A stretch of DNA of 64,000 bases from Microbacterium natoriense (lineage in GTDB: Bacteria; Actinomycetota; Actinomycetes; Actinomycetales; Microbacteriaceae), in assembly GCF_030816295.1 (NCBI RefSeq), contig NZ_JAUSXV010000001.1:3534001-3598000 (forward strand), written 5' to 3'. Positions within the stretch are counted from its first letter, which is position 1. The number at the start of each line of letters is the position of its first letter. Below, piece after piece: positions 1 to 64,000 of the stretch. Below the pieces are notes generated by a model, which was not told where the DNA came from, made no database searches, and saw only the letters and a program-made list of their open reading frames with translations. The position numbers and the translations under genes are program-made.

Positions 1-135
1 CAGCTCGGGGTCGACTCGGGCGGCGGAGTCCTTCCACAGCAGCCGGGCCTTCGCGAAGATCAGGTTCAGCTGGCCCTGGAAATCCGCCAGGGCCGCATCG
101 ACGTCCGACGGCATCGCGAGTTCCGAAGTGGACAT
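1..135 (-). CDS. MarR-type transcriptional regulator, N-terminal part only
   Basis: Only the first 45 codons are in the window, reading leftward from the ATG at 135. The visible segment is helical and ends in LNLIFAKARLLWKDSAARV, which fits the first dimerisation helix of a MarR-family repressor; the winged-helix part lies outside. The assignment rests partly on context. The gene starts 1 nt after the stop of a DHA2-type multidrug exporter, an arrangement typical of MarR repressors that control an exporter and themselves, and the exporter promoter carries inverted repeats that could be the operator. TetR or another small regulator cannot be excluded from 45 residues. Confidence 0.5.
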   Translation of the reverse strand, partial: MSTSELAMPSDVDAALADFQGQLNLIFAKARLLWKDSAARVDPEL

Positions 136-136
136 G

Positions 137-1796
137 TCAGCGCCGCGAGGACCCGGCGCCGATGACGCCGATGGTGCCGGTCGAGGCTCCCATCTCGGCC
201 TCCGCGACCTCGATCGCCGACTCCTCCGCCTGCTCCAGCAGCTGCTCGGCGGCGTTCTTGGTCGACAACGGCTTGTTCTTGATGAACGCGATCGCGATGA
301 TCGCGATCAGCGCGAGCGGGATCGCGATGATGAACGCGTCGGCGATGCCGTGGCCGTACGCCCCCTCGACGATCGCGCGGATCGTGTGCGGCAGCTCGCC
401 GACCTTCGGCACGTCGCCCGAGGCGAGATGCTTCAGAGCGCCGATCTCTTCGGGTGTCGTCGGCGTGAAGCCGGCGAGCGCGTCGGTGATGTAGTTCGCC
501 ACGCTCGTCGAGAGGGTCGCCCCCATGACGGTCACGCCGATGGTGCCGGCGATCGTGCGGAAGAAGTTGACGTTCGACGAGGCGGCACCCAGCTGCTGCG
601 GAGCGGTGTCGTTCTGCACGATGAGCGTGAGGTTCTGCATCACCATGCCGAGGCCGGCTCCGAGGATGAACATGAACGTGGCGACGAGCGGGAACGGGGT
701 GTCGTAGCGCAGCGTCGCCATCAGGGAGACGCCGACGGTGGTCAGCACGGAGCCTGTGAGCATCCATCCCTTCCACTTGCCGAAGCGGCTGACGAGCTGG
801 CCGATGATGATCGACGCACCCATCTGCCCGATGATCATCGGGATGGTCATGAGGCCGGACTCGGTGGGCGTGGCGCCACGGGCCAGCTGGAAGTACTGCG
901 CGAGGAACACCGAGGTCGCGAACATCGAGACGCCGATGGCGATCGAGGCGATGACCGACAGGGTGAAGGTGCGGTTGCGGAACAGCGACATCGGCACGAT
1001 CGGTTCCTTGACGAAGAACTCGACGGTGATGAAGGCGGCGATCGCGACGCCCGCGGTGACGGCGAGCATGATGCTCGTCGAGGAGTCCCAGTCGAACTGG
1101 CTCGCCGCCCATCGACACCCAGATGAGCAGGGTCGAGACGCCGACGGCGAGCAGCACGATGCCGAAGTAGTCGATCGACACCTTGGTGTCGCGCTGTGGC
1201 TTGGGCAGGTGCAGGGTGAACTGCAGCAGCACGAGGGCGAGGATCGCGAAGGGCACGCCGACGAAGAAGTTGGAGCGCCAGCCCCAGACGTCGGTGAGGA
1301 GTCCGCCGAGCAGCGGGCCGCCGATCGTGCCGAGGGCCATGATGCCGCCGACGACGCCCATGTACTTGCCGCGCTCGCGGGGCGAGATGATGAGGGCGAC
1401 CGCGATCATGACGAGCGACATGAGTCCACCGACGCCGATGCCCTGGATCACACGGACGGCGATCAGCATGTTGGTGTCGGTCGAGAAGCCGGCTATCACC
1501 GTGCCGACGGTGAAGATGACGAGCGAGAGCTGCACGAGGATCTTGCGGTCGACGAGGTCGGCGAGCTTGCCCCAGATCGGGGTGGAGACGGCGGTCGCCA
1601 GCAGGCTCGCGGTGATGACCCAGGTGTACTGGGACTGGGTGCCGCCGAGGTCGGCGATGATGACGGGCATCGAGGTCGACACGACGGTGCCAGAGAGCAC
1701 CGCGACGAACATTCCGACGATGAGGCCGGAGATCGCCGTGAAGACCTCGCGCGCCGAGCGCGCGGTCTCGAGGGGCGTGGAAGAAGTGGTGGTCAC
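137..1796 (-). pseudogene. DHA2-type MFS drug:proton antiporter, interrupted by a frameshift
   Basis: Integral membrane exporter of the 14-helix DHA2 (EmrB/QacA-like) branch of the major facilitator superfamily. The N-terminal half has the MFS loop motif GKLADLVDRK after helix 2 and motif C (GPLLGGLL) in helix 5. The C-terminal half continues from MLAVTAGVAIAAF in another frame. The break is near 1101-1107, where IWVSMGG should run into SQFDWDSSTS; total length is 3n+1, which suits one extra base. The start is taken as GTG at 1796, because AGGAG at 1806-1810 sits 9 nt upstream. An ATG at 1838 would lie inside the likely -10 box. Followed after 1 nt by the MarR-type gene. A sequencing error is as likely as a real mutation. 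Substrate unknown. Confidence 0.75.
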
Positions 1797-1820
1797 AGTG
1801 GAAGACTCCTGCGTAAATAG

Positions 1821-1864
1821 TTGATCTCCATCAACCATACGCCATTAGTTGCAATAAGGCAACT
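1821..1864 (-). promoter_or_regulatory. Promoter and operator of the exporter-MarR operon
   Basis: Read leftward, TTGCCT and TATGGT (complement of 1834-1839) are separated by 17 nt and form a sigma-70-type promoter in front of the GTG start at 1796. A perfect inverted repeat, AGTTGC-N6-GCAACT at 1847-1864, overlaps the -35 box. A second one, TTGAT-N4-ATCAA at 1821-1834, overlaps the -10 box and expected transcript start. Repression of the operon by the MarR-type protein through these repeats is inference. Confidence 0.5.
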
Positions 1865-1875
1865 ATCGATGCAGG

Positions 1876-2829
1876 TCAACCATTCTTGCGGTGCCCACGC
1901 CGTCGCGGAACCGCCACGACGACCGAGAGCACGGCGACGACGATCATCGTGATCAGCTGCCACAGCTGCGGGCCCGCTTCGGCAGGCCAGAGCAGATCGA
2001 TGATGACGGATGCCGTGAGCTGCCCGAGCACCGATCCCAGCCCCATCAGCAGCACCCCGGTGTGCGCCACGATGAAGGCGCCGAGGAGGATGTATGCGAA
2101 GCCGAGGAGACCTCCCAGATACAGCCAAGGCTCGGGAGGCGGCGGCTGCGCCGGCCCTCGGAGCACGACGCTCACCCCTGCGGCGACCGCGAGGGCGATC
2201 ACTCCGCCGACGAAGCTCATCAGCGTGGCCGCCATCGGCGACTGCACCCTCTGGGCGAGCCGCCCGTTGGCCGCCGCCTGCCAGGCGATGCCAACCCCGG
2301 CAGCGAACGGCAGCAGCAGCATCCACAGCGGCGCAGAGGCGAGCACGTCACCGGAGAGCGAGATCGCGACCGCCGCGAGGGCGAAGACTCCCCCGAGCAC
2401 GCGTCCGACCGTCACGGCGACGACACCCGCAGGGCCGACGCCCAGCCGATCGAGCACCAGGCCGTGCAGAGCCTGACCCGCCACGACTCCCACCGTGAAC
2501 AGCGACACCCCGAGCACTCCGGCAGTGATCCCCTGCGTGGAGACGGTGAGCGCGCCGCACGTTCCGCCCAGGAGCATCCAGAACGGGATCGTCCGTCCGC
2601 GCACTCCTCGCCACAGCCGCGCAGCACCCTGCCTCGCCGAGGGGATGCACGGGATGACCACGATCAGGATCAGAAGTCCCACCGCGAAGGATATGAAGCC
2701 CGCCACGATCCCGTTGCCGACCTCGACGCCGAGGACGCCGTTCACGCGCGCCTGCACGGCCGTCATGACCCCGATCGCCACCGCGCCGCCGAGCGCGACG
2801 GGGGCGGGCAGCGGGCGCTTCTCGATCAC
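1876..2829 (-). CDS. DMT-superfamily permease (DUF606/YdcZ type, duplicated)
   Basis: A 317-residue, very hydrophobic protein with about ten membrane helices. It has two related halves, each with the DUF606 pattern: an N-terminal stretch with AVQARVNGVLG, echoed by AWQAAANGRLAQRV in the second half. DUF606/YdcZ proteins belong to the drug/metabolite transporter superfamily; single-domain members work as pairs, so this gene is probably a fused pair. The C-terminus is basic (RRRGHRKNG). It lies upstream of and in the same direction as the exporter, but that gene has its own promoter, so they may not be co-transcribed. Substrate unknown. Confidence 0.7.
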   Translation of the reverse strand: MIEKRPLPAPVALGGAVAIGVMTAVQARVNGVLGVEVGNGIVAGFISFAVGLLILIVVIPCIPSARQGAARLWRGVRGRTIPFWMLLGGTCGALTVSTQGITAGVLGVSLFTVGVVAGQALHGLVLDRLGVGPAGVVAVTVGRVLGGVFALAAVAISLSGDVLASAPLWMLLLPFAAGVGIAWQAAANGRLAQRVQSPMAATLMSFVGGVIALAVAAGVSVVLRGPAQPPPPEPWLYLGGLLGFAYILLGAFIVAHTGVLLMGLGSVLGQLTASVIIDLLWPAEAGPQLWQLITMIVVAVLSVVVAVPRRRGHRKNG

Positions 2830-2842
2830 CTCTCGACCCTAG

Positions 2843-3271
2843 CCGAGCGGCTGTCCGCGGCCAGGACCCCGAACCGAGGAGCTTCTGGTCGCCCAGGGGG
2901 CGCAGGTCGTGTTCGCAGGTGCCACGCCCCGGCAGCACATGGACTGGATGCAGACCGTCGACCAGACCGGATGGCCGCACGCGATGGTGATCACCGTGCT
3001 GTCGGAACGAGCGATATCCGAGGCCCTGGCAGTGATCGGCGCACTGCGTTCCGCGGGCGTGCGGGTACTGGCGGTCACCCAACCAGGCTCGCGGACGATC
3101 GCGCGTGCGCTGGGCGTCGCGGACGCAGCGGCCCGTATCGGCGTCCGTCACAACACGGCCCGCAAGTACCTCGCTCGGATCAGGGACAAATACACTGCGG
3201 CTGGCTACCAGGCTCGGACGAAGCTCGAACTCGCCCGCCTCGCGTACGACGAAGGCTTCCTCATCCGCTGA
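2843..3271 (+). pseudogene. Remnant of a LuxR-type regulator, paralogue of the gene at 6650
   Basis: The frame gives a protein clearly related to the intact LuxR-type regulator at 6650-7360: GWPHAMVITVL matches RWPHLLILDLP, and the C-terminal helix-turn-helix RIGVRHNTARKYLARIRDKY matches RIGVKQDTARKYLQRVRTKF. Homology runs back to about 2876 (TEELLVAQGAQVV) without any upstream start codon before the stop at 2840, so the N-terminus is gone. About 70 residues are missing in the middle, where IARALG joins VADAAARIGV. The best available start, GTG at 2909, would give a 120-residue protein. It sits beside a surface-protein gene, as the intact paralogue sits near the fused sigma factor. I read it as a decayed regulator; expression of the HTH part alone is possible. 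Confidence 0.65.
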
Positions 3272-3286
3272 CTCCCGCTCCTGACG

Positions 3287-3325
3287 CGACGAAGGCTCTC
3301 ACCCCAGGGGTGAGAGCCTTCGTCG
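3287..3325. terminator. Bidirectional hairpin terminator
   Basis: Perfect 19-bp inverted repeat (3287-3305 with 3307-3325) with almost no loop, so the innermost pairs will open. It lies between the LuxR remnant (rightward) and the surface-protein gene (leftward, ending at 3339) and can serve both. Confidence 0.8.
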
Positions 3326-3338
3326 TGTCAGCCTCGGA

Positions 3339-5267
3339 TCAGCTCATCCGACGGCGGGCGATGATGAGCACTGCCGCACCCGTGAGCAGAGCAGCCGCGC
3401 CGGACAGCACCCAGATGCTGTTCAGCTCGCCACCCGTGCTCGCCAGGCCGGTGGCCACGACGGGCTTGACCGTCGGCACCTGGGCTGCGGCGTCAGCACT
3501 CTCGACTGCTGCCCCACCAGGGGTCACCGCCGAGGCGGACGCCGTGTTGGTGATCGCGTCGCCGGTGAGGTCTTCCGCGAGCACGGTGTAGACCGTGGTG
3601 CAGGTGACGCTCGCGCCCGGACTCACAGGTTCGGCCGGGCAGGTCGGGTCGGCCAGGTCGCCCTTGCCGCTGAAGGATCCCTCATCGATCGCGATCTCAC
3701 GGAGATCGATGTTTCCCGTGTTGGTCACGACGAAAGAGTAGGTGACCTTCTGACCGACCTGCGTCGCCTTGGCGAGGTCGGCCGTCTTCACCAATGCGAG
3801 AGACGGGGCGGCGGGATCGACCGTCGCGCTGGCCTCATCATCGGTGTCGTCCGTCGCTCGGTCGGAGATCGTCACGGTGTTGGTCACGGGTTCGCTCCCG
3901 GCCACGACGACGTCGTACACGAAGGTCGCGCTCGCCCCCGCGGCAAGACCCACAGGGCGCTCGCCCTGCTCCTCGCCGAGGTCGACGAGATCGTAGGCCT
4001 CGATGTCGCCCGTGATCTCCTCGCCGACAGCGGGCTCGCTCGCGCCCAGCCCGTCGACCGAGACCAGGGTTCCGCCCACGGCGAGCTCGTCCGACAGAGA
4101 GACGGTGTCGCCCACGGCCATGTCGTCGGGGCCGTTGTTGGTGACGGTCACCGAGTAACGCACGATCGCGCCGTCTTCGAAGACGGGTGCGCCCACGACG
4201 CTCTTCGAGACTGCAAGGTCGTAGTCGCACATCACCCAGTCGAATTCGACGAATGCGGCGAGCGCAGCACCGCTCTCGGCATCACGGTTCTTGTCCAGAC
4301 CGAGGGCGCTGATCAGTGCGTCGTCGGCAGAGTAGCTGGCGCCACCGCCGCCACCACCGCCGACGAAGTAGCCGGTCGTGGCGTTGCCGACCTCGCCGTC
4401 GGTCGCAGCGCCGCCACCACCGCCGAAGTACCCGCCGCCGCCGGCTCCGCCGGCGTCCGCGAAGTTGTCTGGACCGCCGTTGCCGCCCAGCAGGGAGGAT
4501 CCGGCGAATCCGTTCCAGTCGAACCCGGGCAGTTCGGCGTCGGTCTGGCTGCGCGGGTTCGTTCCCGCCGCGCCCCCGACGGTCGAGCCGCCCTGGCCTC
4601 CGCCGGGCGCCGTCTGGACATCCTCGAGCACGCCTTCGTCCTGCCCGTTCTGGCCGTTGCCTCCGGCATAGACGAATCCGCCGTCGAGCGCGACCCCGCC
4701 GCCGAGGGCGAATCCACCGTCGCCACCGCTGCCGAAGTCCGCGGTGTGACCGCCACCGGTGCCGCCGCCACCGCCGGCGAGGAGCAGCAGCTCACCACCG
4801 AGGCTGACCTCGCTGTATCCGCCACCGCCTGCACCGCGGTGGGTGCCGGCGCCGCCGACGCCGCCGCCAGGCAGGCCCGCTGCGCCTCCGTTGGCACCGG
4901 CGCCGCCCACCGCGCCGGTGAGCGTCTGCCCCGCCTGCACGGCGAGCCTCGCGCTGAAGAGCGCTCCGGAGCCGTTCGGGCCACGAAGATCGCCAGGGTC
5001 GCCCTCGGGATCCGGCTCCGTGTCGCCAGCGGAGACCGCGCTGCCGCCCGGCGCTCCCGCGACGCGCACGTCGACGGAGCACACGCCGTCGGGCACGACC
5101 TGCGTGAATGCCCCCGCGCGCGTGATCGTGGTGAGTTCGGCATCCGCTGCAGGCGCCGCCTGGGCGGCCATCGGAACCAGGGCCGGGACGATCAGCATCG
5201 CCATCGCGCCGCTGAGCAGGAGCGGTGTCCGGGCTCGATTGGTGGTTCTCGGATTCAGGTCTGACAT
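3339..5267 (-). CDS. LASTG-anchored surface protein with glycine-rich and DUF11 domains
   Basis: A 642-residue exported protein. Residues 1-38 are a signal peptide ending in AQAAPA. Residues about 45-330 form a glycine-rich region with GGGGGG runs. Then come two beta-sandwich DUF11-like repeats (about 350-470 and 490-590; YSVTVTNNGPDDM and YSFVVTNTGNIDL are the hallmark). The sorting signal is LASTG at about 608, one hydrophobic helix and a basic tail (ARRRMS). LAXTG is the motif used by class E sortases of actinobacteria, so covalent attachment to peptidoglycan is expected; no sortase gene is in the window. Role unknown, probably an adhesin or coat protein. A palindrome shared with other surface genes lies 174 bp upstream. 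Confidence 0.85.
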   Translation of the reverse strand: MSDLNPRTTNRARTPLLLSGAMAMLIVPALVPMAAQAAPAADAELTTITRAGAFTQVVPDGVCSVDVRVAGAPGGSAVSAGDTEPDPEGDPGDLRGPNGSGALFSARLAVQAGQTLTGAVGGAGANGGAAGLPGGGVGGAGTHRGAGGGGYSEVSLGGELLLLAGGGGGTGGGHTADFGSGGDGGFALGGGVALDGGFVYAGGNGQNGQDEGVLEDVQTAPGGGQGGSTVGGAAGTNPRSQTDAELPGFDWNGFAGSSLLGGNGGPDNFADAGGAGGGGYFGGGGGAATDGEVGNATTGYFVGGGGGGGASYSADDALISALGLDKNRDAESGAALAAFVEFDWVMCDYDLAVSKSVVGAPVFEDGAIVRYSVTVTNNGPDDMAVGDTVSLSDELAVGGTLVSVDGLGASEPAVGEEITGDIEAYDLVDLGEEQGERPVGLAAGASATFVYDVVVAGSEPVTNTVTISDRATDDTDDEASATVDPAAPSLALVKTADLAKATQVGQKVTYSFVVTNTGNIDLREIAIDEGSFSGKGDLADPTCPAEPVSPGASVTCTTVYTVLAEDLTGDAITNTASASAVTPGGAAVESADAAAQVPTVKPVVATGLASTGGELNSIWVLSGAAALLTGAAVLIIARRRMS

Positions 5268-5440
5268 TCTTCTCCCTCTTGGTGCACGCGCGCACCAGCG
5301 CCATCTGCCTGGGGAAGGCGGTGACGAGGCGCTGGGGTCGCGCTCACAATCGCATGTGGCTCGAGCGCGGCCTTGCTGGAGTCACCGCCGCACTCGTGTC
5401 ATTTGTAAGGGCTGAGAACCCCGTCACTGCGGGCGGCGGC

Positions 5441-5469
5441 GAAGATGACCCCCTAAGGAGGTCATCTTC
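5441..5469. promoter_or_regulatory. Palindrome A, TGACCCC-N5-GGGGTCA family
   Basis: Inverted repeat with 12-nt arms (one mismatch) around a 5-nt centre and the core TGACCCC-N5-GAGGTCA. It lies 174 bp upstream of the leftward LASTG protein gene and 38 bp upstream of the rightward SRAP gene, so it could be an operator for either; a hairpin role is also possible. The rest of 5268-5506 holds no gene. Confidence 0.45.
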
Positions 5470-5506
5470 ACGCGACGCGTCACTTGACCCGGGCTAATCT
5501 GTCTGC

Positions 5507-6160
5507 ATGTGCGCGAGCTACGGGCTGGATCCCCGGTTCACCGACGACGAGCTCCTGGCCGAGGCCGATGAGGCCCTGCTGGAAGGTCTGCGAGAGTGGG
5601 CCGCGGCCAACGCCGGCGAGACACTGCGGCCCACAGGCAAGAACCTGCGCAACCTCAGCCCCATCGTCGTCGATGACGGCGGCGAGGCGACGCTCGAGCC
5701 GGCGTGGTGGGGCTTTCTCGTGAACGGGGAGCCCGCGAAGTTCCCGTCGATCAACACCCGTTCGGAGCGACTGCAGGAGCGGCCGGGCGCGATGAAATCG
5801 CGGGCGCTGGTCCCGGCGACCGGGTGGTACGAGCTGAAGAAACCCGAACGAGCGTGGCACGAGTTCGGGCTCGACACCTCAGCCCTGTTCGGCATGGCCG
5901 CTGTGACCCAGCGCGGCCGGACGGCCGACGGCCAGTGGTTCACCTGCTACTCGATCGTCATGCGTCCGGCACCGGCCCATCTGGCAGAGGTCCACGATCG
6001 GATGCCGGTGCTCATCCCCACCGCCTTCGCCCGCGACTGGCTGAGCGCGCAGGGCGACCGCGAGCTCATCGACGAGGCGCTGCTGGCCGCGGCCTCCCTC
6101 GACGACCGAGTGGTCACGGTCCCCCGCGCGGATGACAAGGGCGCCGAGCGGCTGTTCTGA
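5507..6160 (+). CDS. SOS-response-associated peptidase (SRAP, YedK/HMCES family)
   Basis: A 217-residue protein of the SRAP family, which caps abasic sites in single-stranded DNA by forming a thiazolidine bond through Cys2. The essential residues are visible: Met-Cys at the start (MCASYGLDPRFT), the asparagine in INTRSERL, the glutamate in GWYELKK and the histidine in VHDRMPVLI. Length matches the family. The ATG at 5507 is fixed by the need for Cys2. The next gene begins 2 nt after the stop, so the two are probably translated together. Function in DNA-damage tolerance is well established for the family. Confidence 0.92.
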   Translation: MCASYGLDPRFTDDELLAEADEALLEGLREWAAANAGETLRPTGKNLRNLSPIVVDDGGEATLEPAWWGFLVNGEPAKFPSINTRSERLQERPGAMKSRALVPATGWYELKKPERAWHEFGLDTSALFGMAAVTQRGRTADGQWFTCYSIVMRPAPAHLAEVHDRMPVLIPTAFARDWLSAQGDRELIDEALLAAASLDDRVVTVPRADDKGAERLF

Positions 6161-6162
6161 GG

Positions 6163-6546
6163 ATGGATGCCGCAGATCTGATCTCTCTCGCCGCGGAGCG
6201 CGCCGACGAGCTCCCGGGGGCGACGCGCGAGAATCCCTTCGGCCCGGAGTGGGACGTCTACAAGGTGCGCGGGCGCGTGTTCCTGCTCATCCCGCTCGAC
6301 GGCACGGGTCGCGTGACTCTCAAGTCCCACCCCGATGATGCGATCGCTCTACGGGAGGCCTTCGCCGACATCGCGCCGGGGTACCACATGAACAAGAAGC
6401 ACTGGATCACGCTGACGCCCGGCCCGACGCTCGAGACGGGACTGGTGGCCGAGCTCGTGACCGAGTCGTATCTTCTCGTCGTCGAGAAGCTGCCTCGGGC
6501 CGTGCGCCCGGTCGATCCGGAGCTCTTCGGGCGCCCTCCATCCTGA
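6163..6546 (+). CDS. MmcQ/YjbR family protein
   Basis: A 127-residue protein of the YjbR/MmcQ family (cystatin-like fold, often described as DNA-binding, cellular role not settled). Typical features are the early ENPFGPEWDVYKVRGRVF segment, where a thermostable beta sheet begins, and the MNKKHWITL motif in the middle. It follows the SRAP gene with a 2-nt gap and was probably co-transcribed with it. Confidence 0.85.
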   Translation: MDAADLISLAAERADELPGATRENPFGPEWDVYKVRGRVFLLIPLDGTGRVTLKSHPDDAIALREAFADIAPGYHMNKKHWITLTPGPTLETGLVAELVTESYLLVVEKLPRAVRPVDPELFGRPPS

Positions 6547-6550
6547 CCGT

Positions 6551-6574
6551 GTGGGGGTCGGCCATGACCCCCAC
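6551..6574. terminator. Hairpin behind yjbR, also an everted pair of the GGGGTC half-site
   Basis: A 9-bp perfect stem (6551-6559 with 6566-6574) and 6-nt loop starts 4 nt after the yjbR stop, with a short T-run at about 6580. It is most simply a terminator. The arms also contain GGGGTC and TGACCCC, the half-site of the palindrome family, but facing outward, 76 bp in front of the LuxR-type regulator. Confidence 0.5.
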
Positions 6575-6649
6575 GTCACTTTTCGCCTCCGAGATGCACT
6601 TCGTCTATGACGGAGCTCCTGATGCCTCCGAGAACAGTGGAGGTGCGCG

Positions 6650-7360
6650 GTGCGGAAAGACCGTGTCGATGTGCGGCGAGTGCGCCGCGCAGCAGTCGTC
6701 GAGGAGTTCGTCATGCAGCGCTCGCGAACGGTGCAGCTGCTGCGGGACGAGCTCGGCCTCGATGTGGTGCACGTCGGCGGATCGCTGCGGCCGTTCGTGG
6801 CGTGGTTGCAGCGTACGGACCGGACGCGCTGGCCGCACCTGCTGATCCTCGATCTGCCTGCCGATGCGGAAGCGCTCCGACAAGTCGAGGTGATCAGCGC
6901 ACTGCGCGACGCCGGCATGCGGGTTCTCATCCTCTCGTCGTTGCGCTCCCGGCACACCGCCCGGCACGTGATCTCCATCGGCATCGACGGCATCGTGTCG
7001 ACGACCGACAGCGAGGAGATGTTCGTGTCGGCGGCGGAGAGCGCGCTTGCAGGCAGGCTAACGATCACGGCGCGCGCACAGACCGCCATCCATGGGCCTG
7101 CCGATGCTCCGCAGCTCAGCAGACAGGAGGAACGCGCACTCGCTCTGTACGCCAGCGGACTGTCGATAGCCGACGTCGCCGATCGCATCGGAGTCAAGCA
7201 GGACACGGCGCGAAAGTACCTGCAGCGCGTCCGGACGAAGTTCACCGTCGCCGGCCGTCCCGCTCGCAGCAAGCTCGACCTCGCCAGGATCGCGTGGGCC
7301 GACGGCTACATCATCTCCGAGACGGAATGGTCGAATCGTGCCGCGGCAGGAGACCGCTGA
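6650..7360 (+). CDS. LuxR-type transcriptional regulator with degenerate receiver domain
   Basis: A 236-residue protein. Residues about 25-140 resemble a response-regulator receiver fold (LLILDLPADAEALR, then RVLILSSLRSRHT) but without a convincing phosphorylation site and lysine, so it is probably not a standard phospho-acceptor. Residues about 150-225 are a LuxR/NarL helix-turn-helix: LSRQEERALALYASGLSIAD, then RIGVKQDTARKYLQRVRTKF. The GTG at 6650 is supported by GGAGGT six nt upstream. No kinase lies next to it. A decayed paralogue is at 2843. Palindromes of one family lie on both sides, so it is my candidate for the protein that binds them (inference). Confidence 0.75.
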   Translation: MRKDRVDVRRVRRAAVVEEFVMQRSRTVQLLRDELGLDVVHVGGSLRPFVAWLQRTDRTRWPHLLILDLPADAEALRQVEVISALRDAGMRVLILSSLRSRHTARHVISIGIDGIVSTTDSEEMFVSAAESALAGRLTITARAQTAIHGPADAPQLSRQEERALALYASGLSIADVADRIGVKQDTARKYLQRVRTKFTVAGRPARSKLDLARIAWADGYIISETEWSNRAAAGDR

Positions 7361-7373
7361 CAGCAGTCGGGTT

Positions 7374-7404
7374 CCTTCTTGACCCCCGGCGGGGGTCAAG
7401 AAGG
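7374..7404. promoter_or_regulatory. Palindrome B, TGACCCC-N5-GGGGTCA family
   Basis: Perfect 14-bp inverted repeat with a 3-nt centre (7374-7387 with 7391-7404), 13 nt after the LuxR-type regulator. The inner part, TTCTTGACCCC-N5-GGGGTCAAGAA, is nearly the same as palindrome D in front of the thioester adhesin. No T-run follows, so a pure terminator role is less likely, though not excluded. Confidence 0.5.
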
Positions 7405-7599
7405 CAGAACCTTCGATCGAATCGATCGAGGGTTCCTGTCCGTCGCGCGACGCGATCCCCGGCCCCGAGGGGAGGTGGTGCCGGGGACGGCGTCTCACCG
7501 GGCGAGATCGTCGCGGGAGAGGCGCTCCTCGGAGTCGATCGCTCCGCTGCGACCCGTTCAGATTGGCGGGTGGACCGTGCGAACGGTGAGAAATCCGCA

Positions 7600-7626
7600 G
7601 TTCTGACCCCCAAATGGGGCCAGAAC
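7600..7626. promoter_or_regulatory. Palindrome C, TGACCCC-N5-GGGGTCA family
   Basis: Inverted repeat of 11-nt arms (one mismatch) around 5 nt, core TGACCCC-N5-GGGGCCA, in the roughly 500-bp region in front of the fused sigma-factor gene and about 235 bp upstream of its proposed start. Apart from palindromes B and C and a possible -10 box (TATACC at about 7835), the stretch 7361-7862 holds nothing I can recognise. Confidence 0.45.
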
Positions 7627-7862
7627 CCGACTGTGCGTCACGGACTCCCGCCGCGCCGCCGACGCTGATCGCGATCGCTCTGCACCGCGTCGCTTCAGAC
7701 ACAGGTCGCACCCGTCGGTGCCGGAGTCCGCGCGAAGGGGGCGTCGCCTCTCGAGCCGCCTCCCCGCGCGCATGGCCCAGGACGAGGGGCGCCTCCGAAG
7801 GCGAGTCCTCTACCTCGCGTCTATCATTGGCTGTGTATACCGGTATGGGGGGCTCGATTCGC

Positions 7863-9656
7863 GTGGAGGATCCTCGAAGCGACGCCGAGCTGCTCCGCGA
7901 ACTTCGCGACGGACAGCGCGAGGCGTACGTCATCCTGTGGGAGCGTCACATCGGCGCGGCTCTGCGCTACTCTCGCCGGCTGCTCCCCTCTCGTGCCGAG
8001 GATCTCGCCTCGGAGTCGTTCCTCGCGATCTATCAGCAGGTGACGACGAACGGCGGCGGACCCGACTTCGCGTTCCGGTCGTATCTCAAGGCTGTGATCC
8101 GCAACACTGCGATCCGCTGGCGCAAGGAGGCCAGCCGATTCGACGACACGGTGGAGGCGGATACGGTCGACTTCCGCGATGCGCTGAGCCTGGTCGAGCG
8201 GGAGTCGAACGCCAACGAACTGCTCGGAGCTTTCCAGGACCTCCCTGAACGCTGGCAGAAGGTGCTCTGGCTGTCCGAAGTCGCAGACGTCGCACGCCCG
8301 CAGATCGCCCGCGAACTCGGCATCAAGCCGAACGCCGTATCCGCGCTGCACCGCAGGGCGCGCACGGGCCTGAAGGTGCAGTGGTTGACCCGGCAGGTGC
8401 CGGCCCCCCTGCGCGACGACGAGTCCCATGCCGCGCGCCTCCTCCCCCGGTACCTGTCGGTCCCCGACGATCCGGACGTCAGCGTCGAGGTCACGACGCA
8501 TCTGGAGAACTGCATGATGTGCAGCGATCTTCTCGTCGTCCTCCGTACCGACGCACGGCGTCTGCAAGGCGTCACGCTGTCCGCGGTCGGCTTCGGCGCA
8601 CTGGGCGTCGCTCTTCCTGCCACCAGCGCACTCGCACCGGGAACGGCCGTGGCCGCAGGTGCACTCCTCACCGGCGCCGGAGCAGGCATCGCGAGTCTGC
8701 TCGCGGGCGGCGTCGGCGTCCTGGCAGTCGGCGGGATCCTGCTCGGCTCCTTCCTCGTGCACCCGGGCGAGGCCGACGGGGCACCGCTCACCGATGCGAG
8801 GAGCAGTGTCGCGACGGCCTCCCCCGCCCCCGGTGGGCCATCCACCGGCCAGACGGGTGCGACCTCGCCACCCTCGACGACCGCTCCGGCGCAGCCGGAT
8901 CCACCCCGACTCGGGCGATGGAACTCCGATCCCGGCATCGAGTCGGTGGACCTCGTCGATGATCCGGACGCGTTTCCGGGCTACCCGACGCGGCCTCAAC
9001 CTGCGACGCAGCCGGTGGCCGATCCGGGCGATGATCCGGATGCCCCGCTGACTCCCGGTGTGACGACTCCGGCGGCGTCCGCCGGCTACATCGCCCCCGC
9101 GATCGCGGGCACCGCGACACCGGGATCTGCCGTCGCCGTCGAGCTGAACGGCCGACGTTACACGCCCGCCGTCGGCGACGACGGCAGCTGGTCCTTCGAT
9201 CCGCGTGGTCTCGAGCTGCCGGCGGGAACCTACGACTATCAGGTGTGGGCGGATGACGGGACGACGCAGTCCACGGCCACCATCGGCTCGTTCACGATCG
9301 AGTCGCCGGCCGTCAAGGGATTCGAGGACATCACCGGCAACTGGGACATGCAGGTGACGGAGGCGAGCACGACCGGACTCGTCATCGACGTCACAGGTCC
9401 GGCGAACGGCACGATCTCTGTGTCGTCGATGACGGGCCACACGGCGGTCATCACTCTGGACTCGGCCGGACACGCGGTCAAGCGGCTGCGGATGAACTCC
9501 CGTGGCTGGTACTGGTTCTACTTCCGAGCCCTCGATGCGGACGGGTACTGGGGACCCGCCTACGAACATCCTCTCGACGTCTACGACCCCGAGATCATCT
9601 TCGATCCGTGGGGACCGTCGCCAGAAGAGATGATCTTCGAGTTCGTCGACCCGTAG
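7863..9656 (+). CDS. ECF sigma factor fused to membrane anchor and Ig-like ectodomain
   Basis: A single polypeptide of about 597 residues. Residues about 8-90 are sigma-70 region 2 (FLAIYQQVTT, then FRSYLKAVIRNTAIRW). Residues about 120-170 are region 4 (LPERWQKVLWLSEVADV, then ELGIKPNAVSALHRRA). A zinc-finger-like HLENCMMC at about 213-220 (H-x3-C-x2-C) recalls anti-sigma ZAS domains. One or two hydrophobic helices follow (about 240-303, the clearest is LLAGGVGVLAVGGILLGSFL), then a Pro/Thr/Ser-rich linker, an Ig-like domain (about 396-480) and a C-terminal beta-rich segment. The expected layout is sigma and anti-sigma parts inside, sensor outside. GTG 7863 has a GGGGGG stretch 10 nt upstream; ATG 7845 is the alternative. 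No separate anti-sigma gene is adjacent. Related actinobacterial ECF groups with C-terminal sensor extensions are known. Confidence 0.8.
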   Translation: MEDPRSDAELLRELRDGQREAYVILWERHIGAALRYSRRLLPSRAEDLASESFLAIYQQVTTNGGGPDFAFRSYLKAVIRNTAIRWRKEASRFDDTVEADTVDFRDALSLVERESNANELLGAFQDLPERWQKVLWLSEVADVARPQIARELGIKPNAVSALHRRARTGLKVQWLTRQVPAPLRDDESHAARLLPRYLSVPDDPDVSVEVTTHLENCMMCSDLLVVLRTDARRLQGVTLSAVGFGALGVALPATSALAPGTAVAAGALLTGAGAGIASLLAGGVGVLAVGGILLGSFLVHPGEADGAPLTDARSSVATASPAPGGPSTGQTGATSPPSTTAPAQPDPPRLGRWNSDPGIESVDLVDDPDAFPGYPTRPQPATQPVADPGDDPDAPLTPGVTTPAASAGYIAPAIAGTATPGSAVAVELNGRRYTPAVGDDGSWSFDPRGLELPAGTYDYQVWADDGTTQSTATIGSFTIESPAVKGFEDITGNWDMQVTEASTTGLVIDVTGPANGTISVSSMTGHTAVITLDSAGHAVKRLRMNSRGWYWFYFRALDADGYWGPAYEHPLDVYDPEIIFDPWGPSPEEMIFEFVDP

Positions 9657-9749
9657 ACCCGTAGTCCGCCGATCGGGGGATGCCGGAGCACCCGAGATGG
9701 GTACCTGAGGAGGACGCGCCCGGCGGATGCCCACGCCTAGCGTGGAGGC

Positions 9750-10661
9750 ATGATCACAGCTGAAGGCCTCACGAAGCGATTCGGAGACAAGACCGCCGTC
9801 CAGGACGTGTCGTTCACCGTCAAGCCCGGAAGCGTCACGGGCTTCCTCGGACCCAACGGCGCCGGCAAGTCCACGACCATGCGCATGATCGTCGGCCTCG
9901 ACCGCCCGACCTCGGGTCGTGCGACCGTCGGCGGTCGCGAGTACCGCAGACTCCGCGCCCCGCTGACCGAAGTCGGCGTGCTGCTCGACGCCAAAGCCGT
10001 GCACACCGGTCGCACCGCCCGCAACCATCTGCGGGCGATGGCGGCCACGCACGGCATCCCCGCGTCCCGCGTCGACGAGGTGATCGACCTGGCAGGCATC
10101 GGCCCCGTCGCCCGCAAACGCGCCGGCAAGTTCTCACTGGGCATGGGGCAGCGACTCGGCATCGCCTCCGCCCTGCTCGGCGACCCGCACACCCTGATCC
10201 TCGACGAGCCGGTCAACGGCCTCGACCCCGAGGGAGTCCGGTGGGTGCGCCAGTTCGTACGGCACGCGGCCTCCGAAGGACGCACTGTGCTGCTGTCGAG
10301 CCACCTGATGAGCGAGATGGCGCAGACCGCCGACCACGTCATCGTGATGGGACGCGGCCAGGTCCTCGCCGACGCGCCTCTCGAAGAGCTCGTGCGCGCC
10401 TGGACAGTCAACACGGTGCGCGTGCGGACGCCGCGCGCTGCCGATCTGGCAGCGGCGGTGGGCGGCCCGGCCGTCGAGATCGTGAGCACCGCCCCCGATC
10501 TGCTCGACATCGTCGGCCTTCCGGCCGCGCGCATCGGAGACCTCGCCGCCGAGCGCGGCATCCCCCTGCACGAGCTGACCCCGACCACCGGATCGCTCGA
10601 AGACGCCTACCTCGCGCTCACCGGCGATTCCGTCGAGTACCGCACCAAGGAGATCTCATGA
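9750..10661 (+). CDS. ABC transporter ATP-binding protein (ABC-2 exporter type)
   Basis: A 303-residue nucleotide-binding subunit of a drug/peptide-type exporter. It has Walker A GPNGAGKS at about 34, the signature FSLGMGQRLGIASAL, Walker B LILDEPVNGLDP and the H-loop in LSSHLMSE. The C-terminal 80 residues form the extension usual in DrrA/BcrA-type ATPases. GTGGAGG precedes the ATG at 9750. Its stop overlaps the permease start (ATGA), and a histidine kinase/regulator pair follows in the same direction, so this is probably a stress-induced exporter controlled by that pair. Substrate unknown. Confidence 0.9.
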   Translation: MITAEGLTKRFGDKTAVQDVSFTVKPGSVTGFLGPNGAGKSTTMRMIVGLDRPTSGRATVGGREYRRLRAPLTEVGVLLDAKAVHTGRTARNHLRAMAATHGIPASRVDEVIDLAGIGPVARKRAGKFSLGMGQRLGIASALLGDPHTLILDEPVNGLDPEGVRWVRQFVRHAASEGRTVLLSSHLMSEMAQTADHVIVMGRGQVLADAPLEELVRAWTVNTVRVRTPRAADLAAAVGGPAVEIVSTAPDLLDIVGLPAARIGDLAAERGIPLHELTPTTGSLEDAYLALTGDSVEYRTKEIS

Positions 10662-11467
10662 CCATCCAGGCCCCTCCCCTCACCCGACCGCGAGTCGACA
10701 CGGGTCACCGCCCCTCCTTCCCGCGTGCACTGCACGGCGAGTGGATCAAGCTCGCCACGCTGCGGTCGACCTGGTGGTCGATCGGCATCGTCGCCGTGCT
10801 CACCATCGGGATCGCCGTGCTGATCGCTCAGGCGGTCGAACAGCCCGGCTTCGATCCGATCCAGGCCGTCGTCATGCCGATCCAGTTCACGATGCTGCTC
10901 GCGGGCATCCTCGGCGCCATCTCCGTCACCGGCGAGTACTCGACCGGGATGATCCGCTCCACTCTCGCCGCGAATCCAGTACGTGGGTCGGTCCTCGCGG
11001 CCAAGGCCGCCGTCATCGCCCTGTTCATGTTCGTGTCGTCCCTGGTGATCTTCTTCGCGGCGGCTCTCGCCGTCACAGCGGTCGTCGCATCGCGTGACCA
11101 GAGCATCGACTGGTCCGAGCCGTCGGCATCCGTCCTCCCTGTCGTCGTGTCGTCCTTGGCGATGGCAGTGTTCGCGCTGATCGGAGTGGCGTTCGGTTTC
11201 ATCCTCCGCTCGGGCGCGGGGGCGATCGCCGCCACCGTCGGCCTGCTGTTCGTGCTGCCGATCGTGGCGAACTTCTTCATGCTGGCCGGAGAATCCTGGG
11301 CCTGGGTCACGGACGCCGCCGGCTACCTGCCGGTGGCGGCAGCACAGAGTGCGATCCTCACCGAGAATGCCGCTCTGGACACGCCTGTCGCCTACCTGAC
11401 GCTGGGCGCCTGGGTGATCGCGGGAATGCTCGGCGCCTGGGCCGTGCTGCGCACGCGTGACGCGTAG
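10658..11467 (+). CDS. ABC transporter permease (ABC-2 type)
   Basis: A 269-residue membrane protein with six predicted helices, including IVAVLTIGIAVLIAQAV and IVANFFMLAGESWAWV. The segment GAISVTGEYSTGMIRSTLAA is the conserved cytoplasmic motif of ABC-2 permeases. The start ATG at 10658 overlaps the ATPase stop by 4 nt, so the two are translationally coupled. It pairs with the ATPase to form the exporter. Confidence 0.88.
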   Translation: MTIQAPPLTRPRVDTGHRPSFPRALHGEWIKLATLRSTWWSIGIVAVLTIGIAVLIAQAVEQPGFDPIQAVVMPIQFTMLLAGILGAISVTGEYSTGMIRSTLAANPVRGSVLAAKAAVIALFMFVSSLVIFFAAALAVTAVVASRDQSIDWSEPSASVLPVVVSSLAMAVFALIGVAFGFILRSGAGAIAATVGLLFVLPIVANFFMLAGESWAWVTDAAGYLPVAAAQSAILTENAALDTPVAYLTLGAWVIAGMLGAWAVLRTRDA

Positions 11468-11476
11468 AGTCGCTCC

Positions 11477-12736
11477 GTGAGCAAGCCGCGCAGCCGCAGC
11501 GCCGTCGCCCTCGAGGACGACGGTCTGCGGCTGCCGCGTCCCCCCGGGGTGTTCCGGAGGTTCTGGGCCCGGCATCCGCTGTTCGGCGACATCCTGATCG
11601 CTCTCTTCTGCCTCGTCCTGTCGCTGACGCCGGTGCGGGCCGGCGAGCACGATCTCCCCGAGCCGACCGCGATCCTGCTGGCGGTCCTCGTCCCGATCTC
11701 CGTCGTCGCCGCTTGCGGAACCCTGCTGCTGCGCCGACGGCATCCGCTCGTCCCGTTCGTCGCTGCTTTCCTCGCCGAGGCGTTCTTCCTCTTCCTCGGG
11801 GCGCCCGGCGGCACGCCCATGGTGACGGTGGCGGCATACTCTCTCGCCGTCTACGCCTCGAGCCGCGCCGCATGGCTGGGGCTCGGAATAGGCCTGGGCG
11901 CCCTCGCAGCTCTGTCGGCAGCGCTCATGGCGGTCGGGACGATCACTCTTCAGATGGCCGCGAACGGTCTCATCGGCAATCTCGTGGTCGGGCTGATCGG
12001 CGTGCTGATCGGCATCAACGTGGGCGGACGCAAGCGCTACCTGGCCGCGCTCATCGACCGATCCCGGCAGCTGCTCATCGAGCGCGATCAGCAGGCGCAG
12101 CTGGCCGCCGCCGCGGAGCGCGCCCGGATCGCCAGAGAGATGCACGACATCGTCTCGCATTCGCTCACCGTGATCGTCGCGCTCTCAGAGGGTGCGGCGG
12201 CGACGTCGGATGCTGCCCGGGCCCGCGAGGCCGCGACCGCCGCTGCCGCCACCGCCCGCTCGGCGCTCGGAGAGATGCGATCGATGCTCGGCGTGCTCCG
12301 CGACGACGGCGCCCCCCTCCCCCTGTCGCCGATGTCGGCGCCGACGCCGCACGACACCGTGATGAACGCCCAGCGGGCCGGGTTCCCGGTCAGCCTCTCG
12401 AGCACCGGGGGAACGACGTTCGGCCCCGGCGTCGAGCACGCCGTCGCGCGCATCGTTCAGGAGGGAGTGACGAACGCGATCCGGCACGCGCCCGCCGCGA
12501 CCGCGATCGCCGTGCGGCTCGAGCGGTCCGCACGCGGAGTCGTCGTCGAGATCGTGAACGACGGAGTCGGCGATGCGAGCGGCCCGTCGGGCTTCGGCCT
12601 CAAGGGGCTCGCCGAGCGCGTCGCGCACGTGAACGGCGACATCGAATACGGGCGCACGGAGGTCTCGCGGTGGCGGCTGCGCGCGACGATCCCCGGTGGC
12701 GAGCCCGGCGTGGAGCAGGAACTGGAGCAGTCATGA
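11477..12736 (+). CDS. Sensor histidine kinase (NarL/DesK class, HisKA_3)
   Basis: A 419-residue membrane kinase. Residues about 30-185 contain five or six helices with little extracellular loop, suggesting sensing within the membrane. The HisKA_3 dimerisation domain has the phospho-acceptor His in ARIAREMHDIVSHSLTV (about 220). A HATPase domain follows with the N-box in IVQEGVTNAIRHA and G-box GFGLKGLAERV. GTG start at 11477, 9 nt after the permease stop. It overlaps the response regulator by 4 nt (ATGA). The set ABC-permease-kinase-regulator is a standard actinobacterial cell-envelope stress module. Confidence 0.9.
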   Translation: MSKPRSRSAVALEDDGLRLPRPPGVFRRFWARHPLFGDILIALFCLVLSLTPVRAGEHDLPEPTAILLAVLVPISVVAACGTLLLRRRHPLVPFVAAFLAEAFFLFLGAPGGTPMVTVAAYSLAVYASSRAAWLGLGIGLGALAALSAALMAVGTITLQMAANGLIGNLVVGLIGVLIGINVGGRKRYLAALIDRSRQLLIERDQQAQLAAAAERARIAREMHDIVSHSLTVIVALSEGAAATSDAARAREAATAAAATARSALGEMRSMLGVLRDDGAPLPLSPMSAPTPHDTVMNAQRAGFPVSLSSTGGTTFGPGVEHAVARIVQEGVTNAIRHAPAATAIAVRLERSARGVVVEIVNDGVGDASGPSGFGLKGLAERVAHVNGDIEYGRTEVSRWRLRATIPGGEPGVEQELEQS

Positions 12737-13410
12737 CAGAACAGATCAGGATCCTTCTTGTCGACGATCAGGAGCTCATCCGGCTCGGGTTCCGCATGGT
12801 CCTCGAAGCCGAAAGCGATCTGGTGGTCATCGGCGAGGCGAGCGATGGTCGCGCGGCGATCGCACAGGCCGGAGCCTTGCAGCCCGATCTCGTCCTGATG
12901 GACATCCGGATGCCGGGGCTCGACGGCATCGCCGCGACAGAGGCGATCGTGCGCGAGCATCCGGGAACGCGGGTGCTCGTGCTCACCACCTTCGATCTCG
13001 ACGAGTACGCGTTCGGCGCGATCCGCGCGGGGGCGAGCGGGTTCCTGCTCAAAGACGCGCAGCGCCACGAGATGATCTCCGCGGTGCGCGCCGTGCATCG
13101 CGGAGATGCCGCGCTGTCACCGCGGATCACCAGGATGCTGCTCGACCACGTGTCCTCGCGGCTGCACACGCCGGCACCCGAAGGCGCCGAACTGCTCGAG
13201 ACGCTCACCGACCGCGAGCACGACGTGTTCCTCGCGATCGCGCGGGGACTCAGCAACGCCGAGATCGGCGAGACGCTGTTCGTGTCCGAATCGACAGTCA
13301 AGACGCACGTGAGCCGCGTGCTCGCCAAGCTCGGTGCGCGCGACCGCATTCACGCCGTCATCCTCGCGCACCGGCTCGGCTACGGCGACGACTCGCCGGC
13401 GGGCGCCTAG
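12733..13410 (+). CDS. NarL/LuxR-type response regulator
   Basis: A 225-residue regulator. The receiver domain (1-120) has the acidic pair in LLVDDQELIRLGF, the phosphorylated Asp in LVLMDIRMPG (about 55), and the Thr and Lys of the active site in VLVLTTFD and FLLKDA. The LuxR helix-turn-helix is at about 155-215 (LTDREHDVFLAIARGLSNAE, then ESTVKTHVSRVLAKL). It is the partner of the kinase just upstream, with a 4-nt overlap. Its stop overlaps the stop of the convergent aldo/keto reductase by 3 nt at a shared CTAG. Confidence 0.93.
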   Translation: MTEQIRILLVDDQELIRLGFRMVLEAESDLVVIGEASDGRAAIAQAGALQPDLVLMDIRMPGLDGIAATEAIVREHPGTRVLVLTTFDLDEYAFGAIRAGASGFLLKDAQRHEMISAVRAVHRGDAALSPRITRMLLDHVSSRLHTPAPEGAELLETLTDREHDVFLAIARGLSNAEIGETLFVSESTVKTHVSRVLAKLGARDRIHAVILAHRLGYGDDSPAGA

Positions 13411-14360
13411 CCTCGAGCGGGAGTCCACTCCGAGACGCGGTCGAGCGCGGCGATCTCATCGGCTGTGAGCTCGAGGCGCGCTCCGGCGAGCAGATCGGGC
13501 ACCTGGTCCACTGTGCGCGCGCTGGCGATCGGGGCGACGACCGTCGGCTGCGCACGGAGCCAGGCCAGCGAGGTCGCGGCGATCGATGCGCCGTGCGCTG
13601 CGCCGATCTCCTCGAGCGAATCGATGATCCGCAGGCCCGCCTCGGTCGCGTACTTGGCGGCGCCGGTGGCGCGCGGAGACGACTGATCGGCCGCATCCGT
13701 GGAGCGGTACTTGCCCGTCAGGAAGCCGCTCGCGAGCGAGTAGTAGGGAACGAGTCCGAGACCGAACTCCTCGGCCACGGGGATGATCGTCTCCTCCACG
13801 TCGTTGCGGTGCACGAGGTTGTAGTGCGGCTGCACAGCGACCGGGCGTGCGACGCCCAGACGGTCCGCGATCTCCACCCACTCGCGGATGCGGTCGGCGC
13901 TGTAGTTCGACACGGCGACGTGGCGAACCAGGCCGTCGGCCACCAGCTGTCCGAAGGCGGCGACGGTCTCCTCGAGCGGAACGGTCTCGTCATCGAAGTG
14001 CGCGTAGTGGAGGTCTATGGCGTCGACTCCGAGTCGTGCGAGCGATGCCTCGGCCGCCGCGCGCACGTTCGATGCCGAGAGACCCCTGAAGTCGGGGTGC
14101 TGACTCACCTTCGTCGCGACGACGACGTTCTTCGGCGTGCGCGAAGCGAGCCACTCGCCGATGATCGTCTCGCTCTCGCCACCGTGGTTTCCGGGCACCC
14201 ACGCGCTGTAGGCGTCGGCGGTGTCGATGAAGTCGCCGCCTCCGGCGACGAACGCGTCGAGGACGGCGAAGGAAGCATCGCGGTCGGCCGTCCAGCCGAA
14301 CACGTTGCCGCCGAGAGAGAGCGGGAAGACGTCGAGATCACTGTTTCCGATGCGGGTCAT
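13407..14360 (-). CDS. Aldo/keto reductase
   Basis: A 317-residue NADPH-dependent oxidoreductase of the AKR (beta/alpha barrel) superfamily. Visible catalytic elements are the Asp and Tyr in FIDTADAYSAW, the Lys in VVVATKVSQHPDF and the His in DLHYAHFDDE. The substrate is not predictable; such proteins reduce carbonyls, sugars or toxic aldehydes. The frame stays open leftward from 14516 but that part is the complement of a tRNA gene, so the start is set at the ATG 14360 (MTRIGNSDLDVFPLSLGG), which matches the family N-terminus. Confidence 0.92.
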   Translation of the reverse strand: MTRIGNSDLDVFPLSLGGNVFGWTADRDASFAVLDAFVAGGGDFIDTADAYSAWVPGNHGGESETIIGEWLASRTPKNVVVATKVSQHPDFRGLSASNVRAAAEASLARLGVDAIDLHYAHFDDETVPLEETVAAFGQLVADGLVRHVAVSNYSADRIREWVEIADRLGVARPVAVQPHYNLVHRNDVEETIIPVAEEFGLGLVPYYSLASGFLTGKYRSTDAADQSSPRATGAAKYATEAGLRIIDSLEEIGAAHGASIAATSLAWLRAQPTVVAPIASARTVDQVPDLLAGARLELTADEIAALDRVSEWTPARG

Positions 14361-14425
14361 GCTCGGGACAACGTGCGGATGGTCCCGCTGCATTCCCCGG
14401 ATGACGCCGTATTGCGGATCCGTCG

Positions 14426-14501
14426 TGGAGCCGACTACGGGATTCGAACCCGTGACATCCTGTTTACAAGACAGGTGCTCTACCAGCTGAGCTAAGTCGG
14501 C
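14426..14501 (-). tRNA. tRNA-Thr (anticodon UGU)
   Basis: A full cloverleaf on the minus strand with acceptor stem GCCGACT/AGTCGGC, anticodon stem CCTGT/ACAGG around loop CTTGTAA, T-arm ACGGG-TTCGAAT-CCCGT, discriminator U and an encoded CCA end (14426-14428). The anticodon UGU reads ACA threonine codons. Confidence 0.97.
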
Positions 14502-14552
14502 GGATGCCACCAGCATAGCGATGGTGGCGGGGCGCCCTGAAACCCGCTCCGA

Positions 14553-15503
14553 CTACTGCGCGGGAGTCTCGGTCGGCGTGGGAGTGGGAGTGGGCGTCGC
14601 CTCGTAGTACGCGTCGCTGGCGACCGTGAGCACGAACTGCGAGAACTCGGTGGCGTCGTCGAGCGCACCCACGTACTGCTCGCCGTTCACGACCACCATC
14701 GGCGCCGACGTCAGAACGAGCTCATCCGATCCGACCAGCGGTCCGGCGAGTGCGCGGTTGGTTGCTTCCTTCGCCCAGGCGACGTAGTCCTGATCCTCGA
14801 TGCACGACTTCACGTCCTTGGCGTTGCTCACGCCGACCGCTACTGCGGCATTCGCGAGGTCGGCATCACTGCGTCCGTCGCTGTTGATCTCCGGCTGGTC
14901 GTCGAGCAGATCGTGATTGAAGGCGTAGAACTGATCAGGCGAGTGCGTCGCGACGCACGCGGCCGCAGCTGCGGCGCGGAGCGAATACTTCGTGCCGTTG
15001 GAGCTCGCCGTGAGGAGCGCGACCGGGTGGTACGTGACGGTCGCCGCGCCCTCGGTGATCCAGTTCACCAGCTGGCGTGCGTTCGCGCGCTCGAAAGTGC
15101 CCGCGTCGGGCGACAGGTAGTCCACGTAGATGTGGATGTCGACGGCGTTCCCCGTCGCGGTGGGCTCAGGCGTCGCCGTCGGCTCGGTGGCGGCGTCTGT
15201 GGGCTCGGCGCTGGGCGTCGCGGGAACCTCGTCGGACGACGCGGTCGCCGAGATGTCGGAGATGAGGATGCCGTCGCCATCCATCCCGCTCGGGGAGAGC
15301 TGCGGCTTGGTCACCTGCGCCGACACCGCAAGGGTCACCGCCGTGCCGATCGCACCGACGGCGACGATCGCCACCGCTCCGATGATGATCCGTCGCATCA
15401 GACGCGCCCTCGACTGCTGGGCGTGCACCTGCTGTGCCTTCTCCCGCACGGCCTCGCGCGAATTGCGAGGGGTGGGGACGTTCGGCGTCTCGTCGCTCGA
15501 CAT
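14553..15503 (-). CDS. Membrane-anchored DsbA-like protein without the CxxC active site
   Basis: A 316-residue protein. A basic cytoplasmic N-terminus and one membrane helix (IIIGAVAIVAVGAIGTAVTL, about 39-58) are followed by an acidic Pro/Thr linker. The rest is a DsbA/Thioredoxin_4 fold, about residues 115-295. Where oxidoreductases of this family have C-x-x-C after the first strand, this protein has YVDYLSPDAGTF, with Ser and Ala in the cysteine positions. Two other cysteines (AAACVATH and VKSCIEDQ) remain and may form a structural bond. The cis-proline loop TSAPMVVVNG is kept. It is therefore unlikely to be a thiol oxidase; a chaperone or scaffold role outside the membrane is possible. 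The C-terminus is a TPTPTP repeat. Confidence 0.75.
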   Translation of the reverse strand: MSSDETPNVPTPRNSREAVREKAQQVHAQQSRARLMRRIIIGAVAIVAVGAIGTAVTLAVSAQVTKPQLSPSGMDGDGILISDISATASSDEVPATPSAEPTDAATEPTATPEPTATGNAVDIHIYVDYLSPDAGTFERANARQLVNWITEGAATVTYHPVALLTASSNGTKYSLRAAAAAACVATHSPDQFYAFNHDLLDDQPEINSDGRSDADLANAAVAVGVSNAKDVKSCIEDQDYVAWAKEATNRALAGPLVGSDELVLTSAPMVVVNGEQYVGALDDATEFSQFVLTVASDAYYEATPTPTPTPTETPAQ

Positions 15504-15625
15504 CGTTCCTCTTGCCGTCTCACGGGGGCAGGGTGGCCCCGGACGCCGCTCGACGCGGCGAACGCCGCGAAACGCGGCCGGGTTCGATGCTAGCCAGACA
15601 GTCTGAGAAATACCCAGGTGCGACG

Positions 15626-15655
15626 TTTACCGATCGGCGTCTGCTCTGCCATACT
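15626..15655 (+). promoter_or_regulatory. Possible promoter of ugpC/msiK
   Basis: TTTACC (15626-15631) and CATACT (15650-15655) are separated by 18 nt, the best sigma-70-like pair in the 246-bp gap in front of ugpC. The resulting transcript would start at about 15662 and include the hairpin leader. Confidence 0.3.
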
Positions 15656-15661
15656 GAACCC

Positions 15662-15734
15662 GACCCAATGATGGGTCACGGCGGGTGCTCCCCGCCGCTC
15701 TATCACTACGGATCGTCCGGCACGTACCTGCCGG
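15662..15734 (+). ncRNA. Structured 5' leader of ugpC, candidate msiK RNA
   Basis: Three short hairpins follow one another in the 5' untranslated region: GACCCA-N4-TGGGTC at 15662-15677, CGGCGGG-N5-CCCGCCG at 15679-15697, and CCGGCA-N6-TGCCGG at 15717-15734. The last ends 2 nt before the ribosome-binding site AAGGAG (15737). A conserved msiK RNA motif has been described in front of actinobacterial msiK genes by comparative genomics. I cannot verify a match, but position and structure fit, and sequestration of the ribosome-binding site is possible. Confidence 0.4.
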
Positions 15735-15749
15735 TGAAGGAGAAACACA

Positions 15750-16856
<1,107 letters not shown>

Positions 16857-16869
16857 GTTCTGCAGCATC

Positions 16870-16906
16870 GCGGCGCGGGTCGACCTTTCTGGTCGTCCCG
16901 CGCCGC
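16870..16906 (+). terminator. Terminator behind ugpC
   Basis: Long GC-rich hairpin (10 bp outer stem GCGGCGCGGG/CCCGCGCCGC and inner CGACC-N5-GGTCG), followed by TTT at 16911. It begins 14 nt after the ugpC stop. Confidence 0.75.
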
Positions 16907-16942
16907 GTCGTTTCCCCCGGCATCCATCACTTCAGGAGAACC

Positions 16943-18247
16943 ATGCAGGACGCACTCCGCATCACCGCCAGCACGGTCGACCCTGGTCTGCTGACGCTGC
17001 CCTGGTCGACGACTCTCGCGAAGTGGCCGTCCGAGCAGATCGTGTCGCTGCCGAAGGGTCTCTCCCGGCATCTCGTGCGCTTCGCCGACCTCTCGGGTCG
17101 GGTGGTGGCGGTCAAGGAGACGACGGACGAGATGGCCAAGCGCGAATACGACATGCTCGGAAACCTCGCCCGCCTCGCCGTCCCCTGCGTCGATCGAGTC
17201 GCGGTGATCGCCGGACGGACGGATGCCGCGGGCGATCCTCTTCCCGCTGCTCTCGTGACCTCGCATCTGCGCTTCTCGATGCCGTACCGCGCTCTGTTCA
17301 CGCGCGTCCTCCGCCCCGACACCGCCACGCGTCTCGTCGATGCGCTGGCTCTCCTGCTCGTTCGTCTGCACAACGTCGGCTTCTACTGGGGCGACGTGTC
17401 GCTGTCGAACACGCTCTTCCGTCGAGACGCCGGCGCCTTCGCGGCCTATCTCGTCGACGCCGAGACCGGCGAGCTGCACGAGGAGGGGCTCACCGACGGA
17501 CAGCGCGCATACGACCTCGACCTCGCACGAACGAACATCGCCGGCGAAGTCATGGATCTCGCCGCAGGCGGCAGGCTCGAGCGCGGCGTCGATGCGATCG
17601 CGATCGCCGACGGCATCGTCTCCTCCTACCGCTCCCTGTGGGCCGAGCTCACCGCGCAGGAGTCGTTCTCGGCCGCGGAGACCTGGCGTATCACCGAGCG
17701 GGTCGAAAGGCTGAACGCTCTCGGGTTCGACATCGACGAGATGTCCATGTCGACCACGTCCGACGGCACCGTGGTCGAGATCCAGCCGAAGGTGGTCGAC
17801 GCGGGTCATCATCAGCGCCGGCTGATCCGGCTGACGGGCCTCGACGTCGAGGAGAACCAGGCCCGTCGTCTGCTGAACGACCTCGACGAGTTCCGCGCTC
17901 GCTCCACCAAGCAGTGGGCCGACGAGGAGATGTACGCGCACGAATGGCTCACGCGCGTCTTCGAGCCCGTGGTGCGGGCGATCCCCTACGACTTGCGCGC
18001 CAAACTCGAGCCCGCCGAGGTCTTCCACCAGGTGCTGGAGCACCGCTGGTACCTGTCGCAGAATCAGGGGCGGTCCGTGCCGCTCGCCGAGGTGCTCACC
18101 AGTTACATCAACGAGGTGCTCCGGCACCGCCGCGACGAGGCCACGATCATGGGGCCGCCCACCGAGACCATGAGCCTTCCCGTGATCACGGGCGTGACCC
18201 CCGTGGCGGATGACGACGAGGATGTCGACTGGCGCGACCTCGTCTGA
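16943..18247 (+). CDS. DUF4032 protein, kinase-like fold
   Basis: A 434-residue cytoplasmic protein of the DUF4032 family found across actinobacteria. The N-terminal 220 residues look like a small-molecule or lipopolysaccharide-kinase-like fold: VVAVKETTDEMAKREY resembles the ATP-binding Lys and helix C, LHNVGFYWGDVSLSNTLF a catalytic loop (D and N in the D-x-x-x-x-N arrangement), and YLVDAETGE the metal-binding Asp. The C-terminal DUF4032 half has no known role. Kinase activity has not been shown for the family as far as I know. GGAGAACC precedes the ATG at 16943. Free-standing gene with terminators on both sides. Confidence 0.85.
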   Translation: MQDALRITASTVDPGLLTLPWSTTLAKWPSEQIVSLPKGLSRHLVRFADLSGRVVAVKETTDEMAKREYDMLGNLARLAVPCVDRVAVIAGRTDAAGDPLPAALVTSHLRFSMPYRALFTRVLRPDTATRLVDALALLLVRLHNVGFYWGDVSLSNTLFRRDAGAFAAYLVDAETGELHEEGLTDGQRAYDLDLARTNIAGEVMDLAAGGRLERGVDAIAIADGIVSSYRSLWAELTAQESFSAAETWRITERVERLNALGFDIDEMSMSTTSDGTVVEIQPKVVDAGHHQRRLIRLTGLDVEENQARRLLNDLDEFRARSTKQWADEEMYAHEWLTRVFEPVVRAIPYDLRAKLEPAEVFHQVLEHRWYLSQNQGRSVPLAEVLTSYINEVLRHRRDEATIMGPPTETMSLPVITGVTPVADDDEDVDWRDLV

Positions 18248-18271
18248 GCGGGCGTACGACGACCGAGAAGA

Positions 18272-18297
18272 GCCGGCCGAGATCCCTCGCGGCCGGC
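18272..18297. terminator. Hairpin between convergent genes
   Basis: Inverted repeat GCCGGCCG-N10-CGGCCGGC, with CCTTTCC following on the plus strand. It lies between the DUF4032 gene and the leftward thioester adhesin. Confidence 0.65.
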
Positions 18298-18314
18298 CCT
18301 TTCCCGTCAGCTGA

Positions 18315-20180
18315 TCAGAGCTCGCTGTGCGCTTTTCGGCGTCTGATGAGGAACATCGCCCCGAGCAGCACGGCAGTCACCGCTACGGCGGTCAATCCCA
18401 CCGGGAGCGCGCTGCCGGTGCTTGCCAGGCCAGTCACGGTCGGAGCGGTCCCGGCCGGCTGCTTTTCGACCGCGACGGTCTGCGCCGCGTCGTCGATGTC
18501 CTTGTGCTCGGCCATCGGAGTGCCAGATGCCGTCGAACCCGTGTAGAGCGTCTCGAACGCGACGAGGGACTCGCCCGCATAGCCGTTCGGCACGGTGAAC
18601 CTGACCGCGATGCTGCCACTCGTCGAGGTCGGAGTGAAGGACGCCGTCGCCGTGATGCCGGTGGCGGAGCCGTCGGACCTGCGCATGAGCTCGCCCGACA
18701 CGGTGTACTCGATTCCTGGGGTCAGCCCGGTGTAGGCGATCGTGTCGATCACCGTGCCGCCGTTCCAGGCCAGGGTGTGATCCTGGTCGGCGCTGTCGAG
18801 CAGGGTGGTGCCGATCGCCGGCATGACCGGCTGCTCCTCCAGCGTGACCGTCTGGTTCACGTCGTCGATGTCCTTATGCTCGGCCACCGGAGTGCCCGTC
18901 GCCGTATCACCCGCATACAGCGTCTCGAACGCGACCAGCGCCGCGCCCGCATAACCCGACGGAACCGTGAAGGTGACGTCGACCGTCCCTGCCGCAGAGG
19001 TCGGTGTGAACGTCGTCTGACCCGTGATTGCGGTGGACGAGCCATCGGACTTCACCATCAGTTCACCCGACACCGTGTACTCCTGACCCGCGGTCAGACC
19101 CGAGTAGGAGATCGTGTCGACCAGCGACCCGCCGTTCCACGCGAGAATGTGATCCTCATCTGCAGCATCCGTCAGCGTCGTGCCGATCTCCGGAACCGCC
19201 GCTGCCGCCCAGGTGCCCGACGCCGCGGCGGAGGTCGTCGCGGTCGAGGCCGCGACGAGGATCTGCGACTGACGGTGCGAGGCGGCGGTCGGTGTGGTGC
19301 TGCCGACCTCCGGCGTGGAGACGACGAGGCCCGTGCCGTCGGCGCCGGCCACGGTCGCCGTGACCGTCGCAGAGCCGGCCGCCGCGACCCCCCGCAGGTC
19401 GAGATAGACCTGCTGTCCGTCGACCACCGCGTTCGGATCGATGGGGTCGCCCGCGGCGTCGGTGAACGCGTACGCCGGGTTCGAAGCCACACCAGCCGTC
19501 GCCTGGTTGGTGGAGACCGTGAACGGGCCCACGAGCGTCCCTCCAGCGCCGGGTGCTGCCGGACCTGCGACGGAGACGTCGATGTCCGCGGGCGCCGGAG
19601 GCGTCGCCCCGGCGTTCGCGTGCGCACCGTTTACGAGGTGCCAGTAGACGGCTTCCGAATTCGGCGAGGCCCAGTCCCAGCTGGCGTCGAACGTCAGGTC
19701 TGTGAAGCGCCAGATGGCGTACTGCGCACCCTCGATCGCGTCGTTGAGCGTGAGGCCGGGTGCGCCGGCGGCGATCGCGAGATCAGCAACTGAAACCGAC
19801 GGATAGGCGTGGGTGACGATCCAGTAGACCTTCGCCTGGATGGCAGGATCGGTGAAGTAGTTCGACCCCAGATAGCTCGAGAAGTCGCCGATCACGGCGC
19901 TCGTGCTCGGACGCAGACTGACATCGTGCTCGATGCAGTACGCCCAGTAGTCTGCTGTTCCGGGATTGCCGGTGTCCGCGGGCACCGGAATGTACACCGG
20001 TGTGATGTGCGTTCCCCCGCCGACGGAGGGCCCCACCCACACCGCGTCTCCCGGTGCGATGTCTGTGGCCGCGGAAGCCGACCCCGCAAATGCGGAGGGC
20101 ACGACGGCGGCGACGGCGAGCAGGAGCGCGGCTGCCGCCCGCCCCATCCTCGTCGGGCGCGACGATACGGTCTTGTTCAC
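18315..20180 (-). CDS. Thioester-domain adhesin with VaFE repeats and LASTG anchor
   Basis: A 621-residue cell-wall protein. Signal peptide 1-37. Residues about 40-185 form a thioester domain: Cys82 in YWAYCIEHD and Gln153 in GAQYAIWRFTD are the residues that make the internal Cys-Gln bond in Gram-positive adhesins able to bind host amines covalently. About 190-330 is an uncharacterised beta-rich region. Two VaFE repeats follow (about 333-455 and 457-575), each with YTVSGELM, VAFETLY and AEHKDIDD, the pattern of isopeptide-stabilised stalk domains. The end is LASTG at about 585, a helix and RRRKAHSEL. GTG start at 20180. Palindrome D lies 130 bp upstream. Ligand unknown. Confidence 0.88.
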   Translation of the reverse strand: MNKTVSSRPTRMGRAAAALLLAVAAVVPSAFAGSASAATDIAPGDAVWVGPSVGGGTHITPVYIPVPADTGNPGTADYWAYCIEHDVSLRPSTSAVIGDFSSYLGSNYFTDPAIQAKVYWIVTHAYPSVSVADLAIAAGAPGLTLNDAIEGAQYAIWRFTDLTFDASWDWASPNSEAVYWHLVNGAHANAGATPPAPADIDVSVAGPAAPGAGGTLVGPFTVSTNQATAGVASNPAYAFTDAAGDPIDPNAVVDGQQVYLDLRGVAAAGSATVTATVAGADGTGLVVSTPEVGSTTPTAASHRQSQILVAASTATTSAAASGTWAAAAVPEIGTTLTDAADEDHILAWNGGSLVDTISYSGLTAGQEYTVSGELMVKSDGSSTAITGQTTFTPTSAAGTVDVTFTVPSGYAGAALVAFETLYAGDTATGTPVAEHKDIDDVNQTVTLEEQPVMPAIGTTLLDSADQDHTLAWNGGTVIDTIAYTGLTPGIEYTVSGELMRRSDGSATGITATASFTPTSTSGSIAVRFTVPNGYAGESLVAFETLYTGSTASGTPMAEHKDIDDAAQTVAVEKQPAGTAPTVTGLASTGSALPVGLTAVAVTAVLLGAMFLIRRRKAHSEL

Positions 20181-20309
20181 GATTGGTTCCGCTTCCTTCT
20201 CCCATGCGCGCAGGCTGACGCCGCGCTCCCCCAGAAGACTCCCCTCGTATCGAGTCCCCTGCGATGCCCAGTCTGGAAGCGGTGCGGAGGGCGAGCAATG
20301 CCCGCACCG

Positions 20310-20336
20310 TTCTTGACCCCTCCGAGGGGTCAGGAA
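20310..20336. promoter_or_regulatory. Palindrome D, TGACCCC-N5-GGGGTCA family
   Basis: Inverted repeat TTCTTGACCCC-N5-GGGGTCAGGAA, one mismatch between the arms, 130 bp in front of the thioester adhesin. It repeats palindrome B (7374-7404) almost exactly, although the two are 13 kb apart. Confidence 0.5.
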
Positions 20337-20377
20337 GACGCCTGCCCGTAATGGACGCCGGCGTTCCCGGGCACACG

Positions 20378-20421
20378 AAAGGCCTGATGCGGTTCTCGGC
20401 GGAGAGCCGCATCAGGCCTTT
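20378..20421. terminator. Bidirectional terminator
   Basis: Perfect 15-bp inverted repeat (20378-20392 with 20407-20421) with AAA and TTT at its ends. It lies 10 nt beyond the stop of the leftward NAD(P)-binding gene. Confidence 0.8.
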
Positions 20422-20430
20422 GGATCGTGA

Positions 20431-21072
20431 TCAGTACCCGACCGTGAACCGCTCACGATGGTGGTTGCCCTGCTCGATCTCGTCGACCACGGCGACCGCG
20501 AAGTCTGCGCCGGAGATGTACGACCTGCCCTCGGCGTCGCGGACGAGCACGTCGCCGCCGTCGCGGTAATGCCCGGTGCGCTCGCCCTCGGCCCACGGAC
20601 CGAACACCTCGGCGGGGTGCACGAAGAACCAGTCGAGGCCGGCGTCCGTCGCCTCGAGCATCGCGAGCGAATCGATGCCGACCTGCGCCTCGTGCTTGTA
20701 CTCCTCGGGGAAGCCCTGGTCGAACAGGCGAGGCCCTCCGGCGGCGACGAGGCTTCCGCCGGCGCCGCCCACCACGCCGAGACGCGTGGAGGTGCCGCTG
20801 AGCAGTTCTGCGACGTCGGTCACCGCTTCGAGGGCTCTGTCCGTCATGTCGCCCCGCGGCGAGAGCGCCGAGACGACCGCATCCGCGCCGGTCAGCGTGT
20901 CCGCGAGCGGTGTGAGGTCGAGGGCCGAACCCTGCACGTACTCCGCCCCGATGACCTGGTCGGACGGGAGCGAGCGAGACACGGCGACGACCTCGTGCCC
21001 GCGGCTCACCGCCTCGGCGACGATGTGACGACCGGCATAGCCGGTCCCTCCGAGAACGACGATGCGGGTCAT
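20431..21072 (-). CDS. NAD(P)-binding Rossmann protein (atypical SDR, NmrA/YwnB-like)
   Basis: A 213-residue protein of the atypical short-chain dehydrogenase group. The nucleotide-binding motif GGTGYAGRH is at residues 8-16, a DxD-like segment follows the second strand, and ADAVVSALSP is the fourth strand. Substrate and reaction unknown; relatives include NAD(P)H-dependent reductases and redox-sensing proteins without activity. Start ATG 21072. rlmB ends 12 nt upstream, so the two genes probably share a transcript. Confidence 0.82.
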   Translation of the reverse strand: MTRIVVLGGTGYAGRHIVAEAVSRGHEVVAVSRSLPSDQVIGAEYVQGSALDLTPLADTLTGADAVVSALSPRGDMTDRALEAVTDVAELLSGTSTRLGVVGGAGGSLVAAGGPRLFDQGFPEEYKHEAQVGIDSLAMLEATDAGLDWFFVHPAEVFGPWAEGERTGHYRDGGDVLVRDAEGRSYISGADFAVAVVDEIEQGNHHRERFTVGY

Positions 21073-21083
21073 GACGTGCCTTC

Positions 21084-22091
21084 CTACTTCTTTGCGTTGC
21101 GGACGGTGGAGACCTGATACAGCGCGACCGAGGTGGCGATGCCGGCGTTGAGCGACTCGGTCGCCGCGGAGATCGGGATCGACACGATCTGATCGCAGGT
21201 CTCGGCGACGAGACGCGAGAGCCCCTTGCCCTCGGAACCCGTGACGATCACGACAGGACGATCGGCGAGCTGCAGCTCGGGCAGGAGCACATCGCCGTCG
21301 CCGTCGAGCCCCAGGACGAACACGCCCTGCTTCTTGAACTCCTTGAGCTGCGTGGTGAGGTTCACGGCCAGCGCCACCGGAACCCGCGCTGCTGCGCCGG
21401 CACTGGTCTTCCACGCTGCCGAGTTCACGCCCGCCGAACGACGCTGCGGCAGGATGATCCCGTGTCCGCCGAAGGCGGCCGTCGAGCGGATGATCGCACC
21501 GAGATTGCGGGGGTCCGTGATGCCGTCGAGTGCGACGAACAGAGGCACCTGGCCCTTGTCGATGACCGCTTCGAGCAGGTCCTGCGGGTGCGCGTACTCG
21601 TACGGCGGAACCTTGATTGCTACGCCCTGGTGCACGCCGTCGAACCCGGCCATGCGGTCGAGCTCCTGACGGGTGACCTCGAGCACGGGGATGCCGCGGT
21701 GCGTCGCGATCGCGAGCATCTCCTTGGTGCGGTCGTCCATCTCCACGCGCTGAGCGATGTAGAACGCGGTTGCGGGGATCTTCGCGCGAAGCGCCTCGAG
21801 CACCGAGTTTCGGCCCGTGACGATCTCGGTGTCCGTGGTGTTGTCCTTCGCCCGAGCCGAGCGGTTCGGGTTGCCGCCCGAGTTCCGCTGCTGACCCGGC
21901 CTGCCCTTGCCGCCGGCGGCGGCGAAGCGCTCGGCTGCGGCCTTGCGCTTGCCGGCCGGGTGCCAGGCGCGGTCCTCCGCCTTCGGAGTCGGTCCGCGTC
22001 CCTCGAGCGCCTTGCGTCCGAGTCCACCGGTGCCCTTGCTGGGCCCCTTCTTCTTGCCCTTGCCCGCTGAGGGGTTGCCTGGCTTAGCCAT
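21084..22091 (-). CDS. rlmB: 23S rRNA 2'-O-ribose methyltransferase, TrmH family (RlmB-like)
   Basis: A 335-residue SPOUT methyltransferase. The first 95 residues are a basic, disordered extension rich in Gly and Lys, common in actinobacteria. The substrate-binding domain has EIVTGRNSVLEALRAKIP, and the SPOUT domain shows the three motifs DGITDPRNLGAIIRSTAAF, VIVTGSEGKGLSRL and ISAATESLNAGIATSV, the last two forming the knot that binds S-adenosylmethionine. The probable target is G2251 of 23S rRNA or a related site. Start ATG 22091 overlaps the end of cysS by 8 nt; cysS-rlmB pairing is common. Confidence 0.9.
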   Translation of the reverse strand: MAKPGNPSAGKGKKKGPSKGTGGLGRKALEGRGPTPKAEDRAWHPAGKRKAAAERFAAAGGKGRPGQQRNSGGNPNRSARAKDNTTDTEIVTGRNSVLEALRAKIPATAFYIAQRVEMDDRTKEMLAIATHRGIPVLEVTRQELDRMAGFDGVHQGVAIKVPPYEYAHPQDLLEAVIDKGQVPLFVALDGITDPRNLGAIIRSTAAFGGHGIILPQRRSAGVNSAAWKTSAGAAARVPVALAVNLTTQLKEFKKQGVFVLGLDGDGDVLLPELQLADRPVVIVTGSEGKGLSRLVAETCDQIVSIPISAATESLNAGIATSVALYQVSTVRNAKK

Positions 22092-23523
22092 CGATACTCC
22101 AATGAGTTCCGGCCGGAGTGTCCTCCAGCGTGATTCCTGCGGCGGCGATCGCGTCACGGATGCGATCCGCCGCCGCCCAGTCCTTGTCAGCGCGCGCCTG
22201 CGCACGCTGGGTGATCATCGTCTGCACGAGAGCGTCGAGAGCGGATGCCGCAGCCCCCTCGTTCTCGGCTCCCCCTGGCCCATCGTCCAGGCCGAGCACG
22301 CCGACCATCGCGCGTACTTCATACAGCGCCCGCTCGGCGGCCGCATCGTCTCCGTCGTCGATCGCCTGGTTGCCGCTTCGGACGCGGTCGTGCAGCACGG
22401 CGAGGGCCTGCGGCACTCCGAGGTCGTCATCCATCGCGCGACCGAACTCCTCGGGGAGCAGGGGGATGTACTCCCACTCCTCCGCGGGCGCCTCGAACCG
22501 GGCGCGCCGATCCTCGTTCCGCTCGGAGGCTCGTTCCGCGCGCTCGAGGAAGGTCCGGATGCGGCCCAGTGCGGCCTCCGCCTCCGCCCACGACGACTCG
22601 GTGAGGTCGAGGCTCGAACGGTAGTGCGCGGCAGCGAGCGCGTAACGCACGACCTGCGGATCGTGCGCCTTCAGCACGTCTGCGGCGAGGGTGAAGTTGC
22701 CGATCGATTTCGACATCTTCTGCCCGCCGACGGTGACCAACCCGTTGTGCACCCAGTACTGCGCGAAGCCGTCGCCGGCCGCGCTCGACTGGGCGAGCTC
22801 GTTCTCGTGGTGCGGGAAGCGCAGGTCGAGACCCCCGCCGTGGATGTCGAACTCCGCACCGAGGTAGCGCTTGGCCATCGCCGAGCACTCGATGTGCCAA
22901 CCCGGGCGGCCCGTGCCCCACGGCGAGCGCCATGCGGCGTCGGCCGGCTCATCCGCCTTGGCGCCCTTCCAGAGAGCGAAGTCCTGCGGGTTGCGCTTGG
23001 CACGGGGATCGGCGTCTTCCGCCGGTTCCATCGCATCGATGGACTGGTGCGTCAGCGAGCCGTACTCCGGCCATGAACGCACGTCGAAGTACACGTCGCC
23101 CGAGCCGTCCGACGCGGGATAGGCATGGCCGCGCTCGATGAGCGTCGTGATGATCTCCTGCATCTGCGGCACCGAGGCGGTTGCCCGCGGCTCATAGGTC
23201 GGCGGAAGGATGCCCACGGCGGCATATGCCGCCGTGAACTCCTGCTCGATCCGGTAGGCCAGCGCCCACCATGGTTCGTCGGGGGTCGCGTTCGCCAGGG
23301 TCTTGTCATCGATGTCCGTGACGTTGCGCACGAATGTGACGCGTCCGTACCGCAGAGCGAGCCAGCGCCGGAGAAGATCGAAGCTCAGCGCCGCCCGCAC
23401 GTGGCCGATATGCGGGCCGGACTGCACGGTGGGTCCGCACACGTACATCGTGATGTTCTCGGGGTCGAGAGGCACGAAGTCGCGCAGGGTCGCAGCGCGG
23501 GTGTCGTAGAGGCGGAGTGTCAC
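22084..23523 (-). CDS. cysS: Cysteine--tRNA ligase
   Basis: A 479-residue class I aminoacyl-tRNA synthetase. The HIGH motif is HIGHVRAAL at about 38, the KMSKS loop is KMSKSIGNF at about 268. Zinc-binding residues are Cys29 (YVCGPTVQ), the Cys in HIECSAMA and the His in FPHHENELAQ. GTG start at 23523. Length matches the family. Operon with rlmB. Confidence 0.97.
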   Translation of the reverse strand: MTLRLYDTRAATLRDFVPLDPENITMYVCGPTVQSGPHIGHVRAALSFDLLRRWLALRYGRVTFVRNVTDIDDKTLANATPDEPWWALAYRIEQEFTAAYAAVGILPPTYEPRATASVPQMQEIITTLIERGHAYPASDGSGDVYFDVRSWPEYGSLTHQSIDAMEPAEDADPRAKRNPQDFALWKGAKADEPADAAWRSPWGTGRPGWHIECSAMAKRYLGAEFDIHGGGLDLRFPHHENELAQSSAAGDGFAQYWVHNGLVTVGGQKMSKSIGNFTLAADVLKAHDPQVVRYALAAAHYRSSLDLTESSWAEAEAALGRIRTFLERAERASERNEDRRARFEAPAEEWEYIPLLPEEFGRAMDDDLGVPQALAVLHDRVRSGNQAIDDGDDAAAERALYEVRAMVGVLGLDDGPGGAENEGAAASALDALVQTMITQRAQARADKDWAAADRIRDAIAAAGITLEDTPAGTHWSIDG

Positions 23524-23598
23524 TGCTCAAGACTACCGGGCGACCGCCCGCGAAGCCTGGGCACGCCGCTTTGCTACGCACCCGGGTCGTGTGCGTGC

Positions 23599-24189
23599 TC
23601 AGTCGACCGGAAGGACACGTCCGGTCTGCACGCCGAGGACGCTCTTCGCGTACGCCTGACCGACCCGGTGCGAGGACACCGGAATGAAGCCGGGGAACGA
23701 GGAATGATACGACGGCGCATCCGCCAGCACAGAGGGGCTGACGGCGTTGATGCGGATGCCGCGCGGCAGCTCAGGAGCTGCTCCGAGGACGAATGCCTCG
23801 AGCGCGCCGTTGGCGAGAGAAGCGGCGACCCCTGTGGCGATCGGCTCCCTCGCGAGGATGCCGCTGGTCAGAGTGAAGGACCCGCCGTCGCGGACGTGGG
23901 GCGTCCCGATCCGCACGATGTCGAGCTGCGAGAGCACCTTGCCGCGGAACGCCGACTCGTACGCGTCGCGTCCGAGCTCGCCCAGCGGCGCGAACGGCAC
24001 GCTCCCGACGGCGGCGATAACGGCGTCGACGGTGCCGACCTCGGCGAACAGGCGCTCGATCGACGCGGGATCCGTCACGTCGACCTGCGTCCGGCCGCTG
24101 CGGGACGCGGCGACGATCTCGTGCCCTTCCAGCGCGGCGGCCGCTGCCCGCCCGACGTGTCCTGTCGCTCCGATGATGAGGATCTTCAA
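23599..24189 (-). CDS. Short-chain dehydrogenase/reductase
   Basis: A 196-residue protein with the Rossmann motif GATGHVGRA (6-14) and a short second strand (VAASRSGRTQVDVTDPAS). A Tyr-x-x-x-Lys at the usual place is not evident; the segment SLANGALEAFVLGAA stands where it would be, so this belongs to the SDR group without the classical catalytic Tyr. TTG start at 24189 with AGGAG 5 nt upstream; the frame continues open to a GTG at 24213 without a ribosome-binding site. Reaction unknown. Confidence 0.78.
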   Translation of the reverse strand: MKILIIGATGHVGRAAAAALEGHEIVAASRSGRTQVDVTDPASIERLFAEVGTVDAVIAAVGSVPFAPLGELGRDAYESAFRGKVLSQLDIVRIGTPHVRDGGSFTLTSGILAREPIATGVAASLANGALEAFVLGAAPELPRGIRINAVSPSVLADAPSYHSSFPGFIPVSSHRVGQAYAKSVLGVQTGRVLPVD

Positions 24190-24267
24190 CTCGACTCCTT
24201 CTTCCGTGGTCACCCCATCAGGCAACGAGGCGACACGGCGGGGCATTCCCGCGAGGCGACGTCGAGG

Positions 24268-25451
24268 TCAGACGGGGACGACCATCGCGATCGCGGTGAC
24301 CGAGATCCCTTCGCCCCGACCGGTGAAACCCAATCCGTCGGTCGTCGTGGCCGTGACCGACACCGGCGCTCCGAGTATCTGGGTCAGCACGGCCTGCGCC
24401 TCAGTCCGCCGCGGGCTGAACTTGGGCCGGTTCCCCTGGAACTGCGCGGATACGTTGCCGATCGCGAAGCCGTTCTCGGCGAGGATCTCCCGGGTGCGGG
24501 CGAGGAAGACGGATGCATGTGCACCGGCGTACTCGGGGTGGGCAGTGCCGAAATGCTCGCCGATGTCGCCGAGACCCGCCGCTCCCAGCAGCGCATCGAC
24601 GATCGCGTGGGCCACGGCGTCGCCGTCGGAGTGTCCCGACAGGGGCTGCTCCCCCGGCCATTCGAGGCCGGCCAGCCACAGATTCCCCTCGCCGCCGAAG
24701 GCATGCACGTCGGTGCCGATGCCCACGCGCGGCAGCGCGGGAGCGAGAGCAGCGGCGGACGCGGCGAGCAGGTGCCGCGCGCGCTCGAGATCGGACTGCG
24801 TGGTGATCTTGAACCCGCGCTCGGAGCCGGGGATCCGCTGCACCGGGTGCCCTGCCGCGGCGAAGAGCGCTGCATCGTCGGTGTATTCGACACCCGCTTC
24901 GCCCGCCGCCGCATACGCCGACTCGAGAAGCGCGCGCGGGAACCCCTGCGGGGTCTGCGCGGCGGCCAGCTCGGCACGGTCGACGGCGGCGACGATGGCC
25001 TCGCCGTCGACCCGCTTCAGAGTGTCGACGACCGGGAGCATGGGGAGCACGCCGGTGCCGTCGTCGACCGCGTCGACGACGGCGTCGATCACGGCGGGCG
25101 GGATGTGAGCGCCCTGGCGGCGTCGTGCACGAGCACCGTGTCGATGTCGCCCCACAGCGCGGTGATCCCGGCCTTCACCGACTCCTGGCGAGTCGCACCG
25201 CCCGTGACGACACGGGCGAGATCGGCGCGGTCACCCGCGGCCGCGCGCAGATCGCTCTCGGCCTGCCCTTCGAATCCGGACGGGGCGACGACGACGACCT
25301 GCATGGGCGCCGCGGCGAACACGCCGTCGAGCGCATGGCGCAGGATCGAGCGGGCGTCGATGCCGACGAACGCCTTGGGCGCTCCGCCGGCCAGGCGGGT
25401 GCCGGACCCGGCGGCGACGACGATGATCGCGGTGTGCGGAACGGGAAGCAT
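24268..25451 (-). pseudogene. ispDF: IspD-IspF fusion of the MEP isoprenoid pathway, frameshifted
   Basis: The N-terminal half is IspD (4-diphosphocytidyl-methylerythritol synthase): VVAAGSGTRLAGGAPKAF is the CTP-binding loop and LVHDAARALT the conserved acidic motif. It breaks at about 25099-25112 and continues in another frame as PPAVIDAVVDAVDDG, with the IspD end (AAQTPQGFPRALL), then IspF: VGIGTDVHAFGGEG holds the metal-binding Asp and His, LSGHSDGDAVAHAI the second site. Length is 3n+2, so one base seems missing. Both enzymes are essential where the MEP pathway is the only isoprenoid route, so I suspect a sequence error or a strain with compensation. ATG 25451 is the likely start. It follows carD as in mycobacteria. 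Confidence 0.85.
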
Positions 25452-25477
25452 GCACACACGCTACCGGGCGCACGAAA

Positions 25478-25503
25478 AAGGCGGATGCCGAAGCATCCGC
25501 CTT
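25478..25503 (-). terminator. Intrinsic terminator between carD and ispDF
   Basis: 11-bp stem with TTCG-type loop (25478-25488, 25493-25503), followed leftward by five T residues. It sits 27 bp in front of the ispD start and 40 bp after carD, leaving almost no room for a new promoter. Confidence 0.85.
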
Positions 25504-25542
25504 CTCCAGGATCTTGAGCTCTCAGCGCGCAGGGCGCGGCGC

Positions 25543-26025
25543 TCAGGAAGCGAGGACCTCGTCGAGCAGTGCGCCCGCCTTGTCCTCGTCGATCTTCTCG
25601 GCGAGAGCCAGCTCGGAGATGAGGATCTGGCGAGCCTTCGCCAGCATCCGCTTCTCACCCGCGGACAGACCGCGGTCCTGGTCACGACGCCAGAGGTCGC
25701 GGACGACCTCGCTCACCTTGATGACATCGCCCGAGGCGAGCTTCTCAAGGTTCGCCTTGTAGCGACGCGACCAGTTGGTGGGCTCCTCGGTGAACGGCGC
25801 ACGCAGAACCTCGAAGACGTGATCGAGGCCCTCCTTGCCGATCACATCGCGAACGCCGACCAGGTCGACGTTCTCGGCCGGAACCTCGATGATCAGATCG
25901 CCCTGGGTGACGTTGAGCTTCAGATACTTCTTCGCCTCGCCCTTGATGATGCGCTCCTTGACCTCGATGATGGTCGCAGCGCCATGGTGCGGATAGACGA
26001 CTGTTTCGCCAACCTCAAAAAGCAT
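25543..26025 (-). CDS. carD: CarD family RNA polymerase-binding transcription factor
   Basis: A 160-residue essential actinobacterial regulator that binds the RNA polymerase beta subunit and stabilises open complexes at rRNA and many other promoters. The N-terminal Tudor-like RNAP-interaction domain begins [19 protein letters not shown], and the C-terminal helical DNA-binding domain contains [13 protein letters not shown] with the Trp that wedges into the upstream edge of the bubble. ATG at 26025 is chosen because it matches the family start; AAAGGA lies 9 nt upstream. Divergent from the lipoprotein gene at 26160. Confidence 0.95.
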
Positions 26026-26159
26026 AAAAACGTGTCCTTTCGGCAACCTCAAGGATACCACAGGGGATATGCGCTAAGGTTCGCGCCCCTGCGTCCGGGA
26101 GTCGCGCGCCCGTACCCATAGAATGGATGCGGATATCCCGCCGGACCTCAGGAGGACCA

Positions 26160-26699
26160 GTGAATTCGCGCCTCGTCGCAGCTGCTGCCGTCAGCGCCCT
26201 CGTGCTGCTGGGCACGACCGGATGCACTTTCATCTCGCCCCAGGCGACGACGATCAACTACTCGGCGTCCGACGGCGTGAACGTCTCCGATGAATCCGGC
26301 CCTGTCGTCGTCCGCAACGCGTTCATCGTCGCGAACGAAGACGGCTCTGTGGGCAACTTCGTCGCCGCGATCGTGAACCCGAGCGACGAGAAGGCCACCC
26401 TCACGATCACGGTCGAGGGCATCGACCCGATGGCCGTGACGGTGCCCGCAGGCGGAACCGTGAGCCTCGGCGCCGACGAGGCTCCGCTGCGTCTCGTCGA
26501 TCTCGACACGATGCCTGGCGCCACGGTCGAGGTGCACTTCCAGTCGGGTGACAGCTCGGGCGTGAAGGCCAGCGTCCCCGTGCTCGACGGCGCCCTCCCC
26601 TACTACGCCGATCTGGTGCCGTCGGAGGAGAAGCCGAAGCCCACGGCCACGCCGGAGCCGACTCCGACCGACACCGCAGCTCCCGCGCCGTCGAACTGA
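26160..26699 (+). CDS. Small lipoprotein of unknown function
   Basis: A 179-residue lipoprotein: signal peptide with lipobox LGTTGC, so the mature protein starts at Cys25 or nearby. The body (about 30-150) is beta-rich, with VVVRNAFIVANEDGSVGNFV resembling copper-chaperone-like or Ig-like sandwich folds but without obvious metal ligands. The tail is Pro/Thr/Glu-rich. The GTG at 26160 follows AGGAGGACCA, a strong ribosome-binding site. It lies divergently beside carD, which suggests a conserved place in the genome. No function assigned. Confidence 0.75.
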   Translation: MNSRLVAAAAVSALVLLGTTGCTFISPQATTINYSASDGVNVSDESGPVVVRNAFIVANEDGSVGNFVAAIVNPSDEKATLTITVEGIDPMAVTVPAGGTVSLGADEAPLRLVDLDTMPGATVEVHFQSGDSSGVKASVPVLDGALPYYADLVPSEEKPKPTATPEPTPTDTAAPAPSN

Positions 26700-26707
26700 C
26701 CTCATAC

Positions 26708-26745
26708 GAAGAAGGCCGGCACCCCGAGGGGTGCCGGCCTTCTTC
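26708..26745. terminator. Bidirectional terminator
   Basis: Perfect 18-bp inverted repeat (26708-26725 with 26728-26745) between the lipoprotein gene and the leftward regX3. Confidence 0.8.
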
Positions 26746-26775
26746 ACGTGCGGCCTCCGGGCCGGCCTGGAGGGG

Positions 26776-27459
26776 TCAGCCCTCGAAGCGGTAGCCGAGA
26801 CCCCGCACGGTCACGAGCATCACGGGCTCACCCGGGTTCTGCTCGATGCGCGAGCGGATGCGCTTGATGTGCACGTCGAGCGTCTTGGTGTCGCCGAAGT
26901 AGTCGCTCCCCCACACGCGGTCGATCAGCTGCCCGCGCGTGAGAACGCGGCCCGAGTTGCGCATGAGCACCTCGAGAAGCTCGAACTCCTTGAGGGGCAT
27001 GTTGATCTGCTCGCCGTCGACCGAGACCGTGTGGCGGTCGATGTCGAGAGAGACGCGTCCGCCGTCGAGCACGCGCTCGTCGAGCTCGCTGTCGGCCTGC
27101 ACCACGCGGCGCAGCACGGCGCGCATGCGCGCCAGCAGTTCTCGCGAAGAGTACGGCTTGGTGATGTAGTCGTCGGCGCCGAGCTCCAACCCCACGACGA
27201 TGTCGACCTCCGAGTCCTTGGCGGTCAGCATGATGATGGGCACGGCGGAGGTCGAGCGGATCTGGCGGCACACCTCGGTTCCCGGCATACCCGGGAGCAT
27301 CAGGTCGAGGAGGACGATGTCGGCCCCGCGCTCCCTGAACGCCGCGAGCGCGCCGGGTCCGTCTTCGGCGATCTCCACCTCGTATCCCTCTCGGCGCAGC
27401 AGGTACGCCAGCGGGTCGGCGAGGTCGGGCTCGTCTTCGACGAGAAGGATGCGGGTCAT
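26776..27459 (-). CDS. regX3: Phosphate response regulator RegX3 (OmpR/PhoB type)
   Basis: A 227-residue response regulator. The receiver has the acidic pocket in LLVEDEPDLADPLAY, phospho-Asp in IVLLDLMLPGMPG (about 52), Thr/Ser in IIMLTAKD and Lys in DYITKPYSSRELLARM. The C-terminal winged helix has LDVHIKRIRSRIEQNPGEP. It overlaps senX3 by 4 nt and is next to phoU, the arrangement of the SenX3-RegX3 phosphate system of actinobacteria. Expected to activate pst genes when phosphate is low. Confidence 0.92.
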   Translation of the reverse strand: MTRILLVEDEPDLADPLAYLLRREGYEVEIAEDGPGALAAFRERGADIVLLDLMLPGMPGTEVCRQIRSTSAVPIIMLTAKDSEVDIVVGLELGADDYITKPYSSRELLARMRAVLRRVVQADSELDERVLDGGRVSLDIDRHTVSVDGEQINMPLKEFELLEVLMRNSGRVLTRGQLIDRVWGSDYFGDTKTLDVHIKRIRSRIEQNPGEPVMLVTVRGLGYRFEG

Positions 27460-28685
27460 GCTGTCTCTCCGTTTCGGACGCGAGCAGCGACGGCCGTCTT
27501 GGCCGCCTTCTTCTCGCGCTTCTTCTTGCGCTTCTTCTCCTTCTTGCCCTCGCCTGCGACCGGCGAGTCGATGCGGGGAAGTCGGACGGTGAAAGTGGAT
27601 CCACGACCGGGGCGCGACCACAGCAGCACCTCGCCGCCGTGACGCTGTATGGCGTGCTTGACGATCGAGAGGCCGAGCCCGGTACCACCGGTGCGGCGCG
27701 AGCGGGCTTCGTCTGCGCGGTAGAAGCGCTCGAAGATGCGCTCCCGGTCGGCCTCTGCGATGCCGATGCCCTGATCGGACACGGCGATCTCGACGAGGTC
27801 TCCGTCTGCCCGCACGCCGATGCCGACGCGGGATCCCTTCGGCGAATACACGATCGCGTTCGCGACGAGGTTGCCGATCGCCTCGATGAGGATCTGCGCG
27901 TCGCCGCGCACCCATACGCCGCGGTCGCCGCCGCGGGCGAGATCGACTCCGGCGGAGTCGGCCTGCACCGCGTGGGCTTCGATCGACGCCGCGATGACCT
28001 CGTCGATCGACACCGGGCGCACGTCGCCGAGCCCGTCGTCGGCCTGCAGGCGAGAGAGGCTCATGATGCGCCCCGTGAGCTGGCCGAGCCGGGCGGCCTC
28101 CGCCGAGATGCGGGCGGCGAAGATGCGCACCTGCGCGGGGTCGTCGGCGGCCGACTCGATCGCCTCGGCGAGCAGCGTGACCGCGCCCACCGGCGTCTTC
28201 AGCTCGTGGCTGGTGTTCGCCACGAAGTCGCGGCGCATCTGGTCGAGACGTTCCTGCTCGGTGACGTCCCGGATGATGAGGAGCGCCATACGAGGGCTGA
28301 TCACGCTGGCACGGGCCGAGACGAGCCGCGGGTCGAGGCTCAGCCCTCCCCTGGTGATGCGCAGCGACTCGGTGGCGGTGCCGCCCGTCGCGCGCACGCC
28401 GCGCACCAGCTGGCGCAGCTCGGGGTTGTCGAGCGTCGAGCCGACCGAGATGCCGAAGCGGGCAGCCGCGAGCGACGCCGCCAGCACGAGGCCGGAGGTG
28501 TCGATGACGCACGCGGCGTCATCCATGCTGCCGAGCACATCCGTCACGCCCTCAGGGACGATCGTCGAGGTCTCCTCGTCCAACCGCGCCCGCGCCCGGT
28601 ACGCCCAGACCACGACCAGCGAGAGCGCGATGCCGATCAGCAGGCCGATGGCGAGCGAGATCAGAGCGATCTGGGGCAGGGTCAT
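27456..28685 (-). CDS. senX3: Phosphate sensor histidine kinase SenX3
   Basis: A 409-residue kinase with one N-terminal membrane helix (SLAIGLLIGIALSLVVVWAY), a PAS-like domain (about 60-150), HisKA with the phospho-His in FVANTSHELKTPVGAVTLL, and HATPase with N-box AIGNLVANAIVYSP and G-boxes DQGIGIAEADR and GTGLGLSIVKHA. The C-terminal 40 residues are strongly basic (KKEKKRKKKREKKAAKTA), which is unusual. In mycobacteria SenX3 senses phosphate through the Pst system and PhoU; those genes are near by here (phoU divergent, pst at 37625). Confidence 0.92.
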   Translation of the reverse strand: MTLPQIALISLAIGLLIGIALSLVVVWAYRARARLDEETSTIVPEGVTDVLGSMDDAACVIDTSGLVLAASLAAARFGISVGSTLDNPELRQLVRGVRATGGTATESLRITRGGLSLDPRLVSARASVISPRMALLIIRDVTEQERLDQMRRDFVANTSHELKTPVGAVTLLAEAIESAADDPAQVRIFAARISAEAARLGQLTGRIMSLSRLQADDGLGDVRPVSIDEVIAASIEAHAVQADSAGVDLARGGDRGVWVRGDAQILIEAIGNLVANAIVYSPKGSRVGIGVRADGDLVEIAVSDQGIGIAEADRERIFERFYRADEARSRRTGGTGLGLSIVKHAIQRHGGEVLLWSRPGRGSTFTVRLPRIDSPVAGEGKKEKKRKKKREKKAAKTAVAARVRNGETA

Positions 28686-28703
28686 GCCTCAAGAGTAGAG
28701 TGC

Positions 28704-28790
28704 GTTCACCTGCGCTCCGGCGGGTTTCCGGTGCTCGGCGGCATCCCGCGAAGTACTATTCACGTGCTGGGCACCGTTCGTTAACCTTCG
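28704..28790. promoter_or_regulatory. PHO-box-like repeats between senX3 and phoU
   Basis: Three related 11-mers lie in the 196-bp divergent gap: GTTCACCTGCG (28704-28714), ATTCACGTGCT (28758-28768) and GTTAACCTTCG (28780-28790), the last two 22 nt apart (two repeat lengths). Streptomyces PhoP binds 11-nt direct repeats of the type GTTCACC, and the same words occur in front of pstS. RegX3 is the likely binder (inference). Confidence 0.5.
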
Positions 28791-28881
28791 GGGCACACAA
28801 TCGCATCGGGCCTGTGCGGAGCGCGGCCCTACCCTCTCGCGGACCTTTCCGACGAGATCCGAATGAAAGGTTGCGCCCACC

Positions 28882-29592
28882 ATGCGCGAAGTCTTCCACC
28901 AGTCCCTCGAGGACCTGCAGAACCGCCTCGTGGAGATCGCGGACCTCGTCACGGTCTCGATCGACAAGGCGACCCGCGCGTTCGCCACGAGCGACGTCGC
29001 GCTCGCCGAGGAGGTCATCGCAGACGACGCGAAGATCGACGAGCTGGCTGTGGCCCTCGACGAGCAGGCCATCGAGATCCTCGCCCGCCAGCAGCCGGTC
29101 GCCCGCGATCTGCGCATCGTCGTCACGGCGCTGCGTGTCAGCGCCTCCCTGGAGCGCATGGGCGACATGTCGGAGCACATCTCCCAGCTCGCGCGCCTGC
29201 GCTTCCCCGAGCGGGCCGTCCCGAAGGGCCTCAAGGGCACCTTCACGAAGATGGGCGAGCTGGACGTCGAGATCGCCCGCACGCTGTCGGCCCTGCTCCG
29301 CACGCAGGATCTGCGACTCGCCGACGCGATCCGCAACACCGACGACGACATCGACGAGCTGCACGCCAGCGTGTTCGAGAAGGTCCTCAGCGACAACTGG
29401 AAGGGTGAGGCGACCGCGACGGTCGACGCCACTCTGGCCAGCCGGTACCACGAGCGCTTCGCCGACCACGCGGTCGCGGTGGCCAAGAAGGTCGTCTACC
29501 TCGCCACCGGCGACTGGCACGTCGACGAAGAGGACATCGCCCTCGCCGTCGAGCAGCAGGAGCTCGGTCAGCAGGAGCACGGGCACGCCTGA
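28882..29592 (+). CDS. phoU: Phosphate signalling protein PhoU
   Basis: A 236-residue, all-helical peripheral protein made of two PhoU repeats, each a three-helix bundle, with metal-binding Glu/Asp patterns (MGDMSEHISQLARL in the first repeat, ERFADHAVAVAKKVVYLATG in the second). It starts MREVFHQSLEDLQNRLVEIA. PhoU links the Pst transporter to the kinase and prevents signalling when phosphate is plentiful. Here it is divergent from senX3 and is monocistronic, ending at a strong terminator. GAAAGG lies upstream of the ATG. Confidence 0.94.
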   Translation: MREVFHQSLEDLQNRLVEIADLVTVSIDKATRAFATSDVALAEEVIADDAKIDELAVALDEQAIEILARQQPVARDLRIVVTALRVSASLERMGDMSEHISQLARLRFPERAVPKGLKGTFTKMGELDVEIARTLSALLRTQDLRLADAIRNTDDDIDELHASVFEKVLSDNWKGEATATVDATLASRYHERFADHAVAVAKKVVYLATGDWHVDEEDIALAVEQQELGQQEHGHA

Positions 29593-29602
29593 ACCCCGGC
29601 CT

Positions 29603-29653
29603 GATACGCAGAACGGGGCGGATGCTGTCAGCATCCGCCCCGTTCTGCGTATC
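29603..29653. terminator. Very long bidirectional terminator
   Basis: Perfect 24-bp stem with 3-nt loop (29603-29626 with 29630-29653) between phoU and the leftward gpmA, whose stop is 3 nt away. Confidence 0.85.
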
Positions 29654-29655
29654 GG

Positions 29656-30399
29656 CTACTTCTTGCCCTGCGCGGCGACCGCTGCCGCGCCGGCGGCCGC
29701 GGCCTCAGGGTCGAGGTAGCGACCGGGTCCGGTCGGGACGTTGTCGTCGTCGAGTTCGTAGACCAGCGGGATGCCGGTGGGGATGTTCAGCTCGGCGATG
29801 TCGTCGTCGCTGATGCCCTCGAGGTGCTTCACCAGGCCGCGCAGCGAGTTGCCGTGCGCCGTGACGAGCACCGTCTTGCCGGCCTCCAGGTCGGGGACGA
29901 TCGCGCTCTCCCAGTACGGCAGCAGGCGGTCGATCACGAGCTTGAGCGACTCGGTGCGCGGAACCTCGCCGTCGATGCCTGCATAGCGCGGGTCGTTCAC
30001 CTGGCTGAACTCGCTCGCATCGTCGAGCACGGGCGGCGGCACGTCGAACGACCGACGCCACAGCTGGAACTGCTCGGCGCCGAACTCCTCGAGCGTCTCG
30101 GCCTTGTCCTTGCCCTGCAGCGCACCGTAGTGACGCTCGTTGAGTCGCCATGAGCGGGTCACCGGGATCCACAGCCGGTCGGCGGCGTCGAGGGCGATGT
30201 TCGCGGTCTGGATGGCACGGCTCAGCAGCGACGTGTGCAGGACGTCGGGAAGGAGGCCTGCCTCGGCGAGCAGCTCGCCGCCGCGCTGGGCCTCGGCCTT
30301 GCCCTGCTCGTTCAGGCGGACGTCCACCCAGCCGGTGAAGAGGTTCAGTTCGTTCCACTCGCTCCGGCCGTGGCGGAGCAGGATCAGGGTGCGGGTCAT
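29656..30399 (-). CDS. gpmA: 2,3-bisphosphoglycerate-dependent phosphoglycerate mutase
   Basis: A 247-residue glycolytic enzyme interconverting 3- and 2-phosphoglycerate. The phospho-histidine motif is [20 protein letters not shown] (His11), the second His lies in [18 protein letters not shown], and the acid/base Glu in [17 protein letters not shown]. Length and motifs match dPGM. Free-standing gene with a bidirectional terminator. Confidence 0.96.
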
Positions 30400-30478
30400 G
30401 GTCCCAGCTTATCGACAGAGGCGTCGGCCGCTCGGCCTGGGCGTCCTGGGCAGGGCGAAGGACTGCAAGGATTGACAT

Positions 30479-31303
30479 ATGGCGTCATCTCCCCTCGGCA
30501 GGCCCACGCGCGGCACCACGGGGACGAACCGGCTGCGGCGCAACGACCGCTGGATCGCGGCATCCGAACCCTTGCGCACCGCTGCCGACCCCCTCGTCGT
30601 CGACCTGGGGTACGGGGCGAGCGGCGTGACCGCCTTCGAGCTCGCCGCCCGGCTCCGCCGGATCAGGCCGGATGCCGAAGTGCTCGGTCTCGAGATCGAC
30701 CCCGCTCGGGTCGCGCTCGCCACATCGCAGCTCGAGGAGGTCAGGGCGGGCAGGACGCCATTTCCCCCGGATCTGAGGGTGTCTTTCGCTCGCGGCGGTT
30801 TCGAGGTGCCTCTTCCGACAGGACGGCGGGCAGCCGTCATCCGCGCCATGAACGTGCTGCGCCAGTATGACGAGTCCGAGGTCGCAGGGGCCTGGCGCAC
30901 GACGGCGGCACGGTTGGCGCCGGGGGGTCTGCTCGTCGAGGGGACGTGCGACGAGATCGGTCGCATCTCCAGCTGGGTCGACGTCGGACCCGACGGTACG
31001 CCGGTGCGCTTCACGCTCTCGCTGCGGCTCGCCGACCTCGATCGGCCCGGCATCGTCGCCGAGCGGCTGCCGAAGGCGCTGATCCATCGGAACGTGCCCG
31101 GGGAGCGCATCCACGCGCTGCTCGTCGACCTCGACCGGGAATGGGAGCGCGCCTCACCTCTGTCCGCCTTCGGCGCGACCCAGCGCTTCCTCGCCGCAGT
31201 CGCGGGGCTCAAGGCTCAGGGGTGGCCCGTGCAGGGCGGCCGGACGCGGTGGAAGCTCGGCGAGCTCAGCCTGCCGTGGGACGCGGTGGCGCCGCTCGCC
31301 TAA
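30479..31303 (+). CDS. SAM-dependent methyltransferase, class I
   Basis: A 274-residue protein with a Rossmann methyltransferase fold: motif I LVVDLGYGASGVTAFELA (about 40-57), an acidic residue after strand 2 in VLGLEIDPARV, and motif IV at PTGRRAAVIRAMNVLRQYDE. The glycine loop reads GYGASG rather than the common GxGxG, as in some RNA methyltransferases. Substrate unknown. Its end overlaps ygfZ by 4 nt in opposite orientation. Confidence 0.8.
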   Translation: MASSPLGRPTRGTTGTNRLRRNDRWIAASEPLRTAADPLVVDLGYGASGVTAFELAARLRRIRPDAEVLGLEIDPARVALATSQLEEVRAGRTPFPPDLRVSFARGGFEVPLPTGRRAAVIRAMNVLRQYDESEVAGAWRTTAARLAPGGLLVEGTCDEIGRISSWVDVGPDGTPVRFTLSLRLADLDRPGIVAERLPKALIHRNVPGERIHALLVDLDREWERASPLSAFGATQRFLAAVAGLKAQGWPVQGGRTRWKLGELSLPWDAVAPLA

Positions 31304-32415
31304 CCGCGAGGATCGGGGGCGGAGGGGCGTCGCGAAAGCCGAGTGAGTCGAGGGATGTCGGCGGTCGCGCCGGCGTCCGCAGGCACGATCACCTGCTGCG
31401 CTGCGGCGATGTCGCCTTCGGCCGTGCGGACGACGAGGTCGCCCTCCGGTGCACGTCGCGACAGGATCGCGAGTGCGATCGGGCCGTCCTCGAAGTGCCG
31501 TGCCACGGACGTGATGTGCCCGAGTTCGTCGTCGCCGAGGAGCACGGGATCCCCCGGCGCGGGGAGGACCGCATCGCTGCCGTCGAGATGCAGGGCGGCG
31601 AGCCGCCGTGGCGGATGACCGAGGTTGTGCACCTTCGCAACGGTCTCCTGGCCGCGATAGCAGCCCTTGCTCAGGTGCACGGCGGTGCGGATCCAGTCGG
31701 ATTCGTGCGGCAGCGAGCGATCGTCCACTTCCGCGGCCCATCGCGGGCGCCACGCCGCGACGCGGAGAGCCTCGGCGGCGAGCAGGCCCGCGAGCGATTC
31801 GACAGGCGTCGACGCGGCGAGCGCCGCAGCAGCATCAGCCGTCACGACGGCGACCCGCCACGCGAGGGCCGAACCGGGGTGCTCGGCGACCTCGGCGTAC
31901 TGATGCCCGCCCGCGCTCACCCGCTGCCAGGGGTCGCTCCACACCAGGGCGACGCCGTGAGGAGCGGATGCCGCCGCGCCCGCGAGCTCGGCCGCCGAAC
32001 CGCCGTCGACGAAGCCGATCAGCTGCAGGTCGTCGCGGACCGCGACCGTCGCCTGGGTGCGGAACTTCATGCGGGTGAGCCAGGCGGCCAGCGGCTCGAC
32101 GTCCGCGGCGTCCGCGATCAGCCAGGTCGACGCGCCGTCGTCGAGAACGGCCGCAGCGTGCTCGACGCGTCCCTGCGGGTCGAGAACCAGAAGCTCCGTG
32201 CTCTCGCCCGGGGCCAGGTGACCGACGGCCTGCGAGGTGATCGAGTCGAGCCAGCCGAGTCGTTCGGGGCCGGCGACCTCGATCACGGCACGGTCGCCGA
32301 GCGGAACGAGCGCCTCAGCCGCAGCGAGTCGACGCTGCTCGCGGAAAACGTCGCCGAAGTGCGAGATGACGCCGTCGCTCGAGACGGCGCCGTCGATGTC
32401 CGCGAACCCGGCCAT
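31300..32415 (-). CDS. ygfZ: Folate-binding protein YgfZ/T, iron-sulfur cluster assembly factor
   Basis: A 371-residue protein of the GcvT-like superfamily. The family signature KGCYRGQETVAK is present with its invariant Cys. YgfZ proteins use tetrahydrofolate in iron-sulfur cluster assembly or repair, in concert with IscA-type proteins. The ATG at 32415 shares one base with the stop of the upstream nitrobindin gene (TGATG), so translation is coupled. Confidence 0.92.
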   Translation of the reverse strand: MAGFADIDGAVSSDGVISHFGDVFREQRRLAAAEALVPLGDRAVIEVAGPERLGWLDSITSQAVGHLAPGESTELLVLDPQGRVEHAAAVLDDGASTWLIADAADVEPLAAWLTRMKFRTQATVAVRDDLQLIGFVDGGSAAELAGAAASAPHGVALVWSDPWQRVSAGGHQYAEVAEHPGSALAWRVAVVTADAAAALAASTPVESLAGLLAAEALRVAAWRPRWAAEVDDRSLPHESDWIRTAVHLSKGCYRGQETVAKVHNLGHPPRRLAALHLDGSDAVLPAPGDPVLLGDDELGHITSVARHFEDGPIALAILSRRAPEGDLVVRTAEGDIAAAQQVIVPADAGATADIPRLTRLSRRPSAPDPRG

Positions 32416-33017
32416 CAGACCCTCGCCAGGCGCGCCGAGGCGTGCGAGCGCAGCTGCGTGCCGAGCGCGGCGATGTCCCACGCCCAGAGCAGGTGGTTGT
32501 CGACCAGGCCGTACATGCGTGATGCTGCGCCGTAGGCCTTGCCGCCCGCCGGACGCACGATCGCATCGGAGGCGATGTCGACGCGCGGACCGTTGATCTC
32601 CCCCAGGTACAGCTCGAGGGTGCCGTCGGCGTGCGCGAGGGACACTTCGAGAGGGAAGCCCCCCGCGGTGCTGCGCAGCGCCTCGACGTCGTGGACGTCG
32701 CGGATCACGGTGGGGGCGGTGGGAGGAAGCAGAGCGGGACCGGCATCCGACTCCCCCGCAGGACGCGACAGGCGCCAGAATCCGCTCTCCGCGACCAGGG
32801 GAACGGACGCTGATCCGTCATCGCCGACGAACGTCGCAGTGGCCGCGTAGTTGAGGAAGGGGCCGCCGTCGTGGCTGAAGCTCACCCGATGCGTGAACTC
32901 GCCCTGCAGCCGTTCGTCGCCGACGGGGTAGTCGATGACCCCGGTGCCCTCCCAGACGCCGATCAGCCAGGAGAGAGGGGCGAGGTCTGCGGGAAGATCC
33001 GCAGGAAGCTCGAGCAT
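32415..33017 (-). CDS. FABP/nitrobindin-like heme-binding protein
   Basis: A 200-residue ten-stranded beta-barrel of the THAP4/nitrobindin family (annotated as peroxynitrite isomerase or FABP-family protein). The conserved signature G-x-W-x-G-x-G is seen in [14 protein letters not shown] at about 18-31. The heme-ligating His is expected near the C-terminus; [12 protein letters not shown] (about 173) is a candidate. Role: ferric-heme scavenging of peroxynitrite, by family. Operon with ygfZ (overlap by one base) and a small membrane protein 4 nt upstream. Confidence 0.88.
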
Positions 33018-33021
33018 GCGC

Positions 33022-33135
33022 TCAGCGCTGGCCGCGGAAGAGGTTGCGCAGCACCACGACCGAGACGAAGGCGATCGAGAGGCTCGCGAGACCCAGCAGG
33101 CCGATGAAGAAGAATTCGAGGGCGACGAGATCCAT
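33022..33135 (-). CDS. 37-residue single-pass membrane protein
   Basis: A short frame, ATG at 33135 to TGA at 33022-33024, translates to 37 residues: [15 protein letters not shown] at the start, one hydrophobic helix (about 5-28), and a basic end RNLFRGQR. The stop lies 4 nt in front of the nitrobindin start, so it appears to be the first gene of the ygfZ operon. No known family recognised; the spacing and the helix with positive-inside end make it likely to be translated. Confidence 0.5.
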
Positions 33136-33165
33136 GCCTCCAGCCTACCCCCCGAATGCGGGTGG

Positions 33166-33456
33166 TCAGGCGGGGATGAGAGCGGCGAGGCCGAACCCCG
33201 TCGCGATGAGCCCGGTCAGCACGAGGGCGCCCGTGACACTGCAAGCGACCCGGAAGATGAATCCCTGCGTGCTGCCGTACCAGAGCTGTACGGCGAACGA
33301 GAGCAGTACCAGACCGCCGAAGACGACGAGCATCCACGAGACGCGCCACTCCTCCGGGACGAACACTCCGACGGCGATCGAGGCGAGGAATGCCACGGCC
33401 CACACGACGAAAACACCGACGAAGGCGTTGCGCGGGGCGAGTGCGGGTTCCGACAT
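33166..33456 (-). CDS. Small membrane protein, unknown function
   Basis: A 96-residue protein with three predicted helices: [40 protein letters not shown] and [19 protein letters not shown]. No catalytic motif or known domain is evident. It is in the same direction as the ygfZ group, 30 nt upstream of the 37-residue gene, and divergent from glnR. Confidence 0.7.
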
Positions 33457-33463
33457 GTCTCCA

Positions 33464-33490
33464 TTGTCACCTATCCGGTGCCGGTATCAT
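33464..33490 (+). promoter_or_regulatory. Possible glnR promoter
   Basis: TTGTCA (33464-33469) and TATCAT (33485-33490), each close to consensus but separated by only 15 nt, lie 38 bp in front of the GTG start of glnR. Confidence 0.35.
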
Positions 33491-33528
33491 TGCGTCACGG
33501 CGACATCCGTCGGCCGAGAGGAGAGCGT

Positions 33529-34209
33529 GTGGCCCAGGTGCTGGCGTTGACCAACGCTCCGATCACGGAGCTGGTGCTCCCCGCGCTCGAGCTGCTCAGC
33601 CACGGCGTCCGCCAGATTCCCGCGGAGCCTGCTCAGCTCGTGAACGCCCCGGAGTACGACATCGTGATCGTGGATGCGCGGACCGACCTGGTCGGGGCGA
33701 AGTCGCTGTGCCGGCTGCTGCGTGCCGCGGGGCAGGATGCTCCGCTGCTGCTGGTGGTCACGGAGGGCGGCATGAGCGCGGTCTCGGGCGAATGGGGCAT
33801 CGACGATGTGCTGCTCGCCACGGCGGGACCCGCCGAGATCGACGCGAGGCTGCGGCTCGCGCTCGCTCGCCACGAGGCGGCGGCAGAGCCCTCCCGCGTG
33901 CAGGCGTCCGGCGTCACGATCGACGAGCAGTCGTATTCGGCCAAGCTCCACGGTCGCCCGCTGGATCTCACGTACAAGGAGTTCCAGCTCCTGCACTTCC
34001 TCGCGACCCACCCCTCCCGTGTCTTCACCAGGGAGCAGCTGCTCAGCGAGGTGTGGGGGTACGACTACTTCGGCGGCACGCGGACGGTCGACGTGCACGT
34101 GCGACGACTGCGCGCCAAGCTCGGCGATCAGGAGCAGATCATCGGCACCGTGCGCAACGTGGGCTACCGCTTCAACGTCTACGAGGACGAGACCGTCGCA
34201 TCGCGGTAA
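33529..34209 (+). CDS. glnR: GlnR-type orphan response regulator of nitrogen metabolism
   Basis: A 226-residue OmpR-type regulator. It lacks the usual acidic pair of a receiver; the segments [19 protein letters not shown] and [20 protein letters not shown] are the hallmark of GlnR, which is not phosphorylated but uses the conserved Asp to stabilise its dimer. The winged helix is at about 135-225 ([20 protein letters not shown], then [17 protein letters not shown]). GlnR controls ammonium assimilation genes in actinobacteria. The second of two overlapping GTG codons (33529) gives the family start MAQVLALT. Divergent from a small membrane gene and upstream of ppk. Confidence 0.9.
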
Positions 34210-34253
34210 CGGAACCGCCGCCGTTCACACACGTGACACCTTGCGGTGCTTAG

Positions 34254-36428
34254 ATGTACCCCATGATCGATCCCGCACTCGCCGATGCAGGTCTCGGTGA
34301 CGCCGAAGACGACGACTTCGATGCCGTCGAGGCCCCCGACGCTCTGCTCCCCGACCACCGCTACCTCGATCGTGAGCTGAGCTGGCTCGCCTTCAACCAG
34401 CGGGTGCTGGAGCTCGCGGAGGACCCGAGTCTTCCCGAACTCGAGCGGGCGAACTTCCTCGCGATCTTCGCGAGCAACCTCGACGAGTTCTTCATGGTCC
34501 GCGTCGCCGGACTCAAGCGCCGCATCATGACCGGCCTCGCCGTTCCCACGAACATCGGCCGTTCCCCCGGGGACGCGCTCGCGGACATCTCTCGCGAGGC
34601 GCACGCGCTGCAGCTGCGTCATGCGGATGCCTGGACCAGCAAGGTGCGCCCCGCTCTGGCGGATGCCGGCATCGAGATCACCGACTGGGACGCTCTGACG
34701 ACAGACGAGCGAGCCGCGCTGTCGGAGTACTTCCAGGCGCAGGTCTTCCCCGTGCTCATGCCGCTCGCGGTCGACCCCGCCCACCCGTTCCCGTACATCT
34801 CCGGCCTGTCGCTCAACCTCGCGATCCGCATCCGCAACGCCCGCACCGGACGCCAGGAGTTCGCGCGCCTCAAGGTGCCGCCGATGCTCCCCCGCTACGT
34901 CGAGGTCCGCGGAACCAGCAAGATCACGCGATTCATCCGGCTCGAGGATCTGATCGCGAACCACCTCGGCGATCTGTTCCCCGGCATGGAGGTGCTCGAC
35001 CACCACGCCTTCCGCCTCACCCGCAACGAAGACATGGTGATCGAGGAGGACGAGTCCGAGAACCTCATCCAGGCCCTCGAAGCCGAGCTCATGCGACGCC
35101 GCTTCGGCCCGCCGATCCGACTCGAGATCACCGACGACATGGACGACCTGACCCTCGACCTGCTGGTGCGGGAACTCGACATCACCGACCAGGAGGTCTA
35201 CCGCCTCCCCGGTTCGCTCGACCTGCGCGGTCTATTCGACCTCGGGCGGATCGACCGCCCCGATCTTCGCTACCCGCCGCACCTGCCGACCACCTCGGTG
35301 TCGTTCCAGCCGGGAGACAGCAACTCCCGCCCTGACATGTTCAAGGCGATCCGCAAGGCCGACGTGCTCGTGCACCACCCGTACGAGTCGTTCACGACCA
35401 GTGTCGTCGCCTTCCTCGAGCAGGCGGCCCGCGATCCGCACGTGCTCGCCATCAAGCAGACCCTCTACCGCACCTCGGGCGACAGCCCCATCGTGCAGGC
35501 GTTGATCGACGCCGCCGAATCCGGCAAGCAGGTGCTCGCGCTGGTCGAGGTGAAGGCCCGTTTCGACGAGGCGAACAACATCGTCTGGGCCCGCAAGCTC
35601 GAAAAGGCAGGCGTGCACGTCGTGTACGGTCTGGTGGGCCTGAAGACGCACTGCAAGCTCGCTCTCGTGATCCGCGAGGAGGACGGGATGCTGCGTCATT
35701 ACTCGCATATCGGCACCGGAAACTACAACCCGAAGACGAGCCGGATCTACGAGGACTTCGGTCTGTTCACCGCGGACGCGCAGGTCGGCAAAGACCTCAC
35801 CCGCCTGTTCAACGAGCTCAGCGGCTACGCGATCGAGAAGAAGTTCAAGCGTCTGCTCGTCGCGCCGCTCCACCTGCGCAAGGGACTGATCCGACAGATC
35901 GACCACGAGCGCAAGAACGCCGAGGCCGGCAAGCCCGCCAGCATCCGCATCAAGGTGAACTCGATGGTCGACGAGGAGATCATCGACGCGCTGTACCGTG
36001 CGAGCGCGGCGGGCGTGAAGGTCGAGGTGTGGGTGCGCGGCATCTGCAGCCTGCGCACCGACCTCGAGGGCATCAGCGACAACATCACCGTACGCAGCAT
36101 CCTCGGACGCTATCTGGAGCACTCCCGCATCTTCGCCTTCGAGAACGACGGCGACCCGCAGGTATACATCGGCAGCGCCGACATGATGCACCGCAACCTC
36201 GATCGCCGCGTCGAGGCCCTCGTGCGCGTGACGGATCCGAGCCACCTGCAGGAGCTCCTGTCGTTCTTCGACCTCGCGATGGACCCGGGTACGAGCTCGT
36301 GGCACCTCGGTGCCGAGGGCGTCTGGTACCGCCACGCCGAGGACGCCGAGGGCAACCCCCTCGTCGACCTGCAGGATAAGACCATGGGGTTGATCCAGCG
36401 GCGGCGCCGCGCACGGGCGGTGCGATGA
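34254..36428 (+). CDS. ppk: Polyphosphate kinase 1
   Basis: A 724-residue enzyme that makes polyphosphate from ATP. The N-terminal domain begins [20 protein letters not shown], and the two phospholipase-D-like catalytic domains carry the phospho-histidine in [20 protein letters not shown] and the second His in [20 protein letters not shown]. Length is close to the family norm of about 690-740. ATG 34254 or 34263 can serve as start. It overlaps the Nudix gene by 4 nt and lies between glnR and pst, so it is part of a phosphate storage cluster. Confidence 0.96.
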
Positions 36429-37429
36429 CCTCGACGACCGGCGCGGCCCCCGAGCGCGCGAAGCGAGAAGACCAGGCGTCGCGCGCCAAATGGACGGACA
36501 AGGCCGTGTACGCGGCCGGGGCCGTCGTGTGGCGCATCGTCGACGGGAAACTGCGGATCCTGCTGATCCACCGTGGCAAATATCGTGACGTCACCCTGCC
36601 GAAGGGCAAGGTCGATCCCGGCGAGATGCTCGCCGAGACGGCGGTGCGCGAGGTGCACGAGGAGACCGGCATCCGCGTGGTCCTCGGCGTTCCGGTCGGA
36701 GTCAGCCGCTACCACATGGCCTCGAACAAGCAGAAGGTCGTGCACTACTGGGCGGCCGAGGCGACGGACGACGCGATCCGGGAGTCGACGTTCGTTCCCA
36801 ACCGCGAGATCGCGGCACTCGAATGGGTGAGCCTCAAGAAGGCCCGCGCGCGGCTGAGCTACCCCGTCGATCTCGAGATCATCGACTTCTTCCAGAATCT
36901 CGTCGACGACGGTGTCCTGCGCACCTTCCCCGTGATCGCGCTGCGGCACGCGAAGGCGCTTTCGCGCTCGGACTGGGAGGGAGCGGATGCCGCTCGCCCG
37001 CTCGCCGAGCGGGGGCGCCGGCAGGCCAAGTCGATCGTCGGCCCGCTCCGCGCCTTCGGAGTCAGACGGATCGTCACGAGCGACGCGGTGCGGTGCGTCG
37101 ACACCGTCGTCCCGCTGTCGCGTGCGCTGGGTCGCAAGATCACTCAGACCACGAAGATCAGCCAGGATTCGTGGGACGACGACGCAGCTGACCTGCGCTC
37201 GGTGATCGGCCGACGGGTGAGAAGCGGCAAGGCGGCGGTCGTGTGCAGCCACGGCCCGGTGCTTCCCGGCATCCTCTCGGAGCTCGCGCTCGCCACCGGC
37301 ACGATCCACGGCTCCTACATCGACAGCGCCGCCGATCTCGAACCCGCCGCGTTCTCGGTCGTGCATCTGTCCGCCTCCAACCCGGGCTCCGGGATCATCG
37401 CGATCGAGACGCACATCCCCAAGGTATGA
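36425..37429 (+). CDS. Nudix hydrolase fused to a histidine phosphatase (MutT1-like)
   Basis: A 334-residue bifunctional protein. The Nudix box [20 protein letters not shown] (about 60-79, followed by TGI) matches GX5EX7REUXEEXGU. The second half, about residue 175 on, is a phosphoglycerate-mutase-like phosphatase with the [10 protein letters not shown] motif and the second His in [11 protein letters not shown]. This two-domain design is that of mycobacterial MutT1, which hydrolyses diadenosine polyphosphates and 8-oxo-GTP. It follows ppk with a 4-nt overlap, which suggests a link to polyphosphate/nucleotide turnover. Confidence 0.9.
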
Positions 37430-37516
37430 CCCTCGCGGCGGAGGTCCCGCTCGGGCGACGGCGTGCTCCGATGCGCCTCAGGCGCGCCGGCAGGCGAATC
37501 CAGAGAGACGTCCGTC

Positions 37517-37561
37517 GTTCACCTTCCGTTCACCTGACCGGGAGAATCTCGTTAACCGCCG
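37517..37561 (+). promoter_or_regulatory. PHO box in front of pstS
   Basis: Two 11-mers stand head to tail, GTTCACCTTCC (37517-37527) and GTTCACCTGAC (37528-37538), and a third, GTTAACCGCCG, begins at 37551, one base off the 11-nt period. They match the Streptomyces PhoP box and the words found between senX3 and phoU. The pstS start is about 65-85 bp downstream. Binding by RegX3 is inference. The rest of 37430-37624 holds no gene. Confidence 0.7.
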
Positions 37562-37624
37562 CGCATAGCGTCACTGTGTGCCCTGCACCGGGCCCATTCC
37601 CATTCCCGATCGAACGGATCCACA

Positions 37625-38731
37625 GTGAAGATCTCCCGCATCGCCCGTATCGGCGCCATCGGCGCCGTCGCTGCCCTCGCTCTCGCCGGCTGTGCCGCGA
37701 ACGAAGGCGGCACCGGCGGTTCCACCGACGCTCCCTCTTCCGAAGCCGCCCTCTCGGGCTCGCTGGTCGGCTCCGGCTCGTCGGCGCAGCAGGTCGCCAT
37801 CCAGTCGTGGACGGCGGAGTTCCAGAAGACCAACCCTGACGCCGTCATCGAATACGACCCCGCAGGCTCCGGCGCCGGACGCGAGTCGTTCCAGCAGGGC
37901 GCTGTGAACTTCGCCGGCTCCGACCGCGCGTTCAAGACCGACGAGATCTCGGCCGGCGGCTTCGGCGCCTGTGTCGACGGCTCGGACCTCGTCGAGGTCC
38001 CCGCGTACGTCTCGCCGATCGCGATCGTCTTCACGCTCGACGGGATCGACTCGCTCGACCTCGACGCCGAGACCATCGCCGGCATCTTCGCCGGCAAGAT
38101 CACCAAGTGGAACGACCCGGCGATCGCCGCCACCAACGACGGCGTCGACCTCCCCGACCTCGCCATCTCGCCGGTGCACCGCTCCGACAAGTCGGGCACC
38201 ACGGGCAACTTCACCGACTACCTCGCACAGACGGCTCCCGACGCATGGACCTTCGGCAGCGTCGAGGAGTGGCCGGGCGAGCTGGGTGGCGAGTCCGCCG
38301 AGAAGACCTCGGGCGTCGCGAACGCCGTCAAGGGCGGCCAGGGCCTCATCGGCTACATCGACTCCTCGCAGGCCGCCGACTTCTCGGCTGTGAACGTGAA
38401 GGTCGGCGACGAGTTCGTCGGTCACTCGGCCGAGGGCGCTGCGATCACGCTCGACGCCTCGACGGTCGAAGAGGGCCGCACCGAGGGCGACCTCGCATTC
38501 GCGATCGACCGCACGACCACCGAGAAGGGCGCATACCCGGTTCTGCTCGTCAGCTACCTCATCGCCTGCGCCGAGTACGAGGACGAGAACGTCGCCGCTC
38601 TGACCAAGGCGTTCTTCACCACCGCCATCAGCGCCGAGGGCCAGGACGCCGCCGCGACCAACGCCGGCAGCGCCCCGATCTCGGACGATCTGCGCACCAA
38701 GGCGCAGGCCGCGATCGACCTGATCAAGTAA
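37625..38731 (+). CDS. pstS: Phosphate ABC transporter, substrate-binding lipoprotein
   Basis: A 368-residue lipoprotein with signal peptide and lipobox LALAGC (Cys23 or so). The mature protein is the two-lobe PstS fold; phosphate-contacting motifs are LVGSGSSAQQ, GSDRAFK and HRSDKSGTTGNFTDYLAQ. GTG start at 37625. First gene of the pstSCAB operon, behind a PHO box. Binds inorganic phosphate outside the membrane and hands it to PstCA. Confidence 0.95.
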   Translation: MKISRIARIGAIGAVAALALAGCAANEGGTGGSTDAPSSEAALSGSLVGSGSSAQQVAIQSWTAEFQKTNPDAVIEYDPAGSGAGRESFQQGAVNFAGSDRAFKTDEISAGGFGACVDGSDLVEVPAYVSPIAIVFTLDGIDSLDLDAETIAGIFAGKITKWNDPAIAATNDGVDLPDLAISPVHRSDKSGTTGNFTDYLAQTAPDAWTFGSVEEWPGELGGESAEKTSGVANAVKGGQGLIGYIDSSQAADFSAVNVKVGDEFVGHSAEGAAITLDASTVEEGRTEGDLAFAIDRTTTEKGAYPVLLVSYLIACAEYEDENVAALTKAFFTTAISAEGQDAAATNAGSAPISDDLRTKAQAAIDLIK

Positions 38732-38739
38732 TTCCTGTG

Positions 38740-38778
38740 GACGGTGTCCGGGGTGCGATCCGCTCCCCGGACACCGTC
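38740..38778 (+). terminator. Intercistronic hairpin between pstS and pstC
   Basis: Perfect 14-bp stem with 11-nt loop (38740-38753 with 38765-38778), 8 nt after the pstS stop, without a T-run. It probably protects the pstS message or ends part of transcription, giving more binding protein than permease. Confidence 0.6.
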
Positions 38779-38822
38779 TGTCCGCACCCGATACCCGATC
38801 CATCGAGCAGGAAGCAGCTCCA

Positions 38823-39773
38823 ATGACAGCCACGACAGTGGAGGCCAAGGCTCCCATCGTCGCGAAGAGGCGCGCGGGAGACATCTGGTTCTCCGGCACG
38901 GCGGTCGCCGCCGGCTCCATGATCATGATCACGCTCGCCGCGGTCGCGATCTTCCTCATCGTGCAGTCCATCCCCGCCTTCACCGCCGACAAAGAGACCG
39001 CGTCGCTGCTGACGAGCAACTTCTGGGACTACGTCGGTCCGCTTCTCTTCGGCACCCTGTGGGCCGCCCTGCTCGCTCTCGTGATGGCCGTGCCCCTGTC
39101 GCTCGGCGTCGCACTCTTCATCACCCACTACGCGCCGCGCAGGCTCGCGCAGACCATCGGCTACATCGTCGACCTGCTCGCCGCGGTGCCGTCTGTGGTC
39201 TTCGGCCTGTGGGGCATCTTCGTGCTCGCCCCCGCTGTCCAGCCGGTCTACGTCTGGCTGAACGCCAACCTCGGCTGGATCCCGTTCTTCGGCGGCGTCG
39301 TCTCCCCGACCGGTCGCACGATCATGACCGCAGCGATCGTGCTCGCGGTCATGGTGGTGCCGATCATCACGGCCATCTGCCGTGAGATCTTCCTGCAGAC
39401 ACCACGCCTGCACGAAGAAGCCGCCCTGGCCCTCGGGGCCACCCGGTGGGAGATGATCCGCATGGCCGTGCTGCCGTTCGGCCGCTCCGGCATCGTCTCA
39501 GGCGCAATGCTCGGCCTCGGTCGTGCGCTCGGCGAGACCATGGCCGTCGCCATGGTGCTCTCGGTGAGCAAGACCATCACGATCGAGCTGCTCACCTCGG
39601 CGAACCCCTCGACGATCGCCGCGAACATCGCGCTCACCTTCGCCGAGGCCTACAAGACGAACATCAACGTCCTCATCGCGACGGGTCTCATCCTCTTCGT
39701 CGTGACCTTCGCCGTGAACGCGATCGCGCGGTGGTTCGTGGACCGCCGCAAGGAATTCTCGGGAGCGAACTGA
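38823..39773 (+). CDS. pstC: Phosphate ABC transporter permease PstC
   Basis: A 316-residue permease with six helices. The EAA-type loop that contacts PstB is in LHEEAALALGATRWEMIRMA. The N-terminal 20 residues are cytoplasmic. It follows the intercistronic hairpin and ends 1 nt before the pstA ATG. Confidence 0.94.
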   Translation: MTATTVEAKAPIVAKRRAGDIWFSGTAVAAGSMIMITLAAVAIFLIVQSIPAFTADKETASLLTSNFWDYVGPLLFGTLWAALLALVMAVPLSLGVALFITHYAPRRLAQTIGYIVDLLAAVPSVVFGLWGIFVLAPAVQPVYVWLNANLGWIPFFGGVVSPTGRTIMTAAIVLAVMVVPIITAICREIFLQTPRLHEEAALALGATRWEMIRMAVLPFGRSGIVSGAMLGLGRALGETMAVAMVLSVSKTITIELLTSANPSTIAANIALTFAEAYKTNINVLIATGLILFVVTFAVNAIARWFVDRRKEFSGAN

Positions 39774-39774
39774 C

Positions 39775-40872
39775 ATGACCACTCTCGCCCCCGAAACACC
39801 GCTCACGATCTCCACGTCGCGCGCCCCCCTGTCGTCCGGCCATCTTCCGCGCTGGGCGCCCTGGGCGCTCCTCGGCGTGTCTCTCCTCATCGCTGCGGCG
39901 CCGTTCGGACTGTCGGCCGCAGCATCCGGCTCCGAGTTCAACATCGCGGGCAGCCTCATCGTCGGCGCCCTGCTGTACCTCGTCATCATCTACGTGACCT
40001 CGCGGATCGTCGAGGGGTCGCGCAAGGCGCTCGATCGCTTCGTCACCGGCATCGTCACCTCGGCGTTCCTCATCGCCATGGTCCCGCTCGTGTCGGTCGG
40101 CTGGACCGTGATCTCGAACGGCATCGCGCGCATCGATCCGCTGTTCTTCAACTCGTCGATGCGCGGTGTGCTCGGCGAGGGCGGCGGAGCGCTGCACGCC
40201 ATCATCGGCACGCTGATGGTCACGCTCGCCGCGACAGTCATCTCCGTCCCGATCGGTCTGATGACCGCCGTCTATCTGATCGAGTACGGGCAAGGCACGC
40301 GGATGTCGCGCATCATCACCTTCCTCGTGGACGTGATGACCGGCATCCCCTCGATCGTCGCCGGTCTGTTCGCCTATGCGGTGTTCGCGCTGATCTTCGG
40401 ACCGGGCGTGCGCATGGGCATCATGGGCTCCGTCGCGCTGTCGGTGCTGATGATCCCGGTCGTCGTCCGCTCCACCGAGGAGATGCTGCGGCTCGTGCCG
40501 AACGACCTGCGAGAAGCGTCGTACGCCCTGGGTGTGCCGAAGTGGCTCACGATCGTCAAGGTCGTGCTGCCGACGTCGATCGCGGGCATCACGACCGGCA
40601 TCATGCTCGCGGTCTCGCGCGTCATCGGCGAGACCGCGCCGCTGCTGCTCACCGCCGGCTTCACCGACGCGATGAACTACAACCTGTTCAGCGGTCGAAT
40701 GCAGACGCTTCCCGTGTTCACGTATTCGCAGTACGCCTATCAGGGCATCCCCGCCGAGGCCTACGTCGACCGCGCCTGGGCTTCCGCCCTCACCCTGATC
40801 GTCATCGTCATGGTGCTGAACCTCGTCGCGCGCTTCGTCGCCCGAGTGTTCGCCCCGAAGACCGGCCGCTGA
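39775..40872 (+). CDS. pstA: Phosphate ABC transporter permease PstA
   Basis: A 365-residue permease, longer than typical PstA because of an N-terminal part with two extra helices (about 28-45 and 55-80). The EAA-like loop is in [20 protein letters not shown]. It forms the channel with PstC. ATG 39775 follows the pstC stop by 1 nt. Confidence 0.93.
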
Positions 40873-40895
40873 GCCACAACCCGAAGGATCATCCT

Positions 40896-41675
<780 letters not shown>

Positions 41676-41709
41676 CGGCCGGGGGCTTCCCCTGCAGCAC
41701 TTCTCGTGT

Positions 41710-41793
41710 GAAAAGTCGGAGTCTCCCGACGACACGCCGGTGGCGGATGCCACGGCACGGCGTGTCGGCCCGAGGCTCCGACTTTTCGCGCAC
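41710..41793. repeat. 84-bp palindromic repeat, copy 1
   Basis: Imperfect palindrome that starts GAAAAGTCGGAG and has CTCCGACTTTTC near the far end, with inner pairs GACACGCC/GGCGTGTC and GTGGC/GCCAC. It is 83/84 identical to copy 2 and in the same orientation. It follows pstB by 34 nt and could act as its terminator. No transposase is near. Confidence 0.85.
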
Positions 41794-41910
41794 GGGGTCG
41801 GCTCGCAACTCCTCCTGCACAACAGACGCGAATCGCGTCTTCTCCCCCGCTCCCGACTGCCATGCGGGTCACCTCGAGCAGACGACCACGGCGCCGGGCA
41901 GACTCACGGG

Positions 41911-42759
41911 ATGTCCTTCCGCACCGCCGTCCACGCTCTCACGGCCGAGGGCGGCATGGCACGCACCCATACCCTCCTGGCGATGGGAGTGACCGCGCGC
42001 GAACTGAGCAGAGCCCGCGAAGCCGGCGAGATCGTGCGACCGCGTCAGGGACTGTACGCGCTTCCCGCCACCTCTCCGCAGGAGTTTCACGCAGCCTCTC
42101 ACGGCGGTATTCCCGCCGCGGGCACGGCAGCGCGACTGCACGGCCTGTGGGTGCTCGACGACGACACGATCCACGTCTGGATGGGTGCTGAGGGACGCCG
42201 GCTCAGCGCTTGCGAGAACTGCTGCCTGCATTGGTCGGCGGGCCGGCCAGAAGCGGGGAACCTGCCGTCGATTCCGCAGACGCTGCTGCAGATGCTCCGC
42301 TGCGGCGGTGAGGAGTCCTTCTTCGCCGCGCTCGAGTCGGCGTTGAGGCAGCGCCTCCTCAGCGATCATGATCGAAGCCGTCTGCGTTCCGAATTGCCGC
42401 GTCATCTGCGCTGGCTGCTCGACTTCGCGCGCGAGGACGCCGACAGCGGCCTCGAGTCGATCGTCCGCCTCCGGCTCCATCGCTTGGGGATCGATGTGCG
42501 CACGCAGATCGTCATCCATGGAACCGGACGCGTCGATCTCCTCATCGGCGATCGGCTGCTCATCGAGATCGACGGCAAGCAGAACCACGATGGCAGGGCC
42601 GAGCGACACAAGGATCTGATCCGCGATGCCTTCTCCGCGATCTGGGGCTACGAGACTCTGCGCTTCGACTTCGCCATGGTCATCTACGAATGGGACCTCG
42701 TCGAGCACGCGATCGTCGCGAAGATCGCCGCGGGCGCGCACCTCTGGCCGCGCAGCTGA
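41911..42759 (+). CDS. AbiEi-like regulator/DUF559 endonuclease-like protein
   Basis: A 282-residue protein. The N-terminal 100 residues match the winged-helix AbiEi antitoxin-type domain (GMARTHTLLAMGVTARELSR, then GEIVRPRQGLYALP). The C-terminal part is a DUF559/Vsr-like nuclease fold with the catalytic-looking D-x-L and E-x-D-G-K pattern in GRVDLLIGDRLLIEIDGKQN. The family is frequent in actinobacteria but its role is not settled; it may be a solitary defence or toxin-related gene. It is framed by two copies of an 84-bp palindrome. ATG 41911 has no clear ribosome-binding site. Confidence 0.75.
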   Translation: MSFRTAVHALTAEGGMARTHTLLAMGVTARELSRAREAGEIVRPRQGLYALPATSPQEFHAASHGGIPAAGTAARLHGLWVLDDDTIHVWMGAEGRRLSACENCCLHWSAGRPEAGNLPSIPQTLLQMLRCGGEESFFAALESALRQRLLSDHDRSRLRSELPRHLRWLLDFAREDADSGLESIVRLRLHRLGIDVRTQIVIHGTGRVDLLIGDRLLIEIDGKQNHDGRAERHKDLIRDAFSAIWGYETLRFDFAMVIYEWDLVEHAIVAKIAAGAHLWPRS

Positions 42760-42825
42760 TCCTCGGGGCCCCAGCCTCGACTCCGCCACACGATGTCGCG
42801 CCCCTGGGATGCCGCGAAGCGGTGC

Positions 42826-42909
42826 GAAAAGTCGGAGTCTCCCGACGACACGCCGGTGGCGGATGCCACGGCACGGCGTGTCGGCCTGAGGCTCCGACTT
42901 TTCGCGCAC
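42826..42909. repeat. 84-bp palindromic repeat, copy 2
   Basis: Second copy, differing from copy 1 by one base (T for C at about 42887). It lies between the AbiEi/DUF559 gene and the convergent pabC and could end transcription from both sides. The distance between the copies is 1,032 bp. Confidence 0.85.
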
Positions 42910-42960
42910 GCGGGGCCGGGGACGGGGCGGGCGCGCCGTGCGGGGCCGGGCGGGAGCGCC

Positions 42961-43845
42961 TCAGTCGCGCGGCGAGAGCAGGTAGGCGTTGAGCTCGGCG
43001 GTGAGGACGTGGTCGACGGGCAGGGACTCACCGTCGACGGTGGTGATCGGAGCGGCGAGGCGCACACTCGAGACCAGCCACGCGGCATCCGCCTTCGGCA
43101 GTTCGGCTACAGGGATCTCCGCATATCCGACCTCGAACCCGCGCGCGGAGAGGTGCTCGTAGACGCTCAGCTGCGTGGTGCCGTGCAGGATTCCGCCGTT
43201 CGGCGCGGGCGTCACGAACCGGTCGCCGACGCGGAGGATGAGCGACGCGGTCGGCGCCTCGAGCACGAATCCGTCGCTGGAGAGGAAGATGGCGTCATCC
43301 GCCTCCCTGCGATGCGCTTCGCGCAAGGCGGCCATGTTCACGGCGTACGAGAGCGTCTTGGCGCCCAGCAGAAGCCAGGGCGCCCGTTCGGCGACGTGCA
43401 GATCGTAGCCGCGGTCGAGCGTCACGACGCGGATGCCGTCGACCCGAGCGGCGGTGAAGTCGGATGCCGGCGACGCCGTCACCCAAGCCGTCGGGGTGGG
43501 TCCGTGCTCGACACCGCGGCTCAGGATCAGTTTGATGACCCACTCCCCCTCGCCGCACTCGGCCGCGGCGACCGCGATCGCCTGGAGCCACTGCTCCTGA
43601 TGCGGCACGGGCAGATCGCACAGCCGCGCGGAGTGCGCCAGGCGTTCGAGGTGCGGAACGACCTCTTGCGCGTGCGAGTCGACCACACCGATCGACTCGA
43701 ACACACCGTCTCCGCGCTGAGTGCTGAGCTCGCCGACGCTGAGAGCCGGAGCGGCGGCATCCACCATCGTGAACGTGCCGGAGAAGTCCGCCCGTTCCTC
43801 GAAGGCGGCCACGGGATCGATCATCAGAGCAAAGCGCCGGGTCAT
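42961..43845 (-). CDS. pabC: Aminodeoxychorismate lyase-like class IV aminotransferase
   Basis: A 294-residue fold-type IV PLP enzyme. The PLP lysine is in LLLGAKTLSYAVNMAAL (about 163), the phosphate-binding loop in LEAPTASLIL, and GDGVFESIGV the N-terminal signature. Such enzymes make p-aminobenzoate for folate (PabC) or transaminate branched-chain or D-amino acids; the chorismate-lyase branch is most likely from the sequence style, but other class IV members are possible. Start ATG 43845. Confidence 0.82.
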   Translation of the reverse strand: MTRRFALMIDPVAAFEERADFSGTFTMVDAAAPALSVGELSTQRGDGVFESIGVVDSHAQEVVPHLERLAHSARLCDLPVPHQEQWLQAIAVAAAECGEGEWVIKLILSRGVEHGPTPTAWVTASPASDFTAARVDGIRVVTLDRGYDLHVAERAPWLLLGAKTLSYAVNMAALREAHRREADDAIFLSSDGFVLEAPTASLILRVGDRFVTPAPNGGILHGTTQLSVYEHLSARGFEVGYAEIPVAELPKADAAWLVSSVRLAAPITTVDGESLPVDHVLTAELNAYLLSPRD

Positions 43846-43899
43846 GTTCCGAGCCTAGAGGTCGGGAATAGCCTCGGCATGATCGCGTTACAATTGAGT

Positions 43900-43984
43900 G
43901 GCCGGGCCGCATAACCCCGGGCTCCAATTTTTGCCGCTGCGAGCGGCCTTCCGCCGAGAGGCGTTCTTGCGGCCCGGTCTTTCC
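43900..43984 (+). ncRNA. Candidate small structured RNA, class unknown
   Basis: A likely -10 box, TACAAT at 43889-43894, is followed at 43900 by a region that folds as a three-way junction: outer stem 43900-43911 with 43968-43979 (12 bp), inner hairpins GCCGCT-GCG-AGCGGC (43933-43947) and CGCC-GAGA-GGCG (43952-43963, a GNRA loop), and TCTTTCC at the end. No open frame fits. It is divergent from pabC; if the minus strand is the one transcribed, it would be the pabC leader or the terminator of the gene at 44012. Confidence 0.35.
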
Positions 43985-44011
43985 ATGTCCGGCTCGGTAG
44001 TGTCGTCGGAC

Positions 44012-44638
44012 TCAGACCAGGCCGTCGATGCGCCACAGGACTGCGCTTGCCGACAGGTCCTGCGCGAAGGAACTGAGCCGCAGCGCCCGCGTGGTCAGCT
44101 CGCTCGCCCGCCGAGGCTCGGTCGCCTCGTAGTCGTCAGCCACGTGCGTCGCGCCGGACGCCTGCACGCGGCAGAAGGCCGCAGCCCGGTCGAGGGCCAC
44201 GGCGAAATCTCCGCGGAACGCGCCACGAAGGATCGTGTCGATCAGCACGACGAGCTCGTCGGGGTCGGCAGGCACCGGAGCGCCGGCGACGACGGCATCC
44301 GGTGACGCCAACTCGACCCGCCCGCGCTCGTACAGCAGCGCAGCCGTCTGGGGATCGCTGTGGATCGCGAGCTGCAGCACGTACAGGCGCCAGAGCGCTC
44401 CCGGGAGTGTGCGCGAGGGAGCCTTCGACCACAGTTCCGCGATCTCGTCGATGCCGTGCTCGGCTGTGAAGGCGACCAGACGGTCAGCGCTCGCACCGCT
44501 GTCGTCCGCGCGGACACGGGTGAGCAGAGCGGATGCAGTGGCATGCGCGATCCGCGTCTCCTCGGCGGGGTCGTGCGAGCCGACGATGTTGTCGAACGCC
44601 GTGGTCGGTCGGCGGATCGGGCGGTGGTGCTCAGGCAT
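44012..44638 (-). CDS. Conserved-looking protein of unknown function
   Basis: A 208-residue, mostly helical cytoplasmic protein without transmembrane segments or known motifs. The start begins MPEHHRPIRRPTTAFDNIVG and the body is rich in Ala, Arg and Asp. Codon use is typical of the neighbours. I do not recognise the family. Start ATG 44638, or GTG 44641. The gene stands alone between the RskA gene and a possible small RNA. Confidence 0.65.
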   Translation of the reverse strand: MPEHHRPIRRPTTAFDNIVGSHDPAEETRIAHATASALLTRVRADDSGASADRLVAFTAEHGIDEIAELWSKAPSRTLPGALWRLYVLQLAIHSDPQTAALLYERGRVELASPDAVVAGAPVPADPDELVVLIDTILRGAFRGDFAVALDRAAAFCRVQASGATHVADDYEATEPRRASELTTRALRLSSFAQDLSASAVLWRIDGLV

Positions 44639-44666
44639 CACACCAGGGTACGCGCGTTGCGAGGAG

Positions 44667-45527
44667 TCAGGCCGTGGGGATGACGATGAAGGGGTCGGAG
44701 CTCGGCCGTCCCGTCGGCGATCCGCCGTCCGGCTCGAGCGTCACCGCGATCGCATCGCCCGGTCGCATCTCGCCCTTCAGCTCGGCGATCGCATGGCCGC
44801 CCTCGACGGAGAAGGTACCGGCGGAGACGGCTCCGTCGCCCCGAACGAACCAGAGCTCGTAGGTGTGGCCGTCGGCGGGAGCGGCGATGTCCTCGGTGAC
44901 CAGCACCGCTCTGCCCAGCGAGGCCGACCAATGGGCGATCGCGGTCCCTCCCCCGTCGAGCGAGACGGAGGCCTGTTGCGCATCGTCCGAGCCCTCGATC
45001 TGCTCGAGAGCGACAACCGGAGCCGGACGGTCGAGGATTCCGTTCACAACGACGGTTCCCACCCCGATTCCGACGAGAAGCACGATGCAGGCGGCGAGAA
45101 CGAAGAGAAGTCGGCGTCCTCGACGGCTTCCTGCAGGCGTGCTGTCGATGTCCGACGAGGAGGGAGATGGTGCAGCCGGTTCGGCGACGCCGCTGGTGCT
45201 CAGAGTCCCGGAGCCGGCGTCTCGGTCGTCGTCTTTCTGGATCGGGCGCGCCGACCCGCGAGGCGCCTCGACATCGGCGATCGGTGTCTCCCCGTCGGCC
45301 TGGGGAGTCTCTGCGATGCGGGCGAGCAGTGCGGAGCGGATGCCGTCGGGCGGAGACACCGGCTCGACAACCGAGGCGAGAGCAGCTGCGGCATCCGCGT
45401 CGTCTCTTGCCACGCTTCGCCATTCGGGGTGAACGGCCAGCGCCGCGCGGAACCGGCGCTCTTCGTCGGGCGACAGCGCGTGCAGCGCCGCCCCTGCGGA
45501 GAGCTCCGCGAACTCCTGCTCGTTCAT
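44667..45527 (-). CDS. rskA: Anti-sigma-K factor RskA
   Basis: A 286-residue single-pass anti-sigma factor. The N-terminal cytoplasmic domain ([19 protein letters not shown], 8-26) is the RskA sigma-binding fold. A Pro/Ser linker leads to a membrane helix ([20 protein letters not shown], about 138-157) and an extracellular RskA C-terminal beta domain ([20 protein letters not shown]). In mycobacteria regulated proteolysis of RskA frees SigK. It overlaps sigK by 4 nt and would be made together with it. Confidence 0.93.
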
Positions 45528-46123
45528 GCCGTCACCCCCATCGCGCTGCGGAGACGAATCAGTCCGTCCCGCATCCGCGTCTTGATCGTTCCCAGCGGCG
45601 CCCCTACGAGCACCGCGATCTCGTTCTGACTGTATCCGCCGTAGTAGGCGAGGACGAGAGCCTCCCTCTGCGCCTCGGGAAGCCCCGCCAGCGCATCGAC
45701 GACCTTCTCACCCTCGATGCCCAGTTCCACCTGTTCCGCGACGCTGTCGTGCGCCACCCCGATGTCCTTGAGCCCCGCTCGCACATCGCGATCGGTGCTG
45801 GACTGCGAGGCGCGGACCCTGTCCACTGCCCGGCGGTGGGCGATGGTCATCACCCAGCTTCTTCCCTGTCCTCTGTTCGGAGCGAAGCGGTCAGCGGATT
45901 GCCAGATCTCCAGGAAGACCTCCTGCAGCACCTCTTCACTCTGAGAGCGGTTGACGAGCACCCGCAGGATGAGACCGAACACGCGGGAGGACATCATGTC
46001 GTAGAGCCGGGCGAAAGCGCTCTGATCACCCGAGGCGATGCCGACGAGGAGATCGGCGACGGCGTCGCGCGCCGTGCCGTCCTCCGGTACGTCAATCCCG
46101 TCGATGACCATCTCCACCAGCAT
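45524..46123 (-). CDS. sigK: ECF sigma factor SigK
   Basis: A 199-residue ECF sigma factor. Region 2 has [33 protein letters not shown] and [18 protein letters not shown]; region 4 has [20 protein letters not shown] with [18 protein letters not shown]. The start ATG 46123 has AGGGG 7 nt upstream; the frame is open to a GTG at 46138. With RskA next to it and DipZ in front, this is the SigK unit of mycobacteria and relatives. It is transcribed behind dipZ, so it probably drives its own operon. Confidence 0.93.
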
Positions 46124-46153
46124 GCCGCATCCCCTCACGATCCGTTGCAGGCG

Positions 46154-47866
46154 TCACCCGAAGGTGAAGGAATAGACCTGCACACCCGCGGGGATCTCGA
46201 GTGTGAACGACCCTGCGGCGACCGCATCGGCCTGCTGCAGACCGTACGACCGCGGCGTCCCGTCGACGCGGATGCTCTGCTCCGGGCCGTTCTCATCGCG
46301 TACGATCACCTCGCCCTCTCCCGCGACGACCATCCGCACCTCGGCGGCGTGGTAGTTCAGCCTGATCCTCGCGCTGCCTTCCGTGGGAGTGGCGAACTGC
46401 GTCTCGACCGTCCACTCGCCGTCGAGGGCGAAGCTGTCATCGGGTTGCGCTTGTGGGAACGAATACTCGTGAGCGCCCGCGCGATACGCCGCCTCGCCTC
46501 CGAAGTTGACGTCCTTGGACGAACCGAGGAAGGTCTCCCTCGTGGTCGACCCCACGTCGGGCGTCTCATCGACGACGTCCGTCGCGCCCGGCAACTGCAC
46601 ATCGGGATCGGCGTCTTGGAGCAGTTCGCGGATCAGCTGCTCTGTGGCGGCGTAGTTGCCCTCGCCGAACGAGATGTGCCGCACCGTGCCTTCCGCATCG
46701 ATGAGGTAGTGCGCCGGCCAGTACCTGTTGCGATAGTTCGTCCAGGTGGCGAGGTTGTTGTCGAGTGCGACCGGATATTCGATTCCGAAGTCGGCGATCC
46801 CCGCGGCGACGTTTCCCGGGTCCTTCTCGAAGGCGTATTCGGGCGAGTGGATGCCGATGACGTCCAGCCCCAGGTCACGGTAGGTCTCATCCCAGGCGAC
46901 GACGTGCGGGAGAGAGCGCTGGCAGTTGATGCACGAGTACGCCCAGAAGTCGATGAGCACGACTTTTCCGCGCAGGCTCGCCAGATCGACGGCCTGGCCG
47001 TCAGGAGTGTTGAGCCACTGCTCTATGCCCTTTATCGACGGCGCCGTGCCGCAGGATTCGAGCTCTTCTGCGCCGTTGGTGCACTTGTCGAGGTCTTTGT
47101 TCTCGTCGGTGACCAGTCCGCCGAGATCGAGGGCGTCCGACACCTCCTCCGAGTCCGCGAGCTCCTGCTGCAACGGAGAGGTGTAGTCCGGAAGCAGACG
47201 CTGCAGGGCCTGCGGCACGTTGAAGACGAGCCCGACGGCGAGAGCGATCATCGCGATGCCTGCGGCGATGCGCAACGCGCGCTCCTTGGAGCGGAAGGCG
47301 CGGATGCGCTCGATCACTCCCCGCCCAGCCAGCGCGAAGACGAGGAGCGGCACAGCGACTCCGATCGCGAACGACACCGTGAGCGCGATCGTGCCGAGAC
47401 CGATCCGCCCCGTGGACCCTGCGACGATGATCGCGGCGAGCACCGGACCTGCGCAGGGGACGAAGACGGCGCCCAGGGCCAGGCCCACACCGAATCCGCT
47501 TCCCCGGTTCTTCACCTCGCGCTGACCGAAGCGTTGGAAGGGCCGTTCCAGAATTCGCTCGAGCCTCGGCACGATCAGTCCCGTGCCGATGATCACCAGC
47601 ACCGCGATGCCGACCCAGCGGATGATGTCCTGCGGCAGGTTCAGCAGCCCGAGAAGAAGCGAGCCGCCCAGCGTCACGAGAGTGAAGCTCAGGACGAGTC
47701 CCGCGATCACCAGGTACGGCCGGCTGCGCTTCGCCGGCACGACTTGTCCGTCGAACTTCGCCGACTGGGCTCCCCCGGTCAGGAAGATGACCGGGAGCAC
47801 GGGCAGGATGCACGGCGAGATTCCGGTGATGAGCCCGCCGAGCAGGCCGATGATGATCAGGTCCAT
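46154..47866 (-). CDS. dipZ: DipZ-type CcdA/thioredoxin fusion protein
   Basis: A 570-residue membrane protein. Residues about 1-240 form a CcdA/DsbD-like electron carrier, with [14 protein letters not shown] and [14 protein letters not shown] holding the redox cysteines. Next is an extracytoplasmic TlpA-like thioredoxin domain with the active site [13 protein letters not shown] (about 315). The last 150 residues are a beta-sandwich CBM-like domain. This matches DipZ of M. tuberculosis, thought to carry reducing power to secreted proteins. ATG 47866. First gene of dipZ-sigK-rskA, divergent from the fasciclin gene. Confidence 0.92.
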
Positions 47867-47891
47867 GAGGTCCTCGCTTCTTGTCCTCTCC

Positions 47892-47919
47892 TGTTCGCGT
47901 CCGACCGCCGGACGGATTG
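47892..47919 (-). promoter_or_regulatory. SigK-type promoter of dipZ-sigK-rskA
   Basis: Read leftward, CAATCC-N16-CGAACA, in the 144-bp gap between dipZ and the fasciclin gene. It mirrors the rightward promoter in motif and spacing. Reported mycobacterial SigK promoters have CCATCC and CGAA-type boxes. Confidence 0.65.
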
Positions 47920-47933
47920 GATTCAGGGATTTC

Positions 47934-47961
47934 CCATCCGATGCGTCGGGGGCTCCGAACA
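47934..47961 (+). promoter_or_regulatory. SigK-type promoter of the fasciclin gene
   Basis: CCATCC (47934-47939), 16 nt, CGAACA (47956-47961), 50 bp in front of the fasciclin start. The match to the partner promoter, 15 bp away on the other strand, is exact at the -10 box. Confidence 0.7.
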
Positions 47962-48010
47962 GAGGTCGACGCCACGGAGAGGCCGTGGCTCAGTTCTGAA
48001 GGAGCTCGAG

Positions 48011-48667
48011 ATGTTCAGCACCAAGAAGAAGGTCACTGCGGCACTCACCCTCACGCTGGCGAGCGCATTCCTGCTGTCCGCGTGTTCGATGGGCGGTGCC
48101 CCTGCTGCGGAGTCGCCGAAGCCGTCGGCTGCCGAGTCGTCTGAAGCGACACCGGAGACGATGGACCCGGCCGCGAACCTCATCGGCCCCGGGTGCGCGG
48201 CGTACGCGGAGGCTGTTCCGGACGGCGCCGGTTCGATCCAGGGCATGTCGCAGGACCCGGTGGCGGTCGCAGCATCCAACAACCCGATGCTCAAGACGCT
48301 CGTCGCTGCGGTGAGCGGGCAGCTCAACCCCGACGTGAACCTCGTCGACACCCTCAACGGCAGCGAGTTCACCGTGTTCGCGCCGGTCGACGACGCGTTC
48401 GCGAAGATCGATCCCGCCACGATCGAGGCGCTCAAGACCGACAGCGCGACCCTGAGCTCGATCCTCACGTATCACGTGGTGCCCGGTCAGATCGAGCCCT
48501 CCGACATCGCAGGGATGCACACCACGGTCCAAGGAGCCGATCTCGAGGTCACCGGCAGCGGGGACGACTGGATGGTGAACGACGCCAAGATCGTCTGCGG
48601 CGGCGTGCAGACTGCGAACGCCACGGTGTACCTCATCGACACCGTGCTCATGCCCCCGGCCCAGTGA
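48011..48667 (+). CDS. Fasciclin-domain lipoprotein (MPT70/MPT83-like)
   Basis: A 218-residue lipoprotein: signal peptide with lipobox LLSAC, then a short Ser/Glu linker, and one fasciclin domain (about 70-217) with H1-type motif [15 protein letters not shown] and H2-type [15 protein letters not shown]. It is the counterpart of the secreted antigens MPT70/MPT83, which in mycobacteria depend on SigK. ATG 48011 with GGAG upstream; the frame is open for kilobases upstream but that is antisense to dipZ and sigK. Probably a cell-surface adhesion protein. Confidence 0.92.
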
Positions 48668-48733
48668 GGCGGGGTGCCGGGCTGGGGAGCTCGGCGATCT
48701 CGCCCATCGGGGGATGACGGCGAGAGGGATAGA

Positions 48734-48771
48734 GTGCCGTCGGCGACCCTCGTGTCGCCGACGGCACTTTT
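48734..48771 (+). terminator. Terminator behind the fasciclin gene
   Basis: 13-bp perfect stem (48734-48746 with 48755-48767) followed by TTTT. It ends 25 nt before the split tRNA-Lys gene. Confidence 0.85.
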
Positions 48772-48796
48772 CACTCCCACTAGACTGGAACGACAC

Positions 48797-49088
48797 GGGC
48801 CTCTAGCTCAGTTGGCAGAGCATCGGACTTCAACAAAATAGGAGCGCCTCGGGGGAAACTTCGAGGATGACACCACTCAAAGTCGGGGAACCCTCGCTGG
48901 GAGACCAGTTGGCAATCCCGAGCCAAGCCGGACGCGAGTCCGGAAGGTGTAGAGACTGGACGGGTGGCACCTACAGCGAAAGCCATGGTGAAGGGACAGT
49001 CCAGACCACGAACGCCCTTCGGGGCGGCGGCGAAAGCCGAAGTGGCAAGTTAATCCGCGGGTCGAGGGTTCGAGCCCCTCGGGGCCCA
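48797..49088 (+). tRNA. tRNA-Lys (anticodon UUU), interrupted by a group I intron
   Basis: Exon 1 is 48797-48830 and exon 2 is 49050-49088. Joined, they give a 73-nt tRNA with acceptor GGGCCTC/GGGGCCC, D-arm GCTC/GAGC, anticodon loop CTTTTAA, T-arm GAGGG/CCCTC around TTCGAGC, and discriminator A. The anticodon UUU reads AAA/AAG lysine. The anticodon stem has a weak outer pair (27-43). The intron lies between nucleotides 34 and 35, inside the anticodon; boundaries are fixed because the bases on each side differ. CCA is not encoded, unlike the two threonine tRNAs in the window. Standard tRNA scans would miss it. Confidence 0.9.
48831..49049 (+). ncRNA. Group I intron (IC3-like) in tRNA-Lys
   Basis: A 219-nt ORF-less intron ending in the expected G (49049). 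The core reads like the Azoarcus tRNA-Ile and cyanobacterial tRNA-Leu introns: GAGCCAAG, then GGTGTAGAGACTGGACGG (the P7/R region), ATGGTGAAGG, then ACAGTCCAGA (S region). P7 pairs ACTG with CAGT where Azoarcus has ACTA with TAGT, a compensatory change that supports a working fold. GCCC-TTCG-GGGC and GGC-GAAA-GCC hairpins near the 3' end fit P9-type elements. The preceding exon ends in U, as needed for the U-G splice-site pair. Self-splicing is inference. Confidence 0.9.
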
Positions 49089-49132
49089 CCGTGAAGAGCA
49101 GGATGTCGGCACCGGCAGCTAGGTTTCGATCC

Positions 49133-49594
49133 ATGAAACGCTGCGGAACATGCGGTGTCAGCAAGCCGCTCGATGAGTTCAATCGGAAGAGTTCGAGCGC
49201 CGACGGGCGTCAAGCCGTGTGCCGGGACTGCAATCGAGAATCCTCTCGTCGCTACTACGCGCGAAATCGCGAGCATCACATCGCCGTGATCCGTGCGCGC
49301 ACCAGGGCGCAGCAGGCGGCGAGCATTTCCTTCGTGTCCGAGTACCTGTCCGCGCATCCGTGCGTGGACTGCGGCGAAGCGGACCTCCGTGTTCTGGACT
49401 TCGATCATCGCCCCGGCTCACCCAAGCGAGACGACGTGATGCGGCTCGTGCGCAACGGCCACAGCATCGCCGTCATCACGAGCGAGGTCGAGAAATGCGA
49501 TGTGCGATGCCGGAACTGCCATGCGATCGTCACCTACGCTCGCATGGGGGCGAACTGGCGGTCGGCCGCGTGTGAAGCTCAAACAGCTGAATGA
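49133..49594 (+). CDS. HNH endonuclease-like zinc-binding protein
   Basis: A 153-residue protein with two parts. The N-terminus has zinc-ribbon-like pairs CGTCG and VCRDCNRES, then a basic helix. The C-terminal half has HPCVDCGEADL, VLDFDHRPG (the D-x-D-H of HNH nucleases) and CRNCHAIVTYAR (the N-C-H). Such proteins are common in actinobacteria and their phages, and some are free-standing homing enzymes. It begins 45 bp behind the intron-containing tRNA, a position that may not be accidental. ATG 49133 is chosen by domain start; an in-frame ATG at 49103 is possible. Confidence 0.8.
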   Translation: MKRCGTCGVSKPLDEFNRKSSSADGRQAVCRDCNRESSRRYYARNREHHIAVIRARTRAQQAASISFVSEYLSAHPCVDCGEADLRVLDFDHRPGSPKRDDVMRLVRNGHSIAVITSEVEKCDVRCRNCHAIVTYARMGANWRSAACEAQTAE

Positions 49595-50112
49595 TCCGCG
49601 GCGCGCGCGCGATGCCGACGCACGGCGGCCCGGTTCGCGCAGCGGACAGAGCAGAACCGCTGTCGGCCGTTCCGGGTCACGTCGACCACGACGTTCGTGC
49701 ACGGTGAGGCCTCACAGCGCGACAGGCGATCCATGCCGCGCGTGACCAGGTGCAGTGATGTTCCGACGTTGATGACCGCTCGCAGAACGTGCGGCAGCGA
49801 CTGCACGTCGTCGCGGTAGTGCAGGTGCCAGCCTTCACCATCGTGATCGGTGAGCCGCGGGTACGCGCCCACCGATGCCATCTGCAGGTTGAGCATCTCA
49901 GCCCGCCGCGCCGGATCGCTCTCGTCCACGATCCGCAACCAGTCATCGATGACCTCGCGGACCTGCGCGTGATCGTGCGGCTCGGGCGGGAACACCATCG
50001 TCATGCCGCCGTCGAGCGTTCGCGCCTCGATCCCGTCGCGGTCGGCGGGCCAGTCGTTGGCGAGGGATGCGGCCAGCAGGACCGCATACTCGCCGTAAGG
50101 GTTGAGATGCAT
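49579..50112 (-). CDS. CGNR zinc-finger protein (ABATE domain)
   Basis: A 177-residue protein. The N-terminal ABATE-type domain (1-125) is followed by a zinc finger with CEASPCTNVVVDVTRNGRQR, then FCSVRCANRAAVRRHRARA, where CANRAAVRRHR is the CGNR-type signature. Members are thought to be DNA-binding regulators. Its 3' end overlaps the HNH gene by 16 bp in opposite orientation. Divergent, at 25 bp, from a small Cys-containing protein. Confidence 0.88.
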   Translation of the reverse strand: MHLNPYGEYAVLLAASLANDWPADRDGIEARTLDGGMTMVFPPEPHDHAQVREVIDDWLRIVDESDPARRAEMLNLQMASVGAYPRLTDHDGEGWHLHYRDDVQSLPHVLRAVINVGTSLHLVTRGMDRLSRCEASPCTNVVVDVTRNGRQRFCSVRCANRAAVRRHRARAADHSAV

Positions 50113-50137
50113 AAGGCCATTACATCACGCTGGACAC

Positions 50138-50338
50138 ATGACCGCATTGCATACCCGCCCGATCCCCCACCAGGCCACCGCCGCGCACGAGCATGCATGG
50201 TTGGTCGAGTCGAGGCATCCGACGAGCGAAGGCACGGTGCTCTACGTCCGTTGCGGAGGTTGCGGCATCCGCCGCGTCGACGTGCAACAGCATCCGATGG
50301 CTCCGCCGACTGCGCTGAGCCGCCCTCTCACTCCGTGA
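50138..50338 (+). CDS. 66-residue protein with one CxxC motif
   Basis: A short frame from ATG 50138. It contains VLYVRCGGCGIRRVDV, a possible half zinc ribbon, in the middle. No family recognised. Only 25 bp separate it from the divergent CGNR gene, so a shared control region is likely; its start has no obvious ribosome-binding site and may be leaderless. It overlaps the convergent DUF1697 gene by 11 bp. Confidence 0.55.
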   Translation: MTALHTRPIPHQATAAHEHAWLVESRHPTSEGTVLYVRCGGCGIRRVDVQQHPMAPPTALSRPLTP

Positions 50339-50870
50339 GCTCTGCCAGTGTCCGAACCGTGCGCAGGTTGCGCGCGGTTCCTGCCACTCCCAGCGCTTTG
50401 TCGAGCACGGCCTTCGTGAGCTTCGAGCTGTGCACACCCGCCTCGGCGTAGTCGATCCAGAGGTCATCGCCGACGAGAGAGATCCTCTCCCCCGGCAGCA
50501 GCCGCTGCTCGAGCGCCTCGATCGCACCCGGCGCGGCAGGGCCCTCGAGGAACATCACGTGCAGGAGCTTGTCGGCCGCCGCATCCGGGAACGGGTTCTC
50601 TTCGAGGGCCGCGACCAGCTCGGCGTGGGTGCGCGCGATCACCGGCGTATCCACTCCGAAGGCAGCAGCGATCAACGCTCGCACCTCGGACCGGGCGCTG
50701 TCGATGTCTCCCGGGTCATCGCAGATGATGTTGCCGCTCGCGATGAAGGTCGACACCCCCGTGAGCGCAGTGCGCTCGCTCAGCAGCGTGCGCAGCTCGG
50801 CCATCGGGACCCGGTTGCGTCCACTGACGTTCACCGCGCGCAGCAGCAGCGCGCAGCGCTCAGAGGTCAT
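50328..50870 (-). CDS. DUF1697 family protein
   Basis: A 180-residue protein of the DUF1697 family. The N-terminus CALLLRAVNVSGRNRVPMAE is the family signature, followed by FIASGNIICDD. Function unknown; two ferredoxin-like domains are expected. It overlaps the upstream nicotinamidase gene by 4 nt, so the two are co-transcribed. Confidence 0.88.
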   Translation of the reverse strand: MTSERCALLLRAVNVSGRNRVPMAELRTLLSERTALTGVSTFIASGNIICDDPGDIDSARSEVRALIAAAFGVDTPVIARTHAELVAALEENPFPDAAADKLLHVMFLEGPAAPGAIEALEQRLLPGERISLVGDDLWIDYAEAGVHSSKLTKAVLDKALGVAGTARNLRTVRTLAELTE

Positions 50871-51448
50871 GCCTCCGAGCTCTCGACGAGCTCTGCCCCG
50901 GCGTGTGCAAGCTCGGCAAGAGCGGCCTCGCTGGGCTCGGGGGCGACACCCGCGATGAGGTCGGTCAGCACTCGAACCCGCACGCCGTGCGCGAGCGCAT
51001 CCAGTGCGGAGGCCCGCACGCAGTAGTCCGTCGCGATGCCGACGACGTCGGCGCTCAACACGCCCGCCTGCGCGAGCACCGCGCTGACGGTGCCGCCGGC
51101 ATCCGTCACGCCCTCGAACATCGAGTAGGCGGGCTTCCCCTGTCCCTTGCGGACGTGGTGGGTGACGGCGTCGGTCACGAGCAGCGGGTCGTAGTCGGCT
51201 CCGTCGGTGCCCTCGACGCAGTGCACCGGCCAGGTGTCGACGTAGTCGGGGTTCTCGGCGAAATGCCCGCCGTTGTCGCCCGTCGCGTCGTGCCAGTCGC
51301 GCGAGGCGATGATCACCTCGTAGTCGGCGGCGTGGACCTCGAGGAAGGCGGACACGGCGGATGCCACGGCATCTCCGCCGGCGACGCCCAGGGCGCCGCC
51401 TTCGGTGAAGTCGTTCTGGATGTCGACGATGAGAAGCGCTCTGCTCAT
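50867..51448 (-). CDS. pncA: Nicotinamidase (isochorismatase family)
   Basis: A 193-residue hydrolase turning nicotinamide into nicotinate for NAD salvage. Catalytic triad: Asp in LLIVDIQNDFTEGGALGV (Asp8-12), Lys in VRKGQGKPAYSMFEG and Cys in DVVGIATDYCVRASALDAL. The metal site is in SRDWHDATGDNGGHF. ATG 51448 is chosen over farther codons in the same frame, because it matches the family start. DUF1697 follows with a 4-nt overlap. Confidence 0.93.
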   Translation of the reverse strand: MSRALLIVDIQNDFTEGGALGVAGGDAVASAVSAFLEVHAADYEVIIASRDWHDATGDNGGHFAENPDYVDTWPVHCVEGTDGADYDPLLVTDAVTHHVRKGQGKPAYSMFEGVTDAGGTVSAVLAQAGVLSADVVGIATDYCVRASALDALAHGVRVRVLTDLIAGVAPEPSEAALAELAHAGAELVESSEA

Positions 51449-51493
51449 GCTTCGAGCGTACGCCCGGACGGGGCCATTCCGGGGGAAACCAAA

Positions 51494-51521
51494 AGGCCCC
51501 GTGATCTTCATCACGGGGCCT
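51494..51521 (-). terminator. Terminator behind tRNA-Thr(CGU)
   Basis: 12-bp stem with CTTC-type loop, followed leftward by TTT, 3 nt from the tRNA end. Confidence 0.8.
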
Positions 51522-51523
51522 GC

Positions 51524-51599
51524 TGGAGCCGCTTGTCAGAATCGAACTGACGACCTTTTCATTACGAGTGAAATGCTCTGCCGACTGAGCTAAAGCGGC
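51524..51599 (-). tRNA. tRNA-Thr (anticodon CGU)
   Basis: Cloverleaf on the minus strand: acceptor GCCGCTT/AAGCGGC, anticodon stem TTTCA/TGAAA with loop CTCGTAA, T-loop TTCGATT, discriminator U and an encoded CCA at 51524-51526. CGU reads ACG. Confidence 0.97.
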
Positions 51600-51650
51600 G
51601 CGATCTCCGATATTACATGGTTCGGAGCGTGCTCGCGAATCGAGCCGAGG

Positions 51651-53198
51651 TCACTCGCAACGCAAGCCGTCTTCGGGCACCGTGCCGTCGACGAGGTAGG
51701 CCTCGACGGCGCTGTCCACGCACGTGTTTCCCTTGTTGTACCCGGTGTGGCCCTCGCCGACGCGGGTGATCAGAACGCCCTCGTCGAGCTGTCCTGCGAG
51801 CGATTCCGACCACTCGTAAGGCGTCGCCGGGTCGTTCGTCGTCCCGACCACGACGATGGGAGCCGCGCCCGTGGCGTGGATCTCTCCGCGCGTTCCCGTC
51901 GGCGGGTACGGCCACACCTCGCAGGAGTCAGGGCCCTCCCAGTACGGGGCGATCGTCGGCGCGCCCTCGGCGATCTTCGCCTTCTGGGCGGCCTCGGCGT
52001 CGGGGTCGTCCTCGACCGGATAGTCCATGCAGTTGTATGCGCGGAACGCCTCGCTGGAGTTGTCGGTGTAGGCCCCGTTCTCGCGGCCGTTGTAGAAGTC
52101 GGCGAGCACGAACGCCGTCGACGGGTCGCCCTGGAGCGCCTCGTCGAGCGCCTGCGTGAGGTACGACCAGCTGTCTTCGGAGTAGAGCGCGGCGATGATG
52201 CCCGTCATGAGGGCATCGGCGCCCAGCATCCGTCCGTCGCCGTTCTTGAGCGGCGTCGCGTCGACGCTCGCGAGCAGCGCTCCGAGATCGGTCATGGCCT
52301 CGTCGACCGTGCCGCTGAACGGGCAGTCACCGGAATCGAGACAGCTCTGCATGTAGGCGCGCAGTGCCGATTCGAAGCCGAGCGCCTGCGTCGTGCCGAC
52401 CTCGAGCCCGGAGACCGCCGGGTCGATCGCACCGTCGAGCACCAGGCTGCCGACGCGGTCGGGATACAGCTCGGCGTAGGTCGCACCGAGGAAGGTGCCG
52501 TAGGAGTAGCCGAGATAGTTGAGCTTCTTGTCGCCCAGCACCGCGCGGATCAGATCCATGTCGCGCGCCGAGTTGATCGTCGTGATGTGCGGAAGGATGC
52601 CTCCGCTGTTCGCGTCGCAGGCCTCGGCGAACTTCTTGTGGGCATCGAGCAGCTCGGCTTCCCATTCCGCCGATCCTCGCGGCGAAGACGGGATCGAGTA
52701 CAGGTATTCGTCCATGTCGGCCGCGTCGTAGCACTTCACGGCGGTCGATCGGCCGACCCCGCGCGGGTCGAACCCGATCACGTCGAAGTTGTCGATCAGG
52801 TCCTGGCCGACCGCGAACGTGAGGCTGTCGTGGATGAGATCGTAGCCGCTCGCGCCCGGCCCGCCGGGGTTGGTCAGCAGAGAGCCCTTCGCGGTACCCG
52901 AGGCCTGGTGGCGTACCACGGCGAGGGTGATCTCGCCGTCGGCAGGGTTCTCCCAGTCGAGCGGAGCGGTCACCTCCGTGCAGTCGAGGCCGGCGCCGCA
53001 GTTCTCCCACGCGAGCGCCTGCCCGTAGAACGGAAGGAGGTCGTCGGCGACGCCGTCGGTGTCGGGCGCGTTGGTCGCCGAAGGCCTCTGCTCGGGGATC
53101 ATCGAGTACAGGCAGCCGGTCAGGGCGACGGATGCCGCGGCGAGGCCGGCGATCACCGACACGGCGCGGCGAAGGCGAGAAGTCGGTCGAGTGTTCAC
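51651..53198 (-). CDS. Secreted alpha/beta-hydrolase, tripeptidyl aminopeptidase type
   Basis: A 515-residue lipoprotein (signal peptide with lipobox VALTGC). Alpha/beta-hydrolase fold with oxyanion strand NPGGPGASGYDLI, nucleophile Ser in LGYSYGTFLGATYAE, and the C-terminal TAP-like domain with the Asp in VVVGTTNDPATPYEW and His in GEGHTGYNKGN. Members (SlpD/TAP of Streptomyces) remove N-terminal tripeptides outside the cell. GTG start 53198 overlaps the holB stop by 4 nt. Confidence 0.92.
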   Translation of the reverse strand: MNTRPTSRLRRAVSVIAGLAAASVALTGCLYSMIPEQRPSATNAPDTDGVADDLLPFYGQALAWENCGAGLDCTEVTAPLDWENPADGEITLAVVRHQASGTAKGSLLTNPGGPGASGYDLIHDSLTFAVGQDLIDNFDVIGFDPRGVGRSTAVKCYDAADMDEYLYSIPSSPRGSAEWEAELLDAHKKFAEACDANSGGILPHITTINSARDMDLIRAVLGDKKLNYLGYSYGTFLGATYAELYPDRVGSLVLDGAIDPAVSGLEVGTTQALGFESALRAYMQSCLDSGDCPFSGTVDEAMTDLGALLASVDATPLKNGDGRMLGADALMTGIIAALYSEDSWSYLTQALDEALQGDPSTAFVLADFYNGRENGAYTDNSSEAFRAYNCMDYPVEDDPDAEAAQKAKIAEGAPTIAPYWEGPDSCEVWPYPPTGTRGEIHATGAAPIVVVGTTNDPATPYEWSESLAGQLDEGVLITRVGEGHTGYNKGNTCVDSAVEAYLVDGTVPEDGLRCE

Positions 53199-54352
53199 GG
53201 GGTCCTCCCGCTCGTGACAGTCACGAGCAAGCTCTCCAGGGCGAGCAGTGGTGCGACGTTGCGCTCCAGCGACTGGCGCGTCTCGGCAAGGTGATCAAGT
53301 ACGACAAGAGTACGGGTCTGCGACCAGGCATCGGCGAGCGAACTCAGCTCGGCGCGAAGCTCGCGGTTGATCAGATCTTCTGGGCGTCCGAACTGCAGCA
53401 TCACGACGTCGCGGAACATCGACTGCAGATCGGTGAGAACGCGGTCGATGCCGTCGCGCAGACTGCGCGTGGCCCGCTTCTTCTGATCATCTTCGAGAGC
53501 CGACAGCTGCGACCGCAGCGCGGGTGGCACGGCTTGGCCTTCGGCGACGCCGACCGTGCGCAGCAGAGATGCCCGCTCCGAGGCGTCGCGTTCGGCGGTG
53601 AGAGCCTTCGCGTCTTCGGTCGCGGCCTGGATGATCTGCCCCGCGACCTCGACGGCGTCGCCGACTCCGCGCACCCCGATGACGGAGCGGAGCGTCTGAT
53701 CCCGGCGACGGCGGGCCGCATCATCGGTCGCGAGCCGCTGCGCCATGCCGATGTGTCGTTGCGCGTGGCGCGCCGCCTGCTCGGCGACCTCCTCGTCGAC
53801 TCCCGTGCGCAGGCTGATCAGCCGCGCGACGTCGGCGACATCGGGCTCACGCAGTCGCAGCGAACGGACCCGCGAGCGGATGGTCGGGAGCAGATCGGCT
53901 TCGCTCGGAGCGCACAGGATCCACACGGTCTGCTCCGGCGGCTCTTCGAGGGCCTTCAGCAGCACGTTCGAGGTGCGCTCGACCATGCGGTCGGCGTCTT
54001 CCACGACGATCACGCGGTACCGGCCGGCTGAAGGAGCGAAATACGAGCGCTCGACGAGCGAGCGGGCCTCGGCGATCGTGATGATGACCTTGTCGGTGCG
54101 CAGCGCCGTGACGTCGGGATGAGTGCCCGCGAGCACCTGGCGCATCGCCGCTTCATCGTCCGGTCGATCGGCGACCAGCGCGGCCGCGAAGGCGTACGCG
54201 AGGGTCGACCGGCCCGACCCGGGAGGGCCTGTGATCAGCCACGCATGCGAGAGAGCCGCGGGATCGGATGCTGCGTCGCGCAGCGTCTCGACCGCGGCAT
54301 CCTGCCCCCAGACATCGCCCCACGGGAATGCGGCGGCGACGGTCTGGGTCAT
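53195..54352 (-). CDS. holB: DNA polymerase III subunit delta'
   Basis: A 385-residue clamp-loader subunit of the AAA+ type. It has GPPGSGRSTLAYAFAAAL (P-loop-like) and EDADRMVERTSNVLLKALEE, the delta' counterpart of Walker B/sensor. Together with gamma/tau and delta it loads the sliding clamp. The gene is 194 bp downstream of tmk, with an inverted repeat in the gap; tmk-holB order is common in bacteria. Confidence 0.94.
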   Translation of the reverse strand: MTQTVAAAFPWGDVWGQDAAVETLRDAASDPAALSHAWLITGPPGSGRSTLAYAFAAALVADRPDDEAAMRQVLAGTHPDVTALRTDKVIITIAEARSLVERSYFAPSAGRYRVIVVEDADRMVERTSNVLLKALEEPPEQTVWILCAPSEADLLPTIRSRVRSLRLREPDVADVARLISLRTGVDEEVAEQAARHAQRHIGMAQRLATDDAARRRRDQTLRSVIGVRGVGDAVEVAGQIIQAATEDAKALTAERDASERASLLRTVGVAEGQAVPPALRSQLSALEDDQKKRATRSLRDGIDRVLTDLQSMFRDVVMLQFGRPEDLINRELRAELSSLADAWSQTRTLVVLDHLAETRQSLERNVAPLLALESLLVTVTSGRTP

Positions 54353-54419
54353 GCACCCAGCGTAACCTGCGGGACGGACGTCGCCTCTCGCGGGAAGCTG
54401 CGCCCGTGCGGGCGTGGTC

Positions 54420-54493
54420 CGCCACCACGTTGCTGACGCGCCACCCCGCTTGCGACGTCGAGAACATGGTGGCGTGTGAAGAACGTGATGGCG
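54420..54493. repeat. Imperfect 26-bp inverted repeat in the tmk-holB gap
   Basis: Left arm 54420-54445, right arm 54468-54493, 21 of 26 positions complementary, 22-nt loop. Each arm also contains CGCCACC or its near copies twice (CGCCACC-ACGTTGCTGACG-CGCCACC). It is probably a hairpin in the tmk-holB transcript. The rest of 54353-54546 shows nothing else. Confidence 0.45.
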
Positions 54494-54546
54494 TGCCGAA
54501 ACAGCTGGCGGCCGGGACCGGGCGTTGCGACCCGCAGGCGCCCGTC

Positions 54547-55176
54547 TCAGCTCAGGAGCGCTTCGACCCGGGCTCTGATCGCGGCGGCGATGTCCTCGAC
54601 GGATGAGTCCGCGTCCAGCACGAGGAACCGCTCGGGTTCGGCGTCTGCAAGGGCGAGGTACGCGTCTCGGACGCGACCGTGGAACTCGGCCTTCTCGGCT
54701 TCGAGACGATCGAAGGGCTTATCGGCCGAGTCCAGTCGTTCGCGGGCCGCGGCAGGGTCGAGGTCGAGCAGCAGCGTCAGGTCGGGCAGCGCACCCTCTG
54801 CAGCCCAGAGCGACAAGTCGCGGATCTCGGTGCCGTCGAGCACGCGACCTGCTCCCTGGTACGCGACCGAGGAATCGAGGTAGCGATCCTGTAGCACGAT
54901 CTCGCCGCGTTCCAGCGCGGGGCGGACGACCGTCGCGACGTGGTGCGCGCGATCGGCCGCGTACAGCAGTGCTTCCGCTCGCGGTGCGATGTCGCCGCGG
55001 TGGTGCAGCACGATGTCGCGGATGAGCTGGCCGACCTCGGAGCCGCCGGGTTCACGCGTGCGGACGACGGTGCGTCCGGCATCCGTCAACCAGTCCGCGA
55101 GCAGGTTCGCCTGCGTCGTCTTCCCCGAGCCGTCTCCACCCTCGAGCGTGATCCACGAACCGCGGCTCGGCGTCAC
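54547..55176 (-). CDS. tmk: Thymidylate kinase
   Basis: A 209-residue enzyme that phosphorylates dTMP. P-loop LEGGDGSGKTTQANLLADWL (10-29), DR(Y/H) motif VLQDRYLDSSVAYQG and the LID region LLDLDPAAARERLDSADKPF. GTG start at 55176 overlaps the topA stop by 4 nt. Confidence 0.95.
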   Translation of the reverse strand: MTPSRGSWITLEGGDGSGKTTQANLLADWLTDAGRTVVRTREPGGSEVGQLIRDIVLHHRGDIAPRAEALLYAADRAHHVATVVRPALERGEIVLQDRYLDSSVAYQGAGRVLDGTEIRDLSLWAAEGALPDLTLLLDLDPAAARERLDSADKPFDRLEAEKAEFHGRVRDAYLALADAEPERFLVLDADSSVEDIAAAIRARVEALLS

Positions 55177-57986
55177 GAGCCGGCTTTCGCCGCAGCGTTG
55201 GCCGCACGCGTCGCTGCGGCCTTCTTGGCCGCCGCCGAGCGGGCCGCGGCCTTCTCGGCATCCGTCGGCGCCTTCTTCGCAGCCGCCTTCTTGGCGGGAG
55301 CCTTCTTCGCGGGAGCCTTCTTGGCTGCGGCGCCGCGCTTGGGGGCCGGCCCCTTCGCACGCTTGTCAGCCAGCATCTGCGCCGCGATCTCGAACGTGAT
55401 GTCGGTGACCTGCTGGCCCCGCGGGATCGTGACGTTCGTCTCGCCGTCGGTCACGTAGGCGCCGAAGCGCCCGTCGCGGATGCGGATCGGCTTGCCGCTC
55501 ACCGGGTCTGCCTCGAACTCGGCGAGCGCGCTCGACGCACGACGAGAGCCGGCGCCGTACTTCGGCTGCGCGTAGATCTCGAGGGCCTGTTCGACTGTGA
55601 CGTCGAAGATCTGGGACTCGCTCTCGAGGGAGCGGGAGTCGGTGCCCTTCTTCAGGTAGGGACCGTACCGGCCGTTCTGCGCGGTGATCTCCTCCCCCGA
55701 TTCGGGGTCCTTGCCGACGACCCGCGGCAGGCTGAGCAGTTGCAGCGCGGTCTCGAGGTCGATCGTGTCGACCGACATGGAGCGGAACAGCGAACCTGTT
55801 CGCGGCTTGGGGGCCGCTTCCTTCTTCGCGCCTCGCTTCGGCTTCGGGGCCTCGACGACCTCGCCCGTGGTCTCGTCGACAGCCGCGTCGTCGGAGACAG
55901 GGTCGTTCTCCTGCACATACGGCCCGAATCGGCCGTCCTTGACGACGATGATCTTGCCGTTCTCGGGGTTCTCGCCGAGCACGCGGTCGCCAGCGACCGG
56001 AGCATCGATGAGCTCCTGCGCCTTCTCGGCGGTGAGCTCGTCGGGAGCGAGGTCTTCGGGCACGTTGACGATGCGCGGCTTCTCGTCGGGCGCGTCGGGG
56101 TTGGCCACCTCGAGGTACGGCCCGTACTTGCCGAAGCGAAGGGTCGCGGTCTCGGTGATCGGCGTGGAGTTCAACGCCCTGGCGTCGATCTCTCCGAGGT
56201 TGTCGACGACCTGACGCAGCCCGACGTGTGAGTCGGATCCGTAGTAGAAGGACTTGAGCCATTCCACGCGCTTCTGCTCGCCTCGGGCGATCGCGTCGAG
56301 GTCGTCTTCGAGAGCGGCGGTGAAGTCGTAGTCGATGAGATCGGCGAAGTGCTCCTCGAGCAGACGTACGACACTGAAGGCCAGCCAGGTCGGCACGAGG
56401 GCCTGCCCGCGCTTGGTGGCGTAGCCGCGGTCGATGACGGTGCCGATGATGCTGGCGAACGTGGACGGACGGCCGATGCCGTGCTCTTCCAATGCCTTCA
56501 CCAGCGACGCCTCGGTGTAGCGGGGCTTCGGAGTCGTGCGGTGGCCCTTGGCCTCAGCATCCGACATCCGCAGCTCGTCGCCCACGGCGACGATGGGCAG
56601 CGACTGGTCGTCCGACGCGTCCTGCGAGTTGCGCTTCTCGTCACGTCCTTCTTCGTACGCCTCGAGGAAGCCCTTGAAGGTGTAGACGGTTCCGGATGCC
56701 GTGAACTCGACGTTCTGCCCGGCGGCGTCGACCGCGATCGTGACCGTCGTGGTCTCGTACTTCGCATCTGCCATCTGGCTGGCGACGGTGCGCTTCCAGA
56801 TCAGGTCGTAGAGACGCATCTCTTCACGATCGAGCTGGGAGGAGACGGATGCTGGGGTGCGGAACTTCTCGCCCGACGGACGGATCGCCTCGTGGGCCTC
56901 CTGCGCGTTCTTGCTCTTCGACTTGTAGACGCGCGGCTTGAGCGGCACCGCGCTGTCGCCGTACAGCGATACGGCCTGACTCCGCGCCGCCTGCACCGCT
57001 TGGGTGCTCAGCGCCGTGGAGTCGGTGCGCATATAAGTGATGTACCCCTTCTCGTAGAGGCGCTGGGCGACGCTCATCGCCTGCTTCGCGCTCATCGAGA
57101 GCTTGCGGCCTGCCTCCTGTTGCATCGTGGAGGTCGTGAACGGGGCGTAAGGGCTGCGCGTGCCGGGCTTCGCCTCGACCTTGGTGACCGTGCCGACGCC
57201 GGTCGCCTCGACGGCGTGCGCAAGGGCTGCCGCCTTCTTCTCGTCGAGGATGACGACGGCCTTCTTCAGCTTTCCGAGGTCGTCGAAGTCGGTGCCACGG
57301 GCCAGCTGTCCGCCGTCGACGCGCACCAGACGGACCTTGAAGGCGGAGGCCGATGACGCGAGAGCCTCGACGTCCCAGTACTCGGCCGAGACGAACGCCA
57401 TGCGCTCGCGCTCACGGTCGACGATCATGCGAGTGGCTGCAGACTGGACGCGTCCGGCGGAGAGGCCGGTCTTCACCTTGTACCAGAGAACCGGCGAGAC
57501 GTCCCAGCCGTAGAGACGGTCGAGGATGCGTCGGGTCTCCTGCGCGTCGACCAGGTCGATGTCGAGTTCGCGGGTGTTGCCGACCGCTGCCTGGATCGCG
57601 TCCTTGGTGATCTCATGGAAGACCATGCGCTTCACAGGGACCTTCGGCTTCAGCGTCTCGAGCAGGTGCCAGGCGATCGCCTCGCCTTCGCGGTCCTCAT
57701 CAGTGGCGAGCAGGAGCTCGTCGGCGCTCTTCAGTGCGCGCTTGAGCTCGGCGACGGTCTTGGTCTTGCGGTCGGAGACCACATAGTAAGGATCGAAGCC
57801 GTTCTCGACGTCGATCGAGTACTTCCCGTAGGCCTCCTTGTCGGCGGCCGGGATGTCCTTCTTGTCTGCGAGGTCGCGGATGTGCCCGACCGAGCTCAGC
57901 ACCTCGTAGCCGTCGCCGAGGTACCCCTGAATAGACCGCATCTTCGTCGGGGACTCGACGATGACGAGTTTCTTGCCTTGAGCCAA
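55173..57986 (-). CDS. topA: DNA topoisomerase I
   Basis: A 937-residue type IA topoisomerase. The Toprim domain starts GKKLVIVESPTKMRSIQGYL and has the acidic DEDREGEAIAWHLL. The catalytic Tyr is in KGYITYMRTDSTALS (about 325). The C-terminal half has four zinc-less topoisomerase repeats (GRFGPYVQ, GRYGPYLKKG and so on), and the tail is a Lys/Ala-rich actinobacterial extension important for processivity. TTG start at 57986 has AAAGGA 7 nt upstream; a farther codon at 58019 is less likely. Operon topA-tmk-holB. Confidence 0.95.
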   Translation of the reverse strand: MAQGKKLVIVESPTKMRSIQGYLGDGYEVLSSVGHIRDLADKKDIPAADKEAYGKYSIDVENGFDPYYVVSDRKTKTVAELKRALKSADELLLATDEDREGEAIAWHLLETLKPKVPVKRMVFHEITKDAIQAAVGNTRELDIDLVDAQETRRILDRLYGWDVSPVLWYKVKTGLSAGRVQSAATRMIVDRERERMAFVSAEYWDVEALASSASAFKVRLVRVDGGQLARGTDFDDLGKLKKAVVILDEKKAAALAHAVEATGVGTVTKVEAKPGTRSPYAPFTTSTMQQEAGRKLSMSAKQAMSVAQRLYEKGYITYMRTDSTALSTQAVQAARSQAVSLYGDSAVPLKPRVYKSKSKNAQEAHEAIRPSGEKFRTPASVSSQLDREEMRLYDLIWKRTVASQMADAKYETTTVTIAVDAAGQNVEFTASGTVYTFKGFLEAYEEGRDEKRNSQDASDDQSLPIVAVGDELRMSDAEAKGHRTTPKPRYTEASLVKALEEHGIGRPSTFASIIGTVIDRGYATKRGQALVPTWLAFSVVRLLEEHFADLIDYDFTAALEDDLDAIARGEQKRVEWLKSFYYGSDSHVGLRQVVDNLGEIDARALNSTPITETATLRFGKYGPYLEVANPDAPDEKPRIVNVPEDLAPDELTAEKAQELIDAPVAGDRVLGENPENGKIIVVKDGRFGPYVQENDPVSDDAAVDETTGEVVEAPKPKRGAKKEAAPKPRTGSLFRSMSVDTIDLETALQLLSLPRVVGKDPESGEEITAQNGRYGPYLKKGTDSRSLESESQIFDVTVEQALEIYAQPKYGAGSRRASSALAEFEADPVSGKPIRIRDGRFGAYVTDGETNVTIPRGQQVTDITFEIAAQMLADKRAKGPAPKRGAAAKKAPAKKAPAKKAAAKKAPTDAEKAAARSAAAKKAAATRAANAAAKAGS

Positions 57987-58064
57987 GGGTGCATCCTTTC
58001 TTCGAAGCACACCATACACACCACTGTGACGGGCCTGCCGCAGTGATCCGTGTACGAGCCGCCG

Positions 58065-58394
58065 TCAGTTCCCCTCGGGTGGCCCTGCTCGGGCTCGGGA
58101 GACGGCAGCCAGTCCAGCGTACGCCGCCTCGACCTGCACGGTCGCCACGAAGCCCTCGAGCACGCAGCCGGTGAGCGAGGCTCCTGAGGCAGCGGCGACC
58201 CTGGCGGCGAGCACGCAGGGGTCGTCAGATGCGGCGATCGCGCCGCTCGCGGCATCCGCCGCCGCCAGGGCCGCCGCATCCGCCGCACCGGCCGCGCGCT
58301 GTGCGGTGACGGCCGCTCCGCCGACCGCCGCGAGACCGATCGACAGCGCCCCGGCGACGACGAGGACTCCGGCGGCGAGCGCCGAGCCCGCCAT
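58065..58394 (-). CDS. Rv3654c-like TadE-neighbourhood protein
   Basis: A 109-residue protein beginning MAGSALAAGVLVVAGALSIG, one N-terminal helix like a prepilin, followed by an Ala-rich segment with CVLAARVAAASGASLTGCVL, whose two cysteines may pair. It corresponds to the Rv3654c-type proteins at the end of mycobacterial tad clusters. ATG 58394 shares one base with the preceding stop (TGATG). Confidence 0.75.
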   Translation of the reverse strand: MAGSALAAGVLVVAGALSIGLAAVGGAAVTAQRAAGAADAAALAAADAASGAIAASDDPCVLAARVAAASGASLTGCVLEGFVATVQVEAAYAGLAAVSRARAGPPEGN

Positions 58395-58741
58395 CAGAGT
58401 CCTCCGCTGAGCGCGCAGCTCGACGCTCGCATCGGCAGCGTGAGGAGCCCGCCGATCGCGATGTCGACGCTCGCAGTGACGCAAACCAGATCGCCCTCGC
58501 TACGGCTGCTGAGGCCCGCACCGGGCACCGCTGCCGCGACCACTCCCGATGCGGCATCCGCCCCCTCCCCTCGTCCGAGGAGGCGCGCGGCGTCTGCCGC
58601 TGCGTCTTGCAGCGATACCTGGCGCGAGGCCGCGCCGAGGGCGCCCGCGCCGAGCAGGAGCGTGAGGACGACGGCGGGCAGCGCGAGCGCGAGCTCGGCC
58701 GCGACCGATCCTCTGTCGCACCCGACGCGACGGCGCATCAT
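58394..58741 (-). CDS. TadE-family minor pilin
   Basis: A 115-residue pseudopilin-like protein. After a short basic N-terminus comes the pilin motif RGSVAAELALALPAVVLTLL, with the conserved Glu of TadE proteins, then a small globular domain with two cysteines. Part of the tad cluster; overlaps the DUF4244 gene by 4 nt. Confidence 0.8.
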   Translation of the reverse strand: MMRRRVGCDRGSVAAELALALPAVVLTLLLGAGALGAASRQVSLQDAAADAARLLGRGEGADAASGVVAAAVPGAGLSSRSEGDLVCVTASVDIAIGGLLTLPMRASSCALSGGL

Positions 58742-58935
58742 GAGACCGTGAGAGCCCGGCGCACCATGTCGGTGAGGATGCCTCGCACCTCGTCGGAGCG
58801 CAGGACGAAGACGAGGGCGCCTGCGAAGGCCACTGCCGCCATGGTCGTGATGACGTACTCGGCGGTCGCTGCCCCGGTGTCGTCTCCGAACAGCTGTGCG
58901 GCACGACGGCGGGTGAGGGTGGGGATGGTGTTCAT
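58738..58935 (-). CDS. DUF4244 small pilin (Flp-like)
   Basis: A 65-residue protein with GDDTGAATAEYVITTMAAVA, the Flp-type pilin helix with the conserved Glu-Tyr after the processing site, and a second hydrophobic stretch (FAGALVFVL). It is the best candidate for the major pilin of this tad cluster. Its start is ATG 58935, and the frame continues left only as antisense to the next gene. Confidence 0.85.
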   Translation of the reverse strand: MNTIPTLTRRRAAQLFGDDTGAATAEYVITTMAAVAFAGALVFVLRSDEVRGILTDMVRRALTVS

Positions 58936-58973
58936 GGTCGTTCCTTCTTTCTTAGGTGGGTGGTTCCGGTCGG

Positions 58974-59870
58974 TTACAGCGGGAGGGAGGTGGAGGTGAT
59001 CACACTGAGGAGCAGCGGAGCCACGCCGAGCAGCATGAAGGCCGGCAGCGTGCACACGCCCAACGGGATCAGCAGGCGAGTCGAGAGAGCTGCGGCCCGC
59101 ATCCGTCCGGCGATGCGAGCTGCGTGCCGATCTTGGGCGGCCGATGCGCGCAGCAGCTCGCCCGCGGGAACACCGGCGGCACGAGACAGCTCGAGCACGG
59201 TGTCGATGCGCTCTCGTCCGCCGTGCCGCGACGCCGGGCTCTCGGCGACCAGGCGCAGCGCGCGCTCGACCGAGGCCCCGCCGGCCAGCGCCACCGCGAC
59301 CAGCTCGGCCTGCATGCCCGGAGTGCCGGGGGCGGGCTTCGCGCGATCGAGCAGCCTCTTCGTCCACATCCGCGCGGCGAGCATGAGCAGGAGTCCCAGC
59401 ACCACGCATACGGCGCCGATCGGGTTGCCCACGATCACGCTGATCGTGTCGAACCCGAGTGCGAACCCGAGCAGGAGCCCGGCGAACGGCATCAGCAGCA
59501 GAAGCCGCGCGGTACCCGCAGGCTCCGCCAGCGCGATGCGCACATCGTCGGCGGCCGAGGCCGCGTCGCGCAGCGTTTCGGCGATCATGCGCAGCACCTC
59601 TGCGAGCGGCGCACCGACCGTCGTCGCGATCTCCCAGGCGGCGGCGAGATCGAGCCATGCTCCACCCTCGGCTTCGATCGCGGCCGTCAGCAGCATCCCC
59701 TCCTGCGCGCGGGAGACGACGGCTGCCGCATGGGCATCGCCGGTCTCGGCCAGGTGCTTCCAGGCGACGAGCGGCACCGCTCCGGCCTGAAGCAGCACAG
59801 CGAGGGTCTGCACGCTGGTCGCGGCATCCGCCGCCCCTTGGTCGACTGCGGCGCGACGACGCAGCCTCAC
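58974..59870 (-). CDS. Type II secretion F-domain protein (TadB/TadC)
   Basis: A 298-residue inner-membrane platform protein. T2SF-type domains: LAVLLQAGAVPLVAWKHLAE at the start and AVALAGGASVERALRLVAES in the second half, with helices LLLLMPFAGLLLGFALGFDT, PIGAVCVVLGLLLMLAARMW and LLIPLGVCTLPAFMLLGVAP. GTG start at 59870, overlapping the tadA stop (GTGA). It seems to combine TadB and TadC in one chain. Confidence 0.85.
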   Translation of the reverse strand: MRLRRRAAVDQGAADAATSVQTLAVLLQAGAVPLVAWKHLAETGDAHAAAVVSRAQEGMLLTAAIEAEGGAWLDLAAAWEIATTVGAPLAEVLRMIAETLRDAASAADDVRIALAEPAGTARLLLLMPFAGLLLGFALGFDTISVIVGNPIGAVCVVLGLLLMLAARMWTKRLLDRAKPAPGTPGMQAELVAVALAGGASVERALRLVAESPASRHGGRERIDTVLELSRAAGVPAGELLRASAAQDRHAARIAGRMRAAALSTRLLIPLGVCTLPAFMLLGVAPLLLSVITSTSLPL

Positions 59871-60868
59871 CACGGCTGCACCTCTTCGATGCCGAGCCGG
59901 TCTCCGACCAGGGTGAACCGCCCCGCCTGGGCGATGCGGCGCGTGCCACCGGGTGCCCGCGCCAGGTGCAGCACGATCGTGAACGCGCTGACCACCTGCC
60001 GGGCGAGAGCCGTCGCGTCCATCGCGGCGAGCGCACCGAGCGCTTCGAGCCGGGCTGGCACGTCGAGCAGACCGCTGGCATGGAGCGTGCCGGCTCCCCC
60101 GTCGTGTCCGGTGTTCAGAGCGGTCAGGAGTTCGCGCACCTCTTCGCCCCGGCACTCGCCGACGATCAGCCGGTCGGGCCTCATGCGCAGAGATTCGCGG
60201 ACGAGCCGCGCGAGGCTGATCCCTCCGGCGCCCTCGAGGTTGGCCTGTCGCGCCTCCAGCGCCACGTGGTGGGGATGGCGCGGTCTCAGCTCGGCGACAT
60301 CTTCGATCGTGACGATCCGCTCCGCCGTCGGCGCCTCGGACAGCAGCGCCGACAGCAGGGTGGTCTTGCCCGTACCGGTCCCTCCGGTGATCAGGATGTT
60401 CGCCCTCTCGCCGACCAGCTGCAGGAGCCACGCCTGCTGTCGAGCGTCGAACGCGCCCAGCGCGGCGAGCGCGTCGAGATCGGCCGCGCGCACCCTCGGG
60501 ATGCGGATCGACAGCGCGGTGCCGGAGGTCGACACCGGCGCCAGCACGGCGTGCACGCGGATGCCCGACTCGAGCCGTACGTCGACGCACGGAGCCTGAT
60601 CATCGAGGTGCCGCCCGCCGAGTCCCACGAGCGCGACGGCGAGATCGCGCACCTCGCGCTCTGATGCCGCCCAGTCGGTCACCGCTTCGGCACCGTGGCC
60701 GCGGTCGATGAACAGACCGGCGGCGCCGTTCACGAAGATGTCCGTCACCTCGTCGTCTGCGCAGTGCACGGCGAGCGGGCCGAACGCGGGATCGACGGTG
60801 AGCGGTGCGTTCGTCTGGGCGAGGTCAGGGCCTTGCCCTCGAGGTCGGATGACGAAGGACTCGGGCAT
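59867..60868 (-). CDS. tadA: Tad pilus assembly ATPase TadA/CpaF
   Basis: A 333-residue secretion ATPase, shorter than usual TadA. Walker A ITGGTGTGKTTLLSALLSEA, Asp box IVTIEDVAELRP, Walker B RPDRLIVGECRGEEVRELL, and His box GHDGGAGTLHASG. First gene of the cluster tadA-tadBC-DUF4244-tadE-Rv3654c type. No prepilin peptidase is in the window. ATG 60868. Confidence 0.9.
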   Translation of the reverse strand: MPESFVIRPRGQGPDLAQTNAPLTVDPAFGPLAVHCADDEVTDIFVNGAAGLFIDRGHGAEAVTDWAASEREVRDLAVALVGLGGRHLDDQAPCVDVRLESGIRVHAVLAPVSTSGTALSIRIPRVRAADLDALAALGAFDARQQAWLLQLVGERANILITGGTGTGKTTLLSALLSEAPTAERIVTIEDVAELRPRHPHHVALEARQANLEGAGGISLARLVRESLRMRPDRLIVGECRGEEVRELLTALNTGHDGGAGTLHASGLLDVPARLEALGALAAMDATALARQVVSAFTIVLHLARAPGGTRRIAQAGRFTLVGDRLGIEEVQPW

Positions 60869-61254
60869 GCCCTGACGGTAGGCGGATGGACTCTCACGGC
60901 GTCAGGAGATCGGCCGCGAATCCCCCAACGTGTGCACAACTTCTCATCGAGACCGATTGTGCAGGCCGAGCCCGGGGACCGCTCCCACATGGAGAAGGGC
61001 GGCACCTCGCGGGGGGAACGAGATGCCGCCCACGGCGGCTGCCGATCGGGGGAATCGGGCGCGCCAAGGCCGGAATGAGAATTCGGCTGTGGTCGAGTGT
61101 ACGCAAGGCGACCGTCCTGACAAAACCCACAGCACTACCTACTTTCGGCAGTATGCGACTCCCGCGCCCGAGACTAGATTGGCGCCTGCCGGGGCCCGAT
61201 CTCCTCGTGGTCCGGCGCGCACGACACCCCATCGCCGCAAAGGAGCGCCTGCCG
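60869..61254. other. Divergent intergenic region between tadA and acs
   Basis: 386 bp without a convincing gene. It contains an 8-bp stem GGGCGGCA/TGCCGCCC (60997-61031) with a 19-nt loop, and a possible -10 box TAGATT (about 61175) in front of acs, without a clear -35. Frames open across it are antisense or lack a ribosome-binding site. Confidence 0.4.
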
Positions 61255-63222
<1,968 letters not shown>

Positions 63223-63265
63223 CCGCCACCGCTCGACCACCGGTCGTCGAGCGAGCGAAGCGAGA

Positions 63266-63303
63266 CGAAACGCCTCATGTTCCGTAGAACATGAGGCGTT
63301 TCG
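63266..63303. terminator. Bidirectional terminator behind acs
   Basis: Perfect 17-bp stem with 4-nt loop (63266-63282 with 63287-63303), between acs and the leftward RidA gene. The sequence just before it, CGAGCGAGCGAAGCGAGAC, is an imperfect repeat in itself. Confidence 0.85.
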
Positions 63304-63321
63304 TCTGGATCTCGGATGCCG

Positions 63322-63783
63322 TCAGGCGAGGATGAAGGTGACCTCGACCTCGACCGGGCTGTCGAGCGGCAGCACGGGAACGCCGACGGCCGCACGCGCG
63401 TGCCGACCGGCGTCGCCGAAGATCTCGCCGAGCACGGTGCTGGCGCCGTTGATGACGCCGGGCTGGCCGGTGAAGTCGGGAGTGGACGCCACGAAGCCGC
63501 CGACGCGAAGCACACCGGCGATGCGATCGAGGCCTCCGGCGGCATCTGCGGCGGCGGCGAGGGCGTTCAGCGCACAGGTGCGAGCGTAGAGATTCGCGTC
63601 TTCTGCGGAGACTTCGGCGCCGACCTTGCCGGTGGTCGGCAATGATCCACCGGAGAACGGGAGCTGTCCCGAGGTGTAGACGAGGTCGCCGTGGACGACC
63701 GCGGGAACGTAGGCCGCGACGGGCGCCGCGACGGCGGGCAGCTCGATGCCGAGCTCGGCGAGACGATCGGAGATGGTGGTCAT
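63322..63783 (-). CDS. RidA family protein (reactive imine deaminase-like)
   Basis: A 153-residue protein with the RidA/YjgF fold. Start MTTISDRLAELGIELP, then VYTSGQLPFSGG and CALNALAAAADAAGG in the middle. The Arg of active RidA proteins is expected in the segment GVLRVGGFVAS. It belongs to the longer RidA subgroup with VEVEVTFILA at the end. Overlaps the next gene by 4 nt. Confidence 0.85.
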   Translation of the reverse strand: MTTISDRLAELGIELPAVAAPVAAYVPAVVHGDLVYTSGQLPFSGGSLPTTGKVGAEVSAEDANLYARTCALNALAAAADAAGGLDRIAGVLRVGGFVASTPDFTGQPGVINGASTVLGEIFGDAGRHARAAVGVPVLPLDSPVEVEVTFILA

Positions 63784-64000
63784 GCCGCACCGCCTTCGAA
63801 CTGGCGAGCCGCCTCGGCGGCGGCCGCGAGACCCGCGTTGGCCGAAGAATCCGCGACCACGGGGCGCTTGAAGTAGGCGACCAGTCCGCCCTCGGGTCCG
63901 GTCACGACCTGCACGAGCTCCCAGCCCTGCTTGCCCCAGTTGTTGAGGATCGCAGCCGTGTTGTGGATCAGCAGGGGCGTGGTGAGGTATTCCCACGTGG
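63780..64000 (-). CDS. DUF4177 protein, start outside the window
   Basis: The last 73 residues of a small protein: TWEYLTTPLLIHNTAAILN, then GKQGWELVQVVTGPEGGLVA, which is the DUF4177 signature, and an Ala-rich tail. The N-terminal residue or two lie beyond the edge. Stop overlaps the RidA start (ATGA). Function unknown. Confidence 0.8.
   Translation of the reverse strand, partial: TWEYLTTPLLIHNTAAILNNWGKQGWELVQVVTGPEGGLVAYFKRPVVADSSANAGLAAAAEAARQFEGGAA

Follow-up and report, generated by a model that had tools for sequence, protein, structure and literature searches.

Group I introns of bacterial tRNA genes are known from Leu(UAA), Arg(CCU), Ile(CAU), and fMet genes in organisms such as Anabaena, Agrobacterium, and Azoarcus. 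Those in fMet and Ile2 tRNA genes are covered in available parts of PMC8450103 and in references cited in PMC3984707. The intron described here splits a tRNA-Lys(UUU) gene in the window, i.e., the whole 64,000-nt stretch of Microbacterium natoriense DNA that was analysed. It resembles the known introns in kind of core and in size and, for Leu(UAA), also in its site after nucleotide 34, but differs in its host gene, in a guide sequence (UAGGAG) that fits the Lys 3′ exon, and in belonging to a clade confined to Actinomycetota among the cores compared.

To our knowledge, collaborative homing has so far been reported from phages. The closest described case is F-CphI, encoded next to psbA, an intron-bearing gene of cyanophage S-PM2 (PMC6083498), and the process is also described for T3 and T7-like phages (PMC10448857). 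As in S-PM2, an ORF-less group I intron at the Lys locus sits next to a free-standing endonuclease gene (here putative) and interrupts the presumed target of its product. The Lys locus differs in lying on bacterial chromosomes and in a tRNA gene, in having the HNH gene on one side or the other, and in presenting two intron types and a replacement tRNA as altered alleles. Two further systems are related in part. The gene for T4 SegB is likewise an endonuclease gene among tRNA genes and favours the inheritance of that region (PMC2988022), but SegB belongs to the GIY-YIG family, is encoded by a phage, and acts without an intron. In tRNA-dependent lysogeny, as set out in the available part of PMC10865867, several actinophages integrate into the host's only tRNA-Lys-TTT gene and supply their own copy in its place; tRNA-Lys-TTT is again a DNA target and a replacement tRNA is brought along, but the enzyme is an integrase, not an HNH endonuclease.

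A group I intron in tRNA-Lys(UUU)

The split gene (48797-49088; all features given here are on the forward strand) consists of a 34-nt 5′ exon (48797..48830) ending in GGACUU at nucleotide 34, a 219-nt insert (48831..49049) whose last base is G, and a 39-nt 3′ exon (49050..49088) that starts with UUAAUCC and carries no encoded CCA. In intron mode, ARAGORN called tRNA-Lys(ttt) with a 219-nt intron between positions 34 and 35, returning the same exon limits as an earlier note on this DNA; without intron mode, it listed two tRNA-Thr genes in the window and no split tRNA-Lys. Joined, the exons form the normal 73-nt tRNA that the earlier note had described; of the uninterrupted tRNA-Lys genes at the genus loci examined, the closest differs from it at two bases. 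In group I introns, the 5′ exon ends in U and the intron in G. The exon-final U34 and insert-final G hence fix the splice sites between nucleotides 34 and 35, uniquely under this rule. The terminal base is G in 35 of 35 aligned Lys introns, and U34 faces the guide G. The Leu(UAA) introns found here share the insertion point (GACTT^...^AAAATC), which bears out the proposed likeness to tRNA-Leu. The U/G boundary rule also reassigned ARAGORN calls at other intron loci: Asn(GTT), SeC, Stop, Glu, and Arg(TCG) calls at actinobacterial loci are really Lys(UUU), His(ATG) calls are Arg(CCU), and Phe and Ser(TGA) calls are Leu(UAA).

The full Rfam model RF00028 covers 48821-49023 (31.2 bits, E 2.6e-5), so that the search proposed in the earlier note did yield a group I match, though below the gathering score of 50; no further group I match was found in the 4.19-Mb, one-contig genome at E ≤ 0.001. 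The conserved core words cited in that note are present in the sequence, and in a core tree the Lys intron groups with Leu(UAA) and Arg(CCU) introns, all collected by one core pattern. Together, Rfam, ARAGORN, covariation, and the tree support the reading of the insert as a group I intron of the tRNA type, of a subgroup that we take to be IC3, in an actinobacterial tRNA-Lys(UUU) gene.

Stems P2 to P9.2 were drawn by hand on the window and then counted over 35 distinct Lys introns, in which 99.7% of 2058 cells were paired. Across these introns, 20 of the 59 pairs differ on both sides (shuffled mean, 11.6), and the covariation score was 0.218 versus 0.082, a signal lost on sliding the partners. 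The conserved core (P3-P4-P6-P7-P8) could be drawn with its pseudoknot. The pairs of P4, P6, P7, and P9 and the core words are unchanged in all 35 relatives, as is AATAGGAG (35/35), and the variable stems covary. Being invariant, P4, P6, P7, and P9 are uninformative on pairing within this set, and it is a phage copy, that of Gordonia phage Daredevil, which supplies changes in P7 and P3. The 5′ strand of P7 (GACUG, 48954..48958; partner CAGUC, 48997-49001) pairs as GACUA/UAGUC in Daredevil, the inner pair being G-C in 35/35 bacterial copies and A-U in the phage. A compensatory change in P7, which had been claimed earlier, is thus seen here; presumably, P7 also differs by a compensatory change from the Azoarcus intron. 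In P3 (5′ strand 48873..48878; partner 48962-48967), A-U is replaced by G-C in one of 35 rows and C-G by G-C in Daredevil.

As read from the sequence, the internal guide sequence UAGGAG (48839..48844) fits the whole ligated junction (CUU followed by UUA), with GAG pairing to exon CUU in P1, including the U34.G wobble, and UAG forming three pairs with UUA of the 3′ exon in P10. ATAGGAG, which contains the guide, occurs in 29/29 Lys introns of the species-genome pattern set. About 1 of 3 positions of the Lys guide pair with the Leu(UAA) 3′ exon; guides of Leu introns discriminate less, pairing at 1.85 of 3 positions on Leu and at 1.7 on Lys. The single-strand folding energy of the pre-tRNA was unexceptional (z -1.86, 10 of 200 shuffles equally stable) and is uninformative. 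We consider it nearly certain that the insert is a functional intron.

A search with tRNA models found 44 other tRNA genes in the genome, each of which was read with ARAGORN. None of the 44 is a UUU tRNA, the single other tRNA-Lys being CUU, and the intact uninterrupted anticodon arm, GACTTTTAATC, is absent from the whole genome. The earlier note had held that growth would depend on self-splicing if this were the only UUU tRNA, and as far as searched the number of others is zero. Under wobble rules, a CUU anticodon is unable to read AAA. Hence, the decoding of AAA codons, which are rare yet present (3 in five nearby ORFs), would rest on the split gene and depend on the intron splicing out of it. 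Intact GACTTTTAATC occurs in 46 of 59 sampled genus genomes and is likewise lacking in 31 of the 32 other intron-bearing genus genomes. The exception, G158, is of the same species as the window and carries an extra plain, different tRNA-Lys(UUU) on another contig (L197 264-337), near the contig end and by a kinase-like frame.

Distribution of tRNA-Lys introns

Full-length copies of the window intron were present in 33 of 366 Microbacterium genomes. The core pattern collected at least 120 loci from 84,980 species genomes, 117 assigned to a host gene and 3 not; hosts among the matches listed were Arg(CCU) (56), Leu(UAA) (29), Lys(UUU) (29), a CAU tRNA (2), and Arg(UCU) (1). Microbacterium loci in this set overlap the 366 genus genomes, and the two counts are therefore kept separate. 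In the core tree (116 rows), the 30 Lys introns, that of the window included, form one clade (SH-aLRT 93) beside the Leu(UAA) and Arg(CCU) introns. Among the 116 cores, this clade is composed entirely of Actinomycetota (Microbacterium, Nesterenkonia, Tsukamurella, Prauserella, Frankiales, Phytoactinopolyspora, and Actinomyces). A search of the phylum with one intron matched 7 of 376 genomes, including the window's own; two of the six others have Gln-like hosts, one a CAU host, one (L324) gave a group I match, and two were without a group I match. The earlier note was thus right about the Lys(UUU) host but missed how common the intron is in the genus, its presence in other actinobacteria, and the adjacent HNH gene.

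An insert of 22-49 nt is too short for a group I core. Introns of that length have been claimed in cyanobacterial tRNA-Lys genes (available part of PMC5733544), and no report of a real group I intron in tRNA-Lys was found in our literature search, outside which the intron database of PMC11835236 lies. Hence, tRNA-Lys(UUU) is a new host for a known kind of intron, with no earlier report found.

Several related elements were observed along the way. In Nesterenkonia alkaliphila strain F10, two tRNA-Lys(UUU) genes that differ from each other both carry an intron (L030 and L054). Two loci from other actinobacteria (L325 and L326) are tRNA genes with group I introns scoring 71 and 78 bits with Rfam; ARAGORN gives their host as Gln(CUG), which may be a boundary artefact. 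Plasmid records matching the window tRNA-intron query numbered 1272, 1268 of them at 60-80% identity. The one that was read, plasmid pCTX-M3 (L333 1465-1763), has a tRNA-Leu(UAA) with a group I intron that is unannotated in its listing. In the 595-kb uncultured phage LR756511 (L334 about 1350-1700), an HNH-like frame enters the 3′ half of a group I intron whose host gene, by eye, looks like tRNA-Leu. Matches of 27-35 nt to the 3′ part of the intron occur in genomes with intact tRNA-Lys (G122:C1:3550330-3550364 and G229:C2:212994-213020), and two genus genomes contain half copies of tRNA-Lys(UUU) that resemble integration scars (L198 and L210).

An HNH gene beside altered tRNA-Lys alleles

An ORF of 153 aa from its ATG (49133..49594) begins 44 nt behind the tRNA, with a gap of about 80 bp between intron and ORF, and matches the HNH endonuclease profile phrog_2255 (E 4.4e-34); no Pfam family reached its cut-off in this ORF. 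The protein has four CxxC pairs together with H92, N128, and H130, of which H92 and N128 are invariant and H130 is present in at least 90% of 38 aligned proteins. The AlphaFold model is confident (pLDDT 90.5), and its best viral fold matches are phage HNH endonucleases; PDB searches by sequence and by fold gave nothing significant. In the three phage records examined, of 292 with a match, the family lies amid tRNA genes. We presume the protein to act as a free-standing homing endonuclease whose specific target is the tRNA-Lys gene in its uninterrupted form.

Strong homologs (E ≤ 1e-24; weaker matches, mostly of 36-54% identity over part of the length, were set aside) were detected in 43 of 366 genus genomes. 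In 43 of 43, no more than about 200 bp separates the HNH gene or its nearest part from a tRNA-Lys(UUU) of non-standard form, namely, one with the window-type intron (23), one with a second group I intron (10), or a phage-like variant tRNA (10). Four layouts were seen: the first intron with HNH 3′ on the same strand, the second intron with HNH either 3′ on the same strand (3 loci) or 5′ on the opposite strand (7 loci), and the variant tRNA with HNH 5′ on the opposite strand. The second intron (247-262 nt; Rfam, 49.8-59 bits) occupies exactly the same nucleotide in a different, foreign tRNA-Lys(UUU) in ten genus genomes (L252, L255, L256, L258, L300, L302-L305, and L308). The variant tRNA-Lys is uninterrupted and has a different anticodon stem and an odd T-arm; it was examined at 11 loci (L238, L243, L250, L251, L253, L257, L259, L301, L307, L309, and L310), i.e., 10 of the 43 plus G013, which has an HNH fragment. 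Among the matches listed, several of its genomes show no other uninterrupted UUU match, and three genomes (G124, G146, and G179) have variant tRNAs with no HNH match.

Since the loci of the second intron (10/10) and the variant (11/11) were found through the HNH gene, these associations are ascertained; those of the first intron and of standard genes are not. At the first-intron loci, which were found without reference to the HNH gene, the gene or a part of it was present in 24 of 33, always 3′ and on the same strand, 20 of these being an uninterrupted ORF. It was present at 0 of 34 genus loci fetched by their uninterrupted anticodon (flank up to 1.5 kb; two broken tRNA copies and G158's extra tRNA are counted among them) and at 0 of 20 standard loci within about 4 kb. 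Fisher p values were 4e-11 against the 34 loci and 6e-8 against the 20, both uncorrected for relatedness. An HNH match beside the intron was missing in 9 of 33 genus intron alleles, one of which retains a 12-residue remnant. Besides that remnant, decayed copies show frameshifts or truncations, and two have the last catalytic H replaced. Homing genes lose function after fixation (available part of PMC3984707), and the broken HNH copies would fit this stage of a homing cycle.

Outside the genus, 14 Lys-intron loci were taken up, one of which (L029) belongs to a genus genome (G277), leaving 13. An HNH gene of this kind was not found at 12 of these 13 (at L043 by profile search only), the sole case of intron and HNH together being L042, from a Frankiaceae MAG. 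Across the order, HNH matches occurred in 7 of 356 genomes, four in the genus and three in other genera of the family. One of these three (L320) has an intact HNH (48% identity) about 165 bp from an uninterrupted standard tRNA-Lys, another (L321) has its match beside tRNA-Arg(UCU), and the third (L319) beside a variant tRNA that retains GACTTTTAATC; hence, that core alone cannot be the HNH target.

Movement of tRNA-Lys alleles

The same fasciclin-domain gene lies near all four allele classes (23 standard, 21 first-intron, 7 second-intron, and 3 variant rows), indicating that these are mostly alleles of one locus; at the three loci where the second intron has HNH 3′, the tRNA is inverted relative to this gene. 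On flanking-DNA trees, the alleles are scattered, with 12 changes over 54 rows on the best tree and fewer forced by well-supported branches. A standard allele (G005) falls inside an intron-bearing clade beside G237 (100/99 support) and provides an empty site. Its close relatives G237 and G238 carry the intron, and the flanks are 90-96% identical; these two differ from G005 by a 220-nt intron and, directly behind the tRNA, by about 596 nt with the HNH gene where G005 has 141 nt. Of the 33 intron alleles, 25 have native exons, which differ from an uninterrupted genus tRNA by 0-2 bases, and 8 have foreign ones, 6 bases from any uninterrupted genus tRNA seen and 2 bases from the intron-bearing tRNA-Lys of Phytoactinopolyspora. 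We count these foreign exons as pointing to horizontal movement of intron alleles. The joint presence of intron and HNH in the Frankiaceae MAG, and again in Gordonia phage Daredevil (below), is counted on the same side.

Independent contrasts on supported branches gave 4 pairs, of which an average of 3.9 agree (p 0.125), and 2 and 3 pairs, all of which agree; when the two traits were swapped, agreement was seen in 2 of 3 and in 3 of 4 pairs, no difference in the rest, and opposition in none. The fasciclin-gene tree and the 4-kb upstream tree (25 loci used, 44 dropped for low coverage, and loci with <1.5 kb upstream left out) contain too few independent contrasts for significance.

Proposed homing and alternative explanations

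Taken together, we read the intron and the HNH gene as a collaborative-homing pair, a reading to which we assign a probability of roughly 0.55. The intron would remove itself with guanosine, guided by UAGGAG, as in established group I chemistry. Cleavage by the HNH endonuclease would fall around the anticodon of the uninterrupted tRNA-Lys gene, a target that the intron would disrupt in its own copy; repair of the break would then carry intron and HNH together into the recipient. Other HNH carriers would be shielded in the same way by the second intron, at the same nucleotide, or by the foreign phage-like tRNA-Lys. That the HNH gene was found, within the genus, only next to unusual forms of this tRNA gene suggests that the intron both protects the tRNA gene from cutting and helps the pair to spread. 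The intron alleles without an HNH match, the loci L319, L320, and L321, and the small number of independent contrasts weigh against this reading.

A different role for phages is conceivable, though we think it unlikely. The altered alleles may be a shield against, or a relic of, tRNA-dependent lysogeny, having removed a phage attachment site or arrived with temperate phages, with the HNH gene as phage cargo. This would be in keeping with the integration into, and replacement of, tRNA-Lys-TTT by actinophages noted above, and with the genome of Gordonia phage Daredevil (NC_048021). A tRNA-Lys(UUU) gene missing from the annotation of this phage (L332 2494-2804) is interrupted by an intron of this kind, 238 nt long. 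A member of the HNH family (38% identity) is encoded about 450 bp from the split gene, and an integrase about 570 bp away on the other side. Between integrase and split tRNA-Lys lies CGGACTTTTAATCCGC, the sequence of the uninterrupted anticodon arm, which is likely the attachment core, and the intron splits exactly this sequence in the phage's own tRNA gene. The available part of PMC10865867 describes Daredevil as integrating at tRNA-Lys-TTT without rebuilding the gene and as lacking a tRNA, consistent with the clear plaques it forms; the intron-split tRNA-Lys found here differs from that description. A viral contig (L578; 37 tRNA genes by ARAGORN) also bears on this alternative: by eye, it has a tRNA-Lys-like sequence with anticodon-stem mismatches that shares its body and odd T-arm with the bacterial variant, and it encodes an HNH of the family (41% identity), so that the bacterial variant looks phage-derived. 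Such a variant-like sequence was present in 1 of 4 viral contigs read.

Against lysogeny, tblastn (E ≤ 1e-3) found no relatives of the Daredevil integrase in the genus loci searched, which have flanks of 1.5-4 kb, or within an 18-kb stretch around the site in the window, the exons are native in most intron alleles (25/33, as above), and the empty-site pair shows no prophage-sized insert. In wider viral surveys, two loose intron patterns gave mostly chance matches, and two stricter ones gave 15 and 36 loci; the matches of all four patterns were filtered to 4 candidates, of which only Daredevil was a real intron by eye. Sorting 120 viral anticodon-core matches into tRNA genes and attachment sites was too crude for use, and a distant search for the second intron in phages found nothing.

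Co-occurrence of intron and HNH gene could also reflect linkage only, a single ancestral haplotype having spread by descent and recombination with an HNH that does not act on tRNA-Lys. The short gap between the two means that linkage accounts for part of the co-occurrence, and L320, where an HNH gene lies near an uninterrupted tRNA-Lys, is a counterexample to strict association with altered genes. Intron and HNH distances are correlated (Mantel r 0.65, 15 genomes), but each is also correlated with distances of the flanking gene (0.42 and 0.59). As a full account, however, linkage seems quite unlikely to us, given that members of the HNH family neighbour altered tRNA-Lys genes of three kinds, arranged in four layouts, and also lie near a split tRNA-Lys in a phage, a pattern not expected from one haplotype.

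We give very little weight to the proposal that the HNH protein is an anticodon nuclease that attacks tRNA-Lys itself, with the altered genes making resistant tRNA. tRNA-Lys(UUU) is indeed the target of PrrC, and phage tRNAs can have anticodon-loop changes (available part of PMC10264068), but the family is an HNH endonuclease by profile, and the spliced tRNA is identical (distance 0) to an uninterrupted genus tRNA-Lys in 9 of 33 intron alleles, so that the intron cannot protect the mature tRNA. A dead intron in a non-functional tRNA gene, for which the low Rfam score and the ordinary folding energy could be cited, is hardly credible given the invariant core words and P4, P6, P7, and P9 in 35 relatives, the covarying stems, and the lack of another UUU tRNA found in the genome.

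Returning to collaborative homing, a broader version may be put forward, which we hold tentatively and at somewhat less than even odds: the anticodon-arm DNA of actinobacterial tRNA-Lys(UUU) could be contested by the HNH endonuclease and phage integrases, with the two introns and the phage-type tRNAs as resistance alleles that destroy the DNA target, the introns leaving the mature tRNA unchanged.

Implications

The pairing of an HNH gene with an essential tRNA gene across three kinds of altered alleles is a more surprising part of these results than the intron itself. Surveys of tRNA genes run without intron mode would list genomes such as this one as lacking tRNA-Lys(UUU). For Daredevil, the finding bears on a published phage experiment, as its tRNA is invisible to a search without intron mode. 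If the HNH pairing is true, it would represent collaborative homing in a cellular genome, with its target in an essential tRNA gene, and the altered genes would provide a natural series of resistant alleles for mapping that target. If the anticodon arm is indeed contested, Daredevil would use its intron to stop its own tRNA-Lys from serving as an attachment site, and the self-splicing intron would be, beyond a passenger, a genomic shield and a homing partner.
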